From assembly GCA_016791475.1 (NCBI GenBank), contig JAEUWI010000004.1:124001-188000 (forward strand): DNA of 64,000 nucleotides, written 5' to 3'. The stretch comes from Candidatus Hydrogenedentota bacterium. GTDB lineage: Bacteria; Hydrogenedentota; Hydrogenedentia; Hydrogenedentales; JAEUWI01. A program made the translations under genes and the position numbers. Below the pieces are notes generated by a model. It had not been told where the DNA came from and ran no database searches. It saw only the letters and a list, made by a program, of their open reading frames with translations. This document shows positions 1-64,000 of the stretch, in pieces (the first letter of the stretch is position 1; each line of letters starts with the position of its first letter).

Positions 1-1346
1 CGCTCCACGCTGTTGTCCCGCGAAAAACTCGACACCAGACTCCGCCCCGGTGCCTCGGGCGCCCCGGAAAAGACCGGCCTCGCCACGCCGGAAATTTCAA
101 GGATCGTCGGAAAGATATCGATAAAATGACCGACCTGTTGCCGCACTTCACCACGCGCCGCGATACCCGCAGGCCAGTGGATAATCAGCGGGGAAGAAAT
201 GCCGCCCTCGTTGGTCCAGATCTTGTGTAATCGAAAAGGCGTGTTGGCCAGACTGGAAAAGCCCGGACCCAGGCAGAGATAGGAGTCTGCAGAACCGGCT
301 TCGGCGTGCGTGTCGTGCCCCTCGCCCCGAATTAGCTGCTCCGCACTTGCGCCATTGTCCGACATGAAGAGAACAACGGTGTTGTCATAAGCCCCCATCG
401 CCTTCAGTTGCGCCAACACCCGCCCCAGCTCCCGGTCCATCCGATCAATCATGGCCGCATGGATAGCCATCTTTGTCGCCTGAAAGCGTCGTTGCTCATC
501 CGTGAGGCTGTCCCAGGGCACGGCATGGGCCACTTCCTCGGGGCCAATCCGCGCGGCAAGTTCTTCGGCAGGCACGTTGTAAGGAGGGATGATGGCAGGG
601 TCGAAGTCGGACAGGGGGCAATGAATAAGCCCCTGGTCGCTCAGCCGTTTCCAGCGCGCCTCTCGGAGCGCATCCCACCCCGCAAGGAAGCGGTCGCGAT
701 AGCGCTCTATATCTTCCGGCAGGGCGTGAAGCGGAAAATGGGGCGCGGTAAAAGCAAGGTAATGAAGAAAAGGCTGGTCCGAATGATTCGCCGCGTGCTC
801 CTTCAGAAAATCCACCGCGTAGTCCGCGATGACCCGGGTAGCATAGTAGCCACTATCCGGCGCTGGCTGGGGCAACGACACGCCGTCCAGAAAATGTACT
901 TTGGGTGAGAACACCCGGTCCTGATCCTGGAGAGAATAGGAGCGATCAAATCCATTCGCCAGCGGCTCCCCGTCCAGGTGCCACTTTCCTGTATGGTAGC
1001 AACGGTATCCCGCCTCTTTCATTATGGTGGACAACAATGGCGCCCACGAAGGTCTGCCCCCGAGGTCCTCGTCCGAAAAAGCATCCCGCCGTACCTGCTG
1101 GGCATAGTAACCTGTCATCAACGCCGCCCGCGACGGCCAGCAGCGTCCCGTTGAATAGAACTGGGCATAACGAAGCCCCCCCTCCGCCAGCGAGTCCAGA
1201 TTCGGGGTCTCTATCTCGCCCCCGTAGCACCCCGCATCGGAATAGCCCATATCATCGGCGAGAACGATGAGGAAATTCGGGCGCGGATCAGCCCCTGCAT
1301 CCGGAAGAAGCCCGACGAAGCACAAAATCAGCAACAGGTAGCGCAT
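1..1346 (-). CDS. Sulfatase, secreted, 3' end cut by the window edge
   Basis: Reading from the ATG at 1346 the protein begins with a signal peptide (MRYLLLILCFVGLLPDAGAD) and enters a sulfatase fold: metal-binding ADDMGYSD near residue 31, then TGRCWPSRAALMTG with the formylglycine cysteine at about residue 69 in the C-x-P-S-R signature, and HTGKWHL near residue 115. The family hydrolyses sulfate esters after an anaerobic-type or FGE-type enzyme converts that cysteine to formylglycine. Its substrate cannot be told; related genes in polysaccharide-degrading bacteria act on sulfated glycans. At least 448 residues are present and the C-terminus lies left of position 1. It stands alone here. Confidence 0.93.
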   Translation of the reverse strand, partial: MRYLLLILCFVGLLPDAGADPRPNFLIVLADDMGYSDAGCYGGEIETPNLDSLAEGGLRYAQFYSTGRCWPSRAALMTGYYAQQVRRDAFSDEDLGGRPSWAPLLSTIMKEAGYRCYHTGKWHLDGEPLANGFDRSYSLQDQDRVFSPKVHFLDGVSLPQPAPDSGYYATRVIADYAVDFLKEHAANHSDQPFLHYLAFTAPHFPLHALPEDIERYRDRFLAGWDALREARWKRLSDQGLIHCPLSDFDPAIIPPYNVPAEELAARIGPEEVAHAVPWDSLTDEQRRFQATKMAIHAAMIDRMDRELGRVLAQLKAMGAYDNTVVLFMSDNGASAEQLIRGEGHDTHAEAGSADSYLCLGPGFSSLANTPFRLHKIWTNEGGISSPLIIHWPAGIAARGEVRQQVGHFIDIFPTILEISGVARPVFSGAPEAPGRSLVSSFSRDNSVE

Positions 1347-1623
1347 AGAAAGTCCTTTGAAGTAAGCCGGCACCGTATCACCGCGCAGGACCATAGACTA
1401 ACACGACAAGCCCCTGAATCGGATACGCCGCCAATGAGCGAAGGCACAATTTTTAACGTCCCAGGACAGACCGAAATTCGCGTCGATTCGCAGCCACCGA
1501 TTTCACTACCTTCCGCATCCGAAGAGCAAAGTAAAATGGCGGTTACGAACATTTAGTTTAGATGATCCATCAGGATTGAGCATACGCAACACGTTCTTTC
1601 CTCCACAGATGACCCCGCAGGTG

Positions 1624-1656
1624 TGCCACGCGATCCGCCTCCGGCGGTTCGTGTGC
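1624..1656 (+). repeat. REP-like palindromic element, copy 1
   Basis: 33-nt unit: TGCCACGCGAT, then stem CCGCC, loop TCC, stem GGCGG, then TTCGTGTGC. The outer arms CACGCGA and TCGTGTG also pair (one G-T). Copy 2 at 1814-1846 on the other strand has identical outer parts but a different, still complementary, inner stem. Confidence 0.65.
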
Positions 1657-1813
1657 CCGTGGCGAAGTGTGCCTCAGATTTGGACCATAATTCGACCCGC
1701 CCTTGTGCCCCACACCGCCTTCTTGATGGTCGAAGCGGGCTCAAGGAATTTTGACGGACGAACAAGCCGCACGGTCGTGGAGCGCTCCAAAGCCTGAGGT
1801 ATCGGAACTCAAC

Positions 1814-1846
1814 GCACACGAATCGGCGTTGCCGAATCGCGTGGCA
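1814..1846 (-). repeat. REP-like palindromic element, copy 2
   Basis: Minus-strand 33-nt unit: TGCCACGCGAT, stem TCGGC, loop AAC, stem GCCGA, then TTCGTGTGC. Compared with copy 1, the 11-nt and 9-nt flanks are identical while both sides of the inner stem have changed together, keeping base pairing. Similarity continues weakly downstream (CCTCAG..TTTGGA in both). Confidence 0.65.
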
Positions 1847-1914
1847 CCTCCGTAGTGATCCTGAATATCTGAATGCCCACCCCGCACGTCTGTACTGGAT
1901 GAACCCGAAAAGCA

Positions 1915-4011
1915 TCACTCAAAGGCCAGTTTTCCCGCCCACTTAGGATCGCGCCACGCCTCAGGCCTCGGCGGAAACCAGCGCAGCCGATCCGCCTCCT
2001 GCCCGATCGGCAATTTCCGGCAGCGGTTCACCAGCGCCTTGTAAAATTTGTCCGCTCCCCCTGGATCACGGTTTGCGATGAGCCTTCCTCCTTCCCAGAG
2101 CGCCCGTGCCGTCCTCTCGTCGTTATCCGGTAAGAACTTCGCCGCCTTCCACAGGAGCTCGGCGGCGCGCCATCGATAATGAAATCGTCGATTCGGCACC
2201 GGCGCGCTCGCCGCAACCCGCCGACGTTCGTCATCGCTGGCCCAGGCGGATTTCGTGCGCGGCTCGACCGAGAACTCAAAACTTCCATTCATCACAGCCA
2301 TGTCCGGCGCGTGCGCCGTTGCGTAAAGATCGAAGCCCCATTTGCGGGTCAGCGCGGCCGCTTCCATCAGCGATTCACCGCGTGATTCTAAAGATAGATC
2401 ACGGTCATTCGATTCCCGCAAGCACTCGTTCAACCGATGGACCACGGACCTCAGCCCCGCCCCCTTCTCCAAACCATCGTCGGTCTCATAACGTTCCCTG
2501 CCGGGCACAATCGCGGGGAGATAGTTCTCGGCTTCCTTCAAACTGCCTTGTCGTACAAGCCGCCTTCCCAGCAAGTGTTCCAGTGTCTGCCCTTGCGACA
2601 GGTAATCCCGCCAGATCCTGCGCTCAGATCGCACCTCCATCCACGGCTCGTCCGAAACACGCTTCACAAATTTCGTCAGTTCATTTACTGTCAGAACGCG
2701 ATCCGCCACATAGGCCGCATCTTCGTGATATCCCCCGCGAACATAAGCTTCCAGCGCCCCCGCATAAGCCCCGATATTTAACCGGCAGGTACCCAAATCT
2801 CCCAGCACAAGCCTGCGGGGCTCAAACGGGTCACCAGAATAGTCGTAATTAGGCCAAACGTACTCCGGAGGAAACGCCTCCGTCAGCGATGCCAGAATCG
2901 CCTCCGATTCGCGCATCTTGCCTTTCCGCGCCAGCAGTTTTGCGCGAAGCCACTGACCATGAGGCTCCTTCGCGTCCGCAAACTCCAGCCACGCCTCGGC
3001 TGTCGGAATGTCCCCGGCATAATACGCCGTACACGCGATTCGTTCAGCGCCGTGGATTTCCCGTGTCGGCTTCATCGTCTTCAGCGCCTTCAGCCAGCGC
3101 CGACTTTCCCACGGATCCCCGGAATTCGCCCGCAGGGCCAGAACATTCATGCTCTCCGAATCGTTCATTTTATTGAAATCGAACGTATCTTTCCGAAAGA
3201 TCTCAAACGTGATACGCTCCAAGGCGTTACACCCACCTATACGCTCTTCGGGCTCGCACCGCTGTATATACTCGAGATACCGATGTATGGCGGAAGCGTA
3301 CTCCCCTTTCACCTCGTCTATCCGACCCAGCGCGTGCCGGCTGGCCGTCGCAAGCCCGAGCGAATCTTCGTAGCCCTCTTCCGCCAGTGTGATGGCCTGC
3401 TCAAAGTAGCGAGGCGCGATTTCCCCATCCCGCTTCAGCCAGATCTTCCCCAGCATGTACGCCGCCCACACACTCCGGTGGCAACGCTCCTCCGGCGCCA
3501 ACGCGAGCAAAGCATCCCACGCCTCCGTGGCACCAACATAGTCCCGGCCATGAAAGAGCCGTGCGCCCTCGGCATATATCGCGAACTCGGCGGGTAGATA
3601 CGCGTCCAGCTCCGGCGTAGAATAGGGCGTCGCGGGCGTCTCGTGCTGCGGACCAGGTCGCCGATAGAAATTCTGTCGCAGCCGTGCATAGCCCTCACTG
3701 ACTTCCAGCACCGTTGCCACGTCCTCGCCCGCTTCAAATAATACGGTCTCCAGCTCTTGAAGATCTTTGGGGAGCGTATCCTTTTCCCACTGCGCCGATA
3801 AGACACCCCTTTCCGGTATGGGCAATCCGACATAGCGCCCCAACTCCATTCGGAAGCTCGTGCGCGGCCAATCCAGCATCGCCTCGCCCGATCCATCCCA
3901 TACATAGCCTCGGGGAAAGTGAGGGCCGCACGCAAGAACGCAGGAGGCCTGTAGCATCAAGACAACCACTACAACAACGTGTCGCCGCATGCTCAGCCTG
4001 CCCCGTTCCAT
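1915..4011 (-). CDS. CGP-type secreted TPR lipoprotein (hypothetical)
   Basis: 698 aa. A basic N-terminus, hydrophobic core and lipobox VLAC give a lipoprotein whose mature end starts CGPHFP, a signature I recall from secreted TPR proteins of planctomycete-like bacteria. The body (about 120-640) is helical with repeated A-x-x-Y/W patterns such as AVWAAYMLGKIWLKRDGEIAPRY typical of TPRs; no enzymatic motif is seen. It begins inside the end of the upstream DUF3142 gene (19-nt overlap) with an AAGGA site 8 nt before ATG 4011, so the pair is translationally coupled. A start at 3990 (MRRHVVV) is possible. Function unknown; a scaffolding or periplasmic binding role is only a guess. Confidence 0.8.
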   Translation of the reverse strand: MERGRLSMRRHVVVVVVLMLQASCVLACGPHFPRGYVWDGSGEAMLDWPRTSFRMELGRYVGLPIPERGVLSAQWEKDTLPKDLQELETVLFEAGEDVATVLEVSEGYARLRQNFYRRPGPQHETPATPYSTPELDAYLPAEFAIYAEGARLFHGRDYVGATEAWDALLALAPEERCHRSVWAAYMLGKIWLKRDGEIAPRYFEQAITLAEEGYEDSLGLATASRHALGRIDEVKGEYASAIHRYLEYIQRCEPEERIGGCNALERITFEIFRKDTFDFNKMNDSESMNVLALRANSGDPWESRRWLKALKTMKPTREIHGAERIACTAYYAGDIPTAEAWLEFADAKEPHGQWLRAKLLARKGKMRESEAILASLTEAFPPEYVWPNYDYSGDPFEPRRLVLGDLGTCRLNIGAYAGALEAYVRGGYHEDAAYVADRVLTVNELTKFVKRVSDEPWMEVRSERRIWRDYLSQGQTLEHLLGRRLVRQGSLKEAENYLPAIVPGRERYETDDGLEKGAGLRSVVHRLNECLRESNDRDLSLESRGESLMEAAALTRKWGFDLYATAHAPDMAVMNGSFEFSVEPRTKSAWASDDERRRVAASAPVPNRRFHYRWRAAELLWKAAKFLPDNDERTARALWEGGRLIANRDPGGADKFYKALVNRCRKLPIGQEADRLRWFPPRPEAWRDPKWAGKLAFE

Positions 4012-5300
4012 TCCGTCGTTCCTTCCATGCCGGCCGTGCCAAGCAACTTAAGTCCCAATGCCGCCTGTTCATCTTTCATCCGATACCAACCCACCAGAAT
4101 GGGCGCTTGGTCAACGGGTGCGGCCCCCCGCAGGATGACAGCGTCGCCTCCCTTGGTCGCGACGAATCCGTTTACGCAGTCGGAAGCCAGCACATCACCC
4201 TCTGCAAGTGAGACTCGAATTTCAACGGCTCGGTTTGGCCGATCTTCCCCCACACTCTCGAGCCAGATCTCCGCCAGACCCGGATCGGGATAACGAATCT
4301 CAACCGAAAACCGGACACTGGGCACCCGGCCCTCCATCACCGCCGTGAGCACGGGCCATGTCCAGTTGCGGGTGTCCGAGATCACCGGCATGCGGAACCA
4401 GACCGCTCCCCGGAAGTGATCGGGCAGGTGTTCCGCCAGGGTATTTACGACCCCTGCGAGCGCTGCCGGCTCCGCGCGCACTTCCCGAAGCTGCGTCCCC
4501 GCGGGCCAGGCGGGGTCGGGTCCCTCGGCAGAGAGCCCTGCGAAGTCCCCCTTTGCGTCAAAAGCCACCTCGTAGCCATGGGTGGGCAGCGCGATGAAGT
4601 AGGGCGTCCCCAGGTCCTCCGCTCGGGCCACATACTCGGGGATTCGGGTCGTATCGCACAATACCATTGGCGTGTCGATGTCGCCCGGCCGCTCAAAGGA
4701 ATGCACCTGAAGCACATAGTAGTCCAGTCCGCGCGCCAGGGCCGAAAACGCCCCATCATCAAGCCAGGTGGGCAGCACCGTGATGGACAGGTCCAACCCC
4801 TCGGGCAATTCCGGCTTCAAGTCCCGCAGAAAATCGCGATAGTGCCGCAGGGACCGCGTCGGCGCGTCGTAGTCCAACTGAACGCCCCGCAGGCGCACCC
4901 CTGTGGCCTGTGCCGCGGTGCACCCCCTCCGAATCTCCGAGGCGACCCGCGCCACCGCCTGAGTCACGTCGGTTTCCAACCCCGCGCCAAAACTGGCGGG
5001 ATACCGGTAAACCAGCGTCACCGACAATCGCGTGCCAGCCAGCGCCGCGTAGTCCACGTCTATCGCGGGCATGCCATCCTCGTGAACGAGGACCATGAGG
5101 TGGCGCACATTCTCTGTGGCCCGCGCCAGACTCTCCCGAACCTCATCGGTCCAGAGTCGCTGCCAGACATAAAGCGCGTGAACAGGCCGCGCGCTGGGCT
5201 GCGAGCGACCGAAATCCAGTTCCCCGCTGTATAAAAAGTAGCCCGCCACGATGCAGAGGGCGACGCCCGCCGCAATCAAGTCCCATTTATATCGTTTCAC
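3993..5300 (-). CDS. DUF3142 domain protein, membrane-anchored
   Basis: 435 aa. One N-terminal transmembrane segment (LIAAGVALCIVAGYFLYSG) is followed by a DUF3142 domain: VHALYVWQRLW near residue 41, VQLDYDAPT near 143 and YYVLQVHSF near 190 fit a TIM-barrel-like fold seen in glycoside-hydrolase-like proteins, with the LDYD aspartates in an active-site-like position. The family has no established reaction that I know of. Its 3' end overlaps the CGP/TPR lipoprotein, and I recall the same pairing in other phyla, suggesting the two proteins work together at the cell envelope. Confidence 0.82.
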   Translation of the reverse strand: MKRYKWDLIAAGVALCIVAGYFLYSGELDFGRSQPSARPVHALYVWQRLWTDEVRESLARATENVRHLMVLVHEDGMPAIDVDYAALAGTRLSVTLVYRYPASFGAGLETDVTQAVARVASEIRRGCTAAQATGVRLRGVQLDYDAPTRSLRHYRDFLRDLKPELPEGLDLSITVLPTWLDDGAFSALARGLDYYVLQVHSFERPGDIDTPMVLCDTTRIPEYVARAEDLGTPYFIALPTHGYEVAFDAKGDFAGLSAEGPDPAWPAGTQLREVRAEPAALAGVVNTLAEHLPDHFRGAVWFRMPVISDTRNWTWPVLTAVMEGRVPSVRFSVEIRYPDPGLAEIWLESVGEDRPNRAVEIRVSLAEGDVLASDCVNGFVATKGGDAVILRGAAPVDQAPILVGWYRMKDEQAALGLKLLGTAGMEGTTEWNGAG

Positions 5301-5346
5301 GCCAAATATCCCCTCGGTTCCCCGTTACTATACCCCTCATCCCTTC

Positions 5347-5358
5347 GCGTGTACACGC
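5347..5358. promoter_or_regulatory. Palindrome in divergent promoter region
   Basis: Perfect 12-bp palindrome GCGTGTACACGC between the divergently read DUF3142 gene (start 5300) and DinB gene (start 5458). Its position suits an operator, but no regulator is assigned. Confidence 0.3.
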
Positions 5359-5457
5359 AAAATCCCATCACCACGGACCGTTGAACACAAGAGTCCCCGG
5401 TGCAATAATGGCCGCCCCGGAAACCGCAAGTTCCAGCCCCATCAATGGAGACTCGCC

Positions 5458-5958
5458 ATGAACATCATCGACGGAATGATCGAAGAATTGAAGCACGAGG
5501 CCGCAAACACCCGGCGCCTCCTGGAGCGGTTGCCCGACGACAAGCTGGGCTTCAAGCCCCACGAAAAGTCCTTCAGCCTCGGCGAACTTGCGAGCCACAT
5601 CACCAGCCTCCTCGGCTGGACCGGGCCCACCTGCGCACTGGACCACTTCGTGTTCAACAAAGACGAGTGGCCCACCTGGCTCGGTGACAGCGCCGCCGCA
5701 ATCGTTGCGCGCCTCGACGAGCAGGTCGAATCGGCCATCGACGCCATGAAACCGTTGAGCAACGAGGAACTCATGAAGAACTGGACCATGGCCGGCCCAG
5801 ACGGAACCGTGTTTATTTCCATGCCCCGCGTTCAGGTGCTGCGCGCCATGATCCTCAACCACCTCGTCCATCACCGGGGACAACTCACGGTGTACCTGCG
5901 CCTATGCGACGTCCCCCTCCCCGCGCTCTACGGCCCCTCGGCGGACGAGCAGCACTGA
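5458..5958 (+). CDS. DinB family protein
   Basis: 166 aa from ATG 5458, chosen because GGAG lies 7 nt upstream and homology begins at MNIIDGMIEELKHE; an upstream in-frame extension is spurious. The four-helix DinB fold places its metal-ligand histidines in HITSLLGW (about residue 44) and NHLVHHRGQL (about 138-147). Many members are thiol-dependent transferases (bacillithiol or mycothiol type) or of unknown function; the length is usual. Monocistronic, followed by the RimK triad. Confidence 0.88.
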   Translation: MNIIDGMIEELKHEAANTRRLLERLPDDKLGFKPHEKSFSLGELASHITSLLGWTGPTCALDHFVFNKDEWPTWLGDSAAAIVARLDEQVESAIDAMKPLSNEELMKNWTMAGPDGTVFISMPRVQVLRAMILNHLVHHRGQLTVYLRLCDVPLPALYGPSADEQH

Positions 5959-6213
5959 ATGACCGCGAAGATATCCGCCCATTCCCGGACCCTCAGGGGA
6001 ACGTCCGCCCGAAAGAGCCGCACCGCTGCGGGCAACTTGGGAAATGACGCCCCGGTGGTGTAAACTTCCGCCCACAACTGATGCCAAGAGAGAGGCCTTC
6101 GGCGCTGCCCCGTGCCGTCGTGCCTCTTTGTGATTCAGGGCCTGCTTTTTCGCAGGCCGGCCGGGGAGGCCCGCGCGCCTGGACGCTACACTTCACTCGA
6201 AAGGCTGATTATC

Positions 6214-6675
6214 TTGGAGAAACGGACCCCGAGAAAGACCATTATTGGCTGGACGGAGTATATCGAGCTGCCCGAGTGGGAGATCCAGGCGGTGAAGGCC
6301 AAGGTGGACACGGGCGCGCGGACGAGCGCGCTCCACGTGGAAAGCCTGAGGGAAACGAAGCCCGGATGGGTCGAGTTTGATGTCGTCTTGACGACCAAGG
6401 GCCCGCGCATTCGTCACCGGATCCATGCCGAGGTGGTGAAATGGGCCAAAGTCCGCTCCAGCACGGGGGACTACAAGCGCCGTTGCTTCGTCAGGACCAC
6501 CATCAAGATGGGGCCTATTGTTAAGGAAATTGAAATCTCTCTCGTCTCGCGCGAGAAAATGTTGTTCCGCATGTTGCTGGGCCGCAAGGCGCTGGAGAAG
6601 GACTTCGTGGTGGATGTAAGCAAGCGAAGTCTCCTCGGCAAGCCGGATAAAGGCCAGAAAAGGATTGATTTTTGA
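6214..6675 (+). CDS. RimK-associated retropepsin-like zinc protease family protein
   Basis: About 153 aa from TTG 6214, preferred because GAAAGG lies about 10 nt upstream and the conserved IGWTEYIELPEW begins shortly after; an ATG at 6112 would add a poor, non-conserved tail. VDTGARTSALH carries the D-T-G motif of the retropepsin-like 'ATP-dependent zinc protease' (DUF785) family, and MLLGRKAL is the usual distal motif. Members sit with RimK-type ligases and are thought to cleave or process their amino-acid-tagged products. Its stop overlaps the TTG start of the next gene, so the two are co-translated. Confidence 0.88.
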   Translation: MEKRTPRKTIIGWTEYIELPEWEIQAVKAKVDTGARTSALHVESLRETKPGWVEFDVVLTTKGPRIRHRIHAEVVKWAKVRSSTGDYKRRCFVRTTIKMGPIVKEIEISLVSREKMLFRMLLGRKALEKDFVVDVSKRSLLGKPDKGQKRIDF

Positions 6676-7904
6676 AAATTGCCATATTGAGCCGCAGTGA
6701 GCGCGGGTACAGCGTGCGCCGGCTGAAAGAGGCCGCCCTCGCAAGGGGCCATGAAGTAAAGCGCCTCGATACCCTCCGTTTTTCCATGACCCTGGAGCGC
6801 AACACGCCCGAGCTGTATTTTCGAGGCGCGCCCCTCTCCCATTATGACGCGGTCATCCCCCGCATCGGCCAGTCCATCACCCACTACGGCCTCGCCGTCG
6901 TGCGCCAGTTCGAGCAGTGCGGCATCTACGCGGCCAACGACTCTCTCGCTATCGCCGCCTCGCGCGACAAGCTCCGGGCCATGCAGATTCTGAGCCGCCA
7001 CGATATCGGCATGCCCCCCACCGCGTTTGTGCGCGACGAGTACGACGTGCTCCCCGCCATCGCACGGGTCGGTGGTGTGCCGGTAATCATCAAGCTCCTC
7101 GAAGGCACCCAGGGCGTCGGCGTGATCCTGGCCGAGACGTCCAAAGTGGCCGAGGCCATCATCCAGACCCTCCACAGCGCCCAGCAGAACGTGCTCATCC
7201 AGAAATTCGTGAAGGAGAGCAAAGGGGCGGATATACGCGCCATCGTCATCGGCGACCACGTCGTCGCGGCCATGCGCCGCCAGGCCCAGGCGGGTGAATA
7301 CCGCAGTAACGTGCACCGCGGCGGCACCACCCAGAGCATCAAGCTCGACCCGGTCTATGAAGAGACCGCCATTCGCGCCGCCCAGATCCTGGGACTGCGC
7401 ATAGCCGGTGTAGACATGCTGGAATCTTCCGAAGGCCCCCAGGTCATGGAGGTCAATTCCTCCCCCGGCCTGCGCGGCATCGAGACCGCCACCGGCGTCG
7501 ACATTGCCGGCGCGATCATCGCCGACGTGGAGAATCACGTCCTCTTTCCCCAGGTGGACCTTAAGCAGCGGCTCCGCCTGGCCGCGGGCTATGGCGTGGC
7601 CGAATTCACCGTGCACGACATGCCCCATCTCGAAGGGCGAATGCTCCGGGACACCGACCTGGCCGAGAAAAACATCCGCGTTATCAGCATCCGCCGCGCG
7701 AAGCACATCGTGCCCAATCCGCGCGGCGATGAGTCCATTCAAACGGGCGACACCCTCCTCTGCTTCGGGGAGCTGAGGGAGATGCGCGCCATTATCCCCG
7801 CACACGGATACGCCGCGCGCGCGATCCGAAAACCCAGAATTCGACCCATTCCGCAGAGCGCGCCGCGGATCGACGACATGGAGTTGATCGATGGCCAGAC
7901 ATAA
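6672..7904 (+). CDS. rimK: RimK-family ATP-grasp ligase with C-terminal RCK_C-like domain
   Basis: 410 aa from TTG 6672, which overlaps the preceding TGA. Residues 1-300 match RimK: MKIAILSR N-terminus, IPRIGQSITHYG, ATP-binding GGVPVIIKLLEGTQGVGV, IQKFVKESKGADIRAIVIG, and metal-binding MEVNSSPGLRGIE. RimK ligates glutamate or related amino acids to a protein or peptide C-terminus. Standard RimK is about 300 aa; here about 100 residues follow (about 315-395), with GRMLRDTDLAEKNIRVISIRR and SIQTGDTLLCFGE, which look like the ligand-binding RCK_C (TrkA_C) domain. This suggests allosteric control of ligation. Co-transcribed with the protease-like and AspA-like genes. Confidence 0.9.
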   Translation: MKIAILSRSERGYSVRRLKEAALARGHEVKRLDTLRFSMTLERNTPELYFRGAPLSHYDAVIPRIGQSITHYGLAVVRQFEQCGIYAANDSLAIAASRDKLRAMQILSRHDIGMPPTAFVRDEYDVLPAIARVGGVPVIIKLLEGTQGVGVILAETSKVAEAIIQTLHSAQQNVLIQKFVKESKGADIRAIVIGDHVVAAMRRQAQAGEYRSNVHRGGTTQSIKLDPVYEETAIRAAQILGLRIAGVDMLESSEGPQVMEVNSSPGLRGIETATGVDIAGAIIADVENHVLFPQVDLKQRLRLAAGYGVAEFTVHDMPHLEGRMLRDTDLAEKNIRVISIRRAKHIVPNPRGDESIQTGDTLLCFGELREMRAIIPAHGYAARAIRKPRIRPIPQSAPRIDDMELIDGQT

Positions 7905-8946
7905 ATCCATCACCTTCGCTGGACAACGCGTTCCCCGAGGCGAGTCCAGAAGCCTGTCCCTGCAATTCAGCGAGTCGTATCTCGGTTCGCCCGTGACCGT
8001 GCCGATCCACGTGATCCGCGCGGAGAAGCCGGGCCCCACCGTGCTGCTTACCGGCTGCGTCCATGGCGACGAGCTCAACGGCATGGGCATCATCCGCGAA
8101 GTGCTCTATGGCCACCCCCCCGTGCTCACGCGCGGCTCCCTCGTCTGCGTGCCCGTTGTTAATGTCTACGGCCTGGAGCATCACACGCGATACCTGCCCG
8201 ACCGCCGTGATCTGAATCGCGATTTCCCCGGCTCCGAGAAGGGCACCCTCTCCAGCCGCCTGGCCCATGTCATCTTCGACAAAGTCGTGCGCCAGTGCGA
8301 TATCCTCATCGACTTTCACAGCGCGGCCGTGCGGCGCACCAACTATCCCAATATTCGCGCGGACCTCTCCAATCCCGCCTGCCAGCATCTGGCCCAGACC
8401 TTCGGCTGCGAGTTGATCGTGGACGGCAAAGGGCCCATCGGCTCGCTGCGGCGCGCGGCAACCTCGGCCGGCGTCCCCTGCATTATTCTGGAAGCCGGCG
8501 AGGTCTGGAAGATCGAGCCGAGTGTGGTGGAGGTCGGCGTACGCGGCGTGATGAATATTCTCAAGAGCATGAAGATGGTCGATGGTCCTCTCGAAACCGC
8601 CCGCTATCAGGTCGAAAGCCACCGCACCACCTGGGTGCGCGCGGAACAGGGCGGCACCCTCAGCTTCAATGTGAATCCCGGCGACCTCGTGCAGAAGGGC
8701 GAGATCCTCGCCACCAACTATAATATCTTCGGCGACGAACGACGCCAGCTCGTCTCGCCGGGCGACGGCATCATTTTGGGCATGACTACCATGCCCGTGG
8801 TGAAGCCCGGCGACGCCGCATTTCACATCGCCCTGGTGCCCCGTTCTAAGCTGAAACAGATTCGCGCGAAGATTGAAGAAAGCTCGTCCCACGATCTTTT
8901 CAACCGCGTGCACAGCGATCTGGCGACCAACGTGCACCGCGTGTAA
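7891..8946 (+). CDS. Succinylglutamate desuccinylase/aspartoacylase family hydrolase
   Basis: 351 aa. Zinc ligands are visible as HGDELNG (about residue 58) and the histidine in LIDFHSAA (about 138); RRDLNRDFPG is the substrate-binding arginine motif and ILEAGE carries the catalytic glutamate. Family members remove acyl or amino-acid groups (AstE, AspA, M14-like). The last 110 residues form a beta-rich lipoyl/biotinyl-like region (NPGDLVQKGEILA). The gene starts 14 nt inside rimK, completing a ligase/protease/deacylase cassette that would add and remove amino-acid tags. Confidence 0.9.
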   Translation: MARHKSITFAGQRVPRGESRSLSLQFSESYLGSPVTVPIHVIRAEKPGPTVLLTGCVHGDELNGMGIIREVLYGHPPVLTRGSLVCVPVVNVYGLEHHTRYLPDRRDLNRDFPGSEKGTLSSRLAHVIFDKVVRQCDILIDFHSAAVRRTNYPNIRADLSNPACQHLAQTFGCELIVDGKGPIGSLRRAATSAGVPCIILEAGEVWKIEPSVVEVGVRGVMNILKSMKMVDGPLETARYQVESHRTTWVRAEQGGTLSFNVNPGDLVQKGEILATNYNIFGDERRQLVSPGDGIILGMTTMPVVKPGDAAFHIALVPRSKLKQIRAKIEESSSHDLFNRVHSDLATNVHRV

Positions 8947-9004
8947 CACAAAACGGCGCGAGCCACAACCCGGACAACGCCGGACGGACGCGGCGGCGCG
9001 GCCC

Positions 9005-10696
9005 TCACACCTTGAAATGGCCCACCAGACCCATGAGACGCTCTGCCAGCCCGGACAGTTCCGCAGCGCTGGCCTGAACCTGTTCGCCGCCCCCCCGGAT
9101 CTCACCGGCCGCCACATCCACGGACGAGATGTCCCGCGCAATCGTCATGGAAGCCATCGCCGTCTGTGCCACGCGCTCGTTGGCGTCTTCCACGCCGCCC
9201 GAGGCCTGCGCGATATTGGAGGCGACCCCACGGGTCACCGTGGCCTGCTCCTCGATGGCCGCGGCAATCGCCGTCACCAGGCGCCCCACCTCCTGTACGA
9301 CGCCCGCGATTGACGCGTTGTCCGCGATTGCCCTGCCGACACTGCGCTGTACGCCGTCAATCTTTTCACGGATGTCTTCCGTGGCCAGGGCCGTCTCGCG
9401 GGCAAGCGCTTTAATCTCATTGGCAACCACCCCGAATCCCTTACCCGCCGCCCCCGCTCGGGCCGCTTCGATCGTGGCGTTGAGCGCCAGCAGATTCGTC
9501 TGGGAAGAAATTTCCGTGATCGTCTCCGTCACTTTTCCGATTTCCCCCGCCGCCGCGCCCAGTTGTTCCATAAGCGAGGATATATCGGCCGCCTGGACCC
9601 CGGCCTTAGAACTGATTAATCGCGCTTTGTCGGAATTCGAGGCAATCTCCCCGATCGTCGCGCTCATCTCTTCCGTCGCGCCCGCCACGGACAAAAGATT
9701 GCTTGATGCCTGTTCCATGGTTACCACCAGGCTCGCCGCATTCGCGCTGGACTGCTGCGCCGCCGCCGCAACCCCCGTGGCCTTCTCGGAGAGTACTTTC
9801 GCCCCACGCGTCGTTTTTCCGGAAATCTCAGATAGCTCCGCGGAGGAGTTGGCAAGGGTCCTGACACCACCCGCCACGTCCCGAAGCAGCCCGCGCAGGT
9901 CCTCCGTCATCGTCTGAAGGGCCTCGGCAAGCTCTCCGACCTCGTCACGCCGGTGCCGGAACGACAGGGGCACTTCGCCGGAAAAGTCCCCTCGGGCAAG
10001 TGTGCGGGTAAACGCAACACAATCCCGAATGGGAACTACAAAGCCCCGGGGTACGACAAATGCCACCGGGATAACCAACACGGTAATCAAGCCGAGCAGA
10101 AACGCCAACCGCACGAGGAGGCTGTTTAATATCCCGTGGACACTGTCGAGGGATATATCAACCCCGATCACGCCATCGAAGGTCCCGTCCGCACCATACA
10201 CCGGCGCATACGCGCTCAAGAAAGTGCCCCACTCGTCCTCGTAGAAGTCCTCTTCCAGAACCGGGGAAGACAGACCGTCCACTGCTTCCATAAGCAGGGG
10301 CGTCGCGTCGTCGTACACGTCTCCGAGAGCGGAACGATCCGCTTCATTCTCCTCCGCATCCCCGACAAAGACCACCTGGCCTTCCGGGCCCTTCCGCGCC
10401 GTATAAACGAAGCGAATGTCCGTGCTGTTGTCGCGAATTTTGCGAAGTGAAGCAACCACGCGAGCGTAGGACTCGGTACCCTCGTCCTCCGGATTCCGCA
10501 ATTGGGCATGATCCGCGGCGGGCACGCTCAGCGCCCCCAAAGCGGCATAGTCTCGAACCCGAATCCTGATACCCTCGATCAATTCCGCCCGGGTATACTG
10601 GTACGACAGGAAAACCAGCAGCGCGGCGCCACCCAACCACAAAAGTACGAGCGCCCCCGTAATTCGCTTACCTATACTCAGGTTACTACCTTTCAT
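9005..10696 (-). CDS. Methyl-accepting chemotaxis protein
   Basis: 563 aa from ATG 10696 (MKGSNLSIGKR); longer in-frame starts add a charged tail that is unlikely in a membrane protein. TM1 is about residues 13-34, a periplasmic sensor of roughly 200 residues (double-sided VFVGDAEENE / YAPVYGADGTFDGVIGVDISLD, CACHE-like) follows, then TM2, a HAMP domain, and the signalling hairpin EISSQTNLLALNATIEAARAG near residue 380. It relays ligand signals to CheA/CheW. No C-terminal methylation-enzyme tether (NWETF-type) is seen; the protein ends GLVGHFKV. No che genes lie nearby. Confidence 0.93.
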   Translation of the reverse strand: MKGSNLSIGKRITGALVLLWLGGAALLVFLSYQYTRAELIEGIRIRVRDYAALGALSVPAADHAQLRNPEDEGTESYARVVASLRKIRDNSTDIRFVYTARKGPEGQVVFVGDAEENEADRSALGDVYDDATPLLMEAVDGLSSPVLEEDFYEDEWGTFLSAYAPVYGADGTFDGVIGVDISLDSVHGILNSLLVRLAFLLGLITVLVIPVAFVVPRGFVVPIRDCVAFTRTLARGDFSGEVPLSFRHRRDEVGELAEALQTMTEDLRGLLRDVAGGVRTLANSSAELSEISGKTTRGAKVLSEKATGVAAAAQQSSANAASLVVTMEQASSNLLSVAGATEEMSATIGEIASNSDKARLISSKAGVQAADISSLMEQLGAAAGEIGKVTETITEISSQTNLLALNATIEAARAGAAGKGFGVVANEIKALARETALATEDIREKIDGVQRSVGRAIADNASIAGVVQEVGRLVTAIAAAIEEQATVTRGVASNIAQASGGVEDANERVAQTAMASMTIARDISSVDVAAGEIRGGGEQVQASAAELSGLAERLMGLVGHFKV

Positions 10697-10935
10697 AATA
10701 CTTCTATCGGGCTCTCTCTCGATTGATTGATTGATCATCTTCATACCAGCGGGGAACTCCTCGGGACGCTTTGAGCGAGGAAAATCTAGTTCAGCGCTAC
10801 CACGCGCCACGGACGATTTCTTCGGACACCGCGACCACGTGCCTATTTCAGCGCTTTGGCCCAACAGGCCATCGTACACAACCCTAACACCTGGCTGCAA
10901 ATGAAATTCGATCAATTCGCGCGCCAGGGCTCGGA

Positions 10936-11427
10936 TCAGTCCCGAAAGCCCGTTCGCCGGAAGATCTGGCGTGGCGATGCTTGGCCCAGGACAGAAAAGG
11001 ATGACGCGTTCAGCACGCGCGTGGTTTCTTCCGTGGAACGCCCCTGCTCTTCCATACTGTAAGACGCAAGCTCGGCCAGATCGTTCATGGCGCCCGTCAC
11101 GCCTCGGTTGAACGACTTTGAATAGCTCACCGCATCGGACGCCACATCGATCAGCCGCTTGTAGTGAAATTCGAAGCCGTCTTCAAGCATCGCCGCGCGA
11201 AGATAGGCGAACATATTCGAACGAAACGCGGGTTCGCCTTTGATTCCCCGTGCAGGAAATACCACCGAGTACAGAGTAACCGTATTCATGGAGAGAATAT
11301 ACGTCGACCGCCCCGCCTCGAAAAGGTGAGAAGACCAATCGGTAAACGGGTTCGCGCAAAGGGGCAGGGACTCCATGGGGCGCAAGCCAATTCGTCTGGA
11401 AAGTTTGTCGGTAACGCGGAGAATCAT
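10936..11427 (-). CDS. DUF6933-like cytosolic protein
   Basis: 163 aa from ATG 11427 (MILRVTDKLSRR), preferred over 11532 because the family-like part starts here. The pattern of an initial MILRVT, DWSSHLFEAGRSTYILSMNTVTLYSVV and a helical tail resembles the small DUF6933/plasmid-related family whose members read '..WhanLfridrrkcvlftN..TLfs..'. Biochemical role unknown. No membrane segment or signal. Divergent from the DUF3592-like gene. Confidence 0.6.
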   Translation of the reverse strand: MILRVTDKLSRRIGLRPMESLPLCANPFTDWSSHLFEAGRSTYILSMNTVTLYSVVFPARGIKGEPAFRSNMFAYLRAAMLEDGFEFHYKRLIDVASDAVSYSKSFNRGVTGAMNDLAELASYSMEEQGRSTEETTRVLNASSFSVLGQASPRQIFRRTGFRD

Positions 11428-11643
11428 GACGCTTCTACTGAAGAATTCCGTTGCGTCCGATGCGGTCGCAATGGCCCCACTGTAACCGATCCTCCTCCTT
11501 CCTTTCGAGATGAGCGCCAGCCTTTCCGTCACCCCGATGACCGCCGGCTTGCGTCGGCGCCAAACCCTCCGCTATGGTCTATCCAGTCTTTGGGAGAGAC
11601 GGTCTCCCCCCACAAGCCGTTATATTTCAAGAGGCAAAACGCC

Positions 11644-12117
11644 ATGCAATCCATTTCCGTGAAGCGCACCATTCTGAACGACTACGCGGCCTTCCTCCTC
11701 GCAATCACCGGCCCCATCTTCCTAATCCTGTCCATCGCGGGCGGCGTTTTTGGATTCCTGCCCGAAGTAAAACGGCCGGGAAGCATTCCCGTGACACCGG
11801 AAACCGCCGTGGTGGGTGCGGTCGTATCGCTGGTACTGACCGTCATACTGCTCTTCATGCTCTTCCGCCGCATCGCTCGTATTCGTCGAATCATCCAGAC
11901 CGGCGAGCGCGTCGAGGGCGGAATAACGGACATCCGATTCATCAAGGACCGCGGACGGGTCACTTTCCGATACGTGCTCAACGGACAGGTGGTTGAAGGG
12001 GGCGCACCCGTCATGAAAAACGCCACCACACTCCAATTGATTCCAGGCACCGTGGTGGAGCTTGCCCTCGACCCGGAGGACCCCTCCAGGGCCATTGTGG
12101 TCGAGCTCTATGTCTGA
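11644..12117 (+). CDS. DUF3592-like membrane protein
   Basis: 157 aa from ATG 11644 with GAGG about 12 nt upstream. Two transmembrane helices (about 14-37 and 57-76) are followed by a soluble beta-rich domain with GERVEGGITDIRFIKDRGRVTFRYVLNGQVVEG, the DUF3592 pattern. No function is established. It converges with hppA, the stops lying 14 bp apart. Confidence 0.7.
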   Translation: MQSISVKRTILNDYAAFLLAITGPIFLILSIAGGVFGFLPEVKRPGSIPVTPETAVVGAVVSLVLTVILLFMLFRRIARIRRIIQTGERVEGGITDIRFIKDRGRVTFRYVLNGQVVEGGAPVMKNATTLQLIPGTVVELALDPEDPSRAIVVELYV

Positions 12118-12131
12118 CTGACACCCTCCGG

Positions 12132-14657
12132 CTAATCACCCGCTTCCGCATGTTGCGGAATCCGCATGGCGTAAAAAGATCGGTAAACGAACACCAGCGC
12201 CACAAGAAAGAACACGACAGCCACGCCCAACCGCACCGCCGTATCCAGTTCGATGGCCAGTTCAACCGCGAGCAACCCGAAGAGCGTGGTGAACTTGATC
12301 ATGGGATTCATGGCCACCGAGGCCGTGTCCTTGAAGGGATCGCCAACCGTATCCCCCACCACCGTCGCGTCGTGGAGCTCGGTACCTTTCGCCTTCAGTT
12401 CCGTCTCCACCAGCTTCTTCGCATTGTCCCACGCGCCACCGGCATTCGCCATGAAGATCGCTTGATACAGGCCAAAAACCGCGATGGAGATCAGGTAGCC
12501 GATGAAGAAATACGGATCCAGGCAGGCAAAGGCCAGCGTGGAGAAGAACACCACCACGAAGATGTTGAACATGCCCTTCTGCGCGTAGTGCGTGCAGATG
12601 GCCACCACCCGCTTCGAATCCTCCATGGAGGCCCGTCCCCCGCCCTCCTCCAGCTTGATGTGGTGCTTGATGAACTCCACCGCCCGGTAGGCCCCCGTAG
12701 CCACCGCCTGGGTCGTGGCCCCGGAAAACCAAAAGATGTTGGCGCCACCGGTGATCAGCCCAAGAAGGAAGACTGGATTGAGAATCGAGAGCCCCACGGT
12801 TACATTGGCTTCGCCGAATTGCCCGTTCAGCACCTGAATAATGGAGAAGATCAGCGTCGTGGCGCCCACCACGGCCGTGCCGATGAGCACGGGCTTTGCC
12901 GTCGCTTTGAAGGTATTCCCCGCGCCATCGTTCTCCTCTAGAAACTGCTTCGCCACATCAAAATTAGGTGCAAATCCAAAGTCCCGCTGAAGCTCCGCGT
13001 CTATACCGGGCACATCCTCGATCGCGGAAAGCTCATAGACCGACTGGGCGTTGTCTGTCACCGGTCCATAGGAGTCCACTGCGATGGTCACCGGGCCCAT
13101 GCCCAGAAAGCCAAAGGCCACCAGGCCGAAAGCAAAAATCGCCGGTGCCGACATGATGGCGCCCAGACCGCCCGCGCTTACACCGAATGCGATAGCCATG
13201 ATGAGAACGATGGTCATTCCCATCCAATAGGCGCTGAAATTGCCGCACACAAAGCCGCTGATGATATTCAGGCTCGCACCGCCCTCCCGCGATGCGGAGA
13301 GAATCTCGCGCACATGCCGGGAATTGGTGGAGGTGAATACTTTTACCAATTCGGGGATGACCGCACCCGCCACAGTGCCGCAGGTGATGATCGTGGCAAG
13401 TTTCCACCATAGCGTGCCATTGGCCAGGTCGCCAATCAGCACAACCGACAGCGCGTAGGTCATGGCCACGGAAACCAGGGAGGTCAGCCACACCAGCGAT
13501 GACAGCGGCAGTTCAAAATCGAAGGCGTCGGCGTGCCCGAAGCGCGCACGGGACCACAACCCGTTCAACCAGTAAGACGCCGCACTGGTCACCACCATGC
13601 CGATGCGCATGACGAAAATCCAGACGAGAAGCTGGACCTGCACTTCCGGCTCGGGAACGGCCAGCAGAATAAAAGTGATTAGCGCGACCCCCGTCACACC
13701 ATAGGTCTCGAAGCCGTCCGCCGTGGGCCCCACCGAGTCGCCTGCATTATCGCCGGTGCAATCCGCGATCACGCCCGGATTCCGGATATCGTCTTCCTTA
13801 ATCTTGAACACGATCTTCATCAGGTCCGCGCCGATGTCCGCGATCTTTGTGAAGATGCCCCCCGCGATCCGCAAAGCCGCCGCACCAAGCGACTCGCCGA
13901 TCGCAAAGCCGATGAAGCAGGGGCCCGCCCAGTCGCTGGGAATAAACAGCAGGATGACCAGCATGAGCGCCAGCTCCACGGAAATGAGGAGCATGCCGAT
14001 GCTCATACCCGCGCTCAAAGGAATCTCCATGCACGGGTAAGGTTTTCCCTTCAAACTCGCAAAGGCCGTGCGCGAGTTGGCAAAGGTGTTGATGCGAATG
14101 CCGAACCACGCCACGCAATAGGTGCCCAGAATGCCGATGACACTGAAGAAAACTATCACGATCACTTTGGTCGGCGCGTAGTGGAGCAGGAGGCCGAAGT
14201 ACACCACAATAATGACCGCGATGAATGCCCAAAGCACCGTCAGAAACTTGCCCTGGGTCACGAGATAGGTCTTGCAGGTTTCGTAGATCAACTCGGATAT
14301 TTCAAGCATGCACCCGTGGACGGGGAGGCGCCGGATGCGAACCGACTGCGCCAGCCCGAAGAGAGCCCCCGCGATGCAGATGAGCAGGCCAAAGAGGAGG
14401 AGGCTATGGCCGCTGATCCCCACGAAAGTCACGCTGGACAGATCGGGCATTTTCAGATCCGCTTCGCTGGCGCCCGCCACTTGCGCCAAGAGGAGAAGAA
14501 TCGTCAAGACGAGTGGCCCGAAATACTTGTTAAACGCTTGCGATGATAAGACGCTTGGGGCGTTGCAGTGCTTGACGGTTTCGGGGCCGGCCAACCGCCC
14601 CATCTGGTTCCATGCTTCGTTTCCCGATTCCGCGGATGCCTCGGCCAGCAATGCCAT
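12132..14657 (-). CDS. hppA: Membrane-bound, ion-pumping pyrophosphatase (divergent, lysine-type)
   Basis: 841 aa from ATG 14657, backed by AGAGAGGA 6 nt upstream. Couples PPi hydrolysis to H+ (or Na+) export across the inner membrane. About 16 transmembrane helices. Catalytic-loop motifs are present but altered: DIGADL..KEDDIRNPGVIADCTGDNAGDSVGPTAD replaces the usual [32 protein letters not shown], and GDTVGDPFKDTASVAMNPMIK replaces KDTSGPSLN. The K584 in GNTFKA is the position where alanine marks potassium-dependent and lysine potassium-independent enzymes. An extra N-terminal hydrophobic segment precedes the normal first helix. A sigma70-like promoter lies at 14802-14830. Confidence 0.9.
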   Translation of the reverse strand: MALLAEASAESGNEAWNQMGRLAGPETVKHCNAPSVLSSQAFNKYFGPLVLTILLLLAQVAGASEADLKMPDLSSVTFVGISGHSLLLFGLLICIAGALFGLAQSVRIRRLPVHGCMLEISELIYETCKTYLVTQGKFLTVLWAFIAVIIVVYFGLLLHYAPTKVIVIVFFSVIGILGTYCVAWFGIRINTFANSRTAFASLKGKPYPCMEIPLSAGMSIGMLLISVELALMLVILLFIPSDWAGPCFIGFAIGESLGAAALRIAGGIFTKIADIGADLMKIVFKIKEDDIRNPGVIADCTGDNAGDSVGPTADGFETYGVTGVALITFILLAVPEPEVQVQLLVWIFVMRIGMVVTSAASYWLNGLWSRARFGHADAFDFELPLSSLVWLTSLVSVAMTYALSVVLIGDLANGTLWWKLATIITCGTVAGAVIPELVKVFTSTNSRHVREILSASREGGASLNIISGFVCGNFSAYWMGMTIVLIMAIAFGVSAGGLGAIMSAPAIFAFGLVAFGFLGMGPVTIAVDSYGPVTDNAQSVYELSAIEDVPGIDAELQRDFGFAPNFDVAKQFLEENDGAGNTFKATAKPVLIGTAVVGATTLIFSIIQVLNGQFGEANVTVGLSILNPVFLLGLITGGANIFWFSGATTQAVATGAYRAVEFIKHHIKLEEGGGRASMEDSKRVVAICTHYAQKGMFNIFVVVFFSTLAFACLDPYFFIGYLISIAVFGLYQAIFMANAGGAWDNAKKLVETELKAKGTELHDATVVGDTVGDPFKDTASVAMNPMIKFTTLFGLLAVELAIELDTAVRLGVAVVFFLVALVFVYRSFYAMRIPQHAEAGD

Positions 14658-14801
14658 GCGATGTCCTCTCTGGAGTTCTCTTCCGGTCATGCAATGCACG
14701 GGCGACACGGGACAAGCCTCGCGACGCCATCCCCGCCATGCGCCCCATCAGGGGTCGGCGGGCACTTCGGACGTACACCAATCAAACATAGCCTGTATAC
14801 A

Positions 14802-14830
14802 CTTATATACCTTAGCTGGCTGAACGTCAA
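14802..14830 (-). promoter_or_regulatory. Sigma70-type promoter for hppA
   Basis: On the minus strand TTGACG (14830-14825), a 17-nt spacer and TATAAG (14807-14802). This predicts a leader of about 140 nt before ATG 14657. Confidence 0.6.
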
Positions 14831-14890
14831 GAGGAGAGTTCTGTTCTCCACCCTGCTCCGGGCGAAAACGGCCCGGCAATGCGCCTTTTG

Positions 14891-16141
14891 TCAGCGTTCT
14901 TCAATGCGATAAAGATTGCCCTCCGTGCGCAAAAAGATGGCCGGACCGCTCAGCGCCAGAGAGGCGTAGGTTTTTTCGGGCAGCACATTCTCCGCGATCT
15001 TCCGGAAGGTCTTGCCCGCCTGAACGACATGTGTCGTTCCCTCTTCGCTGGTCACATAAATGCGGCCCCCACCCATCACCAGTGAGGCGGAGTAGCGTCC
15101 GCCGATATCCTCGCGCCAGTGCAGCGTACCCGTGGCCACGTCCACACAGGACATTTCGCCCCGATCGCTCACAAAGTACAGCTCGTCGCCCAGGGGCAGC
15201 ATGGAGGGCGTGTGGGGCGCGCCCTCGTCCATACGCCACGCCAGATGCGATTCTGTGACGTCGCCCTCGCCCCCCACCCGGATCGCGAGCACGCTGCAGG
15301 GGTTGATGAAGCCCGTGGCCACAAACACCAGCCCGTGGGACAGCACCGGGCGGGGCACGACAGAGAAGCCCTCACCATAGTTCACCCGCCAGACCTCCGC
15401 GCCATCTTCCAGGTCGTAGGCGCCAACGAAGCCGCTGCCGGGCATGACCGCGCGCTTCCGGCCGCCCTCGTCAATCACCAGCGGCGTGCTGAAGGAGAAT
15501 TTCTTCGAAGCGTCCGTCGTGCGCTGGGTCTTCCAAAGCACCTTGCCCGTATTCTGGTCCAGCGCTACCACGAAAGGATTCTGGGTATCGTCGCAACTGT
15601 AGATCAGCTTGCCGCCGGAGAGCGCCGGAGACCCGCCATTCCCGTGGGGCGTGTCATAAGCCAGCTCCGTCTGCTTCCAGAGCACCTTGCCCTCCGTATC
15701 GAGGCAGGCCGTGCCCATGGGACCGAAGTGAACGTAGACCTTGCCCTCCGCCACGATAGGCGTGGGACTGGCAAAGCTATTCTTCGGCTGTTTCTGCACC
15801 GGGCCCGACCAGGGGAAGACTTCCACATCCCACACAATCTCCCCCGTTTCACCACCTACCCGAAGGGCCCGGAGCGAGGTGGGCTTTTCTTCCCCGTCGA
15901 GCAGCGCCGTCATGAGGTAGACCCCGCCCTGATACACGACCGGCGAGGACCACCCAATACCGGGAATCGCCCGCTTCCATGCGATATTCTTCTCCGCACT
16001 CCATTCCACCGGCGGCGTGGCGCCCTCGGCGATACCCTGGGCCGTCGGACCGCGGAACTCGGGCCAGTCCTGAAGCGGTGCGGCCACCGCGGACAAGGAA
16101 AAAACGCCCAAACTCAGCATTGTGGTGAAAAAAAATCTCAC
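14891..16141 (-). CDS. Secreted PQQ-like beta-propeller protein
   Basis: 416 aa from GTG 16141, chosen because AAAGGA sits 7 nt upstream and the signal peptide (VRFFFTTMLSLGVFSLSAVAAP) begins there. The mature part starts DWPEFRGPTAQG, typical of planctomycete-type PQQ-repeat proteins, and has repeated blades with GKVLWK, GEIVWD and GTLHWRED. These propellers resemble BamB or quinoprotein dehydrogenases but no PQQ-binding catalytic residues are evident, so a structural or binding role is likelier. Confidence 0.88.
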   Translation of the reverse strand: MRFFFTTMLSLGVFSLSAVAAPLQDWPEFRGPTAQGIAEGATPPVEWSAEKNIAWKRAIPGIGWSSPVVYQGGVYLMTALLDGEEKPTSLRALRVGGETGEIVWDVEVFPWSGPVQKQPKNSFASPTPIVAEGKVYVHFGPMGTACLDTEGKVLWKQTELAYDTPHGNGGSPALSGGKLIYSCDDTQNPFVVALDQNTGKVLWKTQRTTDASKKFSFSTPLVIDEGGRKRAVMPGSGFVGAYDLEDGAEVWRVNYGEGFSVVPRPVLSHGLVFVATGFINPCSVLAIRVGGEGDVTESHLAWRMDEGAPHTPSMLPLGDELYFVSDRGEMSCVDVATGTLHWREDIGGRYSASLVMGGGRIYVTSEEGTTHVVQAGKTFRKIAENVLPEKTYASLALSGPAIFLRTEGNLYRIEER

Positions 16142-16356
16142 GGGGAATTCCTTTCGGCTGCTCACAGGCACTCAATATCTCAGATTACGGCGCGCCATGC
16201 AACCAGGTCGCATGGGATTGGACACACGACCCGGCTCTGTGATCTATACTACCGCAAACTCGACTTGCGGTCGGCCGGGGGAACGGCAGGCGGCCATCGA
16301 GGTATACCGCACGACGGCGCACGGCGGAATGCCCGCGCCATGGAAGGATCTACCCC

Positions 16357-17853
16357 ATGATACAACTATTCACTCTCACCCTTGCCGCCCTTTTCCTGCT
16401 GCCGCCCCTGGCGGCCCTGGCCGGTCCCGCCGGGAACGCAGGCGACCCACTGGCGGGTCTCGCCCAGTTGAAGATCGGCCAGAGCATGCGCGCCTCCTCC
16501 ACCGACCCCAACCTCGAATCGGGCAACGGCGACGCGCGGCCCATCGAGCCCGGCGCGACTCTCGTCCTGGCCGATCTCACCGGCCCCGGTGTCATCACCC
16601 ACTTCTGGAATACCATCGCCGCCTCGGACCATGGCTATTCCCGCATGCTGGTCCTGCGCATGTACTGGGACGGCGAAGAGCACGCCTCGGTGGAGTGCCC
16701 CATCGGCGATTTCTTCGGCATCGGCCATGGCGTGGACCAGCCCTTCACCTCCACCCCCATCAGTGTCAGCTCCGAAGGGCGGGCGCGCAATTGTTATTGG
16801 CCCATGCCCTTCGGCAAGTCCGCAAAGATCACCGTGACCAACGAGGGCGCGGGCAAGGTTCACGCCTTCTACTACTATGTCGACTGGACCAAGCTGCCCA
16901 GCTTGCCTGCGGACACGGCTTATTTCCATGCCATGTATCGTCAGGAATTCCCCGCCACCATGGGCCAGAACTATCTCATCGCCGATATCGAAGGTAGAGG
17001 CCACTACGTCGGCACCATCCTCAGCGTGCGCCAGTTGACCCCGAGCTGGTTTGGCGAGGGCGATGACTTCTTCTACATCGACGGCGAAACCACCCCGCGC
17101 CTCACCGGAACCGGCACCGAGGACTACTTCTGCGATGCCTGGGGCTTCCGCCAGTTCAGCTATCCCTACTACGGCGTGCCCCTCTACAGCAGCATGGACG
17201 CCTTCGCCCTCACCACCGCCTACCGCTGGCACATCACCGACCCCGTCATCTTCGAGAAATCCCTCCGCATGGAGATCGAGCACAAGGGCGTCACCTTCAA
17301 CGAAGACGGAAGCATCAAGTCCGGATTCGAGGAGCGGCCCGACGATTTCTCCTCCGTCGCCCTCTGGTATCAGATCGAGCCCCACAAGGCCTACCCCGCC
17401 CTGCCCCCGGCCAAAGACCGCCTCTACCACGACTGGACCAAACTCGTCGAAGTGGATCAGGCCCTGGATCGCGTCACCGCCACCGAAGGGCCCATCACCC
17501 GCCAGGAAGGCGCCCAGTGGACCGGCGGTGGACAGGTATTCTGGCAGCCCGCCAAAGAAGGCCAGACCCTGAACGTACCCATCGAAATCGCCGAAGAAGG
17601 CGACCACGAACTCCTCCTCCTCATGACCCGCTCCTTCGACTACGGCAACTACGAAGTCCAGATCGATGGCAAGCCCCTCGGCGCCCCTCTGGACCTCTAC
17701 ACGTCCAACGTCACCACCAAAGAGTTCGCCTTCCGCACCGGAACCCTCAGCAAAGGCCCCCACACCCTCAGCTTCGTCAGCCGCGGCAAGAAGCCCGAAA
17801 GCACAGGCTACTACTTCGGCTTCGACGGCTACCTGCTGAATCGGCTGAAGTAA
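16357..17853 (+). CDS. DUF2961 protein (GH172-like glycoside hydrolase)
   Basis: 498 aa with a signal peptide (ALFLLPPLAALAGP). Residues 40-360 carry the DUF2961 fold: SSTDPN, GPGVITHFWNT, VECPIGDFFGIGHG, and GETTPRLTGTGTEDYFCDAWGF, whose acidic residues match the catalytic region of GH172 enzymes active on arabinans and fructofuranosides. The last 120 residues form a carbohydrate-binding-like beta sandwich. Exported and probably glycan-active; the exact bond is unknown. Confidence 0.9.
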   Translation: MIQLFTLTLAALFLLPPLAALAGPAGNAGDPLAGLAQLKIGQSMRASSTDPNLESGNGDARPIEPGATLVLADLTGPGVITHFWNTIAASDHGYSRMLVLRMYWDGEEHASVECPIGDFFGIGHGVDQPFTSTPISVSSEGRARNCYWPMPFGKSAKITVTNEGAGKVHAFYYYVDWTKLPSLPADTAYFHAMYRQEFPATMGQNYLIADIEGRGHYVGTILSVRQLTPSWFGEGDDFFYIDGETTPRLTGTGTEDYFCDAWGFRQFSYPYYGVPLYSSMDAFALTTAYRWHITDPVIFEKSLRMEIEHKGVTFNEDGSIKSGFEERPDDFSSVALWYQIEPHKAYPALPPAKDRLYHDWTKLVEVDQALDRVTATEGPITRQEGAQWTGGGQVFWQPAKEGQTLNVPIEIAEEGDHELLLLMTRSFDYGNYEVQIDGKPLGAPLDLYTSNVTTKEFAFRTGTLSKGPHTLSFVSRGKKPESTGYYFGFDGYLLNRLK

Positions 17854-18452
17854 GGAGCTGTTTAGAACGAAAATATAGTGAAGAGCACTCCGGCGGTGTC
17901 GGCGGCCAGCATTCAAGAAGAACCTGCAGCGATGAAGAAAATGTATGTTCAGCATCTGATTGGTGGTCCCTCTTCCCTATTACACGATGAAAACCTTCGC
18001 CTCCCCCGGAAAAACCTCCGGGCCGTCACCCTTTACTGCGGTTCGAGGAGGAAGAAACTTTGGAGCGCGTCGGGACTGACGCACCCATCGTGGCCCGACC
18101 GAATTGCGTTGTCCTGCGACCCAAGGCCCACTGCAACAAGGCGTCGTAACTTTTCTGGGTGTGGCTGTCCCGTCGTGCGGGGAGTGGCCCCAACGTTACC
18201 ACAGCCAAACCGACAGGCAACATGGCGTTTGGTCGATGGGGCAATTGGGACCGAGGCTCCCTCCGAGAGCGACAGGACAGCCACACCCGTCGATATCGCG
18301 GGCTCGCACTCGGGGAAATCGATGGAACATGAATAACGAAGATATTCATCATGTTCGCGGGTGCGTCAGTCCCTATGACATCCCGTGTTTTCTTAATAGT
18401 CCCGCAGCGAAGCCGCCCCGCAATCGCCGGGTGGGAACCCGCGCGGGCGCCT
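17854..18452. other. Gap with nested inverted-repeat island
   Basis: About 600 bp without a convincing gene. Open frames on both strands are unlike known proteins and lack ribosome sites. The central 300 bp hold the nested inverted repeats described in the next entry. Confidence 0.55.
18072..18373. repeat. Nested inverted repeats
   Basis: Outer pair: GGGACTGACGCACCC (18072-18086) and its exact complement GGGTGCGTCAGTCCC (18359-18373). Inner pair: GGGTGTGGCTGTCC (18157-18170) and its exact complement (18275-18288). The two motifs are related (GGGTG[CT]G[GT]C[AT]GTCC), so one motif occurs four times, twice per strand. No transposase is linked. Confidence 0.65.
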
Positions 18453-18461
18453 TGCTATACT
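18453..18461 (+). promoter_or_regulatory. Extended -10 promoter candidate for yjdM
   Basis: TGCTATACT, an extended -10 element about 44 nt upstream of ATG 18505; no clear -35 box. The same motif lies before mnmG. Confidence 0.4.
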
Positions 18462-18504
18462 GACCGCTCCTTCCATCAACCACCCCTTTACCCGACTGGA
18501 CCCC

Positions 18505-18849
18505 ATGCCCATGCTGCCCCCCTGCCCGAAATGCGCTTCCGAATACACCTATGAAGACGGCAGTCTATACATCTGCCCCGAGTGTGCCCATGAGTGGCCC
18601 CTGGCGGCCGCGGATGATTCCGCTGAACCCGGCGCAAAGATCTATCGGGATTCGGCGGGCAATGTGCTGCAGGATGGCGACACGGTGACGGTGATTAAGG
18701 ATCTCAAGCTCAAGGGCTCGGGCGGGACGATTAAGATCGGCACCAAGGTGAAAAACATTCGCCTGGTGGATGGCGACCACGACATCGACTGCAAGATCGA
18801 CGGCTTCGGCGCCATGAGCCTGAAATCGGAATTCGTCCGGAAAAGCTGA
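18505..18849 (+). CDS. yjdM: Zinc ribbon protein YjdM (PhnA family)
   Basis: 114 aa. An N-terminal zinc ribbon ([25 protein letters not shown]) precedes the PhnA beta domain ([64 protein letters not shown]). Length and order are as in Escherichia coli YjdM, a small protein once tied to phosphonate use but of uncertain role. ATG at 18511 is an alternative start. Convergent with the symporter gene. Confidence 0.93.
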
Positions 18850-18882
18850 GTCCTCGGATTTTCACGCAATACTGCGGTCGGA

Positions 18883-20466
18883 CTACTCGCTGCGCTGGGG
18901 GAAAAACCGGCTTGCGAAAGCACCCACGAGAAAAATGGTCAATGTACCGATCACGGTGGCCAGGTTCGCGTGGAAGGGACTGCGCAGCACGGCCAGACTC
19001 TCGGGCCACTGATCCACCGAAGGGAGCGTCATCCACACGATGACGAGCAGGCCCACGATCACCCCGATCACGGCCCCGGCGTTGTTGGACCGTCGCGAGG
19101 CAAAGCCCAGCAGGAAGAGCCCGAGCATGCCGCCCGCGAATATCCCCGAAATAAGCCACCACGCATCGAGCATGCTGTTCACCCGAATCAGCAGCAGGGC
19201 CACCGTCGTCCCCATCGCCCCCCAGAGTAGCGTCGCGCCATGGAGCACGCGCATGGATTGCTTCTCGGTAGCCTGGGGATTGATGAAGCGCGCGTAGATG
19301 TCCTTCAAAATGACCGTCGCCGAGCAGTTCAGGCTCGTGTCAATGCTGCTCATGGCGGCGGCAAGCAAAGCCGCCACGAGCAAACCCACAAGCCCCACGG
19401 GAAGTCCGTTAATGATAAAGTGCGGGAAGACTTTGTCTCCGATGTCCGCGGGGGTCAGCGCGGCCGCCGCCTGCGCGATAGCCGCCTGTTGCGTGGCGTC
19501 GGCCGTTCGCAGCTCGATGTCCAGCCGCGTCGCGGCCACCTGACTGCGCACCTGCTCCAGCATCTCGGGGTGAACCTCGTAGTATGCGAAGAGCGAGGTG
19601 CCGATCGCGAAGAACATGAAGGATGCGGGTACATAGAGCAATGCCATGGCCCAAACGGCCCGCGCGGCGGACCGATGCGAGCGCGCCACATGATAACGCT
19701 GGACCTGGTCCTGATCGATACCGAAATTGTTCAGATTGATCGCCACGCCATAGGCAAACACGACCCAGACCGTGGAGTCGCTGATGGAAGGGCCCCAGCT
19801 TCCCAGACTGAGCTTGCCGTGTTCCCGGGCTATCGCAAGAATCTGGCCGGGCCCCTCGGGCATTCCGGTGACCAGGAGAAACAGCGCGGTCGCCGCACCG
19901 ATAAGCAACACCGCGCTCTGCACCACATCGGTCCACACCACCGCTTCGATCCCACCCAGCAACGTGTAGAAGGTCACGATAGCGCCAGTCACAATGATGG
20001 TCGTGGACATGTCCCAGCCCAGCAGGGATTTCAGCACCAATGCAACCCCCAGCAGGATCGCGCCGATGCGCGCCACCTGATTGAGGACATAACACAACAT
20101 CGTGTAAGTCCGCGCCCAGGGGCCGAATCGGGCCTCCAGATGGGTGTAGGCCGATATCTCGCCGGTATCGCGATAAAAGGGAATGAAATAGCGTGAAGCG
20201 AAAAAGGCCGCCACCGGCAGGGTCAGGCTGAAGACGAATGGATTCCAGTTTCCGCCGTAGGCCTTGCCCGGCACACCGAGAAAGGTCATGCTGGAAAGGT
20301 ACGTGCCAAAGAGTGAGAACGCCACCGCCCAGCCGGGAATGCGACCGCCGCCCGCAGTGAACTGGGCCACGGTCTTGCTGTTGCGGACGAAATAGGAGCC
20401 CACGGCGGAAACAGTGCCTACATAAAGCACCAGAACAACCACATCGACCCAGGGCAATTCCTTCAT
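18883..20466 (-). CDS. Sodium:solute symporter (SSS family)
   Basis: 527 aa with about 13 transmembrane helices. The start is supported by AGGGAA 8 nt before ATG 20466. The N-terminus WVDVVVLVLYVGTVSAVGSYFVRNSKT and AFSLFGTYLSSMTFLGVPGKAYGGNW are typical of SSS sodium-coupled carriers; LLAAAMSSIDTSLNCSATVILKDIY is the family's conserved helix-8 region. The GntR regulator immediately upstream, on the same strand and 30 nt away, probably controls it, so the substrate is likely a small organic acid or sugar that binds the regulator. Confidence 0.92.
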   Translation of the reverse strand: MKELPWVDVVVLVLYVGTVSAVGSYFVRNSKTVAQFTAGGGRIPGWAVAFSLFGTYLSSMTFLGVPGKAYGGNWNPFVFSLTLPVAAFFASRYFIPFYRDTGEISAYTHLEARFGPWARTYTMLCYVLNQVARIGAILLGVALVLKSLLGWDMSTTIIVTGAIVTFYTLLGGIEAVVWTDVVQSAVLLIGAATALFLLVTGMPEGPGQILAIAREHGKLSLGSWGPSISDSTVWVVFAYGVAINLNNFGIDQDQVQRYHVARSHRSAARAVWAMALLYVPASFMFFAIGTSLFAYYEVHPEMLEQVRSQVAATRLDIELRTADATQQAAIAQAAAALTPADIGDKVFPHFIINGLPVGLVGLLVAALLAAAMSSIDTSLNCSATVILKDIYARFINPQATEKQSMRVLHGATLLWGAMGTTVALLLIRVNSMLDAWWLISGIFAGGMLGLFLLGFASRRSNNAGAVIGVIVGLLVIVWMTLPSVDQWPESLAVLRSPFHANLATVIGTLTIFLVGAFASRFFPQRSE

Positions 20467-20496
20467 GTTCAGGTTCCCTTATTACGGGCCAGGGCC

Positions 20497-21189
20497 CTAT
20501 TCCGCCAGGGTTCGTTCCAAGTGCGCGCGCAACAATGACAACGCGAGCGCACCATCGCGGCGTCGAAGGGCCTCCGCAATAAGGTGATGCTCACGGATAG
20601 ACATGGCCGCGTTCTCTTTTGGATTCGGTGCGACTTCGGTCGATGCCGCAAAATAGCCGGACAGCACCTGATGCATACCCGCGATAAGGGGATTCCCCGT
20701 CATCTCCAGGATCAGGCGATGAAATGCAAGATCGATTTCGTCTGCTTCGGGCGTGTGGCCAGCCTCCGCCGCGATGGATTCAAAGGTATCCGCCAGTTCC
20801 CCGAGTCGTGCCAGTTGCGCCTCCGTCGCATGGCCCACCGCCAGATCCACCGCGCCCACCTCCAGCACATAGCGCAACTGCGCCAGGCGAATGAACTCCC
20901 CCTCTTTGCCGCCGCGGCCATAGAGCGGCACCCAGCGCGACATCAGTTGAACAGGGTCGGGCCGACTGACCAGCAAACCTTTCTTCTGACGACTTTCCAG
21001 GATACCCAGGGAGCGAAGCTGGCTCAAGGCCTCCCGCGCAATGCTCCGCGAGACGTCATAGTGCGCCTCCACCTGATCGCCCGTCATGAAGAACTCGCCC
21101 TCGCTGAGATCGGAGGCCACGATGTCCTCATGAATCTTGAGGGCCAGACGATTGGCGAGGCTGTCGCCTTGTGTTGCGGGTCGTTCCAT
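20497..21189 (-). CDS. GntR-family (FadR-type) transcription regulator
   Basis: 230 aa. The N-terminal winged helix-turn-helix (residues 10-70, GDQVEAHYDVSRSIAREALSQLRSLGILESRQKKGLLV) is followed by an all-helical FCD effector domain with metal-ligand-like D/H residues (EIDLAFHRLILEMTGNPLI, SIREHHLIAEALRRRD). Represses or activates genes in response to a carboxylate-like ligand. A candidate operator lies directly upstream at 21202-21222 and the symporter directly downstream. Confidence 0.9.
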   Translation of the reverse strand: MERPATQGDSLANRLALKIHEDIVASDLSEGEFFMTGDQVEAHYDVSRSIAREALSQLRSLGILESRQKKGLLVSRPDPVQLMSRWVPLYGRGGKEGEFIRLAQLRYVLEVGAVDLAVGHATEAQLARLGELADTFESIAAEAGHTPEADEIDLAFHRLILEMTGNPLIAGMHQVLSGYFAASTEVAPNPKENAAMSIREHHLIAEALRRRDGALALSLLRAHLERTLAE

Positions 21190-21201
21190 GAGAAAAAGTT
21201 A

Positions 21202-21222
21202 GCAATATTCTCTTGATATTGC
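21202..21222. promoter_or_regulatory. Candidate GntR operator
   Basis: Perfect inverted repeat GCAATAT, 7-nt spacer, ATATTGC, starting 13 bp upstream of the regulator's ATG and in the shared region with kdsB (a TATAAA at 21234-21239 could be kdsB's -10). Suggests autoregulation. Confidence 0.5.
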
Positions 21223-21305
21223 AAGCAAGTCGTTATAAACTGCCGATACGTCCAATTAAGTCATACTTATTCCCGGCAAGCAGTTCAGCCCGCAGGAGAG
21301 CAGCC

Positions 21306-22067
21306 ATGGCAAAGACCCGAATCACCGGTATCATTCCCGCCCGCTACGGCTCCACCCGATTGCCCGGCAAGCCCCTGCGGGCCATTCTGGACAAATCCAT
21401 GATCCAGCACGTCTACGAGCGCTGCGCAATGGCCGACAGCATCGACGATCTTGTGGTGGCCACGGACGACGAGCGCATCCGCGATGCCGTCCTCGCCTTT
21501 GGTGGCAAGGCGGTGATGACGCGGCCCGATCATCCCAGCGGCACGGATCGGCTGGCGGAAGTGGCGGAGTCCCTCGAAACGGATATCGTCGTCAATATTC
21601 AAGGCGACCAGCCCTTCTTCAATCCCGATATGATCGATGAAGTCGTTACGCCGCTCGTTGCCGATCCCGCCCTGGAGGTTGCCACGCTCATGTACCCCAT
21701 CGAGCGCGAGGACGATCTCCACGACACCGGCGTGGTCAAAGTAGTCACCAACCTGCTCGGCGACGCCCTCTACTTCTCCCGCTCTCTCATCCCCTTTCCT
21801 CGCCAACACGTTGCCCACAAGGTCTTTGAGCATGTCGGGCTCTACGCCTATCGAAGAACTTCGCTCCTGCGCCTCGCCAAACTGCCCGTGACCACCCTGG
21901 AGGCGGTTGAATCGCTGGAGCAATTGCGCTGGCTGGAACACGGCGTTCGCATCCGCGTCGTCGAGTCCCAGTGCGCCGATCAGGCCTTCAGCGGCTTCAG
22001 CGTGGACACCCCCGAAGATCTCGCCCGCGCCGAAGCCATGCTCCGCGAACACCTTCAGAACGGATAA
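21306..22067 (+). CDS. kdsB: 3-deoxy-manno-octulosonate cytidylyltransferase
   Basis: 253 aa from ATG 21306 with AGGAG 6 nt upstream. Transfers CMP from CTP to Kdo in the cytosol, activating it for LPS inner-core synthesis. Seen motifs: IIPARYGSTRLPGKPL (nucleotide binding), VVATDD, HPSGTDRLAEV, NIQGDQPF (metal aspartate), FPFPR-like LIPFPRQ, HVGLYAYRR and VDTPEDL. Length is standard. It is followed 7 nt later by an unrecognised gene in the same operon. Confidence 0.96.
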   Translation: MAKTRITGIIPARYGSTRLPGKPLRAILDKSMIQHVYERCAMADSIDDLVVATDDERIRDAVLAFGGKAVMTRPDHPSGTDRLAEVAESLETDIVVNIQGDQPFFNPDMIDEVVTPLVADPALEVATLMYPIEREDDLHDTGVVKVVTNLLGDALYFSRSLIPFPRQHVAHKVFEHVGLYAYRRTSLLRLAKLPVTTLEAVESLEQLRWLEHGVRIRVVESQCADQAFSGFSVDTPEDLARAEAMLREHLQNG

Positions 22068-22074
22068 GCCTCCC

Positions 22075-23271
22075 ATGCCCATAGCGCCCAACACCCTCGA
22101 AGAACTCAGCCAGCAGCTCTCCCCCCTCGCCTCCGAGCGCGTTGATCGCGCTGTGGATCGCATGGTTGCCGCGAAAGAACGCGGCGGCAAGATCGTAATC
22201 GTCACCGGTAGTGGCCCGAACATCCACGAGGGCGTCACCACGCTCATCGCCGAACTCATGCACCGGGGCATCGTCGATGGCGTATCCACAAGCTCCGCCG
22301 TGGTCTCTCACGAAATGGGCGGCACGCTTGACAAGGTGAAGCGCTGCAACGGCGCGGCGCTCGGTTTAGACCCCGACACACTCCCCCGTGGCGGCGACTT
22401 CGAGCTCACCCTCATGAGCCCCGAGACGGACGCGGAGCTGGAAGCCCACCTGCGCCTCGACCGCGATCTCATGGCGCGCCTGGAGAAGGCCGAAGGCAAG
22501 ACCATCATCAAGGCCGCGGGCAACCTCGGCTACCCCATGGGCCTCTGGATCGAGCGGCTCTCCGAAGAGATCGGCACCCTCGCCCGTATCCACGGAAAGA
22601 CTTTCGAAGAAGTCGCCGGACTCGGCGCCGACGAACGTACCATGATCGGCGCGGGCGCGCGTCTGGGTCTCCCCGTCCTCGTCACCATCCCCCAGCTCAT
22701 CGGCGGCGGCGCGACCGGCCTCTCCATCGGCGACAGCATCAGCATCACGGAGCGCGCCTCGCGCCTAGCCCACATGCTCTCCAGCGCCGACGTCATCATC
22801 GAATCCGCCGTCGCCCTCACCCAGGAGATTCACGACGGCCCCTTCGAGTGCTACACCGGCCACGGCCTCTGGTCCGCATGGGAAGGCCGCTACCACTACT
22901 CCCTCGAAGGCAAAACCCTCGTCCGCATGGACCTCGACCCCGCCCTCGAAACCGTCTACCAGGCCGAGCAGGGCAACAGCGCCGTCCAGCAGGCCATCGC
23001 CGACGGCCTGCCCAAAACCAAAACCTTCAAAGTCCCCTTCCGCATGGAAATGTCCGGCTTCGCCCGCCACGAAGGCAGCATCCCCATCACCGGCGACATC
23101 GGCCTCCTCTGGCCCGTCCTCGCCCTCCGCCTCGCCCAGCGCCTCAACCTCGAACTCGACTTCCTCTCCTATCCCCAGCAGACCCCACAGGGCCAAGCCA
23201 TGCGCGAGGCCATTGTGCGCAACATCAAGCCCATCAGCCGGAAGAGGATGCTGGACGCGCTGCGGGGGTGA
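22075..23271 (+). CDS. Unrecognised conserved-looking protein in the kdsB operon
   Basis: 398 aa from ATG 22075, 7 nt after kdsB. I do not recognise the family with confidence. No signal or membrane segment. Residues 38-60 (GGKIVIVTGSGPNIHEGVTT) look like a nucleotide- or phosphate-binding Rossmann-type beta-loop; GGTLDKV, IKAAGNLGYPMGLW, PVLVTIPQLIGGGATGLSIGDS, and MEMSGFARHEGSIPITGDIG are glycine- and histidine-rich blocks that would make sense around an active site. Deoxyhypusine-synthase-like folds came to mind but the signature does not match. The operon suggests envelope sugar metabolism; that is inference only. Confidence 0.75.
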   Translation: MPIAPNTLEELSQQLSPLASERVDRAVDRMVAAKERGGKIVIVTGSGPNIHEGVTTLIAELMHRGIVDGVSTSSAVVSHEMGGTLDKVKRCNGAALGLDPDTLPRGGDFELTLMSPETDAELEAHLRLDRDLMARLEKAEGKTIIKAAGNLGYPMGLWIERLSEEIGTLARIHGKTFEEVAGLGADERTMIGAGARLGLPVLVTIPQLIGGGATGLSIGDSISITERASRLAHMLSSADVIIESAVALTQEIHDGPFECYTGHGLWSAWEGRYHYSLEGKTLVRMDLDPALETVYQAEQGNSAVQQAIADGLPKTKTFKVPFRMEMSGFARHEGSIPITGDIGLLWPVLALRLAQRLNLELDFLSYPQQTPQGQAMREAIVRNIKPISRKRMLDALRG

Positions 23272-23350
23272 GTCGGAGTCTTTATCGTGCTCCCGAAGCC
23301 TGAAAAGTGCTACGCTCTACCCGCACAGACTCATAGCCGAGGAGTAGACC

Positions 23351-25063
23351 ATGTCCAGAAGCATCCTTCTAAACACTCAGACCAAAAACTATTTGGATCT
23401 GATTGGGAACGGACGCATCTATCGAGTACCACCCTACCAGCGCGACTACTCCTGGGAAATCGATCAATGGGAAGATCTCTGGAATGACGTGCTGGACATG
23501 AAGGCCGACGCTGGGGAACGCCACTATATGGGGGCCCTGGTGGTCGAAGGAACGAGCGACCGGGAGTTCGGCATCATAGACGGGCAGCAGCGCCTGGCGA
23601 CGTTGAGCATCATCGCGCTGGCCGTACTCGCTCATCTGAACGATCTCGTTCGAGCGGGTAAGGAGCCGGAGAAGAATCGGGAAAGAGCGGTGGAACTTCG
23701 GAAACGTTTCATTGGGGACAAAGATCCGGCCTCACTTATCGAGAGCAGCAAGCTGTTCCTGAATGAAAACGATGATGGATTCTACCAGGACTATCTGGTG
23801 CAACTCCGCACACCAAACAACCCGCGGGGCTTGTCGCGTTCGAACAGCCAGCTCTGGAAGTGTTTCCGGTTCTATGTCGACGCGATAAACAAAGAGCCCG
23901 GCCTCGCGGAATCAGGTCAGGAACTGGCGCACTTGCTGAGCGAAACCATCGCGCGCCAGTTGCTTTTCATCCTGATCACCGTGGACGACGAACTGAATGC
24001 CTATACCGTCTTCGAAACGTTGAACGCGCGAGGCCTGGAGCTGTCGGCAACCGATCTGCTGAAGAATTATCTTTTCTCGCGGGTGAAGGCGAGCAATGAC
24101 TTAGTTGCGCTCCAACGGCGGTGGAAGGCACTCGTAGGCACCGTTCGTCAGGAGAGATTCCCGGAATTTCTGCGCTATCACTTGCTGTGCGAGCAGCCCA
24201 AAATTCGAACGCAGCGGCTCTTCAAAATCGTGCGTGATCGGGTGACCCGTCCAGAGGAGGTCTTCGCCCTGATGGACGGCCTGGAACAACGGGCGGAGCT
24301 CTTCGCGGCGCTCAGTGATCCGGGGCATGAATACTGGATCGACTTCCCCAATTGCCGTCCCCATATTCAGGAAATGCAACTTTTTCGGGTGCGTCAGTTG
24401 ACTCCGGTGCTTTTCGCAGCTTGGGAAACCCTTTCTCGCGACGACTTCGCACGGGTCTTGAAGATGCTTGCGCGCCTGACCTTCCGGCATACGGTAGTGA
24501 CCGGACTCAACACCAACGAATTGGAGCCCGTAAGCCACGCAGGGGCGAAGGCGCTGCTCAACGGGGAGGTCAAATCGCCCGCCCAGCTTTTCGACCGCTT
24601 GCGGCCCATTTATGTAGAAAAAGATCGATTCGTCCAAGCCTTTGCCGAGCTCGAGGTTTCAACGCGAGGACAAAAGAAGAAACTGGCAAAGTACATTCTC
24701 TGCGCCTTGGAACGGGATGCTTCAGGACGGCCCTGCGACTATCAAACGGACCCCGGCTCTATCGAGCACATTCTACCCGAGAATCCGGGCGCGGAGTGGG
24801 AGGCTATATTTTCGCAAGACCGGCAGGAGAAGTATGTGTATCGACTTGGCAACCTTGCCTTACTCCAGGCGGCTGCAAATCGCAATGTCGGTAATAGCGG
24901 CTACGACGTGAAACTTCAGGCCTATGCAAGCAGCCATTACGACTCGACCAGGTTGGTCGCCTCGATTGCGCCCGAGGAGTGGACACCAGAATTGCTGAAT
25001 GAACGACAGCGCCAAATGGCCGTGCGTGCGGAGCACCTGTGGCGTTCCGACTTCGCCGATTAG
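23351..25063 (+). CDS. DUF262/DUF1524 (GmrSD-type) nuclease-like protein
   Basis: 570 aa. The DUF262 half carries VPPYQRDYSW (about residue 27), the DGQQR motif in GIIDGQQRLATLSI (about 75) for nucleotide hydrolysis and FETLNARGLELSATDLLKNYLF (about 222). The DUF1524 half has an HNH-like nuclease signature: SIEHILPENPGAEW (about 476), YRLGNLALL and NRNVGNSGY. This GmrS-GmrD fused layout is found in type IV restriction enzymes that cut modified phage DNA, so anti-phage defence is likely. No partner defence gene adjoins it. Confidence 0.9.
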   Translation: MSRSILLNTQTKNYLDLIGNGRIYRVPPYQRDYSWEIDQWEDLWNDVLDMKADAGERHYMGALVVEGTSDREFGIIDGQQRLATLSIIALAVLAHLNDLVRAGKEPEKNRERAVELRKRFIGDKDPASLIESSKLFLNENDDGFYQDYLVQLRTPNNPRGLSRSNSQLWKCFRFYVDAINKEPGLAESGQELAHLLSETIARQLLFILITVDDELNAYTVFETLNARGLELSATDLLKNYLFSRVKASNDLVALQRRWKALVGTVRQERFPEFLRYHLLCEQPKIRTQRLFKIVRDRVTRPEEVFALMDGLEQRAELFAALSDPGHEYWIDFPNCRPHIQEMQLFRVRQLTPVLFAAWETLSRDDFARVLKMLARLTFRHTVVTGLNTNELEPVSHAGAKALLNGEVKSPAQLFDRLRPIYVEKDRFVQAFAELEVSTRGQKKKLAKYILCALERDASGRPCDYQTDPGSIEHILPENPGAEWEAIFSQDRQEKYVYRLGNLALLQAAANRNVGNSGYDVKLQAYASSHYDSTRLVASIAPEEWTPELLNERQRQMAVRAEHLWRSDFAD

Positions 25064-25176
25064 ACTTTCCGCGCTCGTTGAATTCCACTCCCGCGCGTCT
25101 TATCATGTCCCTGCGGCGGGCCTCTCCCCCTTGTGCCCGCCCTGACTGAGAGAGCACCTACCTGGGAACCCGTGCC

Positions 25177-28100
25177 ATGTCTTCGCTGTACCGAATCCCC
25201 CGCTATGCCCTGTCCCTTTTTCTCGCCATCCCCGTTCTCGCGCTGGATACCCAATGGGAGTTCAAACCGCCCCTGGGCCAGGCGGACGCTTCGCCCGCCA
25301 TTGCCGATCTAAATGGCGATGGTGTGAACGACGTCGTCGTCACCACGTCGGCCGGCAGCATCATAGCGATTGACCATCAGGGCCGCCAGATCTGGATGCG
25401 GGGCGTCCAGATCCCCATCAGCATCGCGCCGACAGCGGTAAACCTGCTGGAGGACGAGACCCCGGAAGTGCTGGTTGTGAATCAGTCGGGCCAGCTTTTC
25501 TGCATGGCGGGGCGCAACGGCGACCCCATCTGGGACTACAGCCTGCCGGGCAAGATCGCCTGGGGCATGACGGCCCTGTCAGTCCATGATCTGGATGGCG
25601 ACGGGGCGCTGGAGATCATCGCGGCGGACGACGCGGGGCATGTCGTCTGCCTGTCGCGCGAAGGAGAAAAAATCTGGCAATACGACGGCGACCATGGCCA
25701 CGGCATGTGCCCGGCGGTGGGTCTCATCGGAGACGGCAAGAATCCGGTCATCATGATGGCGGGACCCAAGACGGCCATGCTGTGCCTGGACGCGAAGGGC
25801 AAGCTGCTCTGGAAGGTCGAAGGCGTTAACGGGGCGAGTCCCGTCATCGCCGATCTCGACGGCGACGGTAAAAACGAGATCGTGGGCGCGATGGACAATG
25901 CCCTGATGGCGGTCGACGCAAAGGGCAAGGTCCTTTGGAAGCTGGCGACGCCGCGCACGATAGACAGCTCCATTGCCGTGGCCGATGCGGATGAAGACGG
26001 CGTCAACGAAATCTATGCCGTGGACCTCGGCGGCCAGGTCGTCTGCGCAAGCCCGGACGGTAAGCAGCTCTGGAAGGCGGACATCCGCGAGCGTTCACGC
26101 CGCTCGCCCACGGTGGGCGATGTGGACGGCGACGGCAAGCTGGAGGTGGTGGTCGCGGGTTACAGCGGCGAACTCTTCCTCTACACCGGCGACGGCGACT
26201 TGAAAGAGTCCCACCCCATGCCCCAGAGCACGAACGCCTCCCCCACCATCGCTGATCTGAAGGGCGACGGCACGCCCTCGGTGGTGTACATCACCGCGAC
26301 GGGCTCGGTCATCGCCTACGGCTGGCCCGAGGCCAAGCCCGACGCCAAGGTGCAGTGGCCGGAGTACCGTTTCAGCAGCCAGCGCGGCGGCGAATATCTT
26401 CCGCCCCGTGCCCACTCGCCCGTGAAGATTGCCCACATCGATTTTGGCGATCTCTATGCCGGCGCCAATGCCGTTTCCCTGCGGGTGGAAAACCCGGAGC
26501 AGGCGGAGCTGCATGTCATCGTTCAGGTGGACCGCACTGGCGAAAAGACAAAACACACGGACGTCGTTTCGCGCGACGCCGTGGTTTCGGTGCAGGCCGA
26601 CTACCTCCTGGGCGCAGGCGCCCCCGCCGAAGTCACCATTCGCGCTTCGGTGGTGCAGGGCGAGGTCACGGTAGCGCACCGTTCCCTCTCGGCCTGGGTC
26701 GTGCCCTTCCGCAAAGAAGTGGATGACCTGACCCGCCTCATACAGACCGTACAGACCAATGCCGGCCAGCTTCCGAAAGCCTTCGCGCTGCTCGGAGAGG
26801 CTGCCGCCGCCCAGGGACGCCTCGCGGACTACAGCGCACGGGCCGCCGTGGCGGGCACCTTGACCGAAGTGGGACAGCGCGAACTGCGCGACAGCCTGCG
26901 CGGGGACCTGAACCGCTTCGCGCAATTGAAAACCCTCACCGACAACGCCCTCGCGAGCAGGGCCCAGGGTGCGTGGCCCATTCAGCTTGCCGCAGCCAAC
27001 CCCTGGGCGCCCTTCGGCGGCACCGACGAAGTGCTGGAGTCCCGCACGGCGGGTCGACAGGTGACCATCGAAGCCTTCCAGGGCGAAACAGAGAATGCCG
27101 CGCTGAACGCCTTCAACTGGTCCGCCGATGCCCAGACGGTGCGGGTGGAATTGGACGACATCGTGCGCGAAGGCGCGGACGCCGCCTCGGGGCTCCCGTG
27201 GCATGAGGTGGTCACGCTTCATGAGGTGGTGGCCGTGCCCGCCCAGACGCTGGACAAGTCGGCCGACGCCCTGCCGGTGATGAACCAGGGCCAGGTGCTG
27301 ACCCTGCCCGGCTGGGATGCCCGCCAGGTGTGGCTGACGGTGAACACCAGCAAGCTGGAGCCGGGCACCTGGAAGAGCGTGGTGCACCTCCGCACGCTCG
27401 AAGTGGAAACCCAGTCCTTCGATTTGCCGTTGACAATCGAGGTATCGGCGGTGAAGCTGGCCGATACGAACGTGCTCAGGCACTGCAACTGGGGCTACGT
27501 GGCCAGTTCTCGCCTGAAGCACCACGAACCCCAGGCCATCGCCGACCGCGTGGCCCATGGAAACAACGTATTCGTGAGCACCTTCCTCCCCAGGGCAACC
27601 TATGACGCAGAGGGCAAACTCACGGGTGAAATTGATTACACGGCCCACGACACCTTCATGGGCAAGTACGCGCCCCACGGCCTCATCCTCTTCCAGAACT
27701 ACAACCCCATCACCACCACCGCGCCGCTGGACAGCGAAGCCTACAAAAAAGCCTACATCCACTATGTCCGTGAATGGGTCAAGCACCTCGCAACCCTCGG
27801 CGTGGGCTACGACGGCTTCGCCATGTACCCCATCGACGAGCCGGGCCTGACGGATGGCCTGGTGCAGATGTACCTTCACAATGCCAAACTCACCCGTGAA
27901 GCCGACCCGAAAATCCTCATGTACACCGACCCCGTCGCGCGCATCACGGAAGAAGAACTGCGGGAGATGCTGCCCTGGGTCGATATCTGGTGCCCCAACC
28001 GCGTGGGATTCCTGCTCAACGTCGGCGCAGAGAAGCTGAAGATCATGCAGGAGGACCCCGGCGCGATTCTCTGGAACTACGAGTGTCTGGGCAACGCCAA

Positions 28101-28569
28101 GCATCAGTCCCCTCTGGGCTACTACCGCGCCCAGGCCTGGCTCGCCTGGCACCACAACCTCACCGGCATCGGTTTCTGGTCCTACTGCACCTCCAGCGCC
28201 GACCCCTGGTACCGCCCCGTGGACACCCTGGACTACCTCATGACTTATCAGGGCGACGGACCCGTCTCCAGCAAGCGCTGGGAGGCCGTCCGCGATGGCG
28301 TGGAGGACTACGCCATGCTCCATGCCCTCCGGGAAGCGACCGAGGCGGCCAAAGCCCGTGGTGGCGCCCTGGAGGCGGTCAAGGAGGCCGAGGCCCTGCT
28401 GGATGGCGGCGCTACGGCCATCGCCCAGTTCTGCGGACTCGATGAACACGGCACGGAGCCCGGCAAAGGTGGTGCGGCGGGTGCGCGCAAACTTGCGGAT
28501 GAACGCTTCCAGGCCATTCAGGAGACGCGCCGCGAAATCGCCCGCCTCATGCCCCTCTTGACGCCCTGA
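25177..28569 (+). CDS. Secreted FG-GAP/PQQ propeller fused to DUF4091 glycosidase-like domain
   Basis: 1130 aa with a signal peptide (MSSLYRIPRYALSLFLAIPVLA). Residues 30-390 form a beta propeller with calcium-binding FG-GAP repeats (IADLNGDGVNDV, DLDGDGALEI, DLDGDGKNEI, DADEDGVNEI, DVDGDGKLEV). A coiled linker of about 100 residues follows, then beta-sandwich sequence, and from about residue 745 a DUF4091 domain: TFLPRATYDAEG, GYDGFAMYPIDEPG, DIWCPN, and GIGFWSYC. The acid pair in the IDEPG region would be catalytic in this TIM-barrel clan. The propeller probably binds the glycan. A strong terminator follows. Confidence 0.88.
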   Translation: MSSLYRIPRYALSLFLAIPVLALDTQWEFKPPLGQADASPAIADLNGDGVNDVVVTTSAGSIIAIDHQGRQIWMRGVQIPISIAPTAVNLLEDETPEVLVVNQSGQLFCMAGRNGDPIWDYSLPGKIAWGMTALSVHDLDGDGALEIIAADDAGHVVCLSREGEKIWQYDGDHGHGMCPAVGLIGDGKNPVIMMAGPKTAMLCLDAKGKLLWKVEGVNGASPVIADLDGDGKNEIVGAMDNALMAVDAKGKVLWKLATPRTIDSSIAVADADEDGVNEIYAVDLGGQVVCASPDGKQLWKADIRERSRRSPTVGDVDGDGKLEVVVAGYSGELFLYTGDGDLKESHPMPQSTNASPTIADLKGDGTPSVVYITATGSVIAYGWPEAKPDAKVQWPEYRFSSQRGGEYLPPRAHSPVKIAHIDFGDLYAGANAVSLRVENPEQAELHVIVQVDRTGEKTKHTDVVSRDAVVSVQADYLLGAGAPAEVTIRASVVQGEVTVAHRSLSAWVVPFRKEVDDLTRLIQTVQTNAGQLPKAFALLGEAAAAQGRLADYSARAAVAGTLTEVGQRELRDSLRGDLNRFAQLKTLTDNALASRAQGAWPIQLAAANPWAPFGGTDEVLESRTAGRQVTIEAFQGETENAALNAFNWSADAQTVRVELDDIVREGADAASGLPWHEVVTLHEVVAVPAQTLDKSADALPVMNQGQVLTLPGWDARQVWLTVNTSKLEPGTWKSVVHLRTLEVETQSFDLPLTIEVSAVKLADTNVLRHCNWGYVASSRLKHHEPQAIADRVAHGNNVFVSTFLPRATYDAEGKLTGEIDYTAHDTFMGKYAPHGLILFQNYNPITTTAPLDSEAYKKAYIHYVREWVKHLATLGVGYDGFAMYPIDEPGLTDGLVQMYLHNAKLTREADPKILMYTDPVARITEEELREMLPWVDIWCPNRVGFLLNVGAEKLKIMQEDPGAILWNYECLGNAKHQSPLGYYRAQAWLAWHHNLTGIGFWSYCTSSADPWYRPVDTLDYLMTYQGDGPVSSKRWEAVRDGVEDYAMLHALREATEAAKARGGALEAVKEAEALLDGGATAIAQFCGLDEHGTEPGKGGAAGARKLADERFQAIQETRREIARLMPLLTP

Positions 28570-28589
28570 AATGGCCCGCCACTAAAGAC

Positions 28590-28627
28590 AAGCCCTTGCG
28601 CAACCCACAGGCAGCGCAAGGGCTTTT
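28590..28627 (+). terminator. Rho-independent terminator
   Basis: Stem AAGCCCTTGCGC (28590-28601), loop AACCCACAGGCA, stem GCGCAAGGGCTT (28614-28625), then a T-rich tail. 12-bp perfect stem right after the DUF4091 gene. Confidence 0.9.
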
Positions 28628-28655
28628 GTTGATTTATATCGGATTACCTTCGGAA

Positions 28656-28850
28656 CTATTGCTTTGCGTTGGTCCGATCAACGATCCAGACTTTGCTCGT
28701 TCCCAGCCGACCAAACATGTTTCGATGGGGCACATGCAACGTATTGGCTACATGGTAACCCTTGAAACGGGTCAGCCAGAACATCTCCCAGAACGAATGG
28801 GTCTTCTTCTGCCCGGCCTTTATAAAATCTTTGGTATCAATCAATGACAT
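28656..28850 (-). CDS. Small hypothetical protein
   Basis: 64 aa. A GGAGG site lies 8 nt before ATG 28850, stronger than at many genes here. The sequence (MSLIDTKDFIKAGQKKTHSFWEMF..) is aromatic and basic, with a possible amphipathic helix around WEMFWLTRFKGYH. I do not recognise a family. Base composition is lower in GC than its neighbours and it sits beside an AT-rich patch, which hints at acquired or non-essential DNA. Confidence 0.45.
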   Translation of the reverse strand: MSLIDTKDFIKAGQKKTHSFWEMFWLTRFKGYHVANTLHVPHRNMFGRLGTSKVWIVDRTNAKQ

Positions 28851-29097
28851 GACGCTATCCCTCCCGGATTTGTCCTACCCTTGAATTATACCGGGTTATG
28901 ACAATTGCGCAACTTCATGGAGCAACATCCAACAAAACCTACCCATGCATTATTTATCAGCAAATCAATAATGCAAGTACAAATAACATAGCATCTTTTA
29001 TCAGCAGACCAATAACCACTCTTTTCAAGCCCAAAACACCAACAGCTCGACCCCATCCCAAACTCGTAATTCAAAATTCTTAATTCTTAATTCTCTT
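28851..29097. repeat. AT-rich spacer with short repeats
   Basis: A patch much richer in A+T than the window. It holds two related copies of TTATCAGC-A/G-A-CAATAA (about 28950 and 28998) and a periodic AATTCTTA run at 29067-29094 that extends past the mnmG stop at 29080, so mnmG's last codons are part of it. Confidence 0.5.
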
Positions 29098-30945
29098 GTG
29101 TTTCTCCACATAGATGTGGAGCACCGCAATGTCCGCCGCGCGAACGCCCGAAATCCGGCTCGCCTGCCCGAAATTTACCGGACGAATCGCCTTCAGCCGA
29201 TCCTTGCACTCCCTCGGGATGCCCGGAATCGCCTCGTAGTCAAGCGTCTCGGGAATGACGCAGTGCTCGGCCTTCTTGAATCGGTCAATATCCCGCTGCT
29301 GTCGGTCCATGTAACCCTGATACTTCGCTCGAATCTCCACCTGCTCCCGAGCCTCAAAGTCGAGGGGAACGGGCGGCGGACAAACTTTGTACAGTGCCTC
29401 GAGCGTCATGTCGGGCCGCCGCAACAATTGAACGGCGGGAATGGACCGCTCGATAGGAGCCCCCCCGCACGCCACCAGGATCTGATTCGTCTCGACAGAG
29501 GGGTCGACCTGGGACTTCTCCAGCCGCTGCATCTCCTCCGCAACCCTTCCCTCCCGTGCGCGCATCTGGTTCAGCACTTCGTCGTTGCCAAAGCCGTAGT
29601 GGGCCAGGCGCACATCCGCATTATCCTGCCGCAGGTGGAGTCGATACTCAGCACGGGAAGTAAACAACCGGTAAGGCTCGATAAGCCCCCGGGTGACGAT
29701 ATCATCCACAAGCACGCCGATATAACCCTCATCTCGACCAATAAATAGCGGCGCTTCGTTGCGCAAAAAGCGCGAAACATTCATTGCCGCATAGAGCCCC
29801 TGCGCGGCCGCCTCTTCGTAGCCCGAAGTTCCGTTGATTTGCCCCGCGTGGAACAGTCCACGGATTTTTTTGGTCTCAAGCGTCGGTTTAAGTTGGGTCG
29901 GTGGCACAAAATCATACTCCACCGCATAGCCGGGTCGAATGATCTCGGCCTCCTCAAGTCCGGGCACGCTGTGGAGGAATTCACGCTGCACCTCTTCGGG
30001 CAGGCTGGTGCTCAGACCATTCACATAGACCTCGTTGGTCATGAGACCCTCGGGCTCCAGGAAGATACGGTGCTCCGTCTTCTCGGGAAAGCGCATCACT
30101 TTGTCTTCGATACTCGGACAATAGCGTGGCCCGATGCCCTCGATCTTGCCGGAGTACAGGGGCGATTTGTCCAGGTTGCGTCGGATGACCTCGTGCGTCG
30201 CTTCGCCGGTATAGCAGAGCCAGCATGAAATCCTGTTCGGGCTGAAGCCTTCGATCGGCGTCGAATAGGAAAAGGGCCGGGGCTCCGTGTCGCCCTTCTG
30301 CTCCTCCATACGACTCGTATCGATACTCCGTTTGTGGATGCGTGGCACCGTTCCCGTCTTCATGCGTCCGGTTTCGATGCCCATCTTCGCGTAGGTAAGC
30401 GACAGATTGTTCGCGGGCTTGTCGCCGCCGCGCCCGCCCTCGATGGTGGTCATACCGAAGTGGAGCCGCCCCCCGAGGAAGGTACCCGTGCACACGATGA
30501 CCGCGCGGGCCGTGATTTCTTCCCCCACGCCCGTGCGAATGCCACAGGCCGCGCCATCCTGCACGAGAATGTCGTCCACCTCGACCTGCTTCAGGCAAAG
30601 ATTGTCCTGGCTCTCGCACACGTACTTCATGTCGAACTGATACATGTGCCGATCCGCCTGCGCGCGGGGCGAGTGTACCGCCGGCCCCTTGGAACGATTC
30701 AGCATCTTGAACTGAATGCCGGTCCGGTCGATGCAGCGTCCCATTTCCCCGCCCAGTGCGTCGATCTCGCGGACAAGCTGCCCCTTGGCAATGCCGCCGA
30801 TGGCCGGATTGCAGGGCATCTTGCCGATATCGTCCAGCTTCATCGTGGCCATCAAGGTGCTGTGGCCCAGGCGCGCGCAACCGAGAGCCGCCTCGATGCC
30901 GGCATGGCCCGCGCCAATCACAATAACGTCGTAATCTCGCTGCAT
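29080..30945 (-). CDS. mnmG: tRNA uridine 5-carboxymethylaminomethyl modification enzyme MnmG
   Basis: 621 aa from ATG 30945 (MQRDYDVIVIGAGHAGIEAA), the standard start and length. With MnmE it installs the cmnm5/nm5 group on U34 of tRNAs. Motifs: FAD-binding GxGxxG, GKMPCNPAIGGIAKGQLVREIDALGG, GTFLGG, GLFHAGQINGTSGYEEAAAQG, FTSRAEYRLHLRQDNAD and a C-terminal helical domain with IPGIPRECKDRLKAIRPVNFGQASRISGVRAADI. The last residues (KHKRIKN) run into an intergenic AATTCTTA repeat, so they are probably not functional. MnmE is not in the window. Confidence 0.97.
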   Translation of the reverse strand: MQRDYDVIVIGAGHAGIEAALGCARLGHSTLMATMKLDDIGKMPCNPAIGGIAKGQLVREIDALGGEMGRCIDRTGIQFKMLNRSKGPAVHSPRAQADRHMYQFDMKYVCESQDNLCLKQVEVDDILVQDGAACGIRTGVGEEITARAVIVCTGTFLGGRLHFGMTTIEGGRGGDKPANNLSLTYAKMGIETGRMKTGTVPRIHKRSIDTSRMEEQKGDTEPRPFSYSTPIEGFSPNRISCWLCYTGEATHEVIRRNLDKSPLYSGKIEGIGPRYCPSIEDKVMRFPEKTEHRIFLEPEGLMTNEVYVNGLSTSLPEEVQREFLHSVPGLEEAEIIRPGYAVEYDFVPPTQLKPTLETKKIRGLFHAGQINGTSGYEEAAAQGLYAAMNVSRFLRNEAPLFIGRDEGYIGVLVDDIVTRGLIEPYRLFTSRAEYRLHLRQDNADVRLAHYGFGNDEVLNQMRAREGRVAEEMQRLEKSQVDPSVETNQILVACGGAPIERSIPAVQLLRRPDMTLEALYKVCPPPVPLDFEAREQVEIRAKYQGYMDRQQRDIDRFKKAEHCVIPETLDYEAIPGIPRECKDRLKAIRPVNFGQASRISGVRAADIAVLHIYVEKHKRIKN

Positions 30946-31010
30946 GGTGGGAAAAACCTGTGTGGAAGGGGGCACCGGCTCGCACGCCGATAACTGGATA
31001 AGCCGCGCGA

Positions 31011-31019
31011 AGTATAGCA
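31011..31019 (-). promoter_or_regulatory. Extended -10 promoter candidate for mnmG
   Basis: Minus-strand TGCTATACT, about 66 nt upstream of the mnmG ATG; no clear -35 box. Confidence 0.4.
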
Positions 31020-31190
31020 CAGGGGGAGTAATTCGGGCGAATTGGGGGTATCGGAGCCCTCCACACAAACCTGGCGTATCGTTATCAGAGGAGGCGCTTT
31101 CCCTGGCAACCGCGCGACACGACGATGCCCGCAAGCTGCTCTCGCGGGCATCGATGAATTGGTTGCGCCAATAGCGCTGCGCTTTTCGCC

Positions 31191-31796
31191 TTACAGGGGA
31201 CGGAACTCCGTGTACACCATCACGGTGACCGTGACGTCGAAGGTGATGGCCTCCGCTTCCAGGAAGCCCGCGCCGTCCAGGTGGAGCACCGGCGTGGCGC
31301 ACTGATCCTCATTCAAATCATTGAGCAGGTCCACGGGGTTCTCAAGCGTCAGGGCGAATTCCGCACCGAGCCCGTCGTTATCGGCCGCGGTGCCGAGAAT
31401 AAGCGGATCGTCGGATCCATCCACATCGATATCCAGCACGGCGGTTTCAAATGGATCGAAATTACCCGCAGTGGCGGTGATGTCGGTGGACTTCAAATCA
31501 ACACGGGTGATGACCGCCATATCGGCGATGAGATCGCCGGCGGCCGCGCGAACCAGCGCGTCGAGCTCTTCCTCATTGAACAGTCCGCAGACCTCGCCGA
31601 GCGCGACATCGGCCTGGCCCGAGGCGGCGGCGAGCGCGGAGATCTCCACGCCCTGTCGCAATTCGAGGGTCACGGGAATGGGCGGGGGAAGAAATCCCAC
31701 GCAACCGGAGAGTTGGGTGGCCGCAAAGGTTGCGAGGCTGGCCGCCATGGTTGCCGCGGCGTACTTCATGCTTCGAGGCGTGACTTCATGTTCCAT
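31191..31796 (-). CDS. Hypothetical lipoprotein
   Basis: 201 aa from ATG 31796, chosen for AGGAG 9 nt upstream. The signal peptide ends in lipobox LSGC, then a beta-rich body: LELRQGVEIS, DIDVDGSDDPLILGTAADNDGLGAEF and FDVTVTVMVYTEFRPL. Acidic and poor in lysine. No family recognised; the shape suggests an exported beta-sandwich protein. Confidence 0.75.
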   Translation of the reverse strand: MEHEVTPRSMKYAAATMAASLATFAATQLSGCVGFLPPPIPVTLELRQGVEISALAAASGQADVALGEVCGLFNEEELDALVRAAAGDLIADMAVITRVDLKSTDITATAGNFDPFETAVLDIDVDGSDDPLILGTAADNDGLGAEFALTLENPVDLLNDLNEDQCATPVLHLDGAGFLEAEAITFDVTVTVMVYTEFRPL

Positions 31797-32093
31797 GGTG
31801 CTTGAACTCCTGTTGCCCCAGGTTGGTTGTTCACTACCTGCCACGTAAGACACTAACGCCCGCATCGCGCGACGTTACAACAAAGGGAGCTGGACCCCGT
31901 CCCCGGCAGCGGGTGTGCGCCTCGAAATATACCCCAGTGTCGCAATCATTGAATAGCGACAAAAGTACTATACACTGCTATTGTTGGTGCAAATACTGAT
32001 CAAATGCCGAGAAAATGCGGGAATGTCCCGAATTTTGAGGCCGCGGCCCCATCGTCCCGCCCGTCTATCCCACAACGAATCTTCAGAAAAAAT

Positions 32094-35000
32094 TCATGCG
32101 TCCCCACGCCCCTGGCGGAGGTGTTTCTCGATTTTTCCGAGTAACTCCGCGTGACGGAACGGTTTTCCGATGATGTCGGTCGCGCCGCCAGCCATGATTT
32201 CCCGGGTCTCTTCGTCCAATACGCCGCCGGTGACGAAAATTATTGGAATTGTCCCACCGCCTTCCATCCCTCGTATCCGGCGCATCGTTTCGATACCGTC
32301 CATTCCGGGCATGGCGCGATCCATGAGTACGATATCGGGTCGCCAGTGTTCGAATATCTCCAGCGCTTCGGCGCCGCCGGGCGCCCCCTTAACCTCAAAG
32401 CCGGAACCGGTCAGGAGTTTGTCAAGAACGCTCCGATTCGTGTCGATGTCGTCCACGACAAGAACACGCGCCGGGATGTCCGCACTGGGCGTGCTCTGAA
32501 CCCGCGCCGCGCTCCGGGCGTCCACCACATCCTGTTGCGCACCAGTTGTCACGGGCAACCGCATGTAAACCCGCGTCCCCACGCCGGGTGTGGATTCGAT
32601 GGAGATACTTCCGCCAAGCGCCTCGATCTGCCGCTTGCTGATGGGCAGACCAAGGCCCGCGCCCCCGACGCGGCTCCCGGCCGAGGCCTGCTCGAAGGGC
32701 TCAAAAACCCGTTCCAGTTCCCGCGACTCGATACCGGGGCCCGTGTCCTCCAACGCAATGCACAGGCCCATGGCGCCGGGTTCGCGATCAGCCGGCTCCA
32801 CCCCACTCGTCAATGTGATGCTTCCGGCTTCGGTGAACTTGATGGCGTTGCCCACGGCATTGATAAGAACCTGGCGGAGTTTTGCCTGATCCGCGACTAT
32901 ATATTCCGGCACCGCCGGATCCACTTCCCACGTCATTCGCACCCGCTCTTCGTCCACTTGCACGGCGAGCATACGCATTAGACGTTCGAGCATCTCCCGA
33001 AAATTGAAAGTGGACACCGTGACGGAAATCCTGCCCGACTCGATCCGCGCCATTTCGAGGACATTGTTGATGAGGTCCAGGAGGTGGTCGCCGCTTCGCG
33101 CAATAATTTCGAGGTTCACCGCATCTTCCGGCGAGCGGGCGGACGAATTCTGCATGACCTGCACGTGGCCGAGGATGGCGTTCATGGGGGTGCGAATCTC
33201 GTGCGAAACATGGGCGAGAAATTGACTCTTGGCGCGGTTCGCCGCCTCGGCCTGCTCCTTCGCGTCGCGCAACCGCCGCTCCGACACCCGGAGTACCGCA
33301 TAGTTTCGGATAAGTAGAAGCAACGTCCCCAGGCTGAGCCCGGCGAAAAGCCCCATGGGGAGCAGGAAACTCCGCGTCGCCCACAGCGGGGGCATAACGG
33401 TAAATTGCGCGCGGGCGGGCGTCGGATCTACATTGAAATCGGTATCCGCCGCACGTACCTCAAACACGTAGTCCCCCGCGCCCAGGTGGGGGGAGATTGT
33501 GCTTCGCTCCTTGGAAAAGGGCGTCCAGACCGCAGTCGCCCCGCCCGTTTCGGTAATGCGCCACGAGTACACAAGCTCCTCCCGTGGCGTCAATTCCCAC
33601 GGATCCACCGCATCGAATTGGAAAACGCGAAGCTCCCCCGGGGCGATTCTCCCCGGACTCAGCCGAATCCGGGTCTCGGGCGGCTCCGACGACGCCACAT
33701 AGCGGAGGACACCGCCGCCGGCTATCTCCACCCAGAGGTTGCCTTGGGGATCCTCTACAATCGCCGATACACCCCCGCGAAGGAATCCCGGCGTATCGCC
33801 GTACCAGCGCCAACGCCCTTCCGAGTAGCACGCCACGCCCAGGTCAAGCGCCCCCGTCCACAACCGCCCGCTCCGGCTGCGAAAGAGGCACGAAACACGG
33901 GCGCTCGGATTCTTCTCGAAGGGCGCCCGCAGGCTCAGATTACCGTCGCGATAGAAAAAAACGCCTTCCTCGTTCGACCCCACCAGGAAACCACCTTCCC
34001 CTTCTTCCACAATACCCCGAAAGTTCTTCCCCGACTGAATACGGTGAAGAAGTCGCATGCCGCCACCGTCCTCCAGCGCCCACTCGGTCAGGACGGTCAG
34101 CGTTGAAACCAGTAGATGCCCGGAGCTGGTTTCGATGACGGTATTGACCTCCTCAACATCGGACTGGGGACTGGCCGCCGCGAGGCGCCATTCTCCGCCG
34201 ATGTACTCGTAGATCTGATCGAGATTCCACGCAAAGATCCGACCGGCGCGGGCTTCAAGCAGGCTGTCCACCGCAGGCGGCAGGGCAATTCGTCGCCGTT
34301 CCTCCCTTCGCTTTATATCCCATTGCAGCGCCAGCCCCTCCTTCAACAGCCACACCGTGCCGTCGTTCCCCTTTTCCATGGAAACGTATTCGCCCGGTTC
34401 CACCTGACCTATCGCGTGCCAGCCGTCCACCGTAAACTGCATGACCTGGCCCGGCGCGCTAACGGTGATCGCGTCTGTCGACTCGTCGGCATAAATTGAG
34501 GAAAACCGGCCGTCGGAGGCATGGGGAAAAACCGTCCACCCCTGCTCGCCGATGCGAAACACCCCCAGTTTGCTGCCAACCCACAACTCGCCCGTTTCCG
34601 GGAAGCGGCGCAGGGTCTGCAACGGCACCGTCGGCCCATCCCGTAATATGGGGATGGGATAGGTCTCGTCTCCGTCGAGGAACTCCGCACGGTACTCCCA
34701 GGCGATGGCCACCCGTTCATCCGGATACGCGGCCAGCGCCCGGGCGAATTCGTTCGAAATCTTGCGCCATGTCGCCTCGCCGGGGGCCATGCGCCACAAA
34801 CCGCTCCTGCTGCCCGCATAGAGCGTGAGTCCCGGTGTCTCCAGCAGCACCTCCGGTGCTTCCACCGTCTCATCGCCCGCCTGCTGCGTCCAGCGCGCGC
34901 CGTCCCAGCGGAGAATCCCCCGCCCCGCGCTCCCCGCAAAAATGCGCCCATCCGCCAGGCGCAGCAACCCCACAATCGCCTGGTCCGTTCCGGAAGTCGC

Positions 35001-35546
35001 ACGGTCCAGCACGAGGGACCAGCGGCCCCGTGGAACCCCTTCCCCACTGCCGCCGGGCTCCGGTGCGAATTCGATCACGCGCCCTTTTGTGAGCCCGAAC
35101 CAGAGGCGACCATCCGGCAGACTCAAAATCGAGAATACCGACGGCGTCTCCAGCTCGGGTAGTCCCGTGGACATCACCTTCCACCCCTCACCAGAGTACA
35201 CCGCAATCCCCTCCACCATACCGACCCACATCCGGCCCGCCGAATCCGCCCGTAGCACCCGGACATCCAGCGACGGCAGCCCCGATTCCCGGCCAAAGCT
35301 CTTCCAGGAAAGCCCGTCATAGCGCGATACGCCCCGGCCCCAGCAGCCAAACCAGAGCGCGCCGTCCGGCGTACGCTCAATGCTGCGCACCACCGCACCC
35401 GCCAACCCTGACTCGGCGGTGTATTGCTGCACGGGATAGATGGGGGCGGCGTAAGACTCCGCCGAAATGGAGAAGAAAAGGATTAGTACTTTCCACGCTG
35501 GACCGATTGCGCCCCGCAATGAAAGGAAGGCGCGATTCCCCCGCAC
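32094..35546 (-). CDS. Hybrid two-component sensor kinase with periplasmic propeller
   Basis: 1150 aa from GTG 35546, chosen because AGGAG lies 7 nt upstream and the signal peptide ([27 protein letters not shown]) starts there. A long periplasmic sensor of two propeller-like repeat sets ([32 protein letters not shown]) and a Y_Y_Y domain precede one transmembrane helix. Cytoplasmic parts: coiled region, HisKA with H of [15 protein letters not shown], HATPase_c ([25 protein letters not shown]), and a receiver domain ([15 protein letters not shown]). No DNA-binding output domain, so it must pass phosphate elsewhere. Confidence 0.92.
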
Positions 35547-35910
35547 ATCCTGTCTCCTGATGAGTGCAATCAAGCCTCGAACCTCCCCGTGGGTCAAGCG
35601 CACCACCCAACCCTCAATCCAGTCTCCCCTCAGGTTGAGTGCGCGGCACACCTCTATTGTCGCAGATCTCGACGATTAATGCCATTCCGCGAATTGCTTA
35701 CCAGGTTTATTGCACGCAAAGGCGCGAAGGCGCAAAGATAAATGGGATGGGAGTCCAATCCGGTCTTATCTGGATTGCAGGAAGACGAAAGGCGTGTATC
35801 GATTCCTCTCCTGTTTTTTCTTCGTGATCTTCGCGCTCTTCGTGGTAAAACGATGGGTTGCGGCTAATAGCGGTACTCAGTAGTCTCGCACCACTATCCT
35901 TTATTGCGGT
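35547..35910. other. Gap with two periodic non-coding repeats
   Basis: About 360 bp with no convincing gene. It contains a run of GCAAAG/GCGAAG units at about 35715-35737 and a run of TTCGTGATC, TTCGCGCTC and TTCGTGGTA at about 35819-35847, each with a 9-bp period. I have seen similar periodic strings in intergenic DNA of environmental genomes but cannot confirm. Confidence 0.5.
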
Positions 35911-36687
35911 TCAGATCTGCGAGTACGCCGTCGGCTTCAATATCCGGTTGTGGATGTTCGAGACGGTGTCCTTGTACTGCGGATCGCCGCTGAGGGCCTT
36001 CCATTTATCGCTCGCGACAAACTTGGCCCAGCTTGCGTCGTGGTCGGGCATGTCGTCGAAGACGACCATGTAGGTCAGGTTCGGCATGCGCGCCCCGGCA
36101 ATGGTCTCTCCAAAGAACACGGGCGTCAGCCCCGTCTCCAGGAAGATCGCAATCTCGCCGCCTTCGTTGAACATTTCGATCTTCTTCTTCGCAAACTTCT
36201 CGCTGTGGCTCTCGTAGGTTCGGAGTTCGAAAATGCGATCCTTCTTCTCCGGTACCGCCAGCTTCGGCATGCCGCTGAAAGCCAGCATGAGGCTGGTTTC
36301 ATACCGCACGAAATTCGGACTATTCGGTGGCGTATCAAGGAACTCGCCGCCCGCCTTTTGAAACTCCTCATCGGCGGCGAGGGTGGCGCGGGCCGCCGCA
36401 TACGACGCGAGGGAAGCATGGGTCAGCAGGACTTCGAGGTGGGTCCATTCGCCGCCGTAGACCCCGGTGAACACACCCACGGGGCCGATCCCGGCGCGGT
36501 TCCACGCGGGGATGGCGGCGTTCTCCAGGAAAGCATGGATGGCCCCGTTGCGATCCCCCGGCAGCAATTGGTAGGTGCGGTGTTCGTAGTATTCCCGTTC
36601 CACGGGCTTCTCCTCGGCGGTTGCGCCCAGGGTGGTTAAGGCCGCGCCGGTAAGGGCGGCTCCGGCGAGAAATTCGCGTCGTTCCAT
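35911..36687 (-). CDS. NIPSNAP family protein with exported N-terminus
   Basis: 258 aa from ATG 36687 (MERREFLAGAALTGAALTTLGATA), a Tat-like signal with the double arginine. Two ferredoxin-like NIPSNAP domains follow: EHRTYQLLPGDRNGAIHAFLENAAIPAWNRAGIGPVGVFTG and IFELRTYESHSEKFAKKKIEMFNEGGEIAIFLETGLTPVFFGE. Family function is unclear. No partner genes. Confidence 0.88.
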   Translation of the reverse strand: MERREFLAGAALTGAALTTLGATAEEKPVEREYYEHRTYQLLPGDRNGAIHAFLENAAIPAWNRAGIGPVGVFTGVYGGEWTHLEVLLTHASLASYAAARATLAADEEFQKAGGEFLDTPPNSPNFVRYETSLMLAFSGMPKLAVPEKKDRIFELRTYESHSEKFAKKKIEMFNEGGEIAIFLETGLTPVFFGETIAGARMPNLTYMVVFDDMPDHDASWAKFVASDKWKALSGDPQYKDTVSNIHNRILKPTAYSQI

Positions 36688-36911
36688 GGGGTAGGCCTTT
36701 CGGGTTGATATAATCATGTAGATGGCTCGGCAATTCGGGCAGCGATACGATAACACACGTAGCGGGGGGCGGCGCCATACCTTCTGACCAGTCCCTGTTG
36801 TCCCTTTAGTCCCCGGCTCTCCCCCTAAGTTTCCCGTTGCATTTTCCCCCGCAATGCGCTAGCCTTTTCGGACACGGGCCACAGCAACTTATTCTACTGG
36901 AGGGAGATACC

Positions 36912-37235
36912 ATGCTGATTGTAAACACGGAAACCATACCCGGATACAACGTCGTCCGCGTACTCGGCCTTGTGCAGGGCAACACCATCCGAGCGAAGCA
37001 CGCGGGTAAAGACATCATGGCGGGCCTCAAAAACCTCGTGGGCGGCGAACTCAAAGGCTACACCGAACTGCTCACTGAATCGCGACGGGAAGCCATGAGC
37101 CGCATGATCGCCCAGGCCAACGAGCTTGGGGCGAATTGCGTGCTCAACGTGCGCTTCAGCACCAGCTCCATCACCCAGGGCGCCGCCGAACTCTACGCCT
37201 ACGGCACCGCCGTCATCGTCCAGCCGATCCAATAG
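36912..37235 (+). CDS. YbjQ/DUF74 family protein
   Basis: 107 aa from ATG 36912 (GGGAG 6 nt upstream). MLIVNTETIPGYNVVRVLGLVQGNTIRAKHAGKDIMAGLKNLVGGELKGYTELLTESRREA is the YbjQ pentameric-domain signature; length is usual. A homomeric ring with a possible metal site; physiological role unknown. First of three genes with a second YbjQ copy and PrsW. Confidence 0.95.
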   Translation: MLIVNTETIPGYNVVRVLGLVQGNTIRAKHAGKDIMAGLKNLVGGELKGYTELLTESRREAMSRMIAQANELGANCVLNVRFSTSSITQGAAELYAYGTAVIVQPIQ

Positions 37236-37246
37236 GAAGCTGCACC

Positions 37247-37717
37247 ATGGAAGATCTCATAGGAACAGCTATCGCTTTTGGCATCCCCATCACGCTCCTC
37301 GCAATTGGATTCTTTAATGGCCGCCACGTCGAACGGAGGCACCTGCGCAATCTCGATGAGCGAGAGGCCCGCGTCGCCCACCTCATCGTCACCAACACGA
37401 AATTTATCCCCCGCGAACTCGGCTATCGCCGCGCCGAGATGCTGATGGGCGAAGCGGTCATCGGCTCGGATTACTTCAAGAACTTCCTGGCCGGTCTCCG
37501 CTCTTTCTTTGGCGGCGAACTCAAATCGCTGGAGACCCTCATGGACAGGGCGCGACGCGAAGCCACCCTGCGCGTGCTGGAGCATGCCGCGTCCCGCGGA
37601 GCTTCGGCCGTGTTCAACATCCGCCTGGAAACGTCCAACATTGGCGCGATGCAAGGGAAGAAACAGGCGCCCATGGCTGAAGTGCTGGTCTACGGCACGG
37701 CCTGCTACATTGACTAA
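37247..37717 (+). CDS. Membrane-anchored YbjQ/DUF74 protein
   Basis: 156 aa. One N-terminal transmembrane helix (GTAIAFGIPITLLAIGFFNG), then a DUF74 domain: GYRRAEMLMGEAVIGSDYFKNFLAGLRSFFGGELKSLETLMDRARREATLRVLEHAASRGASAVFNIRLETS. This anchored variant sits 12 nt after the soluble copy and overlaps the next gene, so all three are probably one operon. Confidence 0.92.
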   Translation: MEDLIGTAIAFGIPITLLAIGFFNGRHVERRHLRNLDEREARVAHLIVTNTKFIPRELGYRRAEMLMGEAVIGSDYFKNFLAGLRSFFGGELKSLETLMDRARREATLRVLEHAASRGASAVFNIRLETSNIGAMQGKKQAPMAEVLVYGTACYID

Positions 37718-38498
37718 GAAAGACCCCCACTCCATACGGAATGAGCCCTTCTACGGGGACGCCTTCCAGCAATCGAAGGACTCCGTCTACCAGGAACCCG
37801 GCTTTCACGTCGCACCCGCCGTAACGCGCAATGAGGAGCGCGCGCTCCACACCGTGTGGGACGAGCCCACGCTGCGCGCCGGTGGCGCGATGCTCCCGCC
37901 CGAGGCCTTCACCTATTCGGCGTGGTATGAAGAACAGCTCGCCCGGACGCCCGCTTGGAAAAGCTGGGCCACGCTCCTGGCCCTGGCCGTTTGCGGCGGC
38001 CCCTTCGCCATTCTCGCCACGCTGGCCACCACGATGACCGACGGCATGGCCGGCGGCCTGATCTATCTCATCGTCATCGGACCAGCCATTGAGGAGATGA
38101 TGAAGATCGGCGCGGCCCTCCTCATCCTGGAAAATCGCCCCTGGCTCTTTCGCAACGGAATGCAAACGGTCATCGCCGCCGCGTCCGCCGGGCTACTCTT
38201 TGCCGTGGTGGAAAATCTCCTCTACATCCACGTCTACAATCCCGAGGGCACCGAGAGCTTTCGCCTCTGGCGCTGGACCGTCTGCACCGCGCTCCACACC
38301 GGCACCAGCACGATAGCGGGCTTGGGCCTGATGCGCATGTGGAGCAAGGCCACAGCCCCCGCACGATCAGAAGCCGGCATCGAATTCCAGCGCCCCCAGG
38401 TGCTGGACGCCTATCCCTACATCCTCACGGCAGTGGTCATCCACGGTGCCTACAATGGGTTCGCAGTCGTGATGTCGTGGGCTACGGACTGGATTTGA
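37710..38498 (+). CDS. PrsW-type intramembrane metalloprotease family protein
   Basis: 262 aa from TTG 37710, inferred because it overlaps the preceding stop and the reading frame codes well from there; no strong ribosome site is visible, so the start is uncertain. Motifs in order: EEMMK (about 130), FAVVENLLY (about 170), RWTVCTALHTG (about 198) and HGAYNGF (about 250) match the PrsW/CPBP-like membrane protease set of glutamates and histidines. About 6 transmembrane helices. Such proteins cleave anti-sigma factors or other membrane substrates; substrate here unknown. Confidence 0.85.
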   Translation: MTKKDPHSIRNEPFYGDAFQQSKDSVYQEPGFHVAPAVTRNEERALHTVWDEPTLRAGGAMLPPEAFTYSAWYEEQLARTPAWKSWATLLALAVCGGPFAILATLATTMTDGMAGGLIYLIVIGPAIEEMMKIGAALLILENRPWLFRNGMQTVIAAASAGLLFAVVENLLYIHVYNPEGTESFRLWRWTVCTALHTGTSTIAGLGLMRMWSKATAPARSEAGIEFQRPQVLDAYPYILTAVVIHGAYNGFAVVMSWATDWI

Positions 38499-38887
38499 GG
38501 GGATGGCGGCGACTCTCTCGTTCGCACCCTGAAAGGGCAAAAAGATGGGGAGCTTTCCTTTTCCTCGGCGTTGTTCGCCGCGGCGAACTGAAAGCTGCGC
38601 TGGCCCTTCGGGCCGGAAGAGTGATTCGATCCGCCTTCGAGAACAATTGCCGGAAGATTGCCTGTGCCTGCGGTAATTGGACGAATCTCGCCTCGAGAAA
38701 CCCACGTGATTGAACGAATGCACACTCAAAACGGATGATCTACTATTACGCCTCGCACATGCCCATTTCCGTGACACTCCGTGCTTTTCCGTGGTCAACA
38801 ATCCCTCGGGGTTGCGCCAAACGGACACGAATACCCCATCACCCATGCGAAAGATTCTTGCATCAGCCCCTTCCCCGCTTTTGCAGC
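38499..38887. other. Gap with palindrome
   Basis: No convincing gene in 389 bp. A perfect 16-bp palindrome GTTCGCCGCGGCGAAC lies at 38573-38588, flanked by complementary AGCTTTC and GAAAGCT, so it can form a larger hairpin; no T run follows on either strand. Confidence 0.45.
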
Positions 38888-39373
38888 TCAGAGCACCGTG
38901 GGCTTGTCGTCCCCGATCGACTTTGCGGTGTCGGGCTTGCGCGTTTCCTGCATCATTTTCTTAATCAGGTAATACCCGGCGCAGAGCGCTATCACAAGCG
39001 TCGCTATGCTGAAGTTCATCATGGGCTCAACCTCTTTGTAGTCGATGATGATGATCTTGCGCGATACGGCGACGATAGCCACAAGCATGACGACTTCGAC
39101 GTGCACGGTGTTCTCTTCGAGATAGATGCGGATGGTTTCGAAGAGCTCCAGGCCGATGAGCACCATGAGGAAGAAGCCGAAAATCTCCAGGAGATTGTCG
39201 ATATCCAGAAACAAGAATGGCGGGGCAACAATCTGCTCATACATGATAATGCCCAGCTCGACGGTGGATATGACAATCGTGATGAGCATCATCCCGAGCA
39301 GTGAAAGCACCACGGCCCGTTCGATTATGCGAATTCCGATCATGAGGATGGCTTCAAAGCGATTCTGTTCCAT
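38888..39373 (-). CDS. PsiE-like membrane protein
   Basis: 161 aa with four transmembrane helices. EIFGFFLMVLIGLELFETIRIYLEENTVHVEVVMLVAIVAVSRKIIIID is the PsiE (phosphate-starvation-inducible) family core; length is usual. Role unknown. The acidic and basic C-terminal tail is cytoplasmic. Confidence 0.85.
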   Translation of the reverse strand: MEQNRFEAILMIGIRIIERAVVLSLLGMMLITIVISTVELGIIMYEQIVAPPFLFLDIDNLLEIFGFFLMVLIGLELFETIRIYLEENTVHVEVVMLVAIVAVSRKIIIIDYKEVEPMMNFSIATLVIALCAGYYLIKKMMQETRKPDTAKSIGDDKPTVL

Positions 39374-39631
39374 TATTTCCTATCTCCCGTGAGACCTTGA
39401 GCGGAGAAGAGTACAGGAAGTACGGGGAGCCATTGCAAGGTTTCGCCGGATTTCCCCATTCAGCCCCCTGATTCCCTTCGTCCTGTTATGCTACTCTTGC
39501 TGCGGTGTGGATTTCCTCCTCCGGCGACGGTGGAGTTACGCGCCCTGTATCGTTACGCTTGCACAGTTCCGCGCGGCGCTGTCCGCGCGGCTCATGGGTC
39601 TACTTACATCAAGAGGGGTGGAAATATTCAT

Positions 39632-40816
39632 ATGAAGCCAGAAGAACAGGACGGATCGGAGACCGAAGCGCGCGGTGTGCGCGAAGATGCCTTTGACGAC
39701 GTGTTCACCGGCAATCTCCCCACGGAGATCCCCGATCCCGTGGAGAATGACACGGATGACTGGGAAAATGCGCCCACCCGAGCCTTTTCCCTGCTGGATT
39801 CGGCCCCCGTACCCCATCCGACGGATCAGGCATTCCTGCTGACGCGCTCCGACGCGGAGCCCGAAACCATTTTCGACGCCGAATCCCGCGCAAACGCGCG
39901 CGCGCCCCGCGAAATGAAAATTGCCCGCGAAGGCGACGGAAAGAAGCTGCCGGAGGGCTATGTCATCAATGAACGCTTCGAGATCCGGCGTTGCCTGGGC
40001 TCCGGGCGCGTGGGCACGGTCTATCTCGTGGATGATCTGCGCCTGAAGGACAAGAAGGCCCTGAAATTGATGCATCCGGCGCTGATCGACAGCGAGGAGG
40101 CCTCCAGACGCTTTATCGCCGAAATCAAGACCCTGCAGGGCCTCTCCCACGAGCACATCGTACGCGTTTACGACTTCGGTCTCACGGAGCCGGGCGGTCT
40201 TTCTTTTTTCACAATGGAGTTCGTGGACGGCATCTCGCTGGCCCAGCTCTTGAAGAAGAAGGGCGGTCGGCTTCCCGTGGACAAGGCGCTCGGCCTGATT
40301 GCCCAGGTACTCGACACCCTGGCCTATGCCCACGAACACGGTACCCACCGCCACCTCACCCCCATCAATGTGATGGTCCGCGCAACCGGGCGAATCGCCT
40401 TGCTCAACTTCGGCCTCTCCACCACCCACAGCAGCTCCGGTCTGCCCGTGGAGCAGACCCACTTCGAACTGGACTACTACCAGGCGCCGGAGCAACGCGA
40501 AAATGCCGGCGCCGTCGACACCCGGACCGACCTCTACGCTGTGAGCGCGATTCTTTACCAGATGCTCTGCGGTGAAGTGCCGCTGACCGATGCCCTGCCC
40601 CCCTCGCGTGTGCACCCGGAGGTGCCCCGTTCCCTGGACCGGGTGGTGATGCGGGGCCTGGCCGAGAAACCGGAGGATCGCTTCCAGTCCGCCTCAGAAA
40701 TGAAGGAGGCCCTGGAGCGGGCCGGGCGCGCGCGGAAATCATCCGTGCTGTGGGTGGGCCTCGGTATACTGGGACTGCTGGCCGGGGCCGCCGCGGCGTG
40801 GTTCCTCCTCGGCTGA
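39632..40816 (+). CDS. Tail-anchored serine/threonine pseudokinase
   Basis: 394 aa from ATG 39632. An acidic disordered N-terminus (1-105) precedes a protein-kinase fold: glycine loop LGSGRVGTVYLV, K145 in KALKLMHP, EHIVRVYDF, and a C-terminal helix (VLWVGLGILGLLAGAAAAWFLLG) anchoring it in the membrane. The catalytic loop reads HRHLTPIN instead of HRDLKPEN (D241 is His), and the metal-binding DFG is NFG (N259). Two residues needed for phosphotransfer are therefore absent, while the ATP lysine remains. Likely a binding or signalling pseudokinase. Confidence 0.88.
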   Translation: MKPEEQDGSETEARGVREDAFDDVFTGNLPTEIPDPVENDTDDWENAPTRAFSLLDSAPVPHPTDQAFLLTRSDAEPETIFDAESRANARAPREMKIAREGDGKKLPEGYVINERFEIRRCLGSGRVGTVYLVDDLRLKDKKALKLMHPALIDSEEASRRFIAEIKTLQGLSHEHIVRVYDFGLTEPGGLSFFTMEFVDGISLAQLLKKKGGRLPVDKALGLIAQVLDTLAYAHEHGTHRHLTPINVMVRATGRIALLNFGLSTTHSSSGLPVEQTHFELDYYQAPEQRENAGAVDTRTDLYAVSAILYQMLCGEVPLTDALPPSRVHPEVPRSLDRVVMRGLAEKPEDRFQSASEMKEALERAGRARKSSVLWVGLGILGLLAGAAAAWFLLG

Positions 40817-40829
40817 TACCCCAGTGAAA

Positions 40830-40858
40830 TTGAAGGGGGCGGCGGCGGTGCGTATACT
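40830..40858 (+). promoter_or_regulatory. Sigma70-type promoter for the methyltransferase/exonuclease gene
   Basis: TTGAAG (40830-40835), 17-nt spacer, TATACT (40853-40858), about 70 nt before ATG 40934. Confidence 0.6.
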
Positions 40859-40933
40859 GTCTCCGGGACGCTTTCGCGCGCCCCACCGAAGAACTATTGC
40901 GACCTATCCATACCGAGTTGACGCCCGTCCGCC

Positions 40934-42001
40934 ATGCACGAATTCTCCACAGAACCCTCTATACAACGCCCGGTCCGGGCCCGCACCGAAGCCGCCCCCG
41001 CTATCCAGCGCATGGTGGAAGCCCAGCTCATCAACCCAAAACACGAAATCCTGGTCTTCGGCTGCGGACGTGGAATCGATGTGGCCTGGCTCCAGCGGCG
41101 AAAGTTCGATGTGCGGGGCTATGACCCCCATGTGCCCTTTGGATTCAGCCAGACTCCAACGGACAAATTCGACCTGGTGATGATGGTCTATCTGATGACG
41201 CGCCTGAAGACCGACGATGCCCGAAAGGCGGCCATCGCCCAGGCCTTCGCCCATGTGCGCCCCGGAGGCCACCTGCTGATCGCCAGCCGGCATTGGGCTC
41301 AGTTCTCCGGCGGCGGCGCGGGAGAAGAAGCCGGGCTGGCCTATTTCACCGAGCTCCTGGAGCGCTGCGACACCGACCAGATCGGCGCGCTCGCCATCAA
41401 ATCCGAGGACAACGCCCTCGCCATCATGGCCCGGCGCGCCGGCACCTATCGGCCCCGATTCCCCATCGCCTGGGTGGACGACCCCGCCGAGATGGCGCGC
41501 GTCTGCGATTCACTCCGCGGCGAGGCCATGGTCGCGCTCGACGTGGAAACGACCCTCGACGAGCCCCGCGTCCTCTGCACCGTCCAGTTGGGCATCGCCA
41601 ATCAGTCGTGGATCATTGATGCCCTCGCGATGAAAGACTTGTCGCCCCTTAAGGCCCTCATGGAAGACGACAATGTCGAAAAGGTCATCCACAATGCCTT
41701 CTTCGAAGAGCAGATGCTCGGAAAGCACGGTATCCGCATTCACAACGTATTCGACACGCTGCACCACTCCCGGAGCAAACACAAAAAATCGCCCGGGCTC
41801 AGCCATAAGCTCGGCGATGTGTGTGAACGTGAACTCGGTATCTATCTGGACAAGTCCAACCAGACTTCCGACTGGACCCTCCGCCCCCTCGCCGAAGACC
41901 AACTGCTCTATGCGGCCATTGACGTCGAGGTGCTTGTCGATCTCTATCCTGTTTTCAAACCCCCGAAGCCCCCCGTCAATCTGGAGCTCTTTCTGGGCTG
42001 A
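40934..42001 (+). CDS. Methyltransferase-like / RNase-D-like 3'-5' exonuclease fusion
   Basis: 355 aa. Residues 30-150 are a class I methyltransferase-like domain: VFGCGRGIDVAWLQRRKFDVRGYDPH with the SAM-binding glycines, and VMMVYLMTRLKTDDARKAAIAQAFAHVRPGGHLLIASR. The layout resembles methyltransferases linked to DNA phosphorothioation systems. Residues 190-350 are a DEDDy exonuclease: D203 and E205 in ALDVETT, E258 in HNAFFEEQML where Asp is usual, Y326 and D330 in YAAIDVEVL. Cytoplasmic. No dnd or restriction genes adjoin it. Both halves are clear; the joining is what is odd. Confidence 0.85.
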   Translation: MHEFSTEPSIQRPVRARTEAAPAIQRMVEAQLINPKHEILVFGCGRGIDVAWLQRRKFDVRGYDPHVPFGFSQTPTDKFDLVMMVYLMTRLKTDDARKAAIAQAFAHVRPGGHLLIASRHWAQFSGGGAGEEAGLAYFTELLERCDTDQIGALAIKSEDNALAIMARRAGTYRPRFPIAWVDDPAEMARVCDSLRGEAMVALDVETTLDEPRVLCTVQLGIANQSWIIDALAMKDLSPLKALMEDDNVEKVIHNAFFEEQMLGKHGIRIHNVFDTLHHSRSKHKKSPGLSHKLGDVCERELGIYLDKSNQTSDWTLRPLAEDQLLYAAIDVEVLVDLYPVFKPPKPPVNLELFLG

Positions 42002-42027
42002 AGCAGTGTATCGAGTGTGAGAAGCGC

Positions 42028-42207
42028 CTAGGCCCCCACGGGTTGCACAAGATCCGCGCGCTGCCGCTCGATCGCCATCGCCGCCACGGAAGCCTTCAGG
42101 CAAACCGGGCAGTACGTGTGGCTCACATCCGTCCGATGAATTCGATCTTCAAGTTTCCAGGTCTCGTCTTCCTTGACCTTTTTGCAAACACAGCATTGAA
42201 GTGTCAT
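42028..42207 (-). CDS. Small zinc-ribbon-like protein
   Basis: 59 aa, below the usual length cut-off. ATG 42207 is preceded by AGGAGG at 7 nt, one of the best ribosome sites here. MTLQCCVCKKVKEDETWKLE begins with a CxxC, and CPVC follows at about residue 33, a C4 zinc-ribbon arrangement. Its 3' end converges with the methyltransferase/exonuclease gene, 26 bp away. No family name is certain. Confidence 0.7.
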   Translation of the reverse strand: MTLQCCVCKKVKEDETWKLEDRIHRTDVSHTYCPVCLKASVAAMAIERQRADLVQPVGA

Positions 42208-42322
42208 AGTCTGGACCTCCTTGTCCGGTTGTCTTACCTGCTATTTTCTTCGGCAACCGCGCCAGGAACTTGAGCCACACCAAGCCCCGGATAACCACAA
42301 ATCAGGCCAGGAACCCCACAGC

Positions 42323-42757
42323 ATGGAAAATCTCCCCCACCTGCCCCTGCCTCCAAGCCACGAACGTGACTGGCACCAGGCACTTATGGACCTCGCCCGC
42401 TACCTCAGAACGCCCGAAGGATGCCCCTGGGACCAGCAGCAGACGGCCCGTTCTTTCGCCGAGTTCCACGTCGAAGAAAGTGCCGAATATGTCGAGGCTC
42501 TCGATGGCGACGACCACCACCACATGGCCGAAGAGTGCGGTGATGCCCTCTTTACCCTCCTCGCCAGCGTGGCGGCGGCGGAGGCCGAAGGCCTCTTTAC
42601 CTATGAGGAGATGCTCCGAAGCGCCCACGAAAAGATGATCCGACGCCATGACCACGTCTTCGGCGCGGAGAAAGCTCAGACTCCGGAAGAAGCCATGGAA
42701 GCCTGGGAACGAAGCAAAGCCGCCGAACGCGCCAGAAAGGCGGGCGACCACCCCTGA
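42323..42757 (+). CDS. mazG: MazG-family nucleotide pyrophosphohydrolase
   Basis: 144 aa from ATG 42323. A single MazG domain: LRTPEGCPWDQQQTARSFAEFHVEESAEYVEALD and HHHMAEECGDALFTLLASVAAAEAEG contain the EExxE and ExxD metal-binding acids. Hydrolyses (d)NTPs to NMP and PPi, house-cleaning of altered nucleotides or ppGpp control. E. coli MazG has two such domains; this is the one-domain type. Confidence 0.92.
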   Translation: MENLPHLPLPPSHERDWHQALMDLARYLRTPEGCPWDQQQTARSFAEFHVEESAEYVEALDGDDHHHMAEECGDALFTLLASVAAAEAEGLFTYEEMLRSAHEKMIRRHDHVFGAEKAQTPEEAMEAWERSKAAERARKAGDHP

Positions 42758-42944
42758 ACACAGGAGAATCTCCGCGCCACGGAAAGTGCGGATCCCCCGA
42801 ATATTGATTCCTATTCGAGATAAGCTCGAAATCCCTGAAAAAATGGTGTATCATGGTCGCCAGGATGAGAGACAGGGGCTGCGCCGAAACACGCGGACCC
42901 GCACGTCAGTTTGAGCTATCGAATTACGAGGAAAGGACTTGGGA

Positions 42945-43838
42945 ATGAAGTTCAAGGTCGAAGGTATTATCTCCGCCATGGTGACCCCGTTTACCACGGG
43001 CGGCGAATTCGTCGATTTCGACAAGGTCGCCCCGCTGGCGGCCCATCTGGAAAAAAAGGGCGCAGGCGGTCTCTTCCCCTGTGGAACCACCGGTGAAGGG
43101 CTCCTCTGCTCCACCGAGGAACGAAAAACCATCCTCGAAGAAGTCGTGGGGGCCGTCACAAAGAAATGCCGCGTCATCGCCCACACCGGCGCTTTCGACA
43201 CCGCGACCACGGTCGAACTCACCCGCCACGCACAAAAAGCGGGTGCCGCAGCGGCAGCCGTCGTCGCCCCCGGATTCTACGGGTACGACGCCCGCGCACT
43301 GCAAGCTTTCTACGAGACCGTTGCCGACGCCGTGCCCGGGTTCCCCGTTCTCCTGTACAACATCCCCAGTTGCGCCAAGAACGAGCTCTCCGCCGACCTC
43401 ATCAAGACGCTCGCCTCCTCCCGCGAAAACATCGTCGGCATCAAGGACAGCTCCGGAAGCATGACCTTCCTGACCCGCCTCTTCAACGAATGCCCCAAAG
43501 ACTTCGCCATCATTAACGGCGCGGACGAACACGGCTTTCAGGCGATCCTTGCCGGATGCAAAGCCGTCGTCTCCGGCTCCTCAAACGCCTATATCGACAT
43601 CTACGTAGACATCTACAATCAGATCAAGAAGGGCAACCTCAAGAAAGCCTGGCAATCCCAGCTCAAACTCGAAAAGGCCTGCCGCCTCTTCACCTATGGC
43701 GGCGGACTCGCCGGCCTCAAGCACATCATGAAGTTCCGCACCCTCGACGCCGGCTTCGTTCGCCCCCCGCAGCGCGAGCTCGACAACGCCGAGAAGAAGC
43801 GCATAGAAACCGGCCTCAGCGAACAGGGCCTCATCTAA
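42945..43838 (+). CDS. Dihydrodipicolinate synthase/N-acetylneuraminate lyase family protein
   Basis: 297 aa from ATG 42945 (AGGA 9 nt upstream); TTG 42939 is a weaker start. A TIM barrel of class I aldolase type: FPCGTTGEG (carboxylate binding), YNIPS with the catalytic tyrosine, and Schiff-base lysine in GIKDSSG. Could be DapA (lysine and peptidoglycan route) or a related keto-acid aldolase; Arg and other DapA specifics are not decisive. A terminator follows. Confidence 0.92.
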   Translation: MKFKVEGIISAMVTPFTTGGEFVDFDKVAPLAAHLEKKGAGGLFPCGTTGEGLLCSTEERKTILEEVVGAVTKKCRVIAHTGAFDTATTVELTRHAQKAGAAAAAVVAPGFYGYDARALQAFYETVADAVPGFPVLLYNIPSCAKNELSADLIKTLASSRENIVGIKDSSGSMTFLTRLFNECPKDFAIINGADEHGFQAILAGCKAVVSGSSNAYIDIYVDIYNQIKKGNLKKAWQSQLKLEKACRLFTYGGGLAGLKHIMKFRTLDAGFVRPPQRELDNAEKKRIETGLSEQGLI

Positions 43839-43868
43839 ACAACACAACCCGAAAACCAGACGACGTCC

Positions 43869-43903
43869 AATCCCCCGGCTGAAACCAGCGCGGGGGATTT
43901 TTC
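43869..43903 (+). terminator. Rho-independent terminator
   Basis: Stem AATCCCCCG (43869-43877), loop, stem CGGGGGATT (43891-43899), then TTTT. Follows the DapA-family gene. Confidence 0.88.
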
Positions 43904-44348
43904 ATATGATAAGGGGAGCGATCAGACCTGGCGCGCCGGTGTGCCCCGCACAAAGATATGGGCGTGCCCATACCCGGCCCGCCGAAAACCAACACCGAAG
44001 CGTTCACGGAACTCGTCCAGAAAATCTCACAACGCGCAATGCACGATGTTCCTTGCCCCGTTGACGAGATGCCGCGTCGTATAGCCGTGCCGTCCCCGCC
44101 TCACCCCGGTAACACGGTCAGTCCCTTCCAAACACGCTGGGGCAATGTACGCGCCTTGGCGACAGGGCCGTTCCATGCGAAGGGCCAGCAAGGCACTCCT
44201 ATCAATCGGGAAGAACCGCCACGCCCATCGTGAACTTCAGTAGCCTGCGCTTACGTTTTGAATCTCGCCCATCGCGTCGCACGCGGCCCAGCCGCCCTCC
44301 ACCACACATTCGGGGCGGACGGCGGATCCGCCTCGCGCGGATTCCCCC
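43904..44348. other. Gap without a supported gene
   Basis: About 445 bp. A proline-rich open frame from 43958 exists but has no ribosome site and no recognisable family, so I do not call it. Confidence 0.45.
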
Positions 44349-44984
44349 CTATTGCTCCAGCAGCACCGCGATGTTCTCGTGCCCTTCGTGCCGGGCGGCA
44401 TCGGCCGCAGTCTCGCCGTTCTTGTTCTTGATGGTCTTGTCGGCGCCGCGCTCCATGAGCACGCGGACAACCGCGTCGCTGGCGTTGCGGGCCGCGCGGT
44501 GGAGCGCGGTGTCGCCGGTGTGGTTGACGGCATTCAGGTCGCCGCCCGCGTCGATAAGCTGGGCGACCTCCTCCGCGTCACCCCGGGCGGCCGCATAGTG
44601 GAGCGGCGTCCAGCCGGCCTGCGTGATGGCATTGACGCTTGCGCCGTGGGCCAGCAGAAAGGCCACATCCTGCTCGTGGCAGCGCGCGGCGGCAATATGG
44701 AGGGGCGTGAGTCCCCAGTCGTTGACGGCGTTGATATCGGCGCCCCGACTCAGGAGATATTCCATGATATCGGCGCTGCCCCAGGCCGCGGCGGAGTGGA
44801 GCGGCGTCATGCCGTGGTCGCCCCGCTGATTGACGGAGACGCCTTCATCCAGCAGCGCCGCGATGTCGTGGGGTTTGCCCTCGCTGGCCGCATCGTGGAT
44901 CGTCTCATAGCGGACTTCGGGGGTGACACATCCGCCGAAGGCGAGGAGGAGCCCGGCCAGACCGAAATTGCTGAGGTGCTTCAT
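44349..44984 (-). CDS. Ankyrin-repeat lipoprotein
   Basis: 211 aa. Start has AAAGGGA 5 nt upstream. Signal peptide MKHLSNFGLAGLLLAFGGC with the lipid cysteine at residue 19. The rest is five or so ankyrin repeats (HGMTPLHSAAAWGSADIMEYLLSRGADINAVN, WGLTPLHIAAARCHEQDVAFLLAHGASVNA, AGWTPLHYAAARGDAEEVAQLIDAGGDLNAVN, TGDTALHRAARN). A protein-binding scaffold at the envelope. Immediately upstream of the NapC-type cytochrome on the same strand's far side. Confidence 0.9.
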   Translation of the reverse strand: MKHLSNFGLAGLLLAFGGCVTPEVRYETIHDAASEGKPHDIAALLDEGVSVNQRGDHGMTPLHSAAAWGSADIMEYLLSRGADINAVNDWGLTPLHIAAARCHEQDVAFLLAHGASVNAITQAGWTPLHYAAARGDAEEVAQLIDAGGDLNAVNHTGDTALHRAARNASDAVVRVLMERGADKTIKNKNGETAADAARHEGHENIAVLLEQ

Positions 44985-45082
44985 CGTATTCCCTTTCGCC
45001 GCGCCCCGGGGAGCGCATTCATGTGGTCACGCGGAGACCCCGGCGCCCGCCTCCCAGGCCGGGCACCGGGGCTTGCTCTCTC

Positions 45083-46519
45083 CTACTGAATTCCGAGGGT
45101 CCCCAGAATCTCTGGATTCTCTTCCTGCCAGGACAGCACATTGTGGCAGATTGTGCAGTCCTGCGTGATCATGCGCCCGCCATCTTTGCTTGCGTGGCCG
45201 TCGTCATGGCAGCGGAAGCAGCCGTTGAACTGGGTATGCCCTTTTTGATCGGGATAGGTGCCCCAGGTGATACCCATCTGGGGGTAAATGTTCCGGGTGT
45301 AAATAGCCTGGATTTCGGCGATGGCCGCGTCGATCTGCGCTCCCTTGTCCGCCACGGCGTCCGTGTGGTTCGCCCCATAGAATTCCTTCACGTTGCCGGC
45401 GATAAATGCGACACCGTCTTCCGCCGTCGCCGCGCCTTCCAGCGCCGCCATGCCGGCCGTCTTGATGCCGGGCAGCGCAACGTCGATACGGCCCGCCTTC
45501 ATGGCCGCGTTCAGCGCGGGACCCGGCATCTCAAACTGATGGGTGGCGCGGTTGTGGCAGTCGGTACAGTCCATTTCGCGCATTTTCCTGGGGTCGACGG
45601 TCGCGGGGTCAAACTCGGCATCGGCGAAATACTCCGTCACCGTGCCGTCCTCCTCCGCCACCTTTACATACGGGATAGTCTCGCGCTTGTCGTCGGAAGC
45701 ATAATAAGAAACCTCCCGGCCGGGGCTCAGATGCCAGCTATGGATCCCCTTCTGCTGGGAACCGCGCCCGCCGATGTGCATCATCAGCACGGAACTGAGG
45801 GGCGTATTCGCGTCGTCCGCGGTGTAGTCGGTGGTGACCCGGAGGACGTCGCCCAGGTCCTCTTCAGGGTTGTGGCATTCGCCGCAGGTAAGCTCCGCGT
45901 CGGACAGATTGTGCACCGGCGTGGGAATTGGCCGGTCATAGGTGCCCGTGAGAACACCGTAAACCTGATTCAGACCGTTCACCTTCGCGTGCACAAGCGA
46001 AGGCAGTCCCGGGCCGATGTGACAGTCCACGCACTTCACGTTCGCGTGGGGCGAATTCTGGTGCGCCGTGAATTCGGGGGACATGACGCTGTGACAGGCC
46101 AGGCCGCAGAATTCCACCGACTCCATGTACACCATGCCCTCATAGCTCACGGCCGAAATAATGCCGAAGTTGGCCAGCGTGAGCACCACCACGATGGCAA
46201 AAAGCTTGCGAATGCGCGGGCTGTTAAAATCAAGATCGATGTGGGCCGGTTCGGAAGAATCCATTCTCCTGCGGCGGCGCCGGTCCACCCACCCGCCAAG
46301 GGGGATCAGCAGAAGGCCGCAGACAAATACCCCCGGCAGGATCATATAGGACAGAATGCCGATATACGGCGAAAGGGGCACGCCCACGAGCCCCATGATC
46401 AGGAAGCCGACAATGGCCGCGCCACTGACCGTGGTAAGGCTGCTGCCGAAGAGGGTGATCCAGTTGCGCCAGATCAAGTGGGTCAGCGCCCCGATCCAAC
46501 CTTTTTCCGCTTTGGCCAT
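45083..46519 (-). CDS. NapC/NirT-type membrane multiheme cytochrome c
   Basis: 478 aa from ATG 46519 (GGAG 6 nt upstream). Three N-terminal hydrophobic segments (to about residue 130) then a periplasmic domain with FCGLACHSVMSPEFTAHQNSPHANVKCVDCHIGPG; the first heme site is CX3CH, a form I recall in this family. Five CXXCH follow: CVDCH, CGECH, CTDCH, CFRCH, CTICH. Quinol dehydrogenases of this type oxidise the quinol pool and pass electrons to periplasmic cytochromes. It lies downstream of the decaheme gene after a very stable hairpin. Confidence 0.9.
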   Translation of the reverse strand: MAKAEKGWIGALTHLIWRNWITLFGSSLTTVSGAAIVGFLIMGLVGVPLSPYIGILSYMILPGVFVCGLLLIPLGGWVDRRRRRRMDSSEPAHIDLDFNSPRIRKLFAIVVVLTLANFGIISAVSYEGMVYMESVEFCGLACHSVMSPEFTAHQNSPHANVKCVDCHIGPGLPSLVHAKVNGLNQVYGVLTGTYDRPIPTPVHNLSDAELTCGECHNPEEDLGDVLRVTTDYTADDANTPLSSVLMMHIGGRGSQQKGIHSWHLSPGREVSYYASDDKRETIPYVKVAEEDGTVTEYFADAEFDPATVDPRKMREMDCTDCHNRATHQFEMPGPALNAAMKAGRIDVALPGIKTAGMAALEGAATAEDGVAFIAGNVKEFYGANHTDAVADKGAQIDAAIAEIQAIYTRNIYPQMGITWGTYPDQKGHTQFNGCFRCHDDGHASKDGGRMITQDCTICHNVLSWQEENPEILGTLGIQ

Positions 46520-46555
46520 GTTATTCTCCGCTCCGTACTGATGCTTACTTGTTCA

Positions 46556-46593
46556 ACCGGCGGGGAAGGTTGGGTACAACCTTCCCCGCCGGT
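46556..46593 (-). other. Very stable intercistronic hairpin
   Basis: ACCGGCGGGGAAGGTTG (46556-46572), 4-nt loop, and its complement (46577-46593): a 17-bp perfect stem between the decaheme and NapC-type genes. No T run follows on the minus strand, so it is more likely an mRNA stabiliser, processing site or partial terminator. Confidence 0.75.
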
Positions 46594-46652
46594 GCTGTCT
46601 CATGTCAACTTTCGGGTCATTCCGTTGGGCTGCCCTTCGGGCGGCCTGACGG

Positions 46653-48710
46653 TCACGGCCCCATATTGTGGACGTCGATTACCGCGAATTCCGCGCTGCT
46701 GTCGTGGCAGGTGGAGCAGGATTCCACGCGGGTATTCGGCTCCGTCGCCAGGATGGCGTGCACTTCGGTAATCAGGCTGTCATGGCAGGACGTACAGGCC
46801 GCACGCTCCGGCAACTTCTCGGAAACCACACCCTCGCCATCGCTGATGACCGTGGGCAGGGCCTCTTCGGCCAGGGGCAGTTCATAAGAACCTTCGACGT
46901 GGCAGATCTCGCAATTGCGCAGGTCGCCGGGGAACCCGATGTGGGTAAAGTCGAAGGGTGTGCTGCCGAAGCCAAACACCGTGTAGTCCGTTTCAAGATC
47001 GGCGCCACGGTGAATCTGGTGGACCATATCCTTGAAATTGATGGTTTCAGGCGGAAGCATTTCCGCGGGACGGCGGCTGATGTCCGTACCGTTGGGATTG
47101 TGGCACATCACGCAGTATTCCACACCCACGCGCAGACTGCCATGCAGACGCAGGTCGCTGTGGCACACGTTACACTTTTCATTGTCCACGATCTGCCGGC
47201 GTTCGACAGGTTCGCTGCCGTCCGTCGTGAAGATCATGCGACCGTTGCTCGAAGTACCCTGCGTGACCGTGGTTCCGTTGTTGTCGAAATCAAGCCGACC
47301 GTCCATGGCCACCGCGAAGGTGTCGGTGGAGGCCAGGGGCACTTCCCGTACAAAGGTATAGTTGAAGGTGCCGTCGCCATTCGAGACGGCATTGGCGGCG
47401 GTGATGGTCTCGCGCACCGAGGTCTGGTAATCACTGACGGGGTAGGCCAGCGTGGCCGCGACCGTACGAATCGCCGTCAGGTCGGTGTAGGGTTCGCCGG
47501 CGCCGTTGGCGGCGGTGAAGTTGATGGTCACGGCTACGCCGGTCTCGGTCTCGGCGGTCGTGGTCTCGTTAACCGTGAACGCAAGTCCCGGCGCGAGGGG
47601 GCTGTCGGTCGCCAGACGGTGCGCTTCCATGATGGGCGCGGGTCCGGGGGCCGTGGGCGTGTGGCACAGGGCGCAGAGGCTGTTGTCCACCTGCTGCCCG
47701 GCGATGTGGTTGGTGAAGCCTTCGGGCGTGCCGAGGGGATCGCCGAACCAGGTGCGGTCGTGGCAGGAGGCGCAACCCTCAATCGTGGGGTTGTTCATAT
47801 GGACTTCGCCCTGGGGCGCGTTTTCGTGGCAGACGGCGCAATTCTGGACCGGCTGCGGAAACGTGACGTGCGAGAAGTCTGTACCTTGCACGATGTAAGG
47901 CTCACCCGCCTGAACACTGGGAAGGTCCGAGCCACGGTGGATCTTGTGAACCATGTCGGCGAAGTCAATTGACACACCTTCGTCATCCAGCGAACCGGTG
48001 CTGTGACACATGATGCAATACTGGACTTCGCGGCGCGTGCCGTGGGCCGAAAGGCGGGTATGGCACTGATTGCAGGATTCCGTCGTGACGAGCTCGCGCG
48101 TGGCGACTTCGGTGCCACCATCGGGGCGAAAGGCCAGAACGGCATTCGCGGGATAGGTCACCTCGTCGATGGGGAACAGGCGGCGGAACTGGCCGGCCAC
48201 TTGATGAGAAGCGGTGGTCAGGTAATCCTCAGGTAGCGCCGTCTCGAATTTGTAGGTCAGCGTACCGTCCACGATCTGCGTCACACCCGCGAGGCGTGCG
48301 CTATCTGTGGTGTACTGAAGAACCTCTTCTCCTGTCGACGACACGCGGGTGCGGGTGGTGTAGCTGATGTAGCCAGCTACACCGCCTTCGCCCGGTTCCG
48401 GATCAAGGTAGGCCAATGCGAAGCGCGCGTCGGTCAGTTCCCGCAGGGGAATCAACTCGCCCGCATCGTCCGTGATGGTAAAAGAGACCAGAGGCCGAAG
48501 GTCTTCGGGGATCACGATCTTGGTGATTTCCACATTCAATCCGGGCGAGGTCGACACCGGCAGAACAGGAATCGGATCGGGATCCGGATCGGGATCTGGA
48601 TCGGGATCTGGGGGACAGCCCGCGATCAAGACACCAGAAAACAGAAGTGCGAGAAGAGCGTACCATTTGGTGCTCGTCCCGCGTGAACTGGGTAACCCTT
48701 TTACTAACAT
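46653..48710 (-). CDS. OmcA/MtrC-family decaheme lipoprotein cytochrome
   Basis: 685 aa with GGAGGA 8 nt before ATG 48710. Lipobox LIAGC then a PDPDPDPDP linker. Exactly ten CXXCH sites in two pentaheme clusters: CNQCH, CIMCH, CAVCH, CASCH, CALCH, then CNVCH, CVMCH, CEICH, CTSCH, CSTCH, with beta-barrel-like domains before each cluster. The repeated DMVHKIHRG/DMVHQIHRG motif is typical of this family. Such proteins sit on the cell surface and reduce metals or donate electrons to extracellular acceptors. Confidence 0.95.
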   Translation of the reverse strand: MLVKGLPSSRGTSTKWYALLALLFSGVLIAGCPPDPDPDPDPDPDPIPVLPVSTSPGLNVEITKIVIPEDLRPLVSFTITDDAGELIPLRELTDARFALAYLDPEPGEGGVAGYISYTTRTRVSSTGEEVLQYTTDSARLAGVTQIVDGTLTYKFETALPEDYLTTASHQVAGQFRRLFPIDEVTYPANAVLAFRPDGGTEVATRELVTTESCNQCHTRLSAHGTRREVQYCIMCHSTGSLDDEGVSIDFADMVHKIHRGSDLPSVQAGEPYIVQGTDFSHVTFPQPVQNCAVCHENAPQGEVHMNNPTIEGCASCHDRTWFGDPLGTPEGFTNHIAGQQVDNSLCALCHTPTAPGPAPIMEAHRLATDSPLAPGLAFTVNETTTAETETGVAVTINFTAANGAGEPYTDLTAIRTVAATLAYPVSDYQTSVRETITAANAVSNGDGTFNYTFVREVPLASTDTFAVAMDGRLDFDNNGTTVTQGTSSNGRMIFTTDGSEPVERRQIVDNEKCNVCHSDLRLHGSLRVGVEYCVMCHNPNGTDISRRPAEMLPPETINFKDMVHQIHRGADLETDYTVFGFGSTPFDFTHIGFPGDLRNCEICHVEGSYELPLAEEALPTVISDGEGVVSEKLPERAACTSCHDSLITEVHAILATEPNTRVESCSTCHDSSAEFAVIDVHNMGP
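48571..48611. repeat. Short tandem repeat coding PD dipeptides
   Basis: Four imperfect copies of ATCGGGATCTGG-like 12-nt units inside the decaheme gene, encoding the PDPDPD linker after the lipobox. Slippage would alter linker length. Confidence 0.7.
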
Positions 48711-48891
48711 GTGCTGTTTCCTCCGCTTCTTTTTGTCGCCCGACAGTTCCCGTTACAGGACTTTCACGCCATCCTTACTCCGCTGGTCAGCGCGCCACAA
48801 CCGGGAGAATGTCCTCTCCTTTGAATCGTTCCCAAGGGAGCATTCTGTTGTAGTGTAAGCGATTTCTGTGCCAATGAACAGAACATTTCTA

Positions 48892-48906
48892 TTGAACAAT
48901 GTTCAA
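48892..48906. promoter_or_regulatory. Palindromic operator candidate
   Basis: TTGAACAATGTTCAA, arms TTGAAC/GTTCAA with 3-nt spacer, about 185 bp upstream of the decaheme start. The half-sites GAACA and TGTTC recur nearby at 48867 and 48920. Confidence 0.5.
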
Positions 48907-49088
48907 ATGCCATAAAGCTGTTCATTGCCCGTGATTGCCCAATGGGCTCGTGGGCCCTTATTTTTCAATACGATAAAAGATGTAAGCAGAGCGCTTGTTT
49001 AGCACGCCATACAGCACTATTCACCTGAACACTTCTGTCCCCGCCAGATGTGCGCAGAGTACGATCGCCTCCCATTCGGGGGTATCGG

Positions 49089-49117
49089 TTGACACAACGA
49101 ATGGGCCGTGATAGTGT
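49089..49117 (+). promoter_or_regulatory. Promoter candidate for the right arm
   Basis: TTGACA (49089-49094), 17-nt spacer, TAGTGT (49112-49117). The -35 is perfect, the -10 weak. Confidence 0.4.
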
Positions 49118-49262
49118 GGTATTGTTCGGGGAGTAACAGAACGAACGACTTGGCAAGGTTGTTGCTTCAAGTAGCCAGGATGCCACCGCGCATCTCAGGC
49201 AACCTGGGACGTAACCCGGTAGAAGAGCAGTTCTGGCGTGTATTTTTTTCGGGAGGAAGCAA

Positions 49263-49307
49263 GTGTTGAGCACTCAACATGGGAACCGATGGGGCGGTCT
49301 GGCGTGA
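49263..49307 (+). CDS. Possible 14-codon leader peptide
   Basis: GTG 49263 follows GGGAGG by 6 nt, a strong site, and reads 14 codons to TGA 49305-49307. The stop overlaps an in-frame GTG (49304) of the downstream cytochrome (GTGA), as in coupled leaders. The DNA between overlaps the longer in-frame N-terminus of the cytochrome, so one of the two readings is false. Confidence 0.35.
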   Translation: MLSTQHGNRWGGLA

Positions 49308-50332
49308 ACTCATCTCCACACACGAAGAACCAGCGCGGCACCCTCCTCTTCCACGGGCGCGGCCTGAAGTATCTCAGTCTGGCGGCGCTTCCCCTCCTCG
49401 GCATGAGCGTGGATGGATGCTGGCAGCCGGGACTCGGGCCCGGCGAAGTAGGCACGGCCACCTGCCTCGCGTGTCACGACGGGCGCAGTGCGAGCGACCA
49501 TCGCGAGTTTCGCGACAGCCCCCACAACACGATATCCTGCGAATCCTGCCACGGCCCCGGCCTCACCCACGTGCGCGAGGGTGGGCGCTTCGGCCTGTTT
49601 ATACACAACCCCGGCGATTTGCCGTTTGAGAAGCGCCACGAGGCGTGTGTTGAATGCCACGATCAGGCGGACAGCCCGGGCGGCGACACTGTGGGCGGTT
49701 ACCTGTCCACCGCACACTTTGCCGAGCATGGCGCGACCTGCACCGATTGCCACAATGTACATAATCGCGGGGGCATGGCAATCAGCGCCGAATCCCCCGC
49801 CCGCTTCGGCAATGAAAACTTCGCAACGCTTTGCGGCCGGTGCCACGAAGACACCGTGGCGCAATTTGCGTTGAGCGGCCATGCCGAGCTCGATGTCGCC
49901 ACGTGCGCCAGTTGCCACGACATGCACGGCGGCACGATGCTTACGGCGACGCCGGAAGACAACCGCCTCTGCCAGCAGTGTCACCAGAGCTTCGCGCTGG
50001 GCTTTGAAACGGATGAAGATGTGGCCTTCCATACGGGTCACCCGGTGGACCCCGCGGGGAGCGGCGCAAGTCGCTGCACCAGTTGCCACCTTCCGCCCCT
50101 GGAAGCGGGCGGCGCCTCCGGGCATGACCATTCGCTGCTGACTATTCCCCCGCTGGCGAGCAACGAGGCAATGGAGCAGGGTGTGCAACCCGCCCCGCCG
50201 AGTTCCTGCGCGGGCGTGACGGGATGTCACGACGCGAATGTTCCGGGCTCCGGTCCCGCTTATGATGAGAACGACCCCGACAGCAACGAAGACTTGCAGT
50301 CGCTGTACGAATTGATTGGTGCGCTGCCTTGA
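49289..50332 (+). CDS. DmsE/MtrA-like multiheme cytochrome c
   Basis: About 347 aa from ATG 49289; GTG 49304 is an alternative. A hydrophobic export segment (LSLAALPLLGMSVDGC) precedes the heme domain. Eight CXXCH sites (CLACH, CESCH, CVECH, CTDCH, CGRCH, CASCH, CQQCH, CTSCH) plus one CX5CH (CAGVTGCH) near the C-terminus. Spacing and motifs such as CHNVHNRGG and CHDMHGGTM fit the DmsE/MtrA type that fills an outer-membrane porin and passes electrons outward. Followed by the barrel gene. Confidence 0.88.
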   Translation: MGRSGVNSSPHTKNQRGTLLFHGRGLKYLSLAALPLLGMSVDGCWQPGLGPGEVGTATCLACHDGRSASDHREFRDSPHNTISCESCHGPGLTHVREGGRFGLFIHNPGDLPFEKRHEACVECHDQADSPGGDTVGGYLSTAHFAEHGATCTDCHNVHNRGGMAISAESPARFGNENFATLCGRCHEDTVAQFALSGHAELDVATCASCHDMHGGTMLTATPEDNRLCQQCHQSFALGFETDEDVAFHTGHPVDPAGSGASRCTSCHLPPLEAGGASGHDHSLLTIPPLASNEAMEQGVQPAPPSSCAGVTGCHDANVPGSGPAYDENDPDSNEDLQSLYELIGALP

Positions 50333-50387
50333 TGCTCATGATGGAGGACGAGGCAACAATGACCGCCACGAAATGGAAGGGCACCGG

Positions 50388-52046
50388 GTGTTGACAGGCT
50401 GGAGGTATTCGATAAACCGATCGCGCGCGAGGCTGCTGTTCGCCCTTGCGCTGGTGCCCCTGCTGGCGGGGGGAAGGGCATTCGCCGCCGAAGAGGCCGC
50501 CACGGTGGAGGCCCAGACGGTCGTCGAAGCGCCCGCTGCGGAAGCCGCGCCGGACGCCTCGGCCGAGGCCCCCCCCGTGGAAGCGGACGCCGAAGAGAAT
50601 GCCCCCGCGGAGGCGGGTGAACCCGTTGCCGGGGAAAACGCCGAAGGCGAGGAGCCCGAAGAGGCTCCCCGCTGGTATCGCGGAACCTTTGAAGCGGAAG
50701 TGGACAGTGTCATCACGGACGGCGGTTCCGATCTCGACTTCAGCCAGTATCTTCGCCTGGAAGCCGATCCCCCGAAAAAGCCGAAACTCCACCTGCGCGG
50801 CGCCCTCTGGCTCCACCAGGATCTGTTGTCGGACGAGGGCAAATCCAGCACACTGCGCGATATCAACGATGCGTCGAGCTCGGATGTTCAGGCGCGCCTA
50901 CTCTATCTCTATGCGGACTTCGACGACGCACTCGGGGACCAGTCGGTCCTCCGCATTGGTCGCCAGCGCATTCAGGATGGAGCCACCTACAACCGCATCG
51001 ACGGTCTCTACCTGAAGAAGCGCATCGACAACGTCGAGATGTACGCCTTTCTCGGCGCGCGGGCGTCGGTCTATCGCGATACCACCGACGATCTGGTGCT
51101 CGGCGGCGGACTGGCCTATCTTCCCTCCGCCCAGACGCGCATCGCCCTGGACAGCTACTACGCCGAGGAAAGCCGCTATGGCCTTTCCACGCGCAAAGAC
51201 TTTAGGCCCTTCTCAGGCTATTACCGCTACATTGCCTCGGAGATCAACGACAGCAAGGTAACCCTGAGCCTCTGGCACAGTTTCGGGCCCAATACCCGCC
51301 TTTTCGGGCGCATCGGCATGCTCGGCAGCGATCTGGACGAGCTCAGCCTCAGCCTCAATGGCTACATCCCCCGCCTCAACCTGCTCTACGATGTCAACTA
51401 CCGCCAGCTTTTCAACACCACGGGCGACACGACGGCCGACCTCTCCCCCTACTATCAGATTCTGGGGCAGTACCGGGAACACCAAACCTTCTATCTCGCC
51501 CTTCACCGCCCCATTACCAAGAAAATCACCCTCTCCCTCGAAGGCGAAGTGCGCAATTCCGAGAACGACGATTTCTACTCCGGAAACCGGGACTACCAGC
51601 GGGTGGGCACGGTCCTGGACGTGGACGATCTGTATAAGGGCTTTGGCGTAACGACTTCGCTGGAGTACTGGAACGTCTCCGAAGGCGAAGGCTCCTGGAC
51701 CATCACCGGCGAGGTCAACCGCACCTGGAAAAATCTCGAATGGCGCGCGGGTGTGGATTTCGTCCGTTACAAGGACCGCGTCATCGAATATGACCGACGC
51801 GCCGCCCTCGTGGACGCCGCCGTGGTTGCCATTGTACCCGGCATCTACCCCGGCTTTTCCTGGTTCACCCAGCGCAATTCCACACGTATCCTGGACACGC
51901 GGGAGAATGTGTACAGTATATTTACCGAATTCGACTGGGAATTCCGCGAAGATCAGACCTTCTACGCGAAGTTTTCCTTTGAAGAAGATGATGGGCCCGA
52001 CTCCCCCTATTGGCACACCCGTGCGGGCTATCGGATAAGATTTTGA
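50388..52046 (+). CDS. Outer-membrane beta-barrel protein of the cytochrome locus
   Basis: 552 aa from GTG 50388, chosen for GGAAGG 7 nt upstream; the signal peptide (RSRARLLFALALVPLLAGGRAFA) follows directly. A 60-residue acidic, Ala/Pro-rich linker (AAEAAPDASAEAPPVEADAE) leads to a barrel of amphipathic beta strands ending in Phe, the outer-membrane sorting mark. VLRIGRQRIQDGATYNRIDGLYL resembles alginate-export-type porins. It lacks the CxxC start of MtrB and is shorter. Its place between multiheme genes suggests it forms the conduit around the MtrA-like protein. Confidence 0.85.
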   Translation: MLTGWRYSINRSRARLLFALALVPLLAGGRAFAAEEAATVEAQTVVEAPAAEAAPDASAEAPPVEADAEENAPAEAGEPVAGENAEGEEPEEAPRWYRGTFEAEVDSVITDGGSDLDFSQYLRLEADPPKKPKLHLRGALWLHQDLLSDEGKSSTLRDINDASSSDVQARLLYLYADFDDALGDQSVLRIGRQRIQDGATYNRIDGLYLKKRIDNVEMYAFLGARASVYRDTTDDLVLGGGLAYLPSAQTRIALDSYYAEESRYGLSTRKDFRPFSGYYRYIASEINDSKVTLSLWHSFGPNTRLFGRIGMLGSDLDELSLSLNGYIPRLNLLYDVNYRQLFNTTGDTTADLSPYYQILGQYREHQTFYLALHRPITKKITLSLEGEVRNSENDDFYSGNRDYQRVGTVLDVDDLYKGFGVTTSLEYWNVSEGEGSWTITGEVNRTWKNLEWRAGVDFVRYKDRVIEYDRRAALVDAAVVAIVPGIYPGFSWFTQRNSTRILDTRENVYSIFTEFDWEFREDQTFYAKFSFEEDDGPDSPYWHTRAGYRIRF

Positions 52047-52063
52047 GCATGAAAGGCATTCCC

Positions 52064-53137
52064 ATGACACTCAGGCCCGGACTTACCTGGACTGCCCTGG
52101 CGGCGGTGGCGCTCATCAGCGTGGCCTTCGCCTCCAACGGGGGGCTCTTCCGCCGCTCGAAGGCGGCCCCGGATCGCGGCCTTAAATCGGCCCACGCCAA
52201 ACACGCCGAGCAGGAACTCGACTGCACCACCTGCCACGCCTGGGAAGAAAACGGCCACGTGGTCCCCGGCCACGAACTGTGCAGTATCTGCCACGCGATC
52301 GACGAAGAAGCGACCGACAAAGCCGCCTGCAACTTCTGCCACACCCGCGAAGACCAGTCCGTCGATCCCCTCGTCAAGCGAATGAGCGTCGAAACCATCT
52401 TCGGCCATCAGCCCCACATCGACGCCGAGATCGACTGCATCAAGTGCCACGAAACCCCCGGCGAAATTCCCGATCTGCCCAAAGGGCCCCTCATGCCCTG
52501 GTGCATGGAGTGCCACGTGGAATCCGAAATCCCCATGCTCGAATCCGGCGAGCCCAACGTCAACTTCGCCAAGAACGAGTGCACCGTCTGCCACAGCGAA
52601 ATCACCGCCCAGACCCGGCCCCAGTTCCGCGGCGGCACCCGAATCGCCCACGACTCCCCCGAAATCTGGATGAAGGCCCACGGACAAGAAGCCCAGTTCG
52701 ATCCCGCCTACTGCGCCATGTGCCACGACACCGTCGCCTCCTGCGACGACTGCCACCGCCGCGAGAAGCCACAGAACCACACCGTGGCCTGGCGCCGCAA
52801 GGCCCACGGACTTCGCGCCGTCATCGATCAACAGAACTGCGCCGCCTGTCACGAAGAAGACTACTGCGCCAAATGCCACGAGAAAACCGAGCCCGCCTCC
52901 CACCGCGCAGGATTCGGCGGCTCCCTCAACCAGCACTGCGTTTCCTGCCACTACCCCCCCCAGGAAACCTCCTGCACGGTGTGCCACGAAGAAATTGAGC
53001 ACCGCAAAGCCAAGATTTCGCCCCACACCTTCGGCATCTTCCCCGTCAACTGCGCCGTGTGCCACCCCGGCGGCGAGCCCCACCGGGCCCCCCACCTCAC
53101 CAACAACTCCGTGAGCTGCAAAACCTGCCACGAATAA
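52064..53137 (+). CDS. 14-heme periplasmic cytochrome c
   Basis: 357 aa from ATG 52064 (AAAGG 7 nt upstream; ATG 52049 would add five residues). One N-terminal anchor or signal (TALAAVALISVAFAS), then 14 CXXCH sites: CTTCH, CSICH, CNFCH, CIKCH, CMECH, CTVCH, CAMCH, CDDCH, CAACH, CAKCH, CVSCH, CTVCH, CAVCH, CKTCH, about one per 24 residues. Several pairs sit close, as in cytochrome c3/c7 chains. A periplasmic electron wire between the membrane quinol oxidase and the conduit is likely. Confidence 0.9.
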   Translation: MTLRPGLTWTALAAVALISVAFASNGGLFRRSKAAPDRGLKSAHAKHAEQELDCTTCHAWEENGHVVPGHELCSICHAIDEEATDKAACNFCHTREDQSVDPLVKRMSVETIFGHQPHIDAEIDCIKCHETPGEIPDLPKGPLMPWCMECHVESEIPMLESGEPNVNFAKNECTVCHSEITAQTRPQFRGGTRIAHDSPEIWMKAHGQEAQFDPAYCAMCHDTVASCDDCHRREKPQNHTVAWRRKAHGLRAVIDQQNCAACHEEDYCAKCHEKTEPASHRAGFGGSLNQHCVSCHYPPQETSCTVCHEEIEHRKAKISPHTFGIFPVNCAVCHPGGEPHRAPHLTNNSVSCKTCHE

Positions 53138-53258
53138 AAAATTGAAACCCGGTCCCCCGCCCCGCCATCGCGGAGCGGAGACCCGGAACAAGTTTGGTCG
53201 AATCGCGCCCGAGTCCGGCATAGGGCAGGGGCAACGGCGCGAAATAAAGGAGAACCCC

Positions 53259-53861
53259 ATGAAAGTCATCCAACAATGCCTGGCCGCGGCCCTGATGCTC
53301 GTCCTGGCCAGCGCCGCCGTCCAGGCGCAAGACAAGGCCGCCGAATACGTCGGCCCCGATCAGTGCAAAGTCTGCCACAACAAAAAGCCCGAAGGCGCCC
53401 AGTGGACCGTGTGGAAAACCATGAAGCACGCCAAAGCCTTCGAATCCCTCAAGAGCGAAGCCGCCCTCAAGATCGCCAAAGACAAAGGCCTCGCCAAGCC
53501 CCCCTCAGAATCCCCCGAATGCCTCAAGTGCCACGTCACCGGCTATGACGCCGCCAAAGCCGCCGCACCCGCCCGCATCAAGCCTGAAGACGGACTCTCC
53601 TGCGAAAACTGCCACGGCCCCGGCTCCCTCCACATCGCCGACGCCAAAGACGTCGTCGCCAAGAAAAAGACCGCCGAAGAAGTCGACTGGAAAGCCCACC
53701 TCGCCGCCATCGAAGAAGCCCGATGCCGCGAATGCCACAACGAAGAAAGCCCCACCTGGAACCCCGAACAGTTCACCAAAGCCGACGGAACCAAGACCGG
53801 TTTCGACTACGAACAAGCCAAGAAACTCATCGAACACGCCAATCCCTTGAAAGCGAAGTAG
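53259..53861 (+). CDS. Tetraheme c554-like cytochrome
   Basis: 200 aa from ATG 53259 with AAAGGAG 7 nt upstream. Signal peptide ends in AQA. Four CXXCH sites (CKVCH, CLKCH, CENCH, CRECH) with the NCHGPGSLH motif of cytochrome c554/c-prime. Lysine-rich, unlike its neighbours. Periplasmic electron carrier; last gene of the operon, followed by a terminator. Confidence 0.92.
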   Translation: MKVIQQCLAAALMLVLASAAVQAQDKAAEYVGPDQCKVCHNKKPEGAQWTVWKTMKHAKAFESLKSEAALKIAKDKGLAKPPSESPECLKCHVTGYDAAKAAAPARIKPEDGLSCENCHGPGSLHIADAKDVVAKKKTAEEVDWKAHLAAIEEARCRECHNEESPTWNPEQFTKADGTKTGFDYEQAKKLIEHANPLKAK

Positions 53862-53906
53862 GGACTATCCCCCCCACTCGCCAACGAGCGAATCTCGAAA
53901 CACCCA

Positions 53907-53942
53907 AAGGCGCCGCGAACCTGCTCGCGGCGCCTTCGGTTT
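53907..53942 (+). terminator. Rho-independent terminator of the right arm
   Basis: AAGGCGCCGCG (53907-53917), 8-nt loop, CGCGGCGCCTT (53926-53936), then CGGTTT. 11-bp stem. Confidence 0.8.
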
Positions 53943-53969
53943 ATGCCCAATACTGGAATCCGTCTGACG

Positions 53970-54533
53970 TCACCGGATCGGAGATTCCAGTGCCTGCGGA
54001 CTCACGAGAGCGTCGAAATGCTGCCGCCAAGCACCGGAAACGTTCTCCGGTATGTGAAATCGAATAATTCGTCCCGTGGAGCGGCGGCGAAGCTTGTAGT
54101 AGCGACGGGTCCAAAGAAGTTCGTTTTCGAGGACCACGATATCGCTGAACGCTATCTGCCAGTTGCCCCCAAACAGAGGCATGAAGTAAAGACCTTCGGG
54201 GGCAACGGCCACACGACCATGATTGCAAGTGGACAGCCTCTCGACGAAGTCCCGCCAGTCGAGTACACTTAGCCAGTGACTATACTCAACGACAGCAAGT
54301 TCTCTTGATGGCATTGGGGATGTCGATGTGTCCCGTCCGACGAGGAACAGTCCAATCCAGAGAAAGGTCGGGAATAGAAAGATCGCGCAGAGGCTCAGCG
54401 CACTACCGATCGTGAATGAATTCACAGGCCTATCGACAGACCAGAGCCATGACGCCATGGCAATGAAGGCCACTGCCATGAACAGCCCGGCCCGAAATCC
54501 CGGGCGACGAAGCAGGGCAAGGAACGAGCTCAC
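53970..54533 (-). CDS. Hypothetical membrane protein
   Basis: 187 aa. Two transmembrane helices (about 16-32 and 41-66) followed by a cytoplasmic domain with GRVAVAPEGLYFMPLFGGNWQIAFSDIVVLENEL and a basic patch YYKLRRRSTGR, PH-like in pattern. No family identified. Confidence 0.75.
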   Translation of the reverse strand: MSSFLALLRRPGFRAGLFMAVAFIAMASWLWSVDRPVNSFTIGSALSLCAIFLFPTFLWIGLFLVGRDTSTSPMPSRELAVVEYSHWLSVLDWRDFVERLSTCNHGRVAVAPEGLYFMPLFGGNWQIAFSDIVVLENELLWTRRYYKLRRRSTGRIIRFHIPENVSGAWRQHFDALVSPQALESPIR

Positions 54534-54569
54534 GTACCACCTCCATTATGTTTGGACACGATCATGCGA

Positions 54570-54578
54570 AGTATACCA
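54570..54578 (-). promoter_or_regulatory. Extended -10 promoter candidate
   Basis: Minus-strand TGGTATACT, about 37 nt before the hypothetical membrane protein's start. Confidence 0.35.
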
Positions 54579-54734
54579 GCACGCCAGTGGAACTATTCGA
54601 GGTACGTAATTCCACCCCAAAGCTAAAGACTCAGGTATTGCTGGGGCGTGGAGCGGGGGCTTTTCAGCCCCCGACCGGTGCAACACGGTTGCGCGGACAA
54701 AACAGACGAGTTTGCTTAGCACGATGAAACCAAC

Positions 54735-54758
54735 AAAAAGGGGGCAGGAATGCCCCCT
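54735..54758 (-). terminator. Rho-independent terminator of the blaI-type operon
   Basis: Minus-strand AGGGGGCA, loop TTCC, TGCCCCCT, then TTTT. About 70 nt after the 105-aa membrane protein. A second hairpin, GGGGGC, TTTTCA, GCCCCC, is at 54655-54672. Confidence 0.75.
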
Positions 54759-54826
54759 CTCCATATTGCACTGTTTGAGGTGCGCTTCTAATGCGATTCC
54801 CTTGGACTCTACCCTGATCCTAAGTC

Positions 54827-55144
54827 TTAGCGACGAGGACTACCGTCCACTGATTCCCCTGCGGCGCGGCCGCGCCACTGGGCGAACCCGTGGAGCAGCG
54901 CGGCTACGGGCGTGGCGATGAGCAGCCACTGGACGGTTCCGGCCAGGAAGAGGCTGACCGGCTCTGGCGAGGACCCCAGAACCCAGATGGCTGGTCGGTC
55001 GACGAACCAGACGAGGAGGGCGAGGAGGAAGGTCGCGTCTTCGTCGCTGACACCGCGCGTGTAGTGAACCAAGGCCAGGAGTAAGAGCAGCACGGCATGA
55101 ATGCCCACCATAATGGCAGCAACCTTTCGGTACTGCTTCAACAT
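54827..55144 (-). CDS. Small membrane protein of the blaI operon
   Basis: 105 aa with three transmembrane helices (AAIMVGIHAVLLLLLALVHY, FLLALLVWFV, GTVQWLLIATPVAALLHGF). No known family. Its start lies 58 bp past the BlaR1-type gene on the same strand, so co-transcription is likely; a terminator follows. Confidence 0.7.
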   Translation of the reverse strand: MLKQYRKVAAIMVGIHAVLLLLLALVHYTRGVSDEDATFLLALLVWFVDRPAIWVLGSSPEPVSLFLAGTVQWLLIATPVAALLHGFAQWRGRAAGESVDGSPRR

Positions 55145-55202
55145 GGATTGAACCTCCGTCGATGACGTGGGTGTAAACTGGGAAAGAAGTCTTCGTCACC
55201 GG

Positions 55203-57755
55203 TCATTCCACCGTAAACTCCCACACTTCCGGCTCCACGGGCACGCCGGTTTCGCTCTGGAAGTTGATGGCGTTTGCGCTGTTGATGCCGACGCGGTAGG
55301 TTTTTCCTACCTCGAGTCTCACGGGCAGCGTGCAGGTTTGTTTGTCTTCGCTCCAGCCTACTTTGCCCGTGGTCTCGGGAAATTCTCCTCCGGCTTTGGT
55401 CCAGGAGCAGCCGCCACCCATGGGTTTATCGAAGGTGACGAGAAGTTTGTCTTTGGACTCCCCCACCACCTTTGAAACTACTTTGGGTGGCGTGAGCCCC
55501 GCGAGGGCTTCGGGTGGCGCGCCTTTGGTGGCGAAGTAGAGGACGCGGTCGCGGGCGGGGATACCGTTTTCGCCGCAGAAGTTCTTGAAGCTCTTGGAAT
55601 TGATGCCCACGCGGTAGACGCGGCCTTCCGCCAACTTTACCGGCAACTCGCAGGTGCGCTTGTCGAGCCAGTGCGGCTTTCCGGTGGTCTCGGGATAGAG
55701 CTCGCCGCCGCCGGTCCAGGAGAAGCCGCCTTTCATGTCCTGATCGAAGGTGACGGTGATTGCGGAGAGGCCGGGATCGATCTCGGATGCGCCAATGGCT
55801 GGATTCGACGAAAGGATTTCCGGCGCGGTCTGATTTGACGCGGCCGACGTTGCGCTGGCCTGCGAGCCGGGCAATCTGAGGATAATCGATTTCCCAATAC
55901 GTTCCTCGTACACAACCACCGATTTTTCTTCGACGTTGATCGACTCCAATCGAAAGGCTTCGAAGGCTTCACCCTCAACGTACCATTTCTTGCTTGAGTT
56001 GGTCTTCAGGCGCGCACGCCATTCACCATTTGCCTCTTTCAAGTCCAGCAACTCAATCCCCACGCCCTTCCCGGTTAGTTCATTCTCTCCGTTTCCGTGG
56101 GAAGGCACGGTACTCTCCGCGCTGGCCTGCGCGCCTGGCATCTCCCAGGGCTTCAGGTCGTCCTCGCTGAGTCTGGGCTCTTTGCCCTGAGCGTTCCACC
56201 AGGCGCCCCAGGCCGCCTTGTCCTGATCGAAGGTCTGGCCGGTGAGGCGCAGGAGGGAACCGCGCGCCCACATGCGCGTGTTTTGATTGCCGTGGTCCAC
56301 GAGAGGAATCAGCACAGGTATGGCGGAGTCATCGCCCTGGCGGCCCAGCGCGGCGACGGCCATCCATTTCGCGCGGCAGTCGTAGTCCTGATCGTCGCGG
56401 TGATAGGCGGCCACTTTCTTCAGGCCGGGCAGGAGTCGGGTATCGCGGAGGACACCCGCTTCGGCCAAGGATTCGCATTGCTGGCGGCCATACTCGCCTT
56501 CGAGCACGGCGGCGATGTAGGTGATTTTCTTTTCACGTTCATCCGGAGTCAAGGCGTCGAGCGCGCCCACGTCGAGCCAGAGGTTGGAGCGCCCGAAGCT
56601 TTCGCAGGTGTGCTTGATGAAAGCCTGCACTTCCGGATGGGCCTTTTCATAAAGTGCAAGCTCCGAGGCGCGATCGGTCGGGGTGGTCGCGGTCGACTCG
56701 GCGTCTGAGATAGCCTGCATGGGAATCAGGCCCAGGGCGATGACGGTAAGCGCCAAAGCCGAACGAAGCCCCATGCGCCGCCGCCGCGCGGCATCGCCTG
56801 CGGAGCGGATCCGCTGGAGCAGGTTCCCCGACAGTTCCATCAGGCCAAGGAACCCCGCACCGGCCGGTATCATGCCGTCTGCGGCTTCCGCGCCTTTGAG
56901 GATGGTGCCCGCGTATTCTTTGCCGTCTGTCCTGGTGCTTCGCAGCACCATATCGTCGCATGCCATTTCCCGCTCCCTTCGCAGTTGCAGGTGCGCCACC
57001 CACACGAGGGGGTGGAACCAGTAGCAACAGGTTAAGCACGACGCCATCCACCCCACGAGGAGGTCGCGGCGTTTTATGTGCGCCAGTTCATGGGTGAGTA
57101 TATTTCCGAGGGCATCGCGGTCGAAGGTGTCGAGCCAGTCGCCCGGAATGAGAACCACGGGCCGCCACACACCCAGAACCGCCGGAACGCTTAACGTGCC
57201 CGTGATGCGGAACGCAGGTGTATGCCCCAGCCCGACGAGGACGACCCGCTCCCCCGCCATTTGCCGCAGCCATGCGGGCGCTTCGAGGCTGCCCAGGTGG
57301 GCCAGCCGCTTGAAGCGAATGAATTGGACGATCAGCAGCGCGAACATCGCAAGGGCTACCACTCCCCAGAGGCCGAGGAGCAGTGCCTTCAACGGTACGA
57401 CTGGGCGCAACGGCGGATTCGCTGTCCGGGCGTGCATTGCGGTGTCGGATTCGATGAGGGTCGCCGGCGTTTCGACTTCGGTGTTCGGCGTCACCGCGTC
57501 GTGCGGAGAAGTGATGTAGCCGCCGGCCTGCGCCACGTGTTGTGCCATCGTGCCAACGGACCACGGAACCGCGAGAAAAGGCGGGATGAGGAGTTTGAGG
57601 AACACCAGGAACCAGAGGGCATAGCGAAAGCTCGCGGAGGTCTTTGTGAAGACGGACGTGAGTGCCCATATGATCGCCGCGAAGAGGGCGACCTGCCATG
57701 TGCTGTGCACCATCCAGGACCACCACGCTTCCAGAACGCTATTTGACGTTTCCAT
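55203..57755 (-). CDS. BlaR1/M56-type membrane metalloprotease with extra C-terminal domains
   Basis: 850 aa. Four transmembrane helices; zinc motif HELAH (about residue 220) with third ligand in REREMACDD (about 263), the M56 protease domain that cleaves the BlaI-type repressor. Instead of a penicillin-binding sensor the outer part holds HEAT-like helical repeats (DYDCRAKWMAVAALGRQGDDSAI, NTRMWARGSLLRL) and two Ig-like domains (LSAITVTFDQDMKGGFSW, LLVTFDKPMGGGCSW) each with YRVGIN. The sensed signal must differ from beta-lactams. Overlaps blaI. Confidence 0.9.
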   Translation of the reverse strand: METSNSVLEAWWSWMVHSTWQVALFAAIIWALTSVFTKTSASFRYALWFLVFLKLLIPPFLAVPWSVGTMAQHVAQAGGYITSPHDAVTPNTEVETPATLIESDTAMHARTANPPLRPVVPLKALLLGLWGVVALAMFALLIVQFIRFKRLAHLGSLEAPAWLRQMAGERVVLVGLGHTPAFRITGTLSVPAVLGVWRPVVLIPGDWLDTFDRDALGNILTHELAHIKRRDLLVGWMASCLTCCYWFHPLVWVAHLQLRREREMACDDMVLRSTRTDGKEYAGTILKGAEAADGMIPAGAGFLGLMELSGNLLQRIRSAGDAARRRRMGLRSALALTVIALGLIPMQAISDAESTATTPTDRASELALYEKAHPEVQAFIKHTCESFGRSNLWLDVGALDALTPDEREKKITYIAAVLEGEYGRQQCESLAEAGVLRDTRLLPGLKKVAAYHRDDQDYDCRAKWMAVAALGRQGDDSAIPVLIPLVDHGNQNTRMWARGSLLRLTGQTFDQDKAAWGAWWNAQGKEPRLSEDDLKPWEMPGAQASAESTVPSHGNGENELTGKGVGIELLDLKEANGEWRARLKTNSSKKWYVEGEAFEAFRLESINVEEKSVVVYEERIGKSIILRLPGSQASATSAASNQTAPEILSSNPAIGASEIDPGLSAITVTFDQDMKGGFSWTGGGELYPETTGKPHWLDKRTCELPVKLAEGRVYRVGINSKSFKNFCGENGIPARDRVLYFATKGAPPEALAGLTPPKVVSKVVGESKDKLLVTFDKPMGGGCSWTKAGGEFPETTGKVGWSEDKQTCTLPVRLEVGKTYRVGINSANAINFQSETGVPVEPEVWEFTVE

Positions 57756-58155
57756 TGCCCGCGTGCTCCTTTTGCCGGGCGCGTTCGATGCGCGCCAGTT
57801 CCGCCCGCAAGACTCTCAGCTCGTCTTCGCCGACCGACTCGGCGAAGCACGCCACAAAGGGCTGCATGGCCCCGTCAAACACGCGATTCACGAAGGAACC
57901 CACCGTTGCGCGCGTCATTTCCTCGCGCGTGTACTCCGCACGATAAAGGTAGGAGTTACCGATCTGGTCATAGGCCAGCACCCCTTTCTTTACCAGGCGC
58001 GCCAGCATCGTCTTGAGGGTCTTGTAGGCCCAGGCCTGCTCCTGCGGCACCGCCTGGAATATATCCCGCGCCGCCATGGGCCCGCGGTCCCATAGGGGTT
58101 TCATGACCTCCCACTCCAGTTCCGAGAGTTTGGGCACGTTTTTCTTGCGGGGCAT
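57739..58155 (-). CDS. BlaI/MecI-family repressor
   Basis: 138 aa. Winged helix: LSELEWEVMKPLWDRGPMAARDIFQAVPQEQAWAYKTLKTMLARLVKKGVLAYDQIGNSYLYRAEY, then a dimerisation and cleavage-region tail. Represses its own operon until the membrane protease cuts it. The protease gene begins 17 nt before this stop. Operator at 58195-58210. Confidence 0.93.
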   Translation of the reverse strand: MPRKKNVPKLSELEWEVMKPLWDRGPMAARDIFQAVPQEQAWAYKTLKTMLARLVKKGVLAYDQIGNSYLYRAEYTREEMTRATVGSFVNRVFDGAMQPFVACFAESVGEDELRVLRAELARIERARQKEHAGNGNVK

Positions 58156-58483
58156 GATGTGGAAACCTCCATTGGACTATCTGTGGTTACTTTAGCCTAC
58201 ATTTGTAGGCGTGTCAAGGAAAACTGCACGCCGGGGGACGGACCCGCGCCATTGCACCCGGCCCAACGCAGGACGCCCGATTCCGCTCAGGGCCTCTCCC
58301 ACAAGCCTACCCTACTTCAACGCGCGGGCCTGTCCCTGTAGATGTGGGCGGGGCCCCACGCTGAAAGCATTCGGGTATGCTTCCGCACATCCACGGGGAC
58401 ATGCCGCCGCCCTAAGGAAACATGGGCCGTGCTGCGCCTTGATGCGAGTGCCTGACTGAAGCTCCTTTGCGGCACTCCGTCCC
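58156..58483. other. Control region upstream of the BlaI-type gene
   Basis: About 330 bp with no gene supported; its only clear content is the promoter-operator at 58189-58217. Confidence 0.5.
58189..58217 (-). promoter_or_regulatory. BlaI-type promoter with operator in the spacer
   Basis: Minus strand TTGACA (58217-58212), 17-nt spacer, TAAAGT (58194-58189). The spacer contains the perfect inverted repeat GCCTACA..TGTAGGC (58195-58210) with the TACA-nn-TGTA core of BlaI/MecI sites, so bound repressor would block RNA polymerase. About 34 nt before ATG 58155. Confidence 0.8.
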
Positions 58484-61030
58484 TCAATAATTCCCGTCGT
58501 TTTCGCTCTTGGTGATCAGCCACACGCCGTCGCGCTTTTCCAGTTCGAGGGTGACCTTCATCCCGCCGAAGGTGCCTTCGATTCCGATCGCGGAGACGCG
58601 CGCTTTGGCGGCGTCGCCGGTGATCTTGCTCTGATCGATGTTTACGTCCAGTCCACTGAGCATGCCGCTGGCGATGGCCTCCTGGAGAAAGCTGGCGAGG
58701 TCGGTCTTGCCCCGGCCGCCTTCACCGACGAGGTCTTCCGCGTAAAAGGCGAGGGTGGCTTCATACTGCTGGGCTTCGAGGGCCTTCTCCCAGCCGGCCA
58801 GCCGTTCCTTCAATTCCGCCAGATACTGGTTTTCCAGCCCGGTTTCGAGTTCGGTGCGGGATTCGATGTTTTTCGCGAGATCCTCGGGCAACCACCACGT
58901 GGGTTTCATGATGTGCCTGCTGAAGACCTTCTCCGCCTGATCGCGGTAGTGGGGCGAATCGGGCCGGTCGCTCTGGCCGATGGGCGGGGCCGTCCAGCTC
59001 TGGATGGGCTTGGAGAGGACGATGATCTGCGTCGAGGTCTGGCCGCTGTTGCCCCACTGCGTGTGGTCGTCACGCTCACGACTGTAGCCCACGTTGCGCA
59101 GGGTGGTGGTGCCCGCGTCGTCGCCGCCGCCCACGGGCCAGGATCGGTCGTCGCGACCGACACGGAATTTCTCGCCCCAGGGTACATCGATCGTGCCGAA
59201 GTCGGCCCGTATTTTGGCCATGGCCTTGGCGAAGGAGTCGAGCGCGAATTCGGCCTCGTCGCTTCCCAGTTCAACAGGGTCGTAGGCTTCCTCCGTGACG
59301 ATCTTGTAGAACTGGTCGATGCGCCCGCGCACTTCTTCCATCGTTTCGGCGCCATAGTCCGCCACGAGCTGCACGCGCCAGTAGTGGTACTTCAGCGCAC
59401 CCGTGGAGTAGCGCTGTTCTTCCAGGTTCCACGCAAGAATGTCTTCCATGCCCGCGACATAGTCGAGGTCCCCGGCATAGGCGTCGCCCCGGTTCTCATG
59501 GGCCTGGCGCAGGACGTCGATCCAGCGCTCGACACCGAAGGGATGGACATCAAGGGCGTAGGAAATCGCTTCCTGAGCGGTAACGGAGGCATCCTGGCTC
59601 AGCAGCTCCACCGCGCGACCACCGCGTTGATTCGTCCAGCCGCCGCGGGGGCCATAACCCAGATCGCTGAAAAGATAGCCGGGGTACTTGTCGGGCGTGA
59701 GGGGGCTCTTCACCATCAGGGAGTCCGGCGGGATATTGCAGCACTGCATATAGCCCTGCGAGGGATTCAAAATCTGCACGTGGTCGTCCGAGTCATGGAT
59801 ACCCAGCCACTCGGATTTCGAGGTGGAGCCGTCCACGGGCCGGTCAAAGTCAAAGCCTTCCGGACGTTTCGGCACGCGCCCCGTGCGCTGATAGTAGATA
59901 TTGCCCGAAGTATCGGCCACCATCACGTTCTGTGGAAACATCGTGCCCGACTTCATGGCGGCCACGGCGCCGGTGTAATCCTTTGCGGAGTTCAGCATGT
60001 ACCACGCTTCATTGCCTGTGACGATATCGGCGTAGGACGTCTTCAGCGCGTAGGCCTTGCCCTCTTTCATGGCCACCACGGGGCCGTAATGGCAATCGTA
60101 AAGCGTCATCGTCACCGGTGCGGCGTCTTTCACCTGGATCGTGATTTCGCGGGTGGTGATATCCCGCCACGCCTCGTCGTACTTGTACTGAAGGGGATTA
60201 TCGGGATTGAGCGCGAGGGCGTAAATATCCGCCGTATCGGGTGCGCCGGTCGTCATGGCCCACGCCATGTTTGCCCCGTGGCCCAGGGCGATGTAGGGCA
60301 CACCGGCGAGACTGAAGCCGCTGCCTTCGATTTCACCGGCATGCATGCGCAACTCCCAGAAGCGGGAAGCGCCAAACCAGGCCAGATGGGGGTCGACGTA
60401 GAGAATGGCATCGCCCGAGGCGCTGCGCTGGGGTGAAACCGCAAAGGAATTGGAACCCCGCTGAACCTTCTCCATCCCCGGCTGGATTCCCGCACGCGAC
60501 AGATCGCCAAAGCCATCATCGATGGACCAGGAGTACAGGAAAAAGCGGCCGAAGGCCACCACCATGGCCGCATCCACCTTGCGGTCGCCCCACCACGTGG
60601 GGACGTCCTCTGGATGGGCGGCATACCAGGCGTTGACGCCCGCGGCATAGGCCTCCAGATGCTCCCGCACATTCGGGGCAATGGAATCCATGCCCGATTT
60701 CGCCAGTTCATAGTGCCGCCACATGCGCGAGAGCATGTCGCTCTGGATTCCGCCTTCCCCTTCAAAAACAGCGCTCTCGCCAATGCCCCGGAGGAGGTTC
60801 TTGAGCACCTCCTCAGGCCGGTCCTCGGCCTGGGCCCAGCCCATGGCATACATGCCCTGGGCGGCCGTGGGCGCATAGATATGGGGTACACCCCAGGTGT
60901 CCCGGTAGATGACCGTCTTGCCTTCATCGGGACCGCTGCCCGGGAGAGGCTGGGCCGACAGCCCCGAACTCATGCCCAGGCAAAGCACCAGTGCAATTCC
61001 AGCCAACTTCATCCGCAAGTCGATCCGCAT
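58484..61030 (-). CDS. Penicillin-acylase-family Ntn hydrolase with NTF2-like tail
   Basis: 848 aa. Signal peptide (KLAGIALVLCLGMSSGLSAQ). After a propeptide-like chain, RGSNSFAVSPQRSASGDAILYVDPH holds the N-terminal serine nucleophile of penicillin/cephalosporin/AHL acylases, made by self-cleavage; ALGHGANMAWAMTTG and TTLRNVGYSRERDDHTQWGNSGQTSTQI are conserved downstream. Hydrolyses amide bonds of acylated substrates. The last 110 residues (LERLAGWEKALEAQQYEATLAFYAEDLVGEGG..) form an NTF2/SnoaL-like domain not usual in the family. Confidence 0.9.
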   Translation of the reverse strand: MRIDLRMKLAGIALVLCLGMSSGLSAQPLPGSGPDEGKTVIYRDTWGVPHIYAPTAAQGMYAMGWAQAEDRPEEVLKNLLRGIGESAVFEGEGGIQSDMLSRMWRHYELAKSGMDSIAPNVREHLEAYAAGVNAWYAAHPEDVPTWWGDRKVDAAMVVAFGRFFLYSWSIDDGFGDLSRAGIQPGMEKVQRGSNSFAVSPQRSASGDAILYVDPHLAWFGASRFWELRMHAGEIEGSGFSLAGVPYIALGHGANMAWAMTTGAPDTADIYALALNPDNPLQYKYDEAWRDITTREITIQVKDAAPVTMTLYDCHYGPVVAMKEGKAYALKTSYADIVTGNEAWYMLNSAKDYTGAVAAMKSGTMFPQNVMVADTSGNIYYQRTGRVPKRPEGFDFDRPVDGSTSKSEWLGIHDSDDHVQILNPSQGYMQCCNIPPDSLMVKSPLTPDKYPGYLFSDLGYGPRGGWTNQRGGRAVELLSQDASVTAQEAISYALDVHPFGVERWIDVLRQAHENRGDAYAGDLDYVAGMEDILAWNLEEQRYSTGALKYHYWRVQLVADYGAETMEEVRGRIDQFYKIVTEEAYDPVELGSDEAEFALDSFAKAMAKIRADFGTIDVPWGEKFRVGRDDRSWPVGGGDDAGTTTLRNVGYSRERDDHTQWGNSGQTSTQIIVLSKPIQSWTAPPIGQSDRPDSPHYRDQAEKVFSRHIMKPTWWLPEDLAKNIESRTELETGLENQYLAELKERLAGWEKALEAQQYEATLAFYAEDLVGEGGRGKTDLASFLQEAIASGMLSGLDVNIDQSKITGDAAKARVSAIGIEGTFGGMKVTLELEKRDGVWLITKSENDGNY

Positions 61031-61236
61031 GAAAAGCCCTTTCTCTCCGGCATCCGTATGTTCCCAATCCCCCGCGAAAATCTTCGCGTGTCAGAAGCGA
61101 AGCACATCAGTGTACGGGTGGGATCCGGTCAAGTCAATCAATCAATGCCGTCGGCGTCCACGGCAACGGCGCGAAAACAAGAATCGCGCCGGGCAGCACG
61201 GCGGCAGCACGGCGCGATCTCACGTTATGGGTTAAA

Positions 61237-61860
61237 TCAGTTAACGGGTTCCTGTCCCTTATAGCGGGGTTTGGTCGTCCGGGCGCCGCTCTTATCGCGA
61301 TAGCGCCAGAGATTTTCGTCGTCCGTCGCTTCCACGGTCTCGCCAGGTTTTGCCGCGACTTCTTCTTTCACCGCCGCAGGCTCTTCCCGGAGGGTCGTCA
61401 CAAGGCTCTCGAGCACCTTCAGCTCACTGGAGTGGTCTTCACCCGCGTGCCTAGCCGTTGCTATCTGACGCTCTACACTTTTTCGAGCCAATTGCACCCA
61501 ACCTAGTTGTATCTTGGGCCATTCAGGGTCCCTCTGGTCAATACTTCCCCGCTGATAGACTATGTCGATGACATTCTTCTTGACCGTTGCCCAGTCGACG
61601 CTTGCGCCCCCCGAGTCTTCTTTCGACACTTTGTCCACGGTAAGCCCGATCAGCTCGATGAGCTTTACTTCCCGCGCTTCCCATTCAACACGGGGATCGG
61701 TATCGGTGTCTTTGGCGGCCGCGCCCGCCGGGGTATCGGCCTTGACCTCCCCCGCCGGGGCCGCCGGATCGGCCCATACCGCTCCCGCCGGGACCAAGCC
61801 CAACACGGCGACCGAAGCGGACGCCAGTCCTGAAAAGAGAAAGTGCTTCATTTTCATCAT
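61237..61860 (-). CDS. Hypothetical secreted protein
   Basis: About 207 aa; ATG 61860 or 61857 follows AGGAG. Signal peptide (FLFSGLASASVAVLGLVPAGAVWA). Ala/Glu/Lys-rich, helical, ending WRYRDKSGARTTKPRYKGQEPVN. No known domain. Confidence 0.7.
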   Translation of the reverse strand: MMKMKHFLFSGLASASVAVLGLVPAGAVWADPAAPAGEVKADTPAGAAAKDTDTDPRVEWEAREVKLIELIGLTVDKVSKEDSGGASVDWATVKKNVIDIVYQRGSIDQRDPEWPKIQLGWVQLARKSVERQIATARHAGEDHSSELKVLESLVTTLREEPAAVKEEVAAKPGETVEATDDENLWRYRDKSGARTTKPRYKGQEPVN

Positions 61861-61933
61861 GGTCTCCTGTTTAGACGATGCACACATTTTGCACTTATCC
61901 TATTTTAGATCATTAAACTCTCTATGTCACCGA

Positions 61934-62542
61934 CTATTTTGCCAGGCGCGTATTTCGGGGATCGTCGCGCAACTGGCGCCGGGCGGCGTCCAACTCGCCG
62001 GTGAGCACTTCGTTGTCCATTCGAAGAAAGACGACCTGCTTTTCCGCGGTATTGAGGGCCTTTTTCAGTTCCACCAGTTCCTCATTGGTCTTGCGCAGGC
62101 GTGCGAGGAGTAGTTTGATGATGGCCTGCTGCAGGAGGCGGCTGAAGAGGGAGTTTTCCTGGCGCGCGCCGTGTCTGGCGAGTTGCGCACTGACGGTGAA
62201 GCACGTGACTTTATTACAGGCGGTTACCGTTGCGGAACGCAATTCGCCGGTGACGGCTCCGAATTCGCCAAAAACATCGCCGGGATCGTCCATGACGCAG
62301 AGGTCGGCGCCGTCGAGCGACACGGTGACCGCGCCATCGACCAGAACATACATGGCGTCGCTGGCTTCACCTTCCCGAATGATAGGTTGTCCCGCCGCGA
62401 AATGGTGAAGTTCCCCCCGTTCAAGCATGGCGCGCAGATCGTGCCCGTGGGGGTCATGTTTTCCGAGGAACTGGAGGATAGGCGCGTTCGACAGCGCTTC
62501 TATCAGAGGCTCTCGGACCTGGGGGGATTTCTTCACGTGCAC
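61934..62542 (-). CDS. Cyclic-nucleotide-binding-domain protein without HTH
   Basis: 202 aa. cNMP-binding fold at about 30-130: ELHHFAAGQPIIREGEASDAMYVLVDGAVTVSLDG and DVFGEFGAVTGELRSATVTACN. The phosphate-binding cassette is imperfect. The C-terminus is a coiled coil (TNEELVELKKALNTAEKQVVFLRMDNEVL), not the Crp DNA-binding domain. Probably a signalling adaptor. Confidence 0.85.
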   Translation of the reverse strand: MHVKKSPQVREPLIEALSNAPILQFLGKHDPHGHDLRAMLERGELHHFAAGQPIIREGEASDAMYVLVDGAVTVSLDGADLCVMDDPGDVFGEFGAVTGELRSATVTACNKVTCFTVSAQLARHGARQENSLFSRLLQQAIIKLLLARLRKTNEELVELKKALNTAEKQVVFLRMDNEVLTGELDAARRQLRDDPRNTRLAK

Positions 62543-62650
62543 GACTCCCTGTTCATAGGCCCTATCATGCCATGAAGTCGCCTGCGCCGCAAGCCCCGGC
62601 TCAATTCAAATGGGCCGGTAGGCTGCGAAAGGACGGCGATGTCGCGCCGC

Positions 62651-63457
62651 TTAGTTACCCAGCAGGCGGAGGGCGGACTGAGGTGTGACGTTGGACTGCA
62701 CGAGCGTCGAGAGACTGCTTCTAAGCAGCAACTCGTTTCGGGTGCGCTCCACGGTGGCCCGGGCAAGGTCCAGGTCGCGGATTGAGGATTCCGCTTCCTG
62801 CTGATTCTGGACAGCGGATTCGCGCTGGGTGATGGCGCTCTCGAATCCGTTCTGCTGAGCGCCAATCTGCGCACGGTTGGACTCGATACTAAGCAGCGCT
62901 TCGTCGGCCGCTTCCAGTGCGGCGGCGGCCCCTTCCGGTGTGCTTATATCCAGGCCATTCAATCCAAGGGACTGGGTATTGGAGGCGCTGATGGTGATCT
63001 GGTTGCCGCTCTCGGTACCCAGATCCACAGTGGTATCCTGATTCAGCACGTTCTGCCCGTTGAACTGGGTATCTTCGGCGACACTGTCGATCTGCCCCAG
63101 CAACTCCTGCACTTCGGCGTTGAGCGCGGCGCGGTTGTCATCGCTCAGTGTCCCGTTCTGGGCCTGAAGGGAGAGGTCACGAATGCGCTGGACTGCATCC
63201 TGTTGAACCGAGAGGCCACCTTCGGCGGTCTGAGCGAGATTGATACCCGATTGCAGATTGCTGGCTTCGGCCTGCCCTTGACGAATCTGTGTATTGAAAC
63301 CCTCGGCAATCGCCAGCCCTGCGGCATCGTCGGCGGCCCGATTGATGCGCCGCTGGGAACTCAGTTGCTCCAATACCTTCGAAAGGGCGGAATTCGAGCG
63401 GCGGGTCTGCCGACTGGCTTCGAGGGCAGACAGATTCGTATTGATGTTGAGTCCCAT
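62651..63457 (-). CDS. Flagellin
   Basis: 268 aa from ATG 63457 (GAGG 9 nt upstream). D0/D1 N-terminus (MGLNINTNLSALEASRQTRR..SSQRRINRAADDAAGLAIAEGF) and C-terminus (ESSIRDLDLARATVERTRNELLLRSSLSTLVQSNVTPQSALRLLGN) flank a very short middle, so D2/D3 are nearly absent. Forms the flagellar filament. No assembly, chaperone or other flagellar gene is within the window. Confidence 0.95.
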   Translation of the reverse strand: MGLNINTNLSALEASRQTRRSNSALSKVLEQLSSQRRINRAADDAAGLAIAEGFNTQIRQGQAEASNLQSGINLAQTAEGGLSVQQDAVQRIRDLSLQAQNGTLSDDNRAALNAEVQELLGQIDSVAEDTQFNGQNVLNQDTTVDLGTESGNQITISASNTQSLGLNGLDISTPEGAAAALEAADEALLSIESNRAQIGAQQNGFESAITQRESAVQNQQEAESSIRDLDLARATVERTRNELLLRSSLSTLVQSNVTPQSALRLLGN

Positions 63458-63514
63458 GGGCACTTACCTCCGACCACGATCCCGCCTCATCCCTAAGGGG
63501 GCCTTGGTGCATCC

Positions 63515-63543
63515 ACTATACCATATCTCGTGTCCGGTGCCAA
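63515..63543 (-). promoter_or_regulatory. Sigma70-type promoter for flagellin
   Basis: Minus strand TTGGCA (63543-63538), 17-nt spacer, TATAGT (63520-63515), about 58 nt before the ATG. I saw no sigma28 or sigma54 box. Confidence 0.55.
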
Positions 63544-63592
63544 TGATTTGTAGCGACGCGGAGGCAAAATCCATAAAAACTCGACGACACGG

Positions 63593-64000
63593 CTAAATGT
63601 GGAGCAACACTTTCATCACACCCGGCTCCGCGGCGCGGGCCATGGCCTTGTCCGCGTCCACAAGGGAGAAAACGTCGCTGATAAGGGGCTGGACACCAAT
63701 GGTCCCGAGGCTGAGTGCCTCCAGCGCGGGTCTAAAGGGGCCGCACCGGGAACCGAGAATACGGACTTCATTGATTACGGGACTGCTGAACTCCAAGGCG
63801 GTGGGATGGGCCACCGTGGTCTTGAGGATCACGGTGCCCTCGGGACGGACGAGCTCGAGGGCCCTTGCGAAGCCGAGGTGAGAACCGGTGGCCTCGACGA
63901 CAAGGTCCGCGCCTCGAATGACAGGTTCGTCCATGAGGGCGGTTTTGATTCCGAGGTCGCTGAGCAGCTTGAGCTTCCAGGGGTGCTTGCCGACACAGAC
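63593..64000 (-). CDS. Zinc-type dehydrogenase (MDR family), N-terminal part beyond the window
   Basis: C-terminal 135 aa; the 5' part lies right of 64000. VVEATGSHLGFARALELVRPEGTVILKTTV is the NAD(P)-binding half of a medium-chain dehydrogenase, then INEVRILGSRCGPFRPALEAL. Substrate unknown. Confidence 0.85.
   Translation of the reverse strand, partial: VCVGKHPWKLKLLSDLGIKTALMDEPVIRGADLVVEATGSHLGFARALELVRPEGTVILKTTVAHPTALEFSSPVINEVRILGSRCGPFRPALEALSLGTIGVQPLISDVFSLVDADKAMARAAEPGVMKVLLHI

Follow-up and report, generated by a model that had tools for sequence, protein, structure and literature searches.

A probable extracellular electron conduit with a barrel not recognisable as MtrB in Candidatus Hydrogenedentota

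We describe a six-gene locus from a genome of Candidatus Hydrogenedentota. Its products probably make up a full conduit of the porin-cytochrome kind, used in extracellular respiration, whose barrel has been replaced or has diverged beyond recognition. An MtrC-family surface lipoprotein, a relative of MtrA and a quinol oxidase are encoded here together with an outer-membrane barrel that MtrB/PioB profiles do not recognise, and with a 14-heme cytochrome. If our reading is right, a complete module for extracellular respiration, conserved throughout the phylum, can be placed in a little-studied and uncultured group of bacteria.

Genes and heme content of the locus

The locus occupies positions 45083-53861 of the window, i.e., of the whole 64-kb stretch of DNA that was analysed. 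Its six genes form two divergent arms, with A and B on the minus strand and C to F on the plus strand. Judging from the layout, both promoters are expected in the intergenic region between the arms (48711..49288); a sigma-70 promoter scan returned fewer sites than shuffled sequences and identified no promoter. Several genes probably begin further downstream than their open reading frames do, and gene starts are approximate here; lipoproteins were called by motif and transmembrane helices by hydropathy. A preliminary description of this DNA had listed six multiheme or barrel genes in this arrangement, all of which are present, and our recount of the heme motifs agreed with its figures: A to F contain 5+10+8+0+14+4 CXXCH motifs, 41 altogether, plus one CX3CH in A and one CX5CH in C. 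The longest non-overlapping open reading frames elsewhere in the window (15,676 amino acids) contain no CXXCH. Since the CXXCH and CX5CH motifs are invariant across 26 homologues of E and 25 of C, we regard the heme signal as real.

Gene A (45083..46519, minus strand) encodes a predicted inner-membrane quinol oxidase. It contains the Pfam domain PF03264 (Cytochrom_NNT, 37 bits, cut-off 24.1) and shows similarity to NrfH/NapC in family searches, while the narrower NapC/NirT model TIGR02161 is not reached (17.9 vs 310.6 bits). Three transmembrane helices are predicted at the N-terminus, followed by a CX3CH (46091..46108, minus strand) as first heme motif and by five CXXCH; the CX3CH provides the sixth heme site, and the layout is invariant in 11 homologues. 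ImcH has been described with the same layout, three transmembrane helices followed by NapC-like hemes and 6-10 hemes in all (PMC6295460), and by layout A agrees with it. The earlier label of NapC/NirT quinol oxidase therefore holds for the domain, but not for the plain NapC/NirT layout, as the three helices preceding the hemes are ImcH-like.

Gene B (46653..48710, minus strand) was described as a surface decaheme lipoprotein of the OmcA/MtrC type, and the family assignment is firm: TIGR03507 is matched with 398.6 bits, far above the cut-off of 209.3, PF22113 with 180 bits, and the ten CXXCH motifs and the lipobox (LIAGC) complete the family's defining features. Except for the lipobox cysteine, B has no non-heme cysteine and therefore no CX8C pair. 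It has none of the paired cysteines that are reported to control flavin reduction in extracellular cytochromes (PMC9973256).

Gene C (49238..50332, plus strand, probable start ATG 49289) encodes an MtrA/DmsE-related cytochrome and predicted lipoprotein. It resembles DmsE/GSU2203 decahemes below their cut-offs (TIGR03508: 70.7 bits, cut-off 192.2), and among PDB sequences its profile finds MtrA (6r2q_A) best, with an E-value of 6.6e-26 and 94 bits, the next entry scoring 44 bits. The structural model of C is of low confidence (pLDDT 69); MtrA is its first Foldseek match (E-value 0.089, probability 0.91), and the alignment to MtrA, with a Z-score of 6.0 tied with OcwA, is weak on its own. Across 25 homologues, six shared CXXCH, the CX5CH and seven further histidines are invariant, so that seven bis-His hemes are predicted. 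Invariant as well (25/25) is the lipobox cysteine, predicted to be lipidated as Cys61 (codon 49418..49420, plus strand). The C protein of the window carries eight CXXCH and the CX5CH, the nine-heme form that a two-heme insertion produces. The CX5CH (50207..50230, plus strand; consensus N-S/T-C-x-G-x-x-G-C-H) is unusual, which is not to call it unprecedented; the string CX5CH had no match in a literature search.

Gene D (50316..52046, plus strand, probable start near ATG 50373) encodes the outer-membrane β-barrel. An Ala/Pro/Glu-rich linker (50487..50654, plus strand) leads from the signal peptide to the barrel and has similar counterparts in most homologues, and the C-terminus is aromatic (YRIRF). 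Gene E (52010..53137, plus strand, probable start 52049 or 52064) had been called a 14-heme protein, in agreement with its 14 CXXCH and 14 further histidines, all of which are invariant in 26 homologues. Its N-terminal half matched c7-type/ACIII-ActA domains in profile searches, its C-terminal eight-heme half has no relative in the PDB, and most of its homologues are predicted lipoproteins (23 of 26 have a lipobox, but members from the genus of the window do not). Gene F (53142..53861, plus strand, probable start 53259) encodes a c554-like tetraheme periplasmic cytochrome, as previously described, with 67.8 bits for Cytochrome_C554 (PF13435, cut-off 20.8).

Conservation and distribution in Hydrogenedentota

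The relatives from named genomes belong to Candidatus Hydrogenedentota, and the genome of the window falls into the same order. Our whole-genome searches covered this phylum, whose genomes are fragmented metagenome-assembled genomes, and detected D in 26 of 60 related genomes; a profile search of 68 genomes from the phylum detected it in 29. Genes A, C and E were found in 30, 28 and 30 of these 68, the four genome sets being nearly identical. OmcA/MtrC proteins score above the cut-off in 26/60 genomes, 23 of which also possess D (Fisher p ~2e-10, a value that ignores phylogeny and is inflated by shared ancestry). As MtrB/PioB (PF11854) was detected in 0/60, the MtrC-type cytochromes of these genomes occur without a recognisable MtrB, and marker searches that require MtrB overlook organisms like these. 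A survey of mtrCAB that did require mtrB found three phyla, and Hydrogenedentota is not named among them (PMC8805035). The literature that we found on Hydrogenedentota reports only Cyc2-type genes (PMC9769843); in the literature covered we found no member of the phylum with known metal or electrode reduction.

Multiheme genes essentially always flank the barrel; barrels mostly without such neighbours would have refuted the preliminary description by its own criterion. We compared 27 barrel loci. Of the 26 with room for an upstream neighbour, 25 have C there, the sole exception being genome G007, where C is swapped for a cytochrome of repetitive sequence that has 21 hemes or more. The downstream neighbour is E in 26/26 with room, and E adjoins D in every genome, contig breaks aside. 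Away from D, OmcA/MtrC and the quinol oxidase are often found together elsewhere in the genome, and a crude filter (C-terminal aromatic residue, more than 300 amino acids) revealed no other convincing barrel beside them. Partial sets occur in genome G009, which has C, D and E but neither A nor OmcA/MtrC, and in G026, where A and B are present and C, D and E are missing. A comparison of distances and trees for C, D and E was uninformative: the correlations are moderate (0.34-0.57), which common ancestry leads one to expect, and the barrel tree does not reproduce the division of C into seven- and nine-heme forms.

No relatives of D and E were found in viral contigs, nor of OmcA/MtrC and E in plasmids. 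A non-exhaustive scan of genome contigs with a single short peptide pattern yielded Hydrogenedentota-type loci only. One of these was labelled Nitrospiraceae (OTbin.67); its contig is apparently that of G054 from the window's order, and we take the label to be mistaken, through an error in naming or in binning.

Proposed electron route and the identity of the barrel

Every part of the quinol-to-surface conduit that had been suggested for this locus is present and co-occurs across the phylum. We infer that the proteins form a complex in which the barrel sheaths a cytochrome and electrons flow outwards. Quinol would be oxidised by A at the inner membrane, and F and/or the 14-heme E would relay the electrons over the periplasm. 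C, with a predicted lipid anchor and seven or nine bis-His hemes, would sit inside the 22-strand D and carry the electrons across the outer membrane to the MtrC-type cytochrome B, which could then reduce minerals, humics or other cells at the surface.

The AlphaFold2 model of D, built with 19 homologues, has a mean pLDDT of 82.4, a pTM of 0.74 and 22 strands (counted as DSSP elements). A plugged pore would have spoken against a conduit; the predicted barrel has no plug domain. By ideal geometry, 22 strands give a backbone diameter of ~40 Å and a clear width of ~30 Å, compared to ~47 and ~37 Å for 26 strands. MtrA measures ~80 x 30 x 35 Å, and the first four of the 26 MtrB strands make no contact with it (PMC7198977). 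Given this width, the size of MtrA and the four strands without contact to it, threading of an MtrA-sized cytochrome through the modelled D appears possible but tight. Counting against a conduit are this tight width of ~30 Å, the score of C under the DmsE/MtrA cut-off, the swapped C in G007, the partial gene sets of G009 and G026, and the fact that the literature covered names no metal- or electrode-reducing member of the phylum.

Because the profile of C finds MtrA far above any other entry, we prefer C as the sheathed cytochrome and E as the relay, though we do not claim proof. The reverse arrangement, in which E is the barrel-spanning wire and C a docking cytochrome anchored in the outer membrane or a periplasmic one, seems unlikely to us. 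In its favour, no partner of D is more constant than E, which is always adjacent where contigs permit and very dense in hemes, and C is replaceable, as G007 shows. However, the best match to MtrA is C and not E, which reaches an E-value of only 0.00037 with 6r2q_A; its N-terminal half is like periplasmic domains, and in the window's own genus it has no lipobox.

Slightly less probable still is that D belongs to MtrB/PioB as a highly diverged member, which would make the locus a diverged but otherwise ordinary MtrCAB, as the presence of MtrC and MtrA relatives might suggest. Window D has no match to PF11854 at E<=10. Weak local matches in two of 19 barrels (17.6 and 16.0 bits, cut-off 23) speak in favour, but they cover ~90 residues at differing parts of the profile and stand alongside equally weak matches to unrelated barrels. 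With 22 predicted strands instead of 26 and PF11854 missing from all 60 genomes, we do not assign D to MtrB, and the earlier statement that the barrel is not of the MtrB/PioB family by HMM is upheld. D also gave nothing beyond noise in Pfam, NCBIfam, PHROGs or PDB sequences, exceeding no family cut-off, and E-values of barrel-to-barrel comparisons are unreliable. MtrB is absent among the best 50 structure matches of D listed, which carries no evidential weight. To our knowledge, an N-terminal CxxC marks gammaproteobacterial MtrB only; its absence from D, previously read as a sign of a non-MtrB barrel, is no test of membership in MtrB/PioB.

In structure searches with D, AlgE ranks first by E-value with a TM-score of ~0.4. 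Re-alignment prefers TonB-dependent receptor barrels (PirA: Z 19.1, 353 aligned residues, rmsd 4.4) and FimD (Z 18.6, 344 residues, rmsd 4.5), further entries being tied below these, so that 22-strand receptor barrels and FimD align better than AlgE. The secretion pores FimD and AlgE among these neighbours, together with the lipoboxes of B, C and most E proteins, could point to a role of D in export, as a channel through which lipoprotein cytochromes or filaments reach the cell surface, and not in electron conduction. We consider this improbable, for the cassette contains no secretion-accessory genes and D is constantly accompanied by one protein related to MtrA and one with 14 hemes. Most improbable of all is a periplasmic cluster for nitrogen-oxide respiration with a nutrient porin nearby: the NrfH/NapC similarity of A and the c554-like F would fit, but the six genes include no catalytic NrfA or HAO subunit, and the surface MtrC lipoprotein and co-conserved barrel are present phylum-wide.

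Returning to the conduit with C inside D, a separate origin of its transmembrane part is a tentative idea, somewhat less probable in our view than its opposite. It would hold that a 22-strand family restricted to Hydrogenedentota and unrelated to MtrB, OmbB and the Verrucomicrobia porins was recruited to sheath the MtrA-related lipoprotein with its CX5CH, along with a new 14-heme cytochrome. If true, MtrC-type terminal reductases would be interchangeable between unrelated barrels.

Comparison with known porin-cytochrome systems

AlgE is the first Foldseek match of D by E-value, and D shares generic β-barrel features with AlgE and the Alginate_exp porins. However, Alginate_exp (PF13372) has no match at E<=10 in 19 members of the barrel family, D has 22 predicted strands compared to 18, and the TM-score is low. 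For lack of sequence support we reject D as an alginate-export porin, and the suggestion that it is alginate-export-like is not sustained.

Non-homologous types of porin-cytochrome systems are established, OmbB-OmaB-OmcB and Ext (PMC6148476), and others have been proposed from gene layout, PCC3/PCC4 (PMC5566968) and the Verrucomicrobia clusters (PMC5615132). Since non-MtrB clusters have thus been proposed before and their barrels, like those of Geobacter, were compared by description only, a new class is provisional here, plausible but unproven. Like OmbB-OmaB-OmcB and Ext of Geobacter, the locus combines a barrel with several multihemes, including small lipoprotein cytochromes as in extABCD (PMC6148476); unlike in Geobacter, the surface cytochrome is of the MtrC family. 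The Verrucomicrobia clusters are described as a porin predicted to have 20 strands or more and a cytochrome with eight hemes in the periplasm, joined in some cases by an extracellular cytochrome with several hemes, whereas the 14-heme partner and the ImcH-like gene have no counterpart in that description (PMC5615132). PCC3 and PCC4 also pair a non-MtrB porin with adjoining multiheme genes and were likewise recognised from gene layout, but PCC3 has porins of up to 42 strands, partners with a median heme number of 34 and 21, and an inner-membrane protein of the b type, and PCC4 has no surface cytochrome (PMC5566968).

MtrCAB of Shewanella provides the same set of parts, namely an MtrC-family surface decaheme lipoprotein, an MtrA relative, a barrel and a NapC-type quinol oxidase. 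In MtrCAB, however, MtrA lies in the 26-strand MtrB, whereas the barrel here is not MtrB by HMM and has 22 predicted strands; C differs from MtrA in being a lipoprotein with seven or nine hemes including a CX5CH, the 14-heme protein is additional, and the donor is ImcH-like rather than CymA-like. Because its barrel fails the MtrB test, we do not file the locus as MtrCAB, even though it would work in a similar way. The locus shows that a barrel not recognisable as MtrB can occur together with a surface reductase of the MtrC type and a relative of MtrA, a point of relevance to the evolution of sheath and wire.

Heme motifs and forms of the MtrA-like protein

The CX5CH heme-type motif of the MtrA-like protein (window 50207-50230) is unchanged across 25 homologues. 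The nine-heme and seven-heme forms of this protein differ by a two-heme insertion, which lies at approximately 49716-49860 in the window. The homologue at locus L034 is of the short form, although it is placed inside the long-form clade.

Cytochromes and barrels beyond the locus

In genome G007, a repetitive cytochrome (L113:2-1288) stands upstream of the barrel in place of the MtrA-like gene; it carries at least 21 CXXCH motifs and is truncated at the contig start. The Hydrogenedentota barrel is also borne by L057, a contig of genome G054 deposited as Nitrospiraceae bacterium OTbin.67. This contig clusters with the window's order, and its public Nitrospiraceae label appears to be mistaken. 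Genome G000 has a second cytochrome c554-type protein at another place in the genome (L002; G000:C28:63701-63907, open frame of 498 aa).

Genes bordering the locus

An ankyrin-repeat lipoprotein-like gene (window 44349-44984) immediately adjoins the quinol oxidase gene. Shortly past the locus, at window 55203-58155, a BlaI/MecI-like regulator precedes a large membrane protein whose N-terminus resembles a zinc peptidase; both are named by appearance only, as a BlaR1/BlaI-type pair.
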